A stretch of DNA of 34,210 bases, from contig JACDGP010000054.1 in the NCBI GenBank assembly GCA_013821605.1, positions 1 to 34,210 on the forward strand, read 5' to 3'. The notes beneath the pieces were generated by a model. It was not told where the DNA came from. It saw only the letters and a list, made by a program, of their open reading frames with translations, and made no database searches. The position numbers were made by a program, and so were the translations under genes. This stretch comes from Herpetosiphonaceae bacterium (lineage in GTDB: Bacteria > Chloroflexota > Chloroflexia > Chloroflexales > Kallotenuaceae). Shown here piece by piece: positions 1 to 34,210 of this stretch (the stretch's first letter is position 1; every line of letters starts with the position of its first letter).

Positions 1-33
1 CCCAGCCCCTCTCCCAGTACGCGGGAGAGGGGA
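1..33. repeat. GC-rich hairpin repeat, copy 1
   Basis: A perfect 10-bp inverted repeat (CCCCTCTCCC at 6-15, GGGAGAGGGG at 23-32) encloses a 7-base loop, AGTACGC. A second copy with the same stem and a loop differing by one base lies at 10810-10836, between iolC and iolD. Two copies in non-coding DNA indicate an interspersed palindromic repeat family. The copy starts at or before the window edge, so its full length cannot be judged. Confidence 0.75.
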
Positions 34-94
34 GCGGCGGACAAGAGGTACCTGATTAATTTGTAAAATTTCATAAGTTCGGGCTGAAATAGGA

Positions 95-140
95 AGTCGG
101 CTCCGCCGACTATGTCTCATTCAAGGTGGCCCGTCGGGCC
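95..140 (-). terminator. Tandem hairpins after the zinc-ribbon/MutL operon
   Basis: Two GC-rich hairpins follow the stop codon of the last minus-strand gene. One is GGCCC/GGGCC with a 3-base loop (128-140). The other is AGTCGGC/GCCGACT with a 3-base loop (95-111). Read leftwards, the second is followed only by a weak T-containing stretch (TCCTATTTC). They may terminate the operon, but neither is a textbook hairpin with a U-tract. Confidence 0.4.
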
Positions 141-144
141 GACT

Positions 145-525
145 TTAGCGATCGAACCATTGGGTTTCTTCGAGCGTTTCACGTTCCAGGGTGCCGTTGC
201 GGTAGGTGCGCCAGACACGGCGCTGGATCACGCGAAGCTTCGGTGCTTCGTCTGGGCGGCGTGCGAGGGCAGTGGAGTTGGGATGCTGCTGGTCGCGCAG
301 GAGGGCTGTACCAACTTCCAGGGCAACGGCGGTGGCACCGAGCGCGAGCGCTTTGGCTGCGGTTTGCCAGCGCGGTGGTAGCTGCTGCCAGCGTTGAGCC
401 AGGGCGTGTTGGGGACGGCGAGCCAGCGGTTGCTCTTGTGCAGCCCAAGCGGCACCACAGGCGGTACACACCGGCTCCTCGACCGCATTGCCATGGCCAC
501 ACACCGGACAAACTCGCTCAATCAT
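145..525 (-). CDS. Small zinc-ribbon protein
   Basis: Function not recognised. The 126-residue protein opens with a four-cysteine zinc ribbon (CPVCGHGN, then CTACG), followed by an Ala/Gln/Arg-rich stretch. A moderately hydrophobic segment (AAKALALGATAVALEVGTAL) may be one membrane helix. The C-terminal half is basic and charged, with a run resembling LRVIQRRVWRTYRNGTLERE. I chose the internal ATG at 525 because AGGAG lies seven bases upstream and the zinc ribbon then begins at residue 5; the longer frame would run back into the preceding gene. It sits 10 bp after the MutL-family gene and is the last gene of a three-gene operon whose first protein also starts with a zinc ribbon, so the two may act together. 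Confidence 0.7.
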   Translation of the reverse strand: MIERVCPVCGHGNAVEEPVCTACGAAWAAQEQPLARRPQHALAQRWQQLPPRWQTAAKALALGATAVALEVGTALLRDQQHPNSTALARRPDEAPKLRVIQRRVWRTYRNGTLERETLEETQWFDR

Positions 526-535
526 CGCTCTGCTC

Positions 536-2500
536 CTACTGCTTGTTGCGAAAGAGGCCACGTTTTGGCTCGGTCGTGGAGACCAAATCCTGGCGTAAGG
601 CCGCCAAAGCATTGTCGCCCGTGGGCAGGAGGTCTACGTCTTGCGGCGCTGAGGTTGGCTTCGCAGGAACGGTCGTGGGCATCGTTGCAGTTGGTGCGGT
701 TGGCGCACCGGCTGCCTCGGGTGCCACATACGAACTGTTGGGTGGCAAGGCATCGAGGGCGCGCAGATGCGTGAGCAGCTCCCGCTGGCGCTCCCCAAAC
801 TCAGCGGGTGGAACGCTGCCCCGTGGACGAGCATCAATGATGACGCCGAGTGCGCTGCCGGCGATTGCGGCTTCACGCGTCACCACTTCGGCGCCCGGCG
901 GATTCGCGCCAATCGCCACTTGTGGACTCGGCTGAATGCTGAGGGTGCCGTATTGACCACGCGGTAGCGGCAAACGTACCAGGGTGCCCGCCGCGACGAC
1001 AGCGCGGAGTGTTGGTCCGCCGACCGGCGTAAGCTCGACTTCAGCCACTTGGCCGGTCAACGTGCCATGTGGCACGATCACAGTCGCCAGTGGCCCGCTA
1101 TTCAGGGCATCTTGCTCGGCTAAACAGGCGGCGGCCTCGGCATCTACGCGCGCCAGGGCACCGCTGGCCGGCAGCAAGCTCAGGCTATCTAGATACAGAT
1201 CGAGTGCCAGTGTCATGCGACTGCCGTCAAGCTGTAGAGCATCGAGCAGCGTGAGGGCGGCGAGACCGGGACGGGGTGCGCGTGCGACCGCGCCGCCAGC
1301 GATGATGAGATCGATGGGTGCTTCGGGCCGCTCGCTACGGAGGGCCTGGTAGGCTACCTGGAGGCCCGCGCGTAACAGGGCATGGTCAAGCAGCAGATCG
1401 TCGAGGTCGGCCGGTGCATGCGGGGATGCCAAACGACGATTGAGCAGCCGGTTCTCGAGTGATTCGGCGTCGGTCTCCCAGGGCAGCCAACGCATGATGC
1501 TCTCGGCACCTGCCATTTGCAGGACGTCAATGGCCCCGCGCTGTGTGCCGCACGAGCCCATAATCGCTTCGGAGTAGTGGCCGGCGCTCATTAGTTGGGC
1601 TGTTGCCGTTGAGGCCCCCATATCGAGCGCCAGGATGTTCCGCTTGTAGCGCTCGCCCAGAAAGCGGATCATCAGGCCCTGGTCTTCGGCTGCACTGCTG
1701 ATGCTGGTGACACGTAGCTGAGCGAGGCCGCCGCTCCAGGGTACGTCCTGAAGATGATGCTCGGTATATATTTTACGCAGCAAGGCACGGGCCGGTTCAA
1801 TACGTGCATGCTCGGGTGTAGGTCGTAGACTGTCAACGGCAGTAAGGGGGATGGCGCTGTCCAACGCCGTTTTGACTTTGGCATCGGTCTCCGCATCACC
1901 TGCGAATATGATGGGTGAAGGCGCGGGCTGTTGGCGCTCGATCAGGCGCACAATATCGATCAAGCGTTGCAGCGCGGTGCCTTTGGTTTCATCACGACCG
2001 ACCGCAAGCATGATCGCTTCTGGGTGGCTTTGAGCCATGCTGAGTAGCCGCCGGTTCAGCCAATCGCCGGTTGCGGTCGTGGTTTCAGAGACGGTAAACG
2101 GTTGCAACAACCGTGTGTAGCTGGCGCGCGCCGCATGTTGCGCGCTTTGGAGATGGCCGTCGGCCGCGAGGCCCATGACCAGCACCGGCATCGCTCCCCC
2201 GGCGCTGGTGGTTACTACCAGTGCTGCGACGCCGTTGCCAGCGTGGTCCATGGGGATCAGCAGCCGGTTATCTCGCACCAACTCGCGCCCGGTCGTTTCG
2301 GCAATGGCGGCGACGGCCCGTATGATCCCAACCAGCGCATCAGTGACGGGGGCATAGAGCGTACTCCATGTCTCGCTACGTGCGAGCAGCCGGTAGGTCT
2401 CGTCGACTTCATCGATCAACGAGACGCGGGTGATGGCACTGCCGATCTCGGCGACCAGCAAGGCACGATATTCTTCGGGCAGGTTTGCGGCTGCGCTCAC
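536..2500 (-). CDS. MutL-family (glutamate mutase accessory-like) ASKHA ATPase protein
   Basis: The 654-residue protein resembles the MutL family (PF13941) of actin/Hsp70-like ATPases, best known as GlmL, the accessory protein of coenzyme B12-dependent glutamate mutase. Two regions look like ASKHA phosphate-binding strands: VAEIGSAITRVSLID near residues 16-30 and LALDMGASTATAQL near residue 290. The middle also has IIFAGDAETD and the C-terminal half has LIIAGGAVARAP, both typical nucleotide-binding glycine turns. The last 60 residues are Pro/Ala/Thr-rich and probably disordered. The start is GTG, overlapping the upstream stop by 4 bp (GTGA), so the two genes are translationally coupled. No mutase subunits are in the window, so a mutase-related role is not supported here. 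In this operon it may be a general ATPase partner of the zinc-ribbon proteins. Confidence 0.6.
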   Translation of the reverse strand: MSAAANLPEEYRALLVAEIGSAITRVSLIDEVDETYRLLARSETWSTLYAPVTDALVGIIRAVAAIAETTGRELVRDNRLLIPMDHAGNGVAALVVTTSAGGAMPVLVMGLAADGHLQSAQHAARASYTRLLQPFTVSETTTATGDWLNRRLLSMAQSHPEAIMLAVGRDETKGTALQRLIDIVRLIERQQPAPSPIIFAGDAETDAKVKTALDSAIPLTAVDSLRPTPEHARIEPARALLRKIYTEHHLQDVPWSGGLAQLRVTSISSAAEDQGLMIRFLGERYKRNILALDMGASTATAQLMSAGHYSEAIMGSCGTQRGAIDVLQMAGAESIMRWLPWETDAESLENRLLNRRLASPHAPADLDDLLLDHALLRAGLQVAYQALRSERPEAPIDLIIAGGAVARAPRPGLAALTLLDALQLDGSRMTLALDLYLDSLSLLPASGALARVDAEAAACLAEQDALNSGPLATVIVPHGTLTGQVAEVELTPVGGPTLRAVVAAGTLVRLPLPRGQYGTLSIQPSPQVAIGANPPGAEVVTREAAIAGSALGVIIDARPRGSVPPAEFGERQRELLTHLRALDALPPNSSYVAPEAAGAPTAPTATMPTTVPAKPTSAPQDVDLLPTGDNALAALRQDLVSTTEPKRGLFRNKQ

Positions 2501-4488
2501 GCTGCCCCCAGCAGGCGCAGGATCTGTTGTCCAAAGACGATCGCCGCAACTGCTCCAATAATAATCAGGAGTACGATCACCAGCAGCAGTAGCTGTAGCC
2601 CGCGTCGCTTGCGCGGTAGCACGACTGGTGCGGGCTCAGCCGGCGCTTCCGCCTGCAGCCGCTGCAGTAAGGCGACGGCCTCCAAGCGCTGCGGTGTACG
2701 TGTGATGGTGCGGCGGGCCGGCGCGACGGGCGGTGCTACAAGCGGTGGAGTTGGCGCTTCGATGCTCGGTGTGTCGAGATAGCTCGGCATGGAGTGGTGC
2801 GCCGGTGCAGGTGCTTCCGGCACCGGTTCGCGCAGCCAGTCGGGCAGGTCCAAACTCCCCAGAAACTCATTCGCGGGTGCCGGTGTAGCCGGTGTTGGTG
2901 CAACTTCCTGTGATGGTTGCTCTGCCAGCCAGCTTGGCAAAGTACTACTAGGCGGCTGCGGTGTGGGTTCGTTGAAGCCGGTGAGCCACGTAGGCAGGGG
3001 TGTACCGGCTGCTGCCGGTGGGGAAGGCGCTACTTCATACACATGGGCATGATGGGGCGCTGCAGTAGTATGATGCTCGTCTACGCCATCACGTAGCCAG
3101 GCAGGCAGTTCGTGCTCGTTCTCGACGTCTACTGCCAGGGCCTGCGACGAATCCGCACTCGTTGATGACATGCCGGCATCATCGCCAAAGGTTGCCGGCT
3201 GGGCTATGGGAGCGGGATCATCCGCCACGGTCAACCATGCGGGCAGATCACTGACTGCTTGGAGATGGTCTTGTGCGGCGACAGGAGGCTCACTCGGTGG
3301 AAGCTGTGCTGCTGGTGAACTGTCTGATACATCGGTGAGCCAGGAAGGAAGCTCGTATTCCCCTGCCGCAGTTGCCGGTGCGTCGCCGTGTTCGAGCCAG
3401 CTGGGCGCGCTCGCTGTGTCGGCCTGGGATAGCGGCGCCGATGCCGGGGACGTCTCGGCCACGCTGTCGATCCCAAGCTCGGTAAGCCAGTCGGGAACTG
3501 CTAGTTGTGGCTCACTTTCATCGACCGCGTCAGCGGCGGGGGCGGGTGGGTGCGGCGGTTCGGCAGCTGTGACGGGCTGGATGGCTGCTTGCGTTTGAGC
3601 TGTAGCCTGCAGCCAAGCGGGAAGCATATCAGCGGTTGGCAAGCTTTGGGTTGCACCGACAACCGGCTGCTCCCCGGAGATGAACGGCACGGTTGCGCCA
3701 GGGCTCGCGTCCGTATTGCGTAACCAGTCGGGTAGCTCGCTATCATCTAGCGGTGGCGGAGGCGTTGACGAGCTGCTCGTTGCTTGGGACGGAGTTTCGG
3801 CGGCGGGCATTACCGGTGTTTCTGCCTCACGGAGCCAATCGGGCAAGCCATCGACTGCCAGCGGGGGCGGCTGTGTGCCCTGCTCAGCTACAGGTTGCTC
3901 AGAGTGGCGCAGCCAGTCGGGAAGCTCATCCGCCGATGGAGGTGAGGGCGCGGCTGGCGGTGTCATGGTTGCGCTTGGCTCCGTCGGCAAGCGCAGCCAT
4001 TCTGGCAGATCCTCGTGAGCAGCCATAGATGGCGCTTGCGGACTCGGCGTTGCTGCTGCGGGTGTTTGTAGCCAGGGCGGCAGCTCATCAACTACGCTGG
4101 GTGCAGCTGGCGATGAAGGCGCGCTATCACGTAGCCAGGGCGGCAGTTCATTGGTTGCACTCGGTGCAGTCGAAGCTGCAGGCTGGTCGGAACGCAGCCA
4201 GGCCGGAAGCTCCTCATCGGCAAGCGGCGCAGCATTCGCACCATTGGTTGGTGGATCAGGCTCGTGGAGCCAAGCGGGCAACGTTGCTTCGGCCGCCGGT
4301 AACTCCGACGAGAGGGGGGCGGCTGTCGTTGGAGTTGGGCTCTGGAGATCGCGTAGCCAAGCAGGCACGTTATCGGTGGGGGTATTTGTCGGAGCGGCGG
4401 GAGAGGACGCTGCCAAGTTATGGCCACATTTCGTACAAAATGTATGGATGGGCCGGTTTTCCGTACCACAGTTTGGGCAAGTAATCAA
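2497..4488 (-). CDS. Zinc-ribbon protein with about 19 Leu-Pro-x-Trp-Leu repeats and a C-terminal membrane anchor
   Basis: Function unknown. The 663-residue protein has an N-terminal zinc ribbon (CPNCGTEN, then CTKCGHN), then a long Pro/Ala/Ser/Thr-rich region. That region carries about 19 copies of a short motif of the form LPxWLR (LPAWLRD, LPPWLRD, LPEWLRL, LPDWLRE and variants; the last is MPSYLD). Copies are spaced about 20-45 residues apart, starting near residue 44. The C-terminus has a basic patch (PRKRRG) followed by a single hydrophobic helix near residues 630-655, so it looks like a tail-anchored protein with the zinc ribbon and repeats in the cytoplasm. The start is TTG, with TAGGAG six bases upstream. 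It is the first gene of the operon. The repeated Trp motifs look like short linear binding sites on a flexible tether; this is inference. Confidence 0.7.
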   Translation of the reverse strand: MITCPNCGTENRPIHTFCTKCGHNLAASSPAAPTNTPTDNVPAWLRDLQSPTPTTAAPLSSELPAAEATLPAWLHEPDPPTNGANAAPLADEELPAWLRSDQPAASTAPSATNELPPWLRDSAPSSPAAPSVVDELPPWLQTPAAATPSPQAPSMAAHEDLPEWLRLPTEPSATMTPPAAPSPPSADELPDWLRHSEQPVAEQGTQPPPLAVDGLPDWLREAETPVMPAAETPSQATSSSSTPPPPLDDSELPDWLRNTDASPGATVPFISGEQPVVGATQSLPTADMLPAWLQATAQTQAAIQPVTAAEPPHPPAPAADAVDESEPQLAVPDWLTELGIDSVAETSPASAPLSQADTASAPSWLEHGDAPATAAGEYELPSWLTDVSDSSPAAQLPPSEPPVAAQDHLQAVSDLPAWLTVADDPAPIAQPATFGDDAGMSSTSADSSQALAVDVENEHELPAWLRDGVDEHHTTAAPHHAHVYEVAPSPPAAAGTPLPTWLTGFNEPTPQPPSSTLPSWLAEQPSQEVAPTPATPAPANEFLGSLDLPDWLREPVPEAPAPAHHSMPSYLDTPSIEAPTPPLVAPPVAPARRTITRTPQRLEAVALLQRLQAEAPAEPAPVVLPRKRRGLQLLLLVIVLLIIIGAVAAIVFGQQILRLLGAA

Positions 4489-4582
4489 CGTGCGCTCCTA
4501 CCAAACATGCAGATCGGCGTTAGGCCCGGCACGGAGCGAGCAAGCATAGGGGATTCAGAACGTGATCGTTGCATGCGTTATG

Positions 4583-4611
4583 ATCTTACACTTTGGCGCA
4601 ACTTTGTGCAA
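4583..4611 (-). promoter_or_regulatory. Candidate sigma-70-type promoter for the zinc-ribbon/MutL operon
   Basis: On the minus strand TTGCAC (4611-4606) and TAAGAT (4588-4583) are separated by exactly 17 bases. The site lies about 95 bp upstream of the TTG start at 4488 and is the best promoter-like match in the upstream region. Confidence 0.45.
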
Positions 4612-4710
4612 CAGAGTGTACAAGCAACGTACAGTGGTGTCAACTACCGCCCCTCGTCGCTGCACGGTACGTGCCCCCGTAGGACCCTCCGCGTTATACA
4701 CGTCCTCGGG

Positions 4711-4890
4711 CATTGCTAGCAATGGAAATCTGCAGTGGCAGACTTTTCGCATTGGGATGCGGTATTTCGCGATTCAGGAGCAACGGGGAACAACGGCCAA
4801 CGCTTGCTAACGCATTGCTCCGCACACCAAAAAGCAATGAAAAAACAATGCGATAACAATGATTTAACAATGAGAGCAATGGGAGCAATA
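4711..4890. repeat. Palindrome and phased RCAATG hexamer array
   Basis: A perfect 14-bp palindrome, CATTGCTAGCAATG, sits at 4711-4724. Further along, the hexamer RCAATG recurs in one orientation starting at 4834, 4845, 4856, 4867 and 4876, with GCAATA at 4885. The spacings are 11, 11, 11, 9 and 9 bases, close to one helical turn. An inverted copy (CATTGC) is at 4812-4817. The arrangement looks like a multi-site protein-binding region, such as an operator or iterons. No binding protein can be named. Confidence 0.5.
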
Positions 4891-5204
4891 GCAGTTGGTA
4901 CAGGATGGCCTCCAGGTGGTACATGGTACTGATACACTCCATGCGATTTTCTTCACTCCTCACGCCCGCATGCCGGGATATAGGGGCCTGCATGATGGTG
5001 CGAGTATAGATGACCGATAGGAGCCGGGGGCGACACGTCCCGATACGCCTGCCCGCAGGTGATAACGGGGTATAGTATAGCACATACGTGCTTTTCGGTA
5101 TATAGTGAAAGATGACGTTTTACTTACAGAGGGATGCAGACGGGGTGAGCGAATGAGAGGCTATGATGGTATGTGAGTGCTTATCATTAACCGCATTTCT
5201 TGCT

Positions 5205-5564
5205 TTATTTCCAGGATCCTAAAAACTCCACCCGATTACGCATCTCCTCGGGTGACCGGTTCGCCATGAGTCGGAGCAGGCGCCGCAGCTGTTCACCGAC
5301 CGAAAACTGTTGCTGTGGTGCTAGGATCATACCTGTATGCTGCTTCCCTTCGAGCAGGAAGTGCGTGTGCAGGCGGTAGAAATCCCCGACGTTGAAGCTA
5401 TAGAGAACGCGGTCTTCAGCAATCGCTCGGCGCAAATGGTCATCATCGGGCCGTTCGATCATCCCGGCATCAAGCGCGGTAACTACATCAACGCCTCGGG
5501 CGCGAAGTGCCCGTACGAGATCCTGATCCATGGAGTCTTCATCCAGATACAGCCGCAGGGTCAT
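5205..5564 (-). CDS. DUF5615 PIN-like protein, probable toxin
   Basis: The 119-residue protein matches the DUF5615 (Mut7-C-like) PIN family. It opens with a strand and acidic pair (LRLYLDEDSMD), has the RARGVDVVTALDAGM pattern, the acidic ERPDDDHLRRAIAEDRVLYSFNVGDF block, and a C-terminal HTGMILAP segment. PIN-fold proteins are usually metal-dependent RNases. In this family the N-terminal DED acids and the Asp of NVGDF would form the metal site; this is known of the fold and not tested here. It overlaps the upstream DUF433 gene by 4 bp (ATGA), the usual antitoxin-first layout. Length is normal and the gene appears intact. Confidence 0.75.
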   Translation of the reverse strand: MTLRLYLDEDSMDQDLVRALRARGVDVVTALDAGMIERPDDDHLRRAIAEDRVLYSFNVGDFYRLHTHFLLEGKQHTGMILAPQQQFSVGEQLRRLLRLMANRSPEEMRNRVEFLGSWK

Positions 5565-5860
5565 GTATGGTTCTGCGGGATCGAATTCTGTGCTCGCGCT
5601 AACTCCTCGGCCTCACGCACTTCAGCTTCCAGCGCCACCTCAATGACTGCCTGGTTCGCATGATAGTAGGCCAGCGCGGCATACACCTGGGCAAGTGAGA
5701 GATGTCCCAGCCGCGCGGCGATCTCCTCGGGGCTTAACCCCAGCTTGTACCAGGCTACGACACGCTGCACAGTCACGCCGGTACCTGCTATTCGTGGTCG
5801 GTCGCCCCGGATATCTGGTGAGTGCACGATCAGGGTGCCGATATCTGTTACTGATGCCAT
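5561..5860 (-). CDS. DUF433-family antitoxin-like protein
   Basis: The 99-residue protein has the DUF433 hallmarks: an N-terminal IVHSPDIRGDRPRIAGTGVTVQRVV segment followed by a helix-turn-helix-like part (KLGLSPEEIAARLGHLSLAQVYAALAYY), then an acidic helical tail. DUF433 proteins are commonly found directly upstream of DUF5615 PIN-like genes and are taken to be the antitoxin and autorepressor. The ATG at 5860 is the only sensible start. A palindrome that contains a TATAAT box lies about 30 bp upstream, consistent with autoregulation. Confidence 0.8.
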   Translation of the reverse strand: MASVTDIGTLIVHSPDIRGDRPRIAGTGVTVQRVVAWYKLGLSPEEIAARLGHLSLAQVYAALAYYHANQAVIEVALEAEVREAEELARAQNSIPQNHT

Positions 5861-5887
5861 CTCAGTCTACCTTCGTATTAGTCATTA

Positions 5888-5900
5888 CCTATATTATAGG
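5888..5900 (-). promoter_or_regulatory. Operator-like palindrome overlapping a -10 box
   Basis: CCTATATTATAGG is a perfect inverted repeat of 6-bp arms around one central base. On the minus strand it contains TATAAT (5898-5893), a consensus -10 element for the DUF433/DUF5615 pair. No good -35 is found 16-18 bases further out, where the IS66 remnant begins, so the original -35 may have been replaced. Confidence 0.5.
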
Positions 5901-5910
5901 CTGTATCCGT

Positions 5911-6968
5911 TCAGTGGGTGGGCATCAGTGTGGGAGCAGGGAGGCCGGCCCACTGGGCAGCGACCGCCTGAGCAATGAAGGGCAGCACCTCCCGCTGCTG
6001 TTGCCGACAGGTCGTCGTTACCGTCAACAGTCGTTCGACAAAACGGCTTCCTTCACTGCTCTCTGTGCCGTAACAGCCTTTGCGCCATAGCACGGCTGGA
6101 CGTAACGCTCGTTCCGCTGCGTTGTTGGTCGGCTCGACCCCCTCAACCGTCACAAATGTCCACAACGCTGGCCACACCAGCAGCAACTCGCGACAGAAGC
6201 CACGCGCTTTATTCCACGCCAACGCCCCTGCGGGAGCACCCGCGCGCCCCCGCTCCACCAAGTCGCGCAACTCGGCCTGCACCGCTGTCATCTCCTGCTG
6301 CAGCCCGACGCGATCCAGCTCGCCACTCCGGAAGCGGTGCCACGTCTCAAACAGCTTGCCAATCTGGACCATCGCCGCCTCACCCCAGACCCCCACCGGC
6401 CCATCCCGCTCACGGAAGAACTGCCAGTCTCGTTTGAGATGCGCCCAGCACAACTGGCGCTGCGCCACGGGCAGATGAGCATACGCGCTGTAGCGGTCCG
6501 AGCCCACGATACCCCAAAGCAGGCACCCAGCAAGCTCGTGAACGCATCACGCGAGCGACGCCCAATCAGGAAGAGCGTGGCGACCAGCGTGACCGCGACC
6601 CACAGATAGCGCTGCTGGTGGCACTCCTGCCACGGAGTTTCATCGGCATTGGCCACCGCTTGTGCCTGGACAGCGCTCTGGACCTCGCGGTAGACCGGCG
6701 CCAAGGCCGTACTAACCGTCTGATACAGCGCTGGCACACTGCCCAGGCTCAGCGGAATGCCCCACAGGTCGTCGAGCAACAGCACTATCTCGCGGGCACT
6801 CACCCGATAGCGGCCATGCAGCAGGGCGACCAGCGCCACCACCTATGGCCCAAATCCGCCCGGAGGCAGGTCCGGCGGGCGCTCAGCGCGCACGGCGTGG
6901 TGACACTGTGGACAATTGACGACAGGGAACTGGTGCTCCTCCTCGATCGACCTGTACTCTAATGACAT
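5911..6968 (-). pseudogene. Decayed IS66-family transposase
   Basis: The reading frames together encode most of an IS66-type transposase. They include a zinc-binding segment (NCPQCHHAV), the VALVALLHGRYRVSAREIVLLLDDLWGIP domain, the first catalytic Asp in VANADETPW, the second in VGSDRYSAY with the QLCWAHLKRDWQ helix, and the Glu region GVEPTNNAAERALRP near the end. It is broken in two places. An in-frame TAG at 6843-6845 interrupts the N-terminal part. A one-base loss in a G run near 6515-6520 shifts the frame between the first and second catalytic Asp. The far N-terminus of a full-length transposase is also missing. No IS66 accessory genes or clear terminal inverted repeats are seen. Its upstream edge overlaps the 30-bp direct repeat at 6940-6969. 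Confidence 0.85.
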
Positions 6969-6969
6969 T
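6940..6969 (+). repeat. 30-bp direct repeat, left copy (matches the 5' part of iolC)
   Basis: This 30-base stretch matches 9788-9817 at 29 of 30 positions in the same orientation, with the only difference at 6948. The right copy is codons 18-27 of iolC, which encode the SSIDLYSNDI segment. The left copy lies at the edge of the IS66 remnant and is not in an iolC gene. The two copies bracket about 2.8 kb of accessory genes. Confidence 0.85.
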
Positions 6970-7006
6970 AGTGCCAGCTGCGTCACCCCCAAAGAAAGAC
7001 GATTAT

Positions 7007-7294
7007 ATGAGCCAGGCAGTTAATAGGACACCGTTGGATGACGACCTCCGCGCAGAGTACGATGAAACAGTCCTTAAGAACGGTGTTCGCGGGAAATATG
7101 CCCAACGCTATGCTGCTGGGACCAATCTCGTGCGGCTGGCTCCGGATGTTGCGGTCGCGTTTCCAACCGAGGAGGCGGTGAATGAAGCGCTGCGTCTGCT
7201 GCTGAAGGTCGCACAGGCGACACGTCATGTCGCAGAACAAGAGCTGATCAGCGCTGCTGAGGACGAACATGTAGCTTTAAGCAAGGTTGCGTGA
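7007..7294 (+). CDS. Small antitoxin-like protein of unknown function
   Basis: The 95-residue protein is mainly charged and helical. It carries the patterns LRAEYDETVLKNGVRGKYAQRY and APDVAVAFPTEEAVNEALRLLLKVA, which I recognise from a widespread group of small bacterial proteins often sitting in toxin-antitoxin-like positions. No function is established to my knowledge. I chose the ATG at 7007 because AAAGAAAG lies upstream at a suitable distance and family members start close to this point. The longer frame would begin inside the 30-bp repeat. No toxin gene follows; the next gene is a VOC protein 136 bp downstream, so it looks like an orphan. Confidence 0.55.
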   Translation: MSQAVNRTPLDDDLRAEYDETVLKNGVRGKYAQRYAAGTNLVRLAPDVAVAFPTEEAVNEALRLLLKVAQATRHVAEQELISAAEDEHVALSKVA

Positions 7295-7430
7295 AGCAGG
7301 TTTTAATTCCCGCCCAGTAACACACTGTCAAAATCTATCACTGCGAGGGATCCAAAGTGTTGTCCGATTTTTGGCGAAGGTATTGTTAAATGGCTGTATT
7401 TTTTATAAATTTTATGGTAGTCTTAATAAT

Positions 7431-7814
7431 ATGAAACGTGTTGTTGGTATCGGCGGCGTGTTTTTTAAAGCAAAGAATCCTGAAAACCTTCGCGAATGGT
7501 ATCGGGATCATCTTGGTTTCAGCGTGGATGAATGGGGTGGTGTGGTATTTCAACCAAATGGCGCCAACGGCCTCATCGACAATGAAAAAACTGTCTGGTC
7601 ATTATTTCCAAACGACTCGGACTATTTTGCGCCGAGTACTCAACCTTTCATGATCAATTATCGAGTCGATGATTTACATGGGTTGCTCGCTCAGTTGCGC
7701 TCGGAAGGTTGCGCTGTTGATGCCAAGATTGAAGAGTCAGAATTTGGCAAATTTGGATGGGTGATGGATCCCGAGGGTAACCGGGTCGAGCTATGGGAAC
7801 CTCCAAGAACTTAA
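7431..7814 (+). CDS. VOC/glyoxalase-fold protein
   Basis: The 127-residue protein has the vicinal oxygen chelate fold pattern. It has an N-terminal strand VVGIGGVFFKAKNPENLREWYRDHLGF, the middle FMINYRVDDLHGLLAQLRSEGC, and the C-terminal WVMDPEGNRVELWEPP, where the Glu is a typical metal ligand. VOC members include glyoxalase I, dioxygenases and resistance proteins; the substrate cannot be told. A longer upstream extension in frame is AT-rich and lacks family features, so ATG at 7431 is preferred. The gene and its leader are clearly more AT-rich than the flanking genes (leader around 7380-7430 especially), a sign of recent transfer. Confidence 0.75.
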   Translation: MKRVVGIGGVFFKAKNPENLREWYRDHLGFSVDEWGGVVFQPNGANGLIDNEKTVWSLFPNDSDYFAPSTQPFMINYRVDDLHGLLAQLRSEGCAVDAKIEESEFGKFGWVMDPEGNRVELWEPPRT

Positions 7815-7821
7815 ACAGAAT

Positions 7822-7845
7822 AGCAATTATTGCTTACGCATAAGC
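7822..7845. other. Overlapping small palindromes after the VOC gene
   Basis: AGCAATTATTGCT (7822-7834) is a perfect inverted repeat. It runs into GCTTA/TAAGC (7832-7845), which could form an alternative hairpin. It begins 8 bp after the VOC stop codon. No U-tract follows, so termination is uncertain. The remaining bases up to 8035 show no gene; CTATGC/GCATAG (7988-8003) is another small inverted repeat. Confidence 0.3.
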
Positions 7846-8035
7846 ATGGTCATCAGCGAGGGTTTCTGCTGTCAAGGCCCAATAAGAATTAACGCGTCGG
7901 AGCCCTAGCCACGTGATCCAACTTCAAACAACTGGTGAGCGAAGAGGCTGCATGCTATCCATCCGCCTACTACTTTTGGGTTATTCCTATGCTGAGGCAT
8001 AGACTTTCCGCACCATAGGGCTTCAAAACAACCTC

Positions 8036-8078
8036 TTGACAAACTAATACTATTAGTCTATCATCTAAATATATTAGT
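8036..8078 (+). promoter_or_regulatory. Promoter with TetR-type operator for the MBL/TetR pair
   Basis: TTGACA (8036-8041) and TATCAT (8059-8064) are separated by 17 bases, a near-consensus promoter. The spacer holds a perfect inverted repeat ACTAATA-C-TATTAGT (8043-8057). A second, imperfect copy (CTAAATATATTAG, 8065-8077) overlaps the expected transcription start. An operator between -35 and -10 is the classic position for a TetR repressor, and a TetR gene is the second gene of this operon. Confidence 0.7.
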
Positions 8079-8100
8079 TAATTCGTGCAAGAGGTTCTGT

Positions 8101-8829
8101 ATGCGCATCACTCATCACGGCGACTATCTGGTTCAACTGACACGCTTCCCCCGTGTCTTCCCTGTCAACTGCTACCTCGTGCGCGAGGATGACGGCCTCA
8201 CCCTTATTGATACCGCAATCTCGAACACTGCTACGGCGATCATTGCCGCGGCTCGCGAGCTTGGTCAGCCCATACGGCGCATCGTCCTTACGCACGCGCA
8301 TGGTGACCACGCCGGCTCAACGGACGCGCTGCACCAACTGCTTCCGCAGGCGGAGGTGTTCGTCTCCGCCCGCGACGCACGCTTCCTGAGCGGGGACATG
8401 ACGCTTGATCCGGATGAACCGCAAATGAAGCTGCGCGGTGCCTACCAAAGGATCGCGACCCGCCCCGACCGCCTGCTCTCCGATGGCGATCACGTTGGCT
8501 CGCTGCAGGTCGTCAACGCGCCCGGCCACACTCCCGGCCATATCGTATTATGGGACCCGCGCGACGGCTCGCTCATTGCCGGCGACGCCTTTCAAACCCG
8601 CGCTGGTATAGCCGTCGCGGGCACTATCCGCTGGCTCTTCCCGTTCCCAGCACTGGCGACCTGGAATCGTCCACTCGCGCTCGCGAGCGCTCGCCGACTA
8701 CGGGCCCTCAATCCCCAACGTCTGGCGGTAGGGCATGGTGTCGTACTCGAGAAGCCGCTGGCCGCCATGGACTACGCGATCGCAGTCGCGACGCGTGAAA
8801 TTGGGGAGCTCCAAGCACATGGCGCGTAG
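8101..8829 (+). CDS. Metallo-beta-lactamase-fold hydrolase
   Basis: The 242-residue protein has the MBL-fold metal motif HAHGDH (His65, His67, Asp69, His70), the downstream APGHTPGHIVLW His region, and the bridging Asp in LIAGDAFQTR. Such proteins are two-metal hydrolases, including glyoxalase II, lactonases and other thioester or ester hydrolases. The substrate is not evident. There is no signal peptide, so it is cytoplasmic. The start ATG at 8101 follows the promoter/operator by 36 bp. Its 3' end overlaps the TetR gene by 11 bp, so the regulator is co-transcribed and probably controls its own operon. Adjacent TetR control suggests that the enzyme acts on an inducing small molecule; that is inference. 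Confidence 0.8.
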   Translation: MRITHHGDYLVQLTRFPRVFPVNCYLVREDDGLTLIDTAISNTATAIIAAARELGQPIRRIVLTHAHGDHAGSTDALHQLLPQAEVFVSARDARFLSGDMTLDPDEPQMKLRGAYQRIATRPDRLLSDGDHVGSLQVVNAPGHTPGHIVLWDPRDGSLIAGDAFQTRAGIAVAGTIRWLFPFPALATWNRPLALASARRLRALNPQRLAVGHGVVLEKPLAAMDYAIAVATREIGELQAHGA

Positions 8830-9394
8830 TGTTGGCATTGACCGCACCAAGGTGATTGCTGTCGCTGCTGAGCTTGCCGACGAGTTTGGGCTAGAGCAGC
8901 TAACACTCGCGCAGGTAGCAACACGTCTCGGAGTAAAATTGCCCTCCCTCTACAACCATGTTGATGGACTGCCGGACCTCCGCCGCGCACTCGCCCTGTT
9001 GGGCATACGCCAACTCATGGTGCAATTCACCCAAGCAGCAATCGGCAAGGCCGAGGATGCCGCGATCATAGCGATGGCCGACGCGTACCGGGCTTACGCC
9101 AGGGCACATCCCGGTCTCTACGCCGCGACGCTGCGTGCTCCTGGTCCTGACGATGTGGAAGCGCTGCAGGCTGCCCAATCCATTGTCGAGGTGGTACTCA
9201 CTGTGCTAGAACCATATGGCCTTGCTGAAGCAGCCGCCATCCACGCCGTGCGTGGCCTGCGTAGCATTATTCACGGCTTCGTGACCTTGGAGCTAGCAGG
9301 CGGTTTTGAGTTGCCCCTCGATCACGACGAAAGTTTCCGCTGGCTGCTGCACACTTATAGTGCCGGGGTGCGTGCCGCAGCACCCTCAGGGTGA
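8819..9394 (+). CDS. TetR/AcrR-family transcriptional repressor
   Basis: The 191-residue protein has an N-terminal TetR helix-turn-helix (TKVIAVAAELADEFGLEQLTLAQVATRLGVKLPSLYNHVDGLPDLRRALA, about residues 9-58). The C-terminal ligand domain resembles the WHG type (TetR_C_33), ending with RGLRSIIHGFVTLELAGGFELPLDHDESFRWLL. I chose ATG at 8819 because the HTH then starts about 10 residues in; a longer frame would run through the MBL gene. It overlaps the MBL gene by 11 bp and probably binds the ACTAATA inverted repeats at 8043-8077. The ligand is unknown. Confidence 0.85.
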   Translation: MARSVGIDRTKVIAVAAELADEFGLEQLTLAQVATRLGVKLPSLYNHVDGLPDLRRALALLGIRQLMVQFTQAAIGKAEDAAIIAMADAYRAYARAHPGLYAATLRAPGPDDVEALQAAQSIVEVVLTVLEPYGLAEAAAIHAVRGLRSIIHGFVTLELAGGFELPLDHDESFRWLLHTYSAGVRAAAPSG

Positions 9395-9486
9395 AATAGT
9401 ATACCAGGGAGAGCAGCAAAAAGGTTAGCGCGAATAAGCGTTGGGTCAAGCTGCCAGCAGTCGATCAATCCGGCGCTGACGGTAAT

Positions 9487-9635
9487 TCGGGATCCATCGG
9501 AGATGTGGGCATCGAGCAAGAGCCGCATGGTGGATAGGCTTCGATCACTTCCCATACGTCGAGCGCGGTCCCCAGCAGCCATGCCCGCCGGTCGTGCTTG
9601 GGACCGCGAAAGCCAATGCCAGGAAAGCGGTGCAT
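9487..9635 (-). pseudogene. Remnant of a second antitoxin/PIN-like toxin pair
   Basis: On the minus strand the frame from 9635 reads MHRFPGIGFRGP, then DRRAWLLGTALDVWEVIEAYP. This resembles the N-terminal half of DUF433-like antitoxins of the GTGLDVWEVI type. It then breaks off, and in another frame an ATG at 9528 gives MRLLLDAHISDGSRI, the usual opening of a DUF5615 PIN-like toxin. After about 15 residues the toxin similarity is lost. The antitoxin is thus truncated and abuts only the first codons of a toxin gene. Assignment rests on short stretches, so it is tentative. The surrounding bases from 9395 to 9700 hold no intact gene. Confidence 0.45.
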
Positions 9636-9705
9636 GCGCACACCTTTGGGATGACTGAAGAGGTGGGCGAGACGATGGTCAAGCACCACCGGCCTAGATC
9701 CCGCT

Positions 9706-9714
9706 TGCTATAAT
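9706..9714 (+). promoter_or_regulatory. Extended -10 promoter of the iol operon
   Basis: TGCTATAAT at 9706-9714 is a perfect extended -10 element (TGn plus TATAAT). No good -35 is present, which extended -10 promoters tolerate. Transcription would start near 9721, so the ATG at 9713 lies inside the promoter and cannot be the iolC start. This supports the start at 9737. Confidence 0.55.
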
Positions 9715-9736
9715 GGTTGACAGCGATAGGGAAAGC

Positions 9737-10774
9737 ATGAGTAAGATGGCGACTGAAAAAGCCTATGACATCATCACGATGGGGCGTTCCTCGATTGACC
9801 TGTACTCTAATGACATTGGGGCACCGTTCGAGGATATTACCAGCTTCGCAGCCTATGTTGGTGGCTGCCCGCTTAATATCAGCGTCGGCATGCAAAGGTT
9901 GGGCAGCCGGGCGGCGCTGCTGACAGCGGTAGGCGACGATCAGGTTGGCAGCTTTATCCTCCACTTTTTACAGCGGGAAGGTGTCGAGACGCGTTTCAGC
10001 GTCCACAAGCCGGGCAAGCGCTCTAGTGCCGTGCTGATGAGTATCCAGCCGCCGGATCGCTTCCCGCTGACTTTTTATCGTGACAACTGCGCCGATATCG
10101 AGTTGACGATCGATGATGTGCTCCAGACGCCGATTGCCGAGAGCCGCGTCTTGCTTATATCTGGGACGGGGCTGAGCAAAGAGCCGAGCCGGAGTGCTAC
10201 GTTGTTTGCGGCCGAAGTCGCACAGCGGGCCGGCACGACCGTCGCGCTCGATATCGACTTCCGGCCAGACCAGTGGCATGATGCGCGGGCGTTTGGCGTT
10301 ACCATCCGTGCGGCGCTGCGTCTGGTGGATATTGTGTTGGGCACCGAGGATGAAATTAATGCTGCTATGCTGACTGACCCAAGCCAGGTTAGTCTGACGC
10401 ATTCGCAGCTTTCGGATGCGCGCGTTAGTGGTGATATCGAGGCTGCGATCCAGGCCGTGCTCGCGCTCGGACCCAAGGTGCTGCTGCATAAACGTGGCGC
10501 AGCGGGTTGCAGGGTGCATCTGGTTACTCCTGGCAGTCCGGCACACCAGATCCATGCGCCGGGGTTTCCGGTGGAAGTCTCCAATATTCTGGGGGCGGGC
10601 GACGCTTTTGCCGCAGGCGCGTTGCACGGCTTTATCCAGGGGTGGGACTGGTACAAGGCGGCACGGCTGGCGAATGCGTGTGGTGCAATCGTGGTAACGA
10701 AGCCGGGCTGTGCCAATTTTACGCCGACGTATGATGAGGTGATGGCATTTGTCGCGGAGCATGGTGGCTTCTAG
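9737..10774 (+). CDS. iolC: 5-dehydro-2-deoxygluconokinase
   Basis: This PfkB-family sugar kinase of 345 residues phosphorylates 2-deoxy-5-keto-D-gluconate in myo-inositol catabolism. Early features are GRSSIDLYSNDIGAPF and the sugar-binding YVGGCPLNISVGMQRLG. The C-terminal PfkB signature ILGAGDAFAAGALHG contains the catalytic base Asp. The start at 9737 has AGGGA just upstream and lies downstream of the extended -10 box. It is followed by iolD after 117 bp that contain a hairpin repeat. Codons 18-27 are duplicated at 6940-6969. The iolD-iolE-iolG neighbours make the assignment firm; a 2-keto-3-deoxygluconate kinase is the main alternative from sequence alone. Confidence 0.85.
   Translation: MSKMATEKAYDIITMGRSSIDLYSNDIGAPFEDITSFAAYVGGCPLNISVGMQRLGSRAALLTAVGDDQVGSFILHFLQREGVETRFSVHKPGKRSSAVLMSIQPPDRFPLTFYRDNCADIELTIDDVLQTPIAESRVLLISGTGLSKEPSRSATLFAAEVAQRAGTTVALDIDFRPDQWHDARAFGVTIRAALRLVDIVLGTEDEINAAMLTDPSQVSLTHSQLSDARVSGDIEAAIQAVLALGPKVLLHKRGAAGCRVHLVTPGSPAHQIHAPGFPVEVSNILGAGDAFAAGALHGFIQGWDWYKAARLANACGAIVVTKPGCANFTPTYDEVMAFVAEHGGF
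9788..9817 (+). repeat. 30-bp direct repeat, right copy (inside iolC)
   Basis: Matches 6940-6969 at 29 of 30 bases. This copy is an integral part of iolC, in a conserved stretch of the protein, so it is presumably the original. Confidence 0.85.
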
Positions 10775-10809
10775 GAGGAGTGGCAGTGCAGGACGGCCCT
10801 CACCCCTAA

Positions 10810-10836
10810 CCCCTCTCCCAGTGCGCGGGAGAGGGG
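10810..10836. repeat. GC-rich hairpin repeat, copy 2
   Basis: The same 10-bp stem as at window positions 6-32, with loop AGTGCGC. It lies between iolC and iolD and is preceded by CACCCCTAAC. In the transcript it would form a very stable hairpin without a U-tract, so it may affect mRNA stability or relative expression of iolC and iolD rather than terminate. Confidence 0.75.
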
Positions 10837-10891
10837 AAGGAAGCAGTTCACTAAAACATGACGGGCACCCCAATGGGTGCGAGGAGTGACG

Positions 10892-12814
10892 ATGAGTGAG
10901 CAGACACGGCGTGTGACGATGGCGCAGGCGCTGGTTGCGTTTCTCCAAAAGCAGTATGTTGGGCGGGATGGCGTGGAGCAAGCGTTCTTCGCGGGGTGTT
11001 TCGGCATTTTCGGCCATGGCAACGTGGGCGGCATCGGTCAGGCGTTGCAGCAGATGCCCGAGTTGCGCTATTACCAGGCGCGCAATGAGCAGGCGATGGT
11101 GCATGCGGCGGTGGCGTATGCGAAGGTGAAGAACCGGCTGCAAACGCTGGTGTGTACGTCGTCGATCGGGCCGGGCGCCACGAACATGATTACGGGTGCC
11201 GCCACCGCTACGATCAACCGGCTGCCGGTGCTGTTGCTGCCGGGCGATATTTTTGCGCGTCGCAATGTCGCGCCGGTGCTGCAACAGCTTGAGTCGAGCC
11301 AGAGCCAGGATTTTTCGGTCAATGATTGTTTCAAGCCAGTGAGTCGCTACTGGGATCGCATCTCGCGCCCCGAGCAATTACTGACGGCGCTGCCGGAGGC
11401 ACTGCGGGTGCTGACCAGTCCGGCGGAAACGGGCGCGGTGACGCTTGGCTTGCCGCAGGACGTGCAGACGGAGGCGTATGCGTATCCCGAGGCCTTTTTC
11501 CATAAGCGGGTGTGGCATGTGCCACGCAACCGGCCAGATCGGGGTGCGCTTGAACGGGCAGCCAGCTGGATCCGGCAGAGTCGGCGACCGATGATCGTGG
11601 CGGGTGGTGGGGTGATCTATGCCGAGGCGACCGAGGCTTTGCGGCGGTTCGTTGAACAAACGGGCATCCCGGTGGGCGAGACGATGGCCGGTAAAGGGAG
11701 CCTGTGCTACGACCATCCGCTGAATCTCGGTGCGATCGGGGCGACGGGTACCTTCGCGGCTAGTCGGATCGCTAAAGATGCCGATCTGGTAATCGGGATT
11801 GGGACGCGCTATAGCGACTTCACCACCGCCTCAAAAACGGCGTTTCAACAGCCCGGCGTGCGTTTTATTAATCTCAATGTGACCGAGTTCGATGCCGGTA
11901 AACACCACGCCCTGCCGCTGGTTGGAGATGCACAGGTGACGCTCAGCGAATTGGCGCAGTTGCTTGAAGGCTATCAGGTGGCGGGCGAGTACCGGTCGAT
12001 GGTCGAGCGGCTGCATGCGGAGTGGGATACCGAGGTTGAGCGCATCTACGGTCTGCGTCACACGCCGCTGCCGAGCCAGGGAGAGTTGATCGGGGCGGTG
12101 AATGAGTTGAGCGATCCGCAGGCGATCATGGTTTGTGCGGCGGGTAGCTTGCCGGGGGATCTGCATAAGGTGTGGCGGGCACGGCACCCGAAAAACTATC
12201 ACCTGGAATACGGCTACTCGTGTATGGGCTATGAGATCGCGGGTGGGCTGGGCATCAAGATGGCCGCGCCGGAACGCGACGTGTATGTGATGGTCGGCGA
12301 TGGCTCATACCTGATGCTGAGCGGTGAGATCGTGACCTCGATCCAAGAAGGCTATAAACTGATCATTGTGCTGCTGGACAACGGCGGGTATAAGAGTATC
12401 GGGGCGCTCAGCCGGTCGCTCGGTCAAGAGGGCTTTGGCACACGCTATGTGTATTCGCAAGATGGGGTGCTGCCGAGCGATGCGGCGGGAACAGCGGTCA
12501 AGGCCTTGCCGGTCGATTTGGCGGCGAATGCCCGCAGTCTGGGTGCCGCGGTGCTCGAATGCACCGACTATCAGGAGTTTGTTGACGCGCTCGCGGCGGC
12601 TAAGCAGACGGATCACACCACGGTGATCGCTATCCATAATGATCGCTGGCAAGATATACCGGGCTACGAGAGTTGGTGGGACGTGCCCGTGGCAGAAGTG
12701 AGCGAGGTGCCGACGGTGCAGGCCGCGCGCAAGGCATGGGAAGCGATGCGGGCCAACGAGCGAACGTTTTTGCCCAGCGACGACGAGTTCAATACCGAGG
12801 GGCCAGCACGATGA
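10892..12814 (+). CDS. iolD: 3D-(3,5/4)-trihydroxycyclohexane-1,2-dione hydrolase
   Basis: This thiamine-diphosphate enzyme of 640 residues opens the ring of the inosose-derived dione to 5-deoxy-glucuronate in inositol catabolism. The N-terminal Pyr domain shows [13 protein letters not shown] and the activating Glu in [14 protein letters not shown]. The middle domain has [12 protein letters not shown]. The C-terminal ThDP-binding motif is [15 protein letters not shown], ending [11 protein letters not shown]. The start at 10892 has GAGGAG seven bases upstream. The stop codon overlaps the iolE start (ATGA). Length and motifs are typical for IolD; other ThDP enzymes such as acetolactate synthase are shorter and lack the IolD-specific C-terminus. 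Confidence 0.92.
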
Positions 12815-13737
12815 CGGAGATCCAGATCGGCAATGCACCGTGTTCGTGGGGCACGCTTGAGTTCGAAGGGCTGGAGGGGACGCGTATCGAGCCGGCCCAG
12901 ATGCTGGATGAACTACGCGATACCGGCTATGCCGGCACAGAGTTGGGCGATTGGGGCTTTCTGCCGACGGAGCCGGCCGGCTTACGAGCAGAACTTAGCG
13001 GGCGCCAGCTCGCGCTGACGGGCGCATTCGTGCCGGTCGATCTCCGAAACCCGGCGGCACATGCGGCGGGTGAGGCCAGCGCACTCAAGGTAGCCCGCTT
13101 GCTGGCAAGCAGTGCAACGGGGGAGCGCCCGTTTCTGGTGCTGGCCGACGCGAACGGCACGGACCCGATCCGGACACAGCAAGCCGGTCGCATTACACCG
13201 GCCATGGGACTCAGTTCGGCGGAGTGGGCGATCTTTGTCAGCGGTGCCGAGCGCATTGCACGAGGCGTACGCGATGCGACCGGTTTGCGCACAGTGTTTC
13301 ACCATCACTGTGCGGGCTGCATCGAAACGCCGGATGAAATCGCGCGCTTCTTGGAACGCACCGATCCTGCGCTCGTCGGGCTCGTCTTCGATACAGGTCA
13401 CTATCTGTATGGGACGGGGCGTAACGATGGAACGGCGGTGCTGGATGGCCTGCGGCGCTTCGGTGATCGTATCTGGTATATGCATTTCAAGGATTGTGCG
13501 CCACAGGTCGCCGAACAAGCGCGAAGCGAAGGTTGGAATTATTTCACGGCGGTCCAGAACGGCCTGTTTTGCGAACTGGGCCAGGGAGCCGTTGATTTTC
13601 CGGCGGTGGTTGGTTGGCTGCGCGAACGTGATTACCACGGATGGATCACGGTGGAACAAGATGTTCTGCCGGGCATGGGTGCACCACGTGCCAGTGCTGA
13701 ACGGAATCGTGCTTATCTGACCGCCATTGGTTTGTAG
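12811..13737 (+). CDS. iolE: Inosose dehydratase
   Basis: A TIM-barrel sugar isomerase-like protein of 308 residues, assigned as 2-keto-myo-inositol dehydratase. It begins [17 protein letters not shown], as IolE proteins do. It has the metal-site patterns [45 protein letters not shown] and, near the end, WITVEQD. The start is the ATG overlapping the iolD stop by 4 bp, which gives strong translational coupling. Between iolD and iolG it would supply the substrate of IolD. It is slightly longer than the usual 298 or so residues and otherwise normal. Confidence 0.88.
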
Positions 13738-13755
13738 CACGCTAGGAGCAGGTGT

Positions 13756-14778
13756 ATGCCAGCCGAATCGTTGCAGATTGGTCTGATTGGTGCGGGGAGG
13801 ATTGGGCAGGTTCACGCCGCAAGCCTGGCCAGCCGTATTCCGGCGGCACGCATGCTGATGGTGGCCGATGTGGTCGAGGATGCGGCGCAAGCGTGCGCAC
13901 GGCAGTATGGCATTCCGCAGGCGGTGCGTGATTATCATGCGCTGCTGGCAAATCCGCAGATCGAAGCCGTGGTGATTTGCAGCGCGACGGATACACACGC
14001 CCAGATTATTGCCGAAGCGGCGCAGGCCGGTAAGCATATTTTTTGTGAAAAGCCGATCGCGCTGTCACTAGGAGCGATTGACGCGGCGCTTCAGGCGGTC
14101 GAGCAGGCCGGTGTTAAGCTGCAGGTTGGCTTTAACCGGCGCTTCGATGCCAACTTTCGCCGGGTGCGGGACGCCGTGGTGCGCGGCGAGATCGGCCAGC
14201 CCGAGCTGCTACATATTATCAGCCGCGATCCGGCGCCGCCGCCACTGGCTTATATCAAGGCCTCCGGCGGCATGTTTTTGGACATGACGATTCACGACTT
14301 CGATATGGCGCGCTTCTTGATCGGCAGTGAGGTGGAGGAGGTGTATGTAGCGGCGGGCGTGATAGTCGATCCGGCGATCGGTGAGGCGGGGGATGTCGAC
14401 ACGGCGGTCATTCTGCTTAAGTTTGCGAACGGCACAATTGGAACCATCGAGAACAGCCGGCGGGCGGTGTATGGCTATGATCAGCGGGTCGAAATCTTGG
14501 GTAGTGCGGGCGCGATCCGAATCGATAATAACCATCCCAATACGGCAGTGATCAGCACCGCCGACAGCGTTCATCATGATCTGCCGCTTAACTTTTTCAT
14601 GACGCGCTATACCGAGAGTTATGTGGCCGAGTTGGCCGCATTCGTGGAGGCGGTGTTGCATGATACTGCCGTGCTGGTCAGTGGACAGGATGCACGCGTA
14701 CCGGTCGTGATGGGTTTGGCGGCACGTATGTCGTATGTGGAACACCGGCCGGTCCGGGTACATGATATTCCCTCATGA
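13756..14778 (+). CDS. iolG: Inositol 2-dehydrogenase
   Basis: A Gfo/Idh/MocA-family NAD(P)-dependent oxidoreductase of 340 residues. The nucleotide site is IGLIGAGRIGQVHA (about residues 8-21). The catalytic Lys is in CEKP (Lys99) and the substrate-site pair DxxxH is in LDMTIHDFDMARF (Asp176, His180). It would oxidise myo-inositol to scyllo-inosose, the first step of the pathway. AGGAG lies seven bases before the ATG. The family has many other sugar dehydrogenases, but the iolCDE context makes the inositol assignment likely. It is the last gene of the operon, and a new promoter begins three bases after its stop. Confidence 0.88.
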   Translation: MPAESLQIGLIGAGRIGQVHAASLASRIPAARMLMVADVVEDAAQACARQYGIPQAVRDYHALLANPQIEAVVICSATDTHAQIIAEAAQAGKHIFCEKPIALSLGAIDAALQAVEQAGVKLQVGFNRRFDANFRRVRDAVVRGEIGQPELLHIISRDPAPPPLAYIKASGGMFLDMTIHDFDMARFLIGSEVEEVYVAAGVIVDPAIGEAGDVDTAVILLKFANGTIGTIENSRRAVYGYDQRVEILGSAGAIRIDNNHPNTAVISTADSVHHDLPLNFFMTRYTESYVAELAAFVEAVLHDTAVLVSGQDARVPVVMGLAARMSYVEHRPVRVHDIPS

Positions 14779-14780
14779 TC

Positions 14781-14809
14781 TTGACAGCACCTTTGAAGGA
14801 TGCTATGTT
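14781..14809 (+). promoter_or_regulatory. Promoter of the ABC transporter/NRPS operon
   Basis: TTGACA (14781-14786) and TATGTT (14804-14809) are separated by 17 bases, directly after the iolG stop codon. The leader from here to the first ATG is about 165 bases. It contains no recognised riboswitch; in particular I see no TPP-type CTGAGA/ACCTGA core. Confidence 0.55.
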
Positions 14810-14979
14810 AGAGCCACGGGTTAACATGGCAATCCCACAGCTAGATTAGGCCGCACGCTCAACTTGAAGTAGCGCTCACTATTTCGCAGCCCAAGTAATC
14901 ACGCTCGGTTCAAATCAACTCCGGTACTTGCACGCTTCGTTGAGCTTGTCTCGGCCGTGGTGCCGAACGGGAGAAAAGT

Positions 14980-16095
14980 ATGGTTGCTCCGGTACGTTCG
15001 ACAGCAGCTGTTCTGCTTGTGTTATTGGCCCTGCTCCTCGCGGCCTGTGGCGCGCCACAGGCCGCCCAGCAGTCGCAACCGGCTGTCCAAACTGCCGCGC
15101 AGTCTCCCACGGAGGGAGGAACGGTGGCAGCAGCACAAACGGGGGGAGCAGCACAGGTGAAAGCGGGTGCAGTGACCGTCAAGGTCGCGGTATTGCCCAT
15201 TTTCTCTTATGCGCCATTCTTTATTGCTCAAGAGCAAGGGTTCTTCACCGAGCAGGGGTTGAAGGTCCAACTGGTCATGCTGGCGGGACAGGCTGACATC
15301 CTGCCGGCGTTGGTGAGCGGCCAGGTGGATGTTGGCGCAGGGCTGATTAGTGCAGGAATCCTCACGACCATTGCGAAAGACAGTAGGTTTCAGATCGTGG
15401 CCGACAAGGGCTATGCTGCAGCAAATGGTTGCGATTCGTATGCTTTGGTGGTCCGGCGCAGTCTGGTGCAAGCCGGTGTCCTCCAGCATACAGAACAGTT
15501 ACGAGGCGGGAGTATTTCATTTCCGCGTACGTCATGGCTGAACTACTATGCCGAGAAGACCTTGAACAAGGCGGGCCTGAAGATCGAAGATTTACGGCAG
15601 AATGAGTTGACCGCAGCGGTCCAGCTTGGGGCGCTGAATACGGGCCAGATTGACCTCGTCGGTAATAATGAGCCGTGGATCACACGCTTTACCCAGGCCG
15701 GCCACTCGACCATTTTTACGCCGGCCCATGAGTTGCTGCCGGATTCGCAGTCCTCGGTCACCCTCTACGGTCCGGCCCTGGTCGGCAAGAACGCCGAGGT
15801 CGGCAAGCGTTTTATGATTGCTTACCTCAAGGCGGTCCGACAGTATAACGAGGGCAGGACGGAGCGGAATACTGCGATCATGTCGAAGGCGGTGAAGCTC
15901 GATCCACCGTTGTTGAAGCAGATGTGTTGGCAACCGCTACGCCTTGATGGTCGCATCAACGTCCAGAGTATCCTCGACTTCCAGAATTGGGCGCTTGGGA
16001 AAAAGTTTATGAGACAGGCCGTGACGCCGGAACAGTTCTGGAATTCGGCGTTTGTGGACTATGCCAACAAGCAGTTGGGGGCAGTGGGCAAGTGA
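14980..16095 (+). CDS. ABC transporter substrate-binding lipoprotein (TauA/SsuA/NMT1-like)
   Basis: A 371-residue lipoprotein with signal peptide and lipobox LLAAC (Cys23), a Gln/Ala-rich linker, then a type II periplasmic-binding fold of the NMT1/TauA/SsuA group. Typical patterns are VAVLPIFSYAPFFIAQEQGFFTEQGL, then LVSGQVDVGAGLISAGIL and IDLVGNNEPWITRF. Members bind sulfonates, nitrate-like ions, pyrimidine precursors or aromatic acids; the ligand cannot be read here. It should sit outside the cytoplasmic membrane and feed the ATPase/permease pair encoded downstream. Its stop overlaps the GTG start of the A-PCP gene by 4 bp. A diverged copy of its last 20 or so codons occurs at 18120-18190, directly before the ATPase gene. 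Confidence 0.85.
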   Translation: MVAPVRSTAAVLLVLLALLLAACGAPQAAQQSQPAVQTAAQSPTEGGTVAAAQTGGAAQVKAGAVTVKVAVLPIFSYAPFFIAQEQGFFTEQGLKVQLVMLAGQADILPALVSGQVDVGAGLISAGILTTIAKDSRFQIVADKGYAAANGCDSYALVVRRSLVQAGVLQHTEQLRGGSISFPRTSWLNYYAEKTLNKAGLKIEDLRQNELTAAVQLGALNTGQIDLVGNNEPWITRFTQAGHSTIFTPAHELLPDSQSSVTLYGPALVGKNAEVGKRFMIAYLKAVRQYNEGRTERNTAIMSKAVKLDPPLLKQMCWQPLRLDGRINVQSILDFQNWALGKKFMRQAVTPEQFWNSAFVDYANKQLGAVGK

Positions 16096-17963
16096 ACGGG
16101 CCCGACCTTTTTATTCCGTGGACGCCGGACGATATCGAACAGCTTGTTCCGGACCGGTTTGAACAACAGGTTCGAAGCTATGGTCAGCGCTTGGCAGTCA
16201 AGAGCTGGGACGCGGAGCTTAGCTATGATGCGTTGAATCGCGCTGCCAATCGCTTGGCTCACGCGCTGCTTGAACGAGGCAGCGACGAAACGCCCATAGC
16301 GCTCTTGTTTGAGCAGGGTGCCGCGATGATCATCGCCCTGCTCGGTGCTATGAAAGCCATTCGGATCTACGTTCCACTGGCGACGACCGACCCGCAGAGC
16401 CGGCTCAAAGATATCTTGGCGGACGCGGGAGCTCGTCTGATCATTACCAATAACAACAACCTACTCCTTGCGGAGGCGGTGGCGCAAGGTCAGCTCCTTG
16501 TGCTCAACCTTGATGACCTCCCAGCCACGCTGTCCGAAGAAAATCCGGTGCGCCCAGCCCGACCGGTGGACAATGCGATCATAAACATCATGTACACCTC
16601 GGGCTCGACGGGCGTGCCAAAAGGAGTCATGCTGACACATCGCCATATGCTCCACGATGTGGGGATGACAACGAGTTTTGGGCGTCTTACCGCACAGGAT
16701 CGGGTACTGCTGTTGGCTTCCTATACTGTTTCGGTCTCGACAACATCCATCGGTCATGCACTGCTGAATGGCGGTACAGTCCTGCCGTTTGACGTCAAGC
16801 GTGAGGGTCCGGCCGCATTGGCGGCGTGGATGAAGCAAGAAAAGGCCACCGTCTACCACTCGGTGCCGACTGTTTTCCGTCATCTGATCGGCTCCTTGGG
16901 CGAAGATGATACCTTTCCTGCGATGCGACTGCTCCAACTGGCGGGAGAGCCGATTCTTAAGCGCGACGTCGAGTTATTCCGGCGTCATTTCCCAGCACAC
17001 TGCTTGCTACGGGTGGGACTGGGCTCGACAGAGGCGGGGCTGCCGACCTTTCTCAAGATCACCCCCGAGATGGAACTGCCGGAAACAACCGTGCCCTTGG
17101 GCCGGGCGAGTCCGGGACGAGAGATCCTGATCCTGGATGAAAACGGTGCACCGGTGCCTGAAGGTGAGACCGGCGAAATTGCGGTCAAGTCGCGCTATCT
17201 CGCGCTCGGTTATTGGAACAAGCCGGAGCAAACGGAGGCAGTTTTTCGCCCGGCACCGGAGGGTGATGGCCGGCGGATTTATTTGACCGGTGACCTTGGT
17301 CGCTGGGACCCAGGTGGGAACCTTGAACACCTTGGCCGCAAAGATCTCCAGGTGAAGATCCGTGGCCATCGGGTCGAAATACCGGAGATCGAAACGCGGC
17401 TGCTGGGCATTGATGGTATCCGCGAGGCTGCCGTCGTGGCGAAAAGGGACCAGCGTGGCGACAATCGTTTGGTGGCTTATCTCGTCCCAACGGTACAGCC
17501 GGCACCCGCACCGGCGACGGTACGTCAGGCCCTCCATGCAGTACTGCCGGAGTACATGATCCCGGCCGCTTTCGTTTTTATGCAGCACCTACCGCAGGGA
17601 ACATTCGGGAAAATTAATCGTCTGGCGTTGCCAACACCCGATTGGGAAGCGGTCGCAGCCGAAAGTGTCTATGCACCACCGAGTACGCCAGTCGAGGAGC
17701 TGCTGGCACAGCTTTGGTCAGATGTTCTCGGTGTCCACCGTGTAAGTATTCATGCTCATTTCTTTGATCTCGGGGGTGACTCGTTACGAGCGGCACAAAT
17801 TATTGGACGAGTCGGGACCATCTACGGGCTCGACTTACCCATGACGATACTTTTTGAGGCACCGACCGTCGCAGAGCTAGCGCTAGTGATCGTGCAGCGG
17901 CTGGCCGAGAACAGCGAAGATGACGATATCGCTCGCCTGGTAACCGAACTCGAGGGAAGCTGA
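16092..17963 (+). CDS. Stand-alone NRPS A-PCP didomain (acid-activating and carrier protein)
   Basis: The 623-residue protein has an adenylation domain followed by a peptidyl carrier domain. Adenylation motifs are MYTSGSTGVPKGVM (A3, near residue 168), GLGSTEAG (A5), YLTGDLGRW (A7), KIRGHRVEIPEIE (A8) and GKINR with the catalytic Lys (A10). The carrier site is FFDLGGDSLRAAQ, with Ser564 for phosphopantetheine. It has no condensation or thioesterase domain. By hand alignment to GrsA the specificity residues read S-V-T-H-Q-A-G-L-P-K. The usual first-position Asp is Ser214, so it probably does not activate an ordinary alpha-amino acid. The start is GTG overlapping the binding-protein stop; a longer frame would lie within that gene. 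It likely loads the acyl group passed in trans to the NRPS at 19798. Confidence 0.85.
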   Translation: MNGPDLFIPWTPDDIEQLVPDRFEQQVRSYGQRLAVKSWDAELSYDALNRAANRLAHALLERGSDETPIALLFEQGAAMIIALLGAMKAIRIYVPLATTDPQSRLKDILADAGARLIITNNNNLLLAEAVAQGQLLVLNLDDLPATLSEENPVRPARPVDNAIINIMYTSGSTGVPKGVMLTHRHMLHDVGMTTSFGRLTAQDRVLLLASYTVSVSTTSIGHALLNGGTVLPFDVKREGPAALAAWMKQEKATVYHSVPTVFRHLIGSLGEDDTFPAMRLLQLAGEPILKRDVELFRRHFPAHCLLRVGLGSTEAGLPTFLKITPEMELPETTVPLGRASPGREILILDENGAPVPEGETGEIAVKSRYLALGYWNKPEQTEAVFRPAPEGDGRRIYLTGDLGRWDPGGNLEHLGRKDLQVKIRGHRVEIPEIETRLLGIDGIREAAVVAKRDQRGDNRLVAYLVPTVQPAPAPATVRQALHAVLPEYMIPAAFVFMQHLPQGTFGKINRLALPTPDWEAVAAESVYAPPSTPVEELLAQLWSDVLGVHRVSIHAHFFDLGGDSLRAAQIIGRVGTIYGLDLPMTILFEAPTVAELALVIVQRLAENSEDDDIARLVTELEGS

Positions 17964-18055
17964 AAAGGCGAGGTATGAGAGGCTGCTACCAGAAGTTCTA
18001 GTTGAGTTTTAGCCTTGCCGAGGGCTTACCTTTTGCATCTCACGGGGGTGAAGGT

Positions 18056-18190
18056 ATGATTGTTAAGATACGTACGCAAGTACCTCTGTTGGATATGCCA
18101 ACATTGAAGCAAATGGTGCTGGCAGAAAAGTTCTGTAATTCGAGCTTTGTGGATGACGCCAATACCCAGTTGGGAACTGCGAGCAAGTGA
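18056..18190 (+). pseudogene. Remnant of the 3' end of a substrate-binding protein gene
   Basis: This short frame would give 44 residues ending EKFCNSSFVDDANTQLGTASK. The end of the binding protein at 14980-16095 is EQFWNSAFVDYANKQLGAVGK. Over the last roughly 62 bases the DNA matches at about three quarters of positions by my hand count, including the terminal GCAAGTGA. An LKQM tetrapeptide upstream also matches, suggesting an internal deletion. The fragment cannot form a binding protein. The stop overlaps the ATPase start (GTGA), just as the intact gene overlaps the A-PCP start. It may still be translated (AAGG precedes the ATG), possibly helping coupling to the ATPase. Confidence 0.65.
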
Positions 18191-18981
18191 CAGCGTCGTC
18201 GCGGCCCACCCTCATCTGCCAGGGTATTAGTAAGCTATATCCGACCCGCAGTGGTGGTATTGCGGCCTTGACCAATGTTAGCTTTACGGTCCGGCCTGAA
18301 GAGTTTGTTTGTATCGTTGGCCCGAGCGGTTGCGGCAAATCGACCTTGCTCAAACTGCTGGCGGGCTTGATCGCACCGACAACCGGACAACTGATCTTCA
18401 GCGAGCCGGCGGTTCCCGACCAACCGCGCAACGCCCTAGTTTTCCAGGAGCATGGTTTGTTTCCGTGGCTGACGGTGCTAGATAACGTCGCCTTTGGCTT
18501 GGAGACGCGCGGTGTGCGACGGCAGGAGCGGCAGGAACGTGCACGGGCGTTTTTGGCACAGGTAGGGCTATCTGCCTTTGCCGATAACTATCCGCATGAG
18601 CTTTCGGTTGGGATGCGACAGCGGGTCGGCATTGCGCGCGCTTTTCTTTCCAACCCGCAACTCCTGCTGATGGACGAGCCATTCAGTGCACTTGATGCAC
18701 AAAGCAAGCTTGTGCTTCAGGAGGAACTCTTGCGAATCTGGAAGGATCATCGCACAATGGTGGTTTATGTGACGCACGATATCGAGGAAGCGGTGCTGCT
18801 GGGCGATCGTGTGCTGGTGATGAGTGGCCATCCCGGTCGCATTCAGGAAGAGATCCAAATTCCATTGGGGCGACCGCGCGATTTGCGTGACCGCGAACAA
18901 CAAGATGTCAGGAAGATAGCATGGCACATCTGGAAAGCAATCGAAGCGGAAGTGCGCGAAGATTTACGGGTCGCTTCCTGA
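18187..18981 (+). CDS. ABC transporter ATP-binding protein (TauB/SsuB-like)
   Basis: The 264-residue ATPase has Walker A GPSGCGKST, Q-loop VFQEHGLFPW, signature LSVGMRQRV (Val in place of the first Gly of LSGG, a variant I recall in this subfamily), Walker B LLLMDEP, D-loop SALDA and switch His in VTHDIEEA. This places it with the nitrate/sulfonate/taurine import ATPases. It powers import with the permease at 18921 and the lipoprotein at 14980. The start is GTG overlapping the stop of the binding-protein remnant, which implies that the ATPase was originally coupled to a binding-protein gene at this junction. Its 3' end overlaps the permease gene by 61 bp. Confidence 0.88.
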   Translation: MTASSRPTLICQGISKLYPTRSGGIAALTNVSFTVRPEEFVCIVGPSGCGKSTLLKLLAGLIAPTTGQLIFSEPAVPDQPRNALVFQEHGLFPWLTVLDNVAFGLETRGVRRQERQERARAFLAQVGLSAFADNYPHELSVGMRQRVGIARAFLSNPQLLLMDEPFSALDAQSKLVLQEELLRIWKDHRTMVVYVTHDIEEAVLLGDRVLVMSGHPGRIQEEIQIPLGRPRDLRDREQQDVRKIAWHIWKAIEAEVREDLRVAS

Positions 18982-19757
18982 CGGAGGACTCCCCGTTGCA
19001 CTTGCCCGGCTCGGACGCCTGGCTGGTGGGCATCATTGTTGTCGTGCTATTGGGGGCTTGGGAGGGGGCAGCCCGTGCCGGCCTTATCTCGGCTTTGTTT
19101 TTTCCTCCGCCGTCGGTGATTGCTGCGAGTGCAACAGCATTGGTTCGCGATGGCACCCTGCCGATGAATATGGCTGTCACCCTTGAGCGCCTGCTCTTCG
19201 GCATGCTGTTGGGTGGAATTCCCGGCTTGTTGCTTGGCCAACTTTTAGGCCGGTCACCCCGGCTGCGAGCGGTGATCAATCCGTTCTTCGCCGCAGCCCA
19301 TCCGATTCCCAAAATAGCGATCTTGCCGCTGATCATGATCATCTTTGGCATTGGTGAGGCGCCGAAGGTGATTGTCGCTGCCACGGGGGCCTTTTTCCCC
19401 ATGCTGATTAACACCATGACCGGCGTGCAGCAAATTAATCCGATTCATTTCGAGGTCGCGCAAAACTATGGTGCGAGCAGGTGGAAGGTCTTTACGCGGG
19501 TTATCTTGCCCGGTAGTCTGCCGTTCATGCTGGCGGGTTTGTTGCTGGCGCTTAACGTCACGCTGTTGCTTACGATTGCGGTGGAAATGGTTAGCTCGCA
19601 GACCGGTCTAGGTGCCATGATCTGGCTCGCCTGGGAAACCATGCATGTTGAGGATCTGTATTCCGCGCTGGCCGTCATTACGTTGTTTGGTATTGGCTTC
19701 AATTTCGCCCTCCAGCACTTAAGGAAACGCTTGGTGCCGTGGGAGGTGGCTACGTAG
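18921..19757 (+). CDS. ABC transporter permease (TauC/SsuC-like)
   Basis: A 278-residue BPD-type inner-membrane permease with about six hydrophobic segments. The cytoplasmic EAA loop appears as EVAQNYGASRWKVFTRVILPGSLPFMLAG, and ALFFPPPSVI near the start is typical of SsuC/TauC members. The ATG at 18921 has AGGAAG six bases upstream, so the 61-bp overlap with the ATPase gene seems genuine. It is followed after 40 bp by the NRPS gene, which places synthesis and transport genes in one transcript. It belongs to importers; no exporter-type domain is seen. Confidence 0.87.
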   Translation: MAHLESNRSGSARRFTGRFLTEDSPLHLPGSDAWLVGIIVVVLLGAWEGAARAGLISALFFPPPSVIAASATALVRDGTLPMNMAVTLERLLFGMLLGGIPGLLLGQLLGRSPRLRAVINPFFAAAHPIPKIAILPLIMIIFGIGEAPKVIVAATGAFFPMLINTMTGVQQINPIHFEVAQNYGASRWKVFTRVILPGSLPFMLAGLLLALNVTLLLTIAVEMVSSQTGLGAMIWLAWETMHVEDLYSALAVITLFGIGFNFALQHLRKRLVPWEVAT

Positions 19758-19797
19758 GCCTGATGAAGTACATGAGGGCCTTGCAAGCGGTAGAGGT

Positions 19798-22700
19798 ATG
19801 AGCGAGCTTAGCCAACGGATCGCCAATCTGTCGCCGGAAAAACGGGCAGTGCTTGAGCAGGCGCTTGTCAAGCGGGCCAGCGTGTCCGCAAAGAGCACCG
19901 GCATCGGTCATCGCGCCTCATTGGGACCTGCACCGTTGTCCTTCGGCCAGCAGCGCCTGTGGTTTCTTGATCAGTTAGACCCTGATAGCCATCTGTATAC
20001 GATCGCGTCGTGCTGGCAGATGAATGGTCAGCTCGACGTGGACGCCTTGAGGCGAGCATTCAACATGATCGTTGCGCGCCATGAAGTGCTCCGTACCACG
20101 TTTCAGTCCGTTGAGGGCATCCCAGTGCAGGTCGTTGCACCTAGCAGGACGGTTGAACTGCCGATTGTAGATTTAAGCATGCTGGCAGCGGATGAGTGCG
20201 AGGCCGAGGTCAAGCGCATCCTTAACGAGGCAAGCCGACACCACTTCCACTTAACATACGAACCCTCGCTGGACGTCCAGGTGCTACGGCTTGAAGCGGA
20301 GCAGCATATTCTCGTATCCACATGGCACCATATTGCGTCCGATGCCTGGTCCGCAGCCACCTACGAGCGCGAACTATTCGCACTATACGCTGCGTACGTT
20401 GCGGGCAAGCCGTCGCCATTACCGGAGCTACCGATTCAGTATGCCGATTTCGCGGTGTGGCAGCGGGAGCGGCTGCAAGGTCCGTTGCTCGAAGCACAGC
20501 TTGCTTATTGGCGTGAGCAACTAGCCGATAGTCCATTGGCTCTCGCTCTACCGACCGACCGACCACGGCCACGTCTGCAAAGCTATGAAGGAGCAGAGCA
20601 GGTCGTCCATCTGCCACAGGATTTGAGCGAAGCACTCAACCACTTCAGCCGCCGCGAAGGGGTGACCCTGTTTATGGTGCTGCTGGCAGCGCTTAAGGTG
20701 CTCCTGTTGCGCTCTAGTGGGCAAACTGATCTGGTCGTCGGTACGCCGATTGCCGGGCGGCAAGTGGCAGAAACAGAAGGGCTGATCGGTCTGTTTCTCA
20801 ATACCCTTGTACTGCGCACGCATCTCGATGGTAATCCAACGTTCCGAGAGTTGCTGGCACGGGTCCGTACGACGGCGCTCGGTGCGTATGCCCATCAAGA
20901 TGTGCCTTTCGAAGGGCTGGTCGAAGAGTTGCGTGTCGAACGGGACGTTAGCCGAACGCCACTGTTTCAAGTCATGTTTAACCTGCGTAGCCCACCGCGT
21001 CCACCACTCGAGCTTGCCGGCCTGGCACTCAAGCGAATTGAGCTTGAGAGCAAGGTTGCCCAGTATGATCTTAATCTGGCGGTGATAGAGCAAACCGACG
21101 GGCTGCGGCTGCAACTCGAATATAGCGTTGATCTCTTTGACCGGGTCACGGTTGTGCGTATGCTGGAGCACTTTCAGAGCTTACTGCGAGCTATCGTTGC
21201 CGACCCGCAGCAGCGGATCGAGGCGCTCCCACTATTAAGTGAGCCGGAGTGCCGCCAACTTCTGGTCGAGTGGAATGACACTGCCTGTACCTATGCGCAA
21301 CAAACCACGATCCAGCGTGCATTCGAGGAACAGGTGGCGCGCACGCCTGACGCTGTTGCTGTCGTCTATGAGAACAGCCACTTGTGCTATGGTGAGCTCA
21401 ACCAGCGGGCCAACCAGCTAGCGCATTATTTGCAGCGTATGGGAGTGGGTCCTGATGTGCCGGTGGGTGTTTGTGTCGAACGTTCCCCAGAGATGGTCGT
21501 GGGTTTGCTGGCCATCTTAAAGGCCGGGGGAGCTTATCTGCCTCTCGATCCGACCTACCCTCCTGAACGGCTGGCTTTTATGCTGGCGGATGCGCAGCCT
21601 ACGGTACTGCTTGCTCAGCAGTCGCTGGTGAAGCAGTTGCCGCCTCACGAAGCTACGGTGGTGTGCCTGGATGGTGACTGGTCAGCCCTAGCTCAAGAAC
21701 GTGATGCTAACCTCAATAGTGGCGGTGATGGTGAGCAGTTAGCGTACATAATCTATACCTCCGGCTCGACCGGCCAACCCAAGGGCGTGTTAGGGACGCA
21801 CCGGGGGGCACTTAATCGCTTTAACTGGATGTGGCAGCGTTACCCGTTCGCGGCAGATGACGTGTACTGCCAGAAGACGGCTTTCAGTTTTGTGGACTCG
21901 ATTTGGGAGATTTTCGGCCCCTTGCTGCAAGGGACTCGGATCATCATTATTCCGGATCGGGTAGTCAAGGATCCACAAGAGCTGCTCCGTGTGCTGGCAG
22001 ATCACAACGTCACACGTATCGTGCTGGTGCCGTCGCTCTTACGCATGTTGCTGGAGACAAAGGTTGATCTGGGGCAGCAACTGCCCCGGTTGAAATACTG
22101 GTTCAGTAGTGGGGAAGCGTTGCCCTGGGATCTCGCCCAACGCTTGCTGGCAAGCATGCCACATGGTGTCCTGCTTAATCTGTATGGTTCATCTGAGGTA
22201 GCGGCCGACGTGACGTACTACGAGGTGAGCCGTGAGCAACGCGGCGGCAGGGTGCCAGTTGGCCGACCAATTGCCAACACCCAGATCTATCTGCTGGACC
22301 GGCAGATGCAGCCGGTGCCAATTGGAGTGACCGGCGAGGTGCATGTCGGCGGAGCCGGAGTAGCACGTGGCTATCTAAAGCGCGCGGAGTTAAGCGCTGC
22401 CAAGTTCGTACCTGATCCATTCAGCGACGAGCCAGGTGCAAGGCTGTATAAAACGGGGGATCTTGCGCGCTACTTGCCGGACGGAATGATCGAGTACGTG
22501 GGTCGCAATGATGATCAGATCAAGATCCGCGGTTTCCGTGTGGAGTTGGGCGAGATCGAGGCGTCCCTCGCTCAGCATCCCGGTGTGCGCCAGGCAGTCG
22601 TCGTGGCAGGCGAGTTTAGGATGAGCGACGTACGTCTCGTAGCATACGTGATAGCGCGTGAAATTCCCGGTCCCAGCGTACATGAACTGCGCGCGTTTCT

Positions 22701-23880
22701 CCATTCCCACTTGCCGGCGTATATGGTTCCCGCCGACTTTATGGTTGTTGATGCCTTGCCGTTGACGTCTAGTGGTAAAGTGGACCGGCGAGCCCTGCCA
22801 GCAGCCAGCACGGTACAACCCACAGTCGATGCAACCTCCGCTGCACCCCAGGATGCGTTGGAGCTTCAGTTGACACTGTTGTGGGAGCAGTTTCTCGGAC
22901 GACGGCCGATCGGGAGGGAGGATAACTTCTTCGAAATTGGTGGTCATTCGCTGCTGGCGGTGCGCCTCTTTGCTCAAATCGAGGAGCGTCTTGGTCGGCG
23001 CCTGCCATTAGCTATGCTGTTTGAGGCACCCACCATTGCCGGCCTCGCCCATTTGCTCAGGCAAGATGGTTGGTCGCCAACTAGGTCCTTACTGGTAGCG
23101 ATTCAGCCAGGCGGTACGAAGCCACCGTTGTTTTGCGTGACGCCGGCCGGCATGACTGCACTCTACTTTGTGGATCTTGCTCGTCATCTCGGACCAGACC
23201 AACCCCTTTATGGTTTCCAGGCGGTCGGTCTGGAACATGACGAGCCGCCACATACCTGTATTGAGCAGATGGCAGCACATTACATTGCCCAAATGCGCAG
23301 GCTGCAGCCCACAGGACCATATCTGCTTGGGGGTAACTGCCTCGGCGGTGACATCGCATTCGAGATGAGTAGGCAGCTGGAGCAAAGCGGCCAAGAGGTG
23401 GCACTGCTCGCCCTTATGGATGCTGAGCCGCCCTTGGCCGCCCATATTATTGAAGTGCTCAAACGCGTGCATTATATCTACCAGGTTGGCCTGCTGCCGG
23501 TTGTTGTCAAGCGGATGGTCAAAGCCATGGTGTCACGCGGTCGTTTGCGACCACGGCTACGACAGTTTGAGGATGTGGGAGCAAACGATAGCGCACGTTT
23601 GCAATCACGCCGCATCCGAAGCGTGTTTGATGCCACCATCATGGCTTTCCGGCACTACCGCGGACGGCCATACGGGGGACGCATCACGCTGTTGTACAGC
23701 AGTCAGGCATATCAGTTCTACGGCCTTTTTTGGACGCGGTGGTGGGAACAATGGGCAGGTGCAGGAGTCGAGTGCTATGTGATTCCGGCGAAACACCTCA
23801 CCATGCTGCGGGAACCTAGCGCTCAACGTGTCGCAGCACAGCTTACAGCCTGTCTTGATGCGGTGACGGTGCGTAGCTAA
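19798..23880 (+). CDS. Terminal NRPS module C-A-PCP-TE, predicted beta-alanine specificity
   Basis: A 1360-residue synthetase. The condensation domain shows LSFGQQRLWFLDQL (about residue 46), RHEVLRTTF, HHIASDAW (His177, His178, Asp182; Ala replaces the usual Gly) and IGLFLNTLVLRT. The adenylation domain shows YTSGSTGQPKG (about 655), YKTGDLARY and SGKVDRRAL. Specificity residues by hand alignment to GrsA are Val699, Asp700, Trp703, Val742, Phe769, Ser771, Leu795, Ala803, Asp804 and Lys994, that is VDWVFSLADK, close to the beta-alanine code. The carrier site is IGGHSLLAV (Ser1051). The C-terminal type I thioesterase has GGNCLGG, with Cys1181 in place of Ser, and probable partners Asp1208 and His1333. 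With one module and an N-terminal C domain it needs a donor in trans, most simply the A-PCP protein at 16092. The first 40 residues may be a docking segment. Confidence 0.88.
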   Translation: MSELSQRIANLSPEKRAVLEQALVKRASVSAKSTGIGHRASLGPAPLSFGQQRLWFLDQLDPDSHLYTIASCWQMNGQLDVDALRRAFNMIVARHEVLRTTFQSVEGIPVQVVAPSRTVELPIVDLSMLAADECEAEVKRILNEASRHHFHLTYEPSLDVQVLRLEAEQHILVSTWHHIASDAWSAATYERELFALYAAYVAGKPSPLPELPIQYADFAVWQRERLQGPLLEAQLAYWREQLADSPLALALPTDRPRPRLQSYEGAEQVVHLPQDLSEALNHFSRREGVTLFMVLLAALKVLLLRSSGQTDLVVGTPIAGRQVAETEGLIGLFLNTLVLRTHLDGNPTFRELLARVRTTALGAYAHQDVPFEGLVEELRVERDVSRTPLFQVMFNLRSPPRPPLELAGLALKRIELESKVAQYDLNLAVIEQTDGLRLQLEYSVDLFDRVTVVRMLEHFQSLLRAIVADPQQRIEALPLLSEPECRQLLVEWNDTACTYAQQTTIQRAFEEQVARTPDAVAVVYENSHLCYGELNQRANQLAHYLQRMGVGPDVPVGVCVERSPEMVVGLLAILKAGGAYLPLDPTYPPERLAFMLADAQPTVLLAQQSLVKQLPPHEATVVCLDGDWSALAQERDANLNSGGDGEQLAYIIYTSGSTGQPKGVLGTHRGALNRFNWMWQRYPFAADDVYCQKTAFSFVDSIWEIFGPLLQGTRIIIIPDRVVKDPQELLRVLADHNVTRIVLVPSLLRMLLETKVDLGQQLPRLKYWFSSGEALPWDLAQRLLASMPHGVLLNLYGSSEVAADVTYYEVSREQRGGRVPVGRPIANTQIYLLDRQMQPVPIGVTGEVHVGGAGVARGYLKRAELSAAKFVPDPFSDEPGARLYKTGDLARYLPDGMIEYVGRNDDQIKIRGFRVELGEIEASLAQHPGVRQAVVVAGEFRMSDVRLVAYVIAREIPGPSVHELRAFLHSHLPAYMVPADFMVVDALPLTSSGKVDRRALPAASTVQPTVDATSAAPQDALELQLTLLWEQFLGRRPIGREDNFFEIGGHSLLAVRLFAQIEERLGRRLPLAMLFEAPTIAGLAHLLRQDGWSPTRSLLVAIQPGGTKPPLFCVTPAGMTALYFVDLARHLGPDQPLYGFQAVGLEHDEPPHTCIEQMAAHYIAQMRRLQPTGPYLLGGNCLGGDIAFEMSRQLEQSGQEVALLALMDAEPPLAAHIIEVLKRVHYIYQVGLLPVVVKRMVKAMVSRGRLRPRLRQFEDVGANDSARLQSRRIRSVFDATIMAFRHYRGRPYGGRITLLYSSQAYQFYGLFWTRWWEQWAGAGVECYVIPAKHLTMLREPSAQRVAAQLTACLDAVTVRS

Positions 23881-23902
23881 AGACTGTAAGGGGTCTGTGG
23901 GG

Positions 23903-24373
23903 CTATGAGGTACGGCGGGGTCGCTCGTGGTCGGCGGAGTCGAGGGTGATGGTGACAGGGCCGTCGTTGACGAGGTGCACGAGCATATGGGCTCCAAAGC
24001 GGCCGGTCGCGACCGTCAGGTGATGCTGGGTGTGCAGGTGGGCGCACACCTGCTCGATCAGGGGCTCGGCAACGTTGGGATGGGCCGCATGCACAAAGGA
24101 AGGGCGGCGGCCTTTGCGGGTGTCGGCCAGCAGGGTGAACTGGGAAACGACCAGGGCCGACCCACCGGTGTCGATGACCGAGAGATTGAACTTGCCGTCG
24201 GCGTCATTGAAGATGCGCAATTGGGCGATTTTATCTGCCAGTGCAAGCCCAATCGCTAGGTCATCACCTTCAGCGACCCCGAGCAAAACAAGTAGACCCG
24301 GCCCAATCGCGCCGACCACGGCATCGTCGACCACGACTCGCGCTTCGCTCACCCGTTGCACTACGGCCCGCAT
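23903..24373 (-). CDS. dtd: D-aminoacyl-tRNA deacylase
   Basis: The 156-residue DTD protein removes D-amino acids (and glycine from tRNA-Ala) from mischarged tRNAs. It has the [13 protein letters not shown] start, the [17 protein letters not shown] motif and the C-terminal NDGPVTITL motif, which form the cross-subunit active site with the Gly-cisPro element. Length is a little over the usual 145-150 because of a charged tail. It lies 4 bp after the PIN-TRAM gene and ends the radA operon. Its 3' end faces the NRPS gene, 22 bp away, with no clear terminator between. Confidence 0.93.
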
Positions 24374-24377
24374 GGCA

Positions 24378-25448
24378 CTAGCCCTCGCTTAGTTGCTTGC
24401 TGTTCAAGCCCCGGCCGGCCCCTGCAATCTGGGCGAAGACGATGCGACCGGTCTGGGTCGTATACAAGCGTGTCACCACCACCGGCAGCTCTTTGCCGAC
24501 GAGATGGCGTGCATCTTCAACCACGACCATGGTGCCATCATGTAAAAAGCCGACCCCCTGCTCGCGTTCGCGCCCTTCGCTACGAATGGTGATCCTGAGC
24601 TGATCGCCGGTCAGGAAGGGAGTACGCACCGCATCGGCCAGCGCATTGAGATTGAGGATGCGCAGCTTTTGTAAGGTGCCGACCCGTTCGAGATTGCCAT
24701 CGTTGGTGAGCAACCCCACGCCTTCAGACCGCGCAAGCGCCAGCAGCTTATCGTCGACTTCGTGGACCATCGGCAGATCCAGGTCGCTGATTTCCACGGT
24801 AATGGCCGGATCGGCTTGTAAGGCTTGCAACATATCCAGGCCGCGCTTGCCTTTAGCGCGCGTCAGATCATCATGCGAGTCGGCCAACTGTTGCACTTCC
24901 TGGAGGACGAAGCGTGGCACAACCAGTGTGCCATAAATAAAGCCGGTATGAATAACATCGACGATCCGCCCATCAATGATCACACTGGTGTCGAGCAGCG
25001 TGCGCTGCCCATGCGCCATAGCTCGTTTGGGCATAAGTAAAGCTTCTAAATCGTCCTTACGGGCGCTCGCCGCGACTAACCCCAGGTAGGCCGCCAGTAT
25101 GGCAGCAATTATTGGCAAGTACACGCCGAAGATCCAAGGCAGATGGCTGAGAGGTATGGTCAGCAGCACGCCAATCAATAAGCCGCCGACGAGCCCGAGT
25201 GTCGTCGTCATAAGCTCGATGGCGGTCATTGTCTGGACGCGCCGTTTGAGTCTACGAAAAGGGTAGAGTGTCAGATAATGGGTTAGCACAAGGCCCATGC
25301 CCGCTCCGCACAGCACCAGCAAGCTCGTAGCCCAATGCTGCGTATCGGTCGGCGGCGTTGCAGAATGCAGTGTGCCAAAACGGTAGCCAGCATAGGCGAG
25401 CACGAGCGCACCGGTAATCCGTGTATAAAAATTAGCGGTGAATCTCAA
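24378..25448 (-). CDS. Membrane PIN-TRAM domain protein (YacL-like)
   Basis: The 356-residue protein has about four N-terminal membrane segments (residues 10-140). A PIN domain follows, starting [21 protein letters not shown] and containing [31 protein letters not shown] and [10 protein letters not shown]. The C-terminal TRAM domain is [27 protein letters not shown]. Acidic residues of the PIN core suggest a metal-dependent nuclease held at the membrane, with TRAM binding RNA. Related YacL proteins of Bacillus are encoded beside radA and disA; here radA is adjacent and disA is absent. The start is TTG overlapping the radA stop, with GGAG seven bases upstream. Confidence 0.85.
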
Positions 25449-26833
25449 TCATCGTCTCCGTCGGGACGAGGTTGTCCAAGCAAGGCGCTCCGGATCGCGT
25501 CCCCGACCGACCGTACTCCGTCAAGCTGTAAGCCTGTGACGCGTGGTGGCCCACTGGGTGTCGGGAACAAGGCGCGCTTAAAGCCTAGTTTGCTGGCTTC
25601 AACCAGCCGGCGCTCAAGCTGGCCAATCGAGCGCAGTTCGCCCGACAAGCCGATTTCGCCGACGAGCACGAGATCCGGATCGACCCGCTGGTTGCGAAAC
25701 GACGAGGCAATAGCCGTGGCGACGGCGAGGTCAACCGAAGGCTCGGTAATGCGCAAACCACCGACGATGTTTACATAAATATCCTGGTTGAACAGGGGTA
25801 AGCCCACGCGCTTGCTCAACACAGCGATCAACATGGTGAGGCGGTTCGGATCGAAGCCGTTGGCAGTGCGGCGAGGCTGCGGGTTCTGGGTATGGGCCGT
25901 CAGCGCCTGGACCTCGACCAGGATGGGGCGGGTACCTTCCATCGTCACGGCCACCGTGGAGCCGGGTGTGCCGGCGCTGCGCTCGGCCAGGAAGACCTGT
26001 GAGGGGTTTAGCACCTCTTCGAGCCCGTGCTGTGTCATGGAAAACACGCCGACCTCGTCGGTCGAGCCGAAGCGATTTTTGACGCCGCGTAGCATACGGT
26101 ACTGGTGGAAGCGATCACCTTCCAGGTACAACACGACGTCCACGATATGTTCGAGTACGCGCGGGCCAGCGATCGTGCCTTCCTTGGTCACATGGCCAAC
26201 CAGAAAGATGGGAGTCCCAGTATCCTTCGCGACCCGTAGCAGCCGTAGTGCGACCTCCCGCACCTGCGACACACTGCCGGCCGCCGAAGAAACATCTTCG
26301 ACATACACGGTTTGCACCGAGTCAACGATGACGAGCCCCGGCTTGAGATCGCTGATAGCATTAACAATCGTATCCAGATTCGTCTCGGAGTAGACCAGCA
26401 GCCGCTCGTGGAGCATTCCCAGCCGTTCGACTCGCAACTTGAGTTGCTGCGTCGATTCTTCGGCGGAGATATATAACACAGGAGCAGTGTCGCGGGCGAA
26501 TTGAGCACCTACCTGTGATAGCAATGTGGTTTTCCCGATGCCCGGATCTCCCCCGATCAGCACCAGCGATCCTGGCACCAAGCCGCCGCCCAGCACACGG
26601 GTAAACTCCTCGCCCTGTACAGGCAGTCGCTCAAAGCCTTCGACAGCGACCTCGGTGATCGGGAGAGGTCGTACACCGGCTGCAACCGAGCGGCTTTTGC
26701 TGGCAGGGACTGCAGGTGCGACTGTTTGCTCGACAAACGAGTCCCATGCTCCGCAGTCGGGGCATTTACCTACCCAACGGGGTTGTTGATTGCCGCATTG
26801 CTGGCAAACGAAAATGGTACGTGCTTTAGCCAT
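25445..26833 (-). CDS. radA: DNA repair protein RadA
   Basis: The 462-residue RadA (Sms) helicase promotes branch migration with RecA during recombinational repair. The N-terminal zinc finger uses Cys10, Cys13, Cys24 and Cys27. Walker A is GGDPGIGKTTLL (near residue 95). The RadA-specific KNRFGS motif is near residue 250. The C-terminal Lon-protease-like domain follows (VGGLRITEPSVDLAVATAIASS, VGEIGLSGELRSI). It is complete. It is followed by the PIN-TRAM gene with a 4-bp overlap, and preceded by clpC with a hairpin between, a clpC-radA order also found in Firmicutes. Confidence 0.95.
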   Translation of the reverse strand: MAKARTIFVCQQCGNQQPRWVGKCPDCGAWDSFVEQTVAPAVPASKSRSVAAGVRPLPITEVAVEGFERLPVQGEEFTRVLGGGLVPGSLVLIGGDPGIGKTTLLSQVGAQFARDTAPVLYISAEESTQQLKLRVERLGMLHERLLVYSETNLDTIVNAISDLKPGLVIVDSVQTVYVEDVSSAAGSVSQVREVALRLLRVAKDTGTPIFLVGHVTKEGTIAGPRVLEHIVDVVLYLEGDRFHQYRMLRGVKNRFGSTDEVGVFSMTQHGLEEVLNPSQVFLAERSAGTPGSTVAVTMEGTRPILVEVQALTAHTQNPQPRRTANGFDPNRLTMLIAVLSKRVGLPLFNQDIYVNIVGGLRITEPSVDLAVATAIASSFRNQRVDPDLVLVGEIGLSGELRSIGQLERRLVEASKLGFKRALFPTPSGPPRVTGLQLDGVRSVGDAIRSALLGQPRPDGDDD

Positions 26834-26856
26834 GGTGATTGCTTCAATTCTAACAC

Positions 26857-26886
26857 GTAGCCGCCTGACAAGCGTCAGGCGGCTAC
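26857..26886 (-). terminator. Hairpin between clpC and radA
   Basis: A perfect 13-bp stem (GTAGCCGCCTGAC and its complement) closes a 4-base loop. It lies 22 bp after the clpC stop and 23 bp before the radA start. Read on the minus strand the sequence after it is GTGTTAGAATTG, a weak U-tract. It may terminate or attenuate clpC transcription before radA. Confidence 0.6.
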
Positions 26887-26908
26887 ATTGGAACGGGGTT
26901 AAGGAGTG

Positions 26909-29398
26909 CTAGGCAATAGCTGGTTCGGCTTCGGGCTCGATTTGTTCTATGTTTTCGATCTCCCGTTGCGAACGCAGCCGGAGCAGATCGTTTTCAGTGT
27001 CCACCAGGACTTTATCACCTGCCTCAAAGCGACCTTCGAGTAACCCTTCGGCTAACGGGTCTTCGATCAGGTTGGTGATGATACGGCGCAATGGCCGCGC
27101 ACCGAAGGTTGGATCATAGCCACGCTTGCCGATCAACGTTATAGCTTCGGGCGTCACGTCCATCACAATGCCTTTCTCAGCGAGTTGCTTACCAACGCGC
27201 TCAAGCTCCAGCGTCGCGATGTTGTTGATCTCCTGGTCGGTTAGTGGGTGGAAGATGATCGTACCATCAAGCCGGTTCAAGAACTCGGGCCGGAACATTT
27301 CCTTGAGTGCATCATTGACCTTCTTACGGGTGTCTTCCTCATCAATGCCGCGCTTGCCGCCGAAGCCGATGCGCGAACCCTGACGAATATGCTCCGTGCC
27401 AATATTGGAGGTCATGATGATGATCGAGTTGCGGAAATCAACCCGGCGTCCCTTGCCATCGGTCAGGTTGCCGTCTTCCAGCACCTGTAGCAGCAGGTTG
27501 AAAGCATCGGGATGGGCTTTTTCGATCTCGTCGAAGAGCACGACGGAATACGGCTTGCGGCGAATGGCATCGGTCAATTGCCCGCCTTCACCATAGCCGA
27601 CATAGCCGGGAGGTGACCCGACCAAGCGCGAAGTGGTGTGGCGCTCTTGGAACTCTGACATATCGATCTTGATCATCGCCTCATCAGAACCGAACATAAA
27701 CTCGGCCAGCGCCTTGGCCAGCCAGGTCTTGCCCACGCCGGTCGGTCCCAGGAAGATGAACGAGCCGATCGGGCGCTTCGGGTCTTTCAGACCGGCCCGT
27801 GCGCGCCGAACAGCCTTCGAGATGGTGGTAACCGCTTCATCCTGACCGATGACCCGCTTATGCAGTTCCTGTTCCATATGCCGCAGCCGTTCCGTTTCGT
27901 TGCCCGTCAAATTGGACACCGGCACGCCCGTCCACATCTGCACGACCTCGGCAATATCTTCCTCAGTCACATAGGGGCGGTCATAGGCTGAGCCATCACC
28001 TTTAAGCTCCTCGGCCTCGATCTTCTTGATGCGCTCCAGCATGCGCTCTTCGCGCTCCTGGAGGTCATGGGCTACATCCGCTTGCTGATCTTGCAATGCG
28101 GCATCACGCTCTTTACGAATCGCCTCTAGGCCACGTAGGGCGTCGCGTAGCGAGGGCGGTGTCGCAGAGCGATACATCCGGACGCGACTGGCGGCTTCGT
28201 CAATCAGGTCGATGGCCTTATCGGGTAAGAAGCGGTCGGGCACATAGCGCGCCGAAAGGTTAGCAGCTGCCTTGATTGCTTCGTCGGAGATCTGAAGTTG
28301 GTGAAAGTCTTCATAGCGGCTCTTGATGCCACGTAGAATTTCGATGGTATCCTCGATGGTCGGCTCGTCAATGTTGACCGGCTGAAAACGGCGTTCCAGG
28401 GCCGCATCGCGCTCGATGTACTTGCGGTACTCGTCCATCGTTGTCGCACCGATGGTTTGCAGTTCTCCACGTGCCAGGGCCGGCTTGAGGATATTGGCCG
28501 CATCAAGCGTGCCTTCTGCGCCGCCCGCACCGATCAACGTATGGAACTCATCGATGAACAGGATACAGCGCGCTTCTTTGATCTCATCGATTACCCGCTT
28601 GAGCCGCTCTTCGAACTGCCCGCGGTATTTGGTCCCCGCCACGAGCGAGCCCATATCGAGCGTCACAACGCGCTTGCCCTTGATCGAATCGGGCACATCG
28701 CCCGCTACGACACGTTGGGCCAGTCCTTCGGCGATAGCAGTCTTGCCCACGCCCGGCTCACCGATCAAGGCCGGGTTGTTCTTGGTGCGCCGTGACAGAA
28801 TCTGGATCACGCGCTCGATCTCTTTTTGGCGACCGATCACCGGATCGAGCTTGCCGGCCTCAGCCATGTCGGTCAAATCGGTCGACAAGGCATCAAGATA
28901 GGGCGTTTTGGACTGCTTAGGTGCGGCCGGGCGATCACTCGGACCGGCAGTTCCTTGTCGCAATACGCGATTAACTTGGGTGCGAATCTGTTCGAGCGAC
29001 ACGCCCATGATTTCGAGAACGCCGGTCGCAACGCCTTCGCCGTTACGGACCAGTCCAAGCAGGAGGTGTTCGGTACCAATATAATGGTGGTTGAGCTTGC
29101 GTGCTTCTTCCACCGCATATTCAATGACTTTTTTTGCCCTGGCCGTAAGTTCGGCTTCATCGCTGCGCTGGACGCCTTCGCCATGGCCAACGATAAATTC
29201 GACGGCATTACGAGCCTGCTGAAGCTTTACACCCAGATCGTCGAGCACTTTGCCCGCCACGCCTTCTTGATCGCGGATCAGGCCGAGCAAAATATGTTCC
29301 GTGCCCACGTAGGGATGATTAAAGCTGCGGGCTTCTTCCTGGGCCAGGCTGAGCACCTGCTTTGCCCGCTTCGTAAATTTGTCGAGTAAGCCCATCAT
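26909..29398 (-). CDS. clpC: ATP-dependent Clp protease ATPase subunit ClpC
   Basis: This AAA+ unfoldase of 829 residues feeds proteins to ClpP. It has two N-terminal Clp repeats ([16 protein letters not shown] and a second [23 protein letters not shown]), the first ATPase with GEPGVGKT (near 212), and a coiled middle domain (near 430-470). The second ATPase has GPTGVGKT (near 550), [10 protein letters not shown], and [13 protein letters not shown] as its sensor. The C-terminal D2 small domain is [14 protein letters not shown]. Two adjacent ATGs are possible. GGGAG is 3 bases from the first and 6 from the second, so the second (29395) may be used. Adjacent genes are radA downstream and the divergent fabF-like gene upstream. 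Confidence 0.95.
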
Positions 29399-29488
29399 GT
29401 TCTCCCTTCAAGGGTTCCACTCTGCTGCACCCCAAAATCAATACCGCCCGCTGTGATCATTGTCCCTGGCAGCGAAGAATGTACCTAT

Positions 29489-29518
29489 ATTATACAGTTT
29501 TTATCCTGTGAGTGTAAC
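29489..29518 (-). promoter_or_regulatory. Candidate clpC promoter
   Basis: On the minus strand a perfect TATAAT (29494-29489) lies about 90 bp upstream of clpC. A -35-like GTTACA (29518-29513) is 18 bases away, matching four of six consensus bases. I see no CtsR-like or CIRCE repeat. Confidence 0.5.
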
Positions 29519-29578
29519 TACCCGTTTGTCTGACGTCTAGCTGAAGCGCTGGCACGGTGCAACGACCGGTCTAGCGGT

Positions 29579-29607
29579 TTGACGTGATGGATGGTGGGTG
29601 CTACCAT
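29579..29607 (+). promoter_or_regulatory. Candidate promoter of the ketosynthase/thioesterase pair
   Basis: TTGACG (29579-29584) and TACCAT (29602-29607) are 17 bases apart. Transcription would start near 29614, downstream of the ATG at 29584, which favours the ketosynthase start at 29644. Confidence 0.4.
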
Positions 29608-29643
29608 CCCGCGAAATCTTGTGCATGGTGGAGAATAAAACGA

Positions 29644-31113
29644 ATGCCTCGAACACCGCGTGCTGAGCTTGCCCGCACGCCTCAGCCACTCGTTGACGAT
29701 ATCGTGGTGTTACCGGCTCCTTTGGAAGCCCAACTCGAAGCGTTGGAAGAAACGCTGGGCGATAACGTGCTGGAGCAGCCACTGCCCGAGTTGCTCGCTG
29801 AAGATGAGGCTGACCGCCGCATTGTCGTGACGGGCCTCGGAGTTGTGTCGCCGGTCGGCAACGATGTCCCAAGCTTCTGGGATAGTTTGTCGCATGGCCG
29901 CTCCGGTCTGGCAACCTTTACCTTGATCCCGAATTACAAGGCCTATCCGGCGCATGTGGGAGCCGAGGTTAAGGGTTTTGAGCCGCGCGACTTTATGGAC
30001 TTCAAAGAAGCCCGGCGCATTTCGCGCGCCTCGCAGTTCGCCGTTGCGGCAGCCCAACAAGCACTGGCGGATGCCAAGCTCACGGTGGGAGCGCAGGCCG
30101 ACGAAATCGGCGTCCTGTTTGGCTGCGGCACGACATCGTTTCCCGATACCGAAGCGGCAATGCGGGTGCTGATGGAAAAAGGTGGCACGCGCGTCAGCCC
30201 TTTTTTTATGACGGCGGCTTTGCCCAACATGCCGGCCTGTCAGGTAGCGATCACCCTGGGGCTGCGTGGCTACAACTCAACCATCTCGACTGCGTGTGCG
30301 GCTTCGTCGCAAGCGATCGGCGAAGCCGCCGAAGTTTTGCTGCGCGGCGATGCCGAAGTAATGTTGACCGGCGGGGTCGAAGCGCCGATTTGCGAGCTTA
30401 CCCTAGCCGCTTTTGGAGCTATGCGGGCATTGTCGACCGCATTTAATGATCGTCCTGAGCAAGCGTCGCGGCCTTTTGATCGCGACCGTGACGGGTTTGT
30501 CGCGGGCGAAGGTGCGGCGGTGCTTGTGCTCGAAACCCTGGCTCATGCACAGCGTCGTGGCGCACCGATCTATGCCGAATTGCTCGGGTATGGTGCGACA
30601 TCGGATGCCTATCATGTGACATCGCCGGATCCGGTCGGGCGGGGTGCGGCACAGGCGATCACACGCGCTCTGCGACGTGCACGGGTGCTACCGCAGCAGA
30701 TCGATTATATTAATGCCCATGCGACTTCGACGCCGGCAGGCGATCTTTCGGAAACTCAGGCGATCAAAGCGGCGTTTGGCGAATATGCTAGCACCATTCC
30801 GATCTCGTCAACCAAGTCGATGATGGGCCATCTGACCGGTGGCGCGGGCGCTGTCGAAGCGGCAGCGGTCGTGCTGGCACTCAAGCATAGCTTGATCCCA
30901 CCGACTATCAACTACGAGACACCTGATCCGGAGTGTGACCTTGATTGTGTTCCCAATGTCGCCCGGCCTGCAAATCTCGAGATCGCCATGTCAAATTCGT
31001 TTGGCTTCGGCGGTCAAAATGCGACCTTGATCTTCCGTAAATGGCACCCTCGACTGTCGCCGGGTGAGCGAGCACTTGAATCAGGAATTGAAGGCTGGTT
31101 AGATGAACAGTGA
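29644..31113 (+). CDS. FabF-like beta-ketoacyl-ACP synthase with N-terminal extension
   Basis: This ketosynthase has 489 residues, against roughly 410 for FabF. It condenses malonyl-ACP with acyl-ACP in fatty acid synthesis. The catalytic triad is visible: Cys218 in STACAASS, His359 in NAHATST and His396 in GHLTGGAG. RPFDRDRDGFVAGEGA and the C-terminal SNSFGFGGQNATL are typical. The first roughly 60 residues before RRIVVTGLGVVSPVG are Pro/Glu/Leu-rich and not part of the fold. The start at 29644 has GGAG 10 bases upstream and lies after the predicted promoter. A thioesterase gene overlaps its end by 11 bp. A role in a specialised lipid rather than general synthesis is possible. Confidence 0.88.
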   Translation: MPRTPRAELARTPQPLVDDIVVLPAPLEAQLEALEETLGDNVLEQPLPELLAEDEADRRIVVTGLGVVSPVGNDVPSFWDSLSHGRSGLATFTLIPNYKAYPAHVGAEVKGFEPRDFMDFKEARRISRASQFAVAAAQQALADAKLTVGAQADEIGVLFGCGTTSFPDTEAAMRVLMEKGGTRVSPFFMTAALPNMPACQVAITLGLRGYNSTISTACAASSQAIGEAAEVLLRGDAEVMLTGGVEAPICELTLAAFGAMRALSTAFNDRPEQASRPFDRDRDGFVAGEGAAVLVLETLAHAQRRGAPIYAELLGYGATSDAYHVTSPDPVGRGAAQAITRALRRARVLPQQIDYINAHATSTPAGDLSETQAIKAAFGEYASTIPISSTKSMMGHLTGGAGAVEAAAVVLALKHSLIPPTINYETPDPECDLDCVPNVARPANLEIAMSNSFGFGGQNATLIFRKWHPRLSPGERALESGIEGWLDEQ

Positions 31114-31555
31114 TATGCAACAACAACCGGACTCGAACGCTTGCTTTGTGTGTGGCAAAGGGAATGCCCACGGTCTCCAGCTCACCTTTCACCAGGTTGA
31201 TGAGCGTATCGAGACCGAGTTTACCGCTACCGAGGCTCATCAAGGCTGGCCCGGCTTTGTGCATGGTGGGATCTTATTTACCGTACTGGATGAAACGATT
31301 GGACGCGTCGGCTTTCTGGTCGATGCCTATACCATGACCGGACGCATTGAAATCCGCTTTCGTACCCCCGCTCCGATCAACACGCCGATCCGCGTCGTTG
31401 GTTCACTGGTGCGCGATCGTGGACGTGCCCTGGAATTGCAAGGCTTCGCCCAGCTACCCGACGGCACCATCGTCGCCGAGGCGAGCGGCTTATATATGCG
31501 TGTGCCCGACGAATTGCGGGCATCGCTGGAGGAGCAGATCGCGGCAGGGTTTTAG
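31103..31555 (+). CDS. Hotdog-fold thioesterase (PaaI/4HBT-like)
   Basis: The 150-residue hotdog protein has the HGGILFTVLDETIGRVGF helix typical of the PaaI/4HBT thioesterases, followed by strands GRIEIRFRTPAPINTPIRVVGSLV and AEASGLYMRVP. The acidic Asp/Glu in LDE is the likely catalytic residue. An N-terminal CFVCGKGNAHGLQL segment carries two Cys and is common in this subgroup. It would hydrolyse acyl-CoA or acyl-ACP. It overlaps the ketosynthase gene by 11 bp, so it is co-translated with it and may release its products. It is convergent with the hydrolase gene at 31562, leaving only 6 bp between stops. Confidence 0.85.
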   Translation: MNSDMQQQPDSNACFVCGKGNAHGLQLTFHQVDERIETEFTATEAHQGWPGFVHGGILFTVLDETIGRVGFLVDAYTMTGRIEIRFRTPAPINTPIRVVGSLVRDRGRALELQGFAQLPDGTIVAEASGLYMRVPDELRASLEEQIAAGF

Positions 31556-31561
31556 ATTCTA

Positions 31562-32770
31562 TTATGCAACCCATTGGCGGTAAAACGTTGCGATGCGCTC
31601 CAAATACAACTGGTTGCCCGCGCCCTGGAATGAGTGGGGCTGCCCGGGATACTCGAACCATCTGACCTGCTTGCCGGCGGCTTGCAGGCTGTCGTACAAA
31701 TCTCTGGGCCATTTGCGCGGCACCGTTTCGTCGGCAGTGCCCCAGTGGATTTGAATGGGCATAGTGGCATACTGCACGTAGGGTAGTGGTGACAGGCGCC
31801 GGTACAAATCCGGCGCTTGGTCGGCCTTTACCGGAAACTCAATGGCAACGGTGTCGATCACGCCGGTACGCGCACCGTGTGTTTGCGTTATACGCGGATG
31901 TGAGCGTCCGAGGCGGAACTGGTAGTCTTCCGCAATCGTGAGCGACGCAGGTGAGTAGATCACGGTCGCTCCAACCTGATCGCTGATCGTCATCACCTTG
32001 GCGGCAATCGCACCCCCGTTGCTATGGCCCCACAGCCCGACCTTGCCTGATTTCGCATATGGCAGTCGTTGCGCAAGCGGTATCAAGTTGAGCACGTCGA
32101 GCACGTGACCCGCCCGAAACAAGTTGGGCGCAACATCCGATCCGGCGTGCGAACGGAGATCGGGCGACAGCGTCAGAAAGCCACGACTCGCGAGGTAATC
32201 GGCGGCGAGCTTGGTGCCGTTGCCGGTTTGATACACATCTAGCGGATAATAACCATGCACCAGAATCACGACCGGAAACGGACCGTTGCCTTTTGGTCGG
32301 TTGAGCATGCCCGTCAGCCGTAGTCCATCACCATGATAGGCGAACAGCTGGCGCGTAAAATTGGGTGTGTCTTCCAACGTTCGCACGATCTCAATCGGCC
32401 CTTCGGTGCCAAACTCGCCGCGTGCTTGTCGTTCACGTAACGCCGGGATCGTGAATTGTTCGTAGGCGGCGAACGGATCGGTCGTCGGAGTTGGCGGAGT
32501 CAGCGTCGAGGGTTGTGATGTTGGCGTTGGCGACGTAGTGGTAGATGTCACTTCCGGCGTAAACGTTGGCGCCGGGCTGGGAGGCGCGGGAACCGGCGTT
32601 GTAGCGTGTTCGCTCGGTTCGATGGTTGTGATAGATGCCAGGGTAGTGCTGGTCGCCAGTACCTCTACAACGCTCGTGGTGCTGGGTGCAAGCTGGATAG
32701 GCGCTGGGGAACTTTGGGCACAGGCTACTAATAGCACTGCGCCCAGCAAGAAATACTTAATGTTTCGCAT
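31562..32770 (-). CDS. Lipoprotein alpha/beta hydrolase (prolyl oligopeptidase/dienelactone hydrolase-like)
   Basis: The 402-residue protein has a lipoprotein signal with lipobox LLVAC (Cys17) and a Thr/Ser/Pro-rich linker to about residue 90. An alpha/beta hydrolase domain follows. It shows the oxyanion strand VVILVHGYYPLDVY, the LSPDLRSHAGSD strand, the nucleophile elbow GHSNGG (Ser250) and the terminal catalytic His in EYPGQPHSFQG. It is probably a surface-exposed esterase or peptidase of the S9/DLH type. No specific substrate can be assigned. The single gene is convergent with the thioesterase, and upstream of it lies the DUF4177 gene transcribed the same way. Confidence 0.85.
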   Translation of the reverse strand: MRNIKYFLLGAVLLVACAQSSPAPIQLAPSTTSVVEVLATSTTLASITTIEPSEHATTPVPAPPSPAPTFTPEVTSTTTSPTPTSQPSTLTPPTPTTDPFAAYEQFTIPALRERQARGEFGTEGPIEIVRTLEDTPNFTRQLFAYHGDGLRLTGMLNRPKGNGPFPVVILVHGYYPLDVYQTGNGTKLAADYLASRGFLTLSPDLRSHAGSDVAPNLFRAGHVLDVLNLIPLAQRLPYAKSGKVGLWGHSNGGAIAAKVMTISDQVGATVIYSPASLTIAEDYQFRLGRSHPRITQTHGARTGVIDTVAIEFPVKADQAPDLYRRLSPLPYVQYATMPIQIHWGTADETVPRKWPRDLYDSLQAAGKQVRWFEYPGQPHSFQGAGNQLYLERIATFYRQWVA

Positions 32771-32818
32771 GGGAAAATTGTACCTAGACTGGGGTGTTCC
32801 CGCATTTGATCTGCAACC

Positions 32819-33061
32819 TTACGCTTGACGTATGCGTTTCAAAGTTATCAGTAGTTGAGATGTGGTACCCTCGCCACGCGTGACTGGTGTCACCGCTACT
32901 AGCTCCCAGCCCTCGTTGCCCGCTTGATTCAAATACGTATCGATATCGTCAAGCTGCACATGCGGTCCAAAAAAACCACTGACGTCAAGGGACGCGACGC
33001 GGTACTCCCAGCGCGGTGTTGGATCTGTTAAGCGAACCGTTGGCATTCCTGCAGTTGACAT
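32819..33061 (-). CDS. DUF4177-like small protein
   Basis: The 80-residue protein contains WEYRVASLDVSGF followed by a DDIDTYLNQAGNEGWELVAVTPV block and the strand QLLITLKRI, the DUF4177 pattern of a small alpha/beta domain. Function is unknown in the family. I chose ATG at 33061 because AAGGAG lies seven bases upstream and the domain then starts about 15 residues in; a longer frame would overlap larC. It sits 34 bp downstream of larC on the same strand. Confidence 0.75.
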   Translation of the reverse strand: MSTAGMPTVRLTDPTPRWEYRVASLDVSGFFGPHVQLDDIDTYLNQAGNEGWELVAVTPVTRGEGTTSQLLITLKRIRQA

Positions 33062-33095
33062 GCGCTTGCTCCTTGTGGCACGTATTACTTCGATA

Positions 33096-34210
33096 TTAGC
33101 TACCGGCCTCACTAGCAGTATGTACAGCTTGATATACTTCCCAGAGCGGTACTTGCTGTTGCTCGGCGACTTGACGGCAGGCTTCGTATTCTGGTGCGAG
33201 ACGCCTCTTGCCATCGGGGAGCAGTGCTACCTTCGCCTGGATTGGGCCGAAGCGCGTCGTAACTGTCACGATCTCACGGGGCAAGCAAAAGCGTTCGATC
33301 TGCTGCTGGCGTACTCCCAAGGTGGTCGTTTGGGTCAGCATAATCATGCGGAGTTGCTCGGCACGTTCGGGCCGAGTAATAACTGTGAGGAGTGTGCCCG
33401 GACGATTTTTCTTCATCTGCACGGGTGTCAGGTATACATCGAGTGCACCGGTTTGGAAACATAGATTCATCACATGGCCGTACCACTCGGGCGGCATGTC
33501 GTCGATCTGCGTCTCTAGCAGTGTTACCTGCTCCACTGCTACACCACTCGTTGAGACAGTCTCACCTGCAATCACACGCAGGACGTTGGCGAAGGGCAGG
33601 TCACGGCTGCCGGCACCGTAGCCTGTCGTGCTGATCGTGAACGAGGGATGCCGGTTGAAGCCCTGAGCCAAGGTTGTCAAGATGGCCGCCCCGGTCGGTG
33701 TGACCAGTTCGGCTTCGATATCGACCGCTCGGACCGGTGTGTCACGCAGCAGTTCTAAGACGGCCGGTGCCGGCAACGGCATCAGGCCGTGCTGGGTGCG
33801 TACCGTTCCACGACTCATGGGCAATGGCGATACATACACTGCCTCGATGCCCAAGGCATGCAGGCCGATCACTGCCCCCACGATGTCTACCAGTGTGTCG
33901 AGGCTGCCCATCTCGTGCAGATGAACCTCGTCGAGTGTCGCTCCATGCACCCGCGCTTCCGCTGCGAACAGCCGCTCGAAAATCCGCAGACTGTCAGCTT
34001 TTATAGTGTCCGGCAGTGTGCTCCTTGCAAAGACCTCTTCCACCTCCGCCTGATGCTCAAGGCGCACGGACGAATCGACCTCAACGACGAGGTGGGTGGC
34101 CCGCAAGGCGGCCCGTTGCACCTGCTCGGATCGCAGTTGCCAACCGGCAACGCCAAGTCGTGTGAGTTCCCTGGTGAGCAGGTCGACACTCAGGCCGGCA
34201 TCAACCAGTG
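33096..34210 (-). CDS. larC: Nickel-pincer cofactor biosynthesis protein LarC (partial)
   Basis: LarC (DUF111 family) inserts nickel into the pyridinium-dithiocarboxylate mononucleotide to make the nickel pincer cofactor of lactate racemase and related enzymes. The visible 371 codons include the family-specific VHLHEMGSLDTLVDIVGA, VYVSPLPMSRGTVRTQHGLMPLPAPA, ELVTPTGAAIL, TTGYGAGSRDLP, LETQIDDMPPEWYGHVM and DVYLTPVQMKKNRPGTLL. The frame is open to the window edge, reading LVDAGLSVDLLTRELTRLG there, so the start is outside. The protein is continuous, without the frameshift that splits larC in some species. No lactate racemase-like gene is in the window. Confidence 0.93.
   Translation of the reverse strand, partial: LVDAGLSVDLLTRELTRLGVAGWQLRSEQVQRAALRATHLVVEVDSSVRLEHQAEVEEVFARSTLPDTIKADSLRIFERLFAAEARVHGATLDEVHLHEMGSLDTLVDIVGAVIGLHALGIEAVYVSPLPMSRGTVRTQHGLMPLPAPAVLELLRDTPVRAVDIEAELVTPTGAAILTTLAQGFNRHPSFTISTTGYGAGSRDLPFANVLRVIAGETVSTSGVAVEQVTLLETQIDDMPPEWYGHVMNLCFQTGALDVYLTPVQMKKNRPGTLLTVITRPERAEQLRMIMLTQTTTLGVRQQQIERFCLPREIVTVTTRFGPIQAKVALLPDGKRRLAPEYEACRQVAEQQQVPLWEVYQAVHTASEAGS

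Follow-up and report, generated by a model that had tools for sequence, protein, structure and literature searches.

The adenylation domain at positions 21,247–22,803 (residues 484–1002 of its protein) carries the pocket code VDWVFSLADK, and its most likely substrate is beta-alanine, a reading to which we give a probability of about 0.8. The window, i.e., the whole 34,210-nucleotide stretch of the Herpetosiphonaceae contig analyzed here, probably encodes a line in which this domain, belonging to a lineage with Val-Asp at pocket positions 235–236 (VD-type), serves a C-A-PCP-TE module that follows a loader and releases its product through a Cys-type TE; the proposal builds on the observed domain content, code, clade membership and gene order. 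The NRPS module and the operon genes described below lie on the forward strand.

Domain organization and pocket code of the C-A-PCP-TE module

The protein encoded at 19,798–23,880 is a C-A-PCP-TE NRPS module of 1360 aa, as assigned with Pfam and NCBIfam. Pfam places Condensation at residues 45–489, AMP-binding at 509–860 and AMP-binding_C at 919–994, followed by PP-binding at 1025–1087 and Thioesterase at 1109–1338. The NCBIfam model AA-adenyl-dom (TIGR01733) scores 458.6 bits, above its curated cut-off of 317.4, and the core motifs YTSGSTG, YKTGD, GRNDDQIKIRG and GKVDR are all found; by score and motifs alike, the region is an NRPS amino-acid adenylation domain. The termination module is also complete by motifs: condensation motif HHIASD (HHxxxD; regular expression on the translation; residues 177–182, 20,326–20,343), PCP motif GGHSL with the phosphopantetheine Ser (residues 1048–1052, 22,939–22,953) and TE nucleophile motif GNCLGG (23,332–23,349), in which Cys1181 replaces the usual Ser.

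The ten pocket residues had been proposed in a first-pass annotation of 21,892–22,782, and HMM profile alignment, with the columns of GrsA as the coordinate frame, returned the identical code at identical positions. In a residue and codon check the pocket spans 21,892–22,779, with codons starting at 21,892 (V699), 21,895 (D700), 21,904 (W703), 22,021 (V742), 22,102 (F769), 22,108 (S771), 22,180 (L795), 22,204 (A803), 22,207 (D804) and 22,777 (K994). The GrsA sequence was verified against PDB 1amu, and its extracted code was DAWTIAAICK; the stretch from YGxxE to position 331 aligned without gaps (AYGPTETTIC in GrsA, LYGSSEVAAD in the window). As a control, the extractor was run on plasmid pAMDE1 and reproduced the published code table (PMC3777966) for the domains compared, with one residue differing, in domain 115-A1.

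The window domain belongs to a widespread VD-type lineage

Relatives were sought as DNA encoding F-V-D-x-[ILV]-W-E...[AP]-L. The F-V-D-x-[ILV]-W-E pattern occurs in more than 100 adenylation domains from many phyla and in 8 of 400 Chloroflexota genomes, including the window's own; scanning the named genomes gave at least 116 stretches. Codes extracted from the pattern-matching stretches were, among the matches listed, mostly VDW[VI]xSLA[DN]K. In a tree of 163 A domains, one clade with an SH-like support of 100 contains 97 of the 98 VD domains among the matches listed, the window domain included; a second tree placed it within a 30-row set composed entirely of VD domains (95*). Having Val235 and Asp236 and grouping with VD domains in trees of the whole A domain, the window domain belongs to a lineage that is widespread over many phyla, and is not the bearer of a lone code.

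Clustering at 75% identity left 62 non-redundant VD domains among the matches listed. Agreement with the window, leaving aside V, D and W, which the search pattern sets and which are hence uninformative, is found at 278 (V, 43 of 62), 301 (S, 56), 322 (L, 45), 330 (A, 40), 331 (D, 46) and 517 (K, all 62). Position 299 is variable (I 19, V 16, T 15, S 6, F 2, C 2, Y 1, L 1); the window's Phe there, shared by two of the 62, is its sole departure from VDWVISLADK and might make the pocket narrower or shift it. The code matches the window at 9 or 10 positions in 25 of the 62 domains, a figure that carries weight only at the other seven positions because the set was preselected for V-D-x-x-W. The same loci also gave 30 non-VD domains whose codes were complete; the best of these matched the window at 6 of 10 positions, and most at 1 or 2. 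The resemblance of the window code to those of VD-type domains is not due to chance.

The closest VD domains compared, from Ktedonobacteraceae and cyanobacteria (e.g., loci L037, L041, L047, L062 and L067), share 58–62% A-domain identity with the window and have VDWV[IV]SLADK codes, with Ile or Val at 299 in place of Phe. The other architectures compared differ from that of the window: genome G144 has an A-PCP starter, and Gloeocapsopsis a C-A-T protein next to PKS genes.

Evidence for beta-alanine as the substrate

Known beta-alanine modules are JanE (Gynuella) and Krb18 and Krb24 (Kribbella); the published anchor used for comparison here was solely the first A domain of pAMDE1 ORF108, a BlmIV homologue of a bleomycin-type NRPS line. 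A published table lists its code, VDATVSIADK, under beta-alanine because it resembles the bleomycin line (PMC3777966). This code is of the same V-D...S.AD.K type as the window code and identical to it at 6 of 10 positions, sharing V235-D236, S301, A330, D331 and K517, while having Ala at 239, Thr at 278 and Ile at 322. In the second tree this domain groups with the VD lineage, joining a small VD set (95*), yet on a long branch and with at most 35% identity to VD domains; in its own protein it is followed by heterocyclization domains, whereas the window module has a TE. The first-pass annotation had also counted a 9/10 match to VDWVISLADK, taken there as the beta-alanine code. That string exists in genomes, being carried exactly by 7 of the 62 non-redundant VD domains, whereas the published code that could be verified gives the 6/10 above. 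A literature search for VDWVFSLADK and VDWVISLADK, joined or spaced, gave no match, and no beta-alanine domain was identified among the PDB matches listed. VDTVISFGDK of Mycetohabitans rhizoxinica (L163:11938-13482) was rejected as a second anchor: the domain falls outside the VD clade, beside an alpha-amino-acid domain from the same megasynthase, and its code likely reflects local pocket exchange or convergence.

A code-independent line of evidence comes from panD, whose product makes beta-alanine from aspartate. All panD genes and all pattern sites were located in 50 genomes with VD domains, and in three of them panD lies within 6.3 kb of a VD domain, where random placement would give 0.085 such genomes (P about 1e-4). 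The VD gene of Calothrix PCC 7716 has an additional panD immediately after it, on the same strand. Cupriavidus basilensis OR16 likewise has an additional panD, here in a same-strand gene run with the VD gene and followed by a phosphopantetheinyl transferase, and in Bradyrhizobium elkanii panD is the first gene of the neighbouring run, which contains NRPS and exporter genes. A second panD match was present in four genomes of this set, in three of which one copy is at the VD locus. A further 50 genomes, in which proximity was judged contig by contig and so counted less strictly, added Parvularcula, where panD lies about 10 kb from the VD domain, between NRPS and condensation/PKS genes on the same strand. 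Over both sets, about 100 genomes of the lineage besides the window's, panD lies beside an NRPS in only 4, and the VD codes of the relatives with nearby panD are VDWITSLGDK, VDWVSSLADK, VDWVLSCD.K and VDWTVSLAD. Several further panD genes that appeared close to VD domains by coordinates were discarded, as they are on other contigs.

This co-location supports beta-alanine well for the lineage as a whole but is no proof for the window domain, for which it is borrowed from relatives because the window's own cluster has no panD. Beta-alanine being likely for the VD lineage, from panD and the published code, it is by membership likely for the window domain too. The beta-alanine call of the first-pass annotation is thus backed, as a predicted substrate, by family placement, by the pAMDE1 code type and by the panD neighbourhoods of VD-type domains. 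For a poorly studied Chloroflexota lineage this gives an NRPS substrate call that has been checked, together with a rule that has independent support: V-D at 235–236 marks one lineage, and beta-alanine production genes adjoin several of its members. The VD code may therefore be used to predict beta-alanine in many uncharacterized clusters.

Two of the panD-bearing loci are of separate interest. The Parvularcula PKS-NRPS cluster (L202:2-13867) is a candidate for a beta-alanine-containing product. The VD-type A-PCP protein of Calothrix PCC 7716 (L189:7435-10358), which panD directly follows, has about 230 C-terminal residues without assignment and may be an enzyme that conjugates beta-alanine to amines, as Drosophila Ebony does.

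Alternative substrate readings

Within the VD lineage, the domain might prefer another small non-alpha amino acid, namely 3-aminoisobutyrate, 3-aminobutyrate or 4-aminobutyrate. A relaxed or shifted choice among beta-amino acids has a precedent in the kasichelins, where one NRPS line incorporates beta-alanine or beta-aminoisobutyrate (PMC12305651), and the window's Phe sits at 299, the only freely variable pocket position of the clade. However, the remaining pocket positions of the window are those of the clade majority, and Phe299 would be expected to shrink the pocket rather than enlarge it, which leaves this reading a small probability. A very improbable reading takes Val235 as the sign of an ordinary alpha-amino-acid or hydrophobic-acid domain resembling McyG, in which V227 at the equivalent position still permits L-Phe (PMC11253843). 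Against it, Asp236, S301, A330 and D331 make up a pocket that is found across the clade and differs from the alpha-amino-acid codes of the same genomes, and clade members are co-located with panD.

The structurally characterized ligases VinN, IdnL1, CmiS6 and HitB offer a different model of beta-amino-acid recognition, keeping Asp235 and having a beta13-beta14 loop one residue shorter than that of alpha-amino-acid domains (PMC11253843). Enzymes of this kind, such as VinN and HitB, also activate beta-amino acids, which is what they have in common with the reading proposed here, but they are standalone enzymes. As judged on sequence, the window domain has Val at 235 and a beta13-beta14 segment that is not shortened. 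Because of these two features it is not of the VinN kind, an assignment we regard as vanishingly improbable, and its predicted pocket is a separate solution. The statement in the first-pass annotation that Val followed by Asp occurs "as in beta-amino-acid domains" therefore holds for the VD lineage only, and fails for VinN, IdnL1, CmiS6 and HitB.

A proposed two-module assembly line

Upstream of the module, an A-PCP didomain at 16,092–17,963, a probable loading module, has the code SVTHQAGLPK. Because Asp235 is absent, the expected substrate of the didomain is an acid with no alpha-amino group. Almost all of the nearest relatives, which are 39–47% identical, also lack Asp235. In other Chloroflexota, relatives occur as loaders or as A-PCP-TE proteins, and the great diversity of their codes suggests a family for unusual acids. 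The closest relative (47% identity) opens an A-PCP, C-A-T, C-A-T-TE line in genome G237 (contig C7); there too the loader is without Asp235 and leads to a C-A-T-TE protein, whereas that line has one extra module and, within its 10-kb contig, no interleaved importer.

A two-module line of loader, beta-alanine module and TE release, in this presumed order, is the most likely reading of the window, and two observations speak for it: the GTG start of the A-PCP gene shares four bases (GTGA) with the stop of the preceding substrate-binding protein gene, which ties that gene to the loader, and in G237 a loader of the same type stands before C-A-T and C-A-T-TE proteins. In beta-alanine the amino group lies one carbon further from the carboxylate, and in the VD-type pocket Asp236 instead of Asp235 would hold it. 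The VD-type domain would adenylate beta-alanine and load its own PCP, while the A-PCP protein would load a carboxylic acid that has no alpha-amino group. Condensation by the C domain would then link the loader's acyl group to the amine of the beta-alanyl unit, after which the Cys-type TE would release a putative N-acyl-beta-alanine or a cyclized form of it. A co-directional ABC importer may supply one of the building blocks.

Importer genes and host beta-alanine supply

The NRPS genes stand in a row of five co-directional genes, in the order substrate-binding protein, A-PCP, ATPase, permease and C-A-PCP-TE module. The first encodes an NMT1/SsuA-like substrate-binding lipoprotein of an ABC importer (14,980–16,095; Pfam NMT1, 47.7 bits), which scores 64 bits with NCBIfam SsuA_fam, under the cut-off of 163.5. 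The ATPase (18,187–18,981) is TauB/SsuB-like and the permease (18,921–19,757) TauC/SsuC-like by Pfam and NCBIfam. The importer components thus resemble those for taurine and sulfonates, yet score below the curated NCBIfam cut-offs. Between the A-PCP and ATPase genes, a small ORF of 44 aa (18,056–18,190) has GGGGTGAAGG, a good ribosome-binding site, before its ATG, and its end overlaps the ATPase start by four bases (GTGA); it has no Pfam match. Importer genes interleaved with NRPS genes and a loader for a non-amino acid are the unusual features of this locus. Among 40 order-level relatives no close homologue of the substrate-binding protein was found, only matches of 25–29% identity, so the operon is not checkable by conservation. 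Taurine was dismissed as an NRPS substrate, because adenylation domains of NRPSs would not be expected to activate a sulfonic acid.

With respect to host supply, no PF02261 match for panD was found in the window or in the host genome, a draft of 259 contigs and 99.6% completeness in which the gene may have been missed. PLP decarboxylases gave a sub-threshold match only. panD is present in three relatives of the same family (G002, G004 and G005) and absent from two other families of the order. Import is a possible source of beta-alanine for this host. A more elaborate scheme, in which a panD-less host imports beta-alanine or the partner acid through the TauABC/NMT1-like importer and feeds it directly to the two-module NRPS to make a small N-acyl-beta-alanine, possibly a pantothenate-like one, seems to us quite doubtful. 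That the NRPS makes pantothenate itself is unlikely, as an ordinary panC is present in the genome.

Two further features of the window lie upstream. The myo-inositol catabolism genes iolC, iolD, iolE and iolG occupy 9,713–14,778, directly before the NRPS operon, and a remnant of an IS66 transposase is found at 5,911–6,507.
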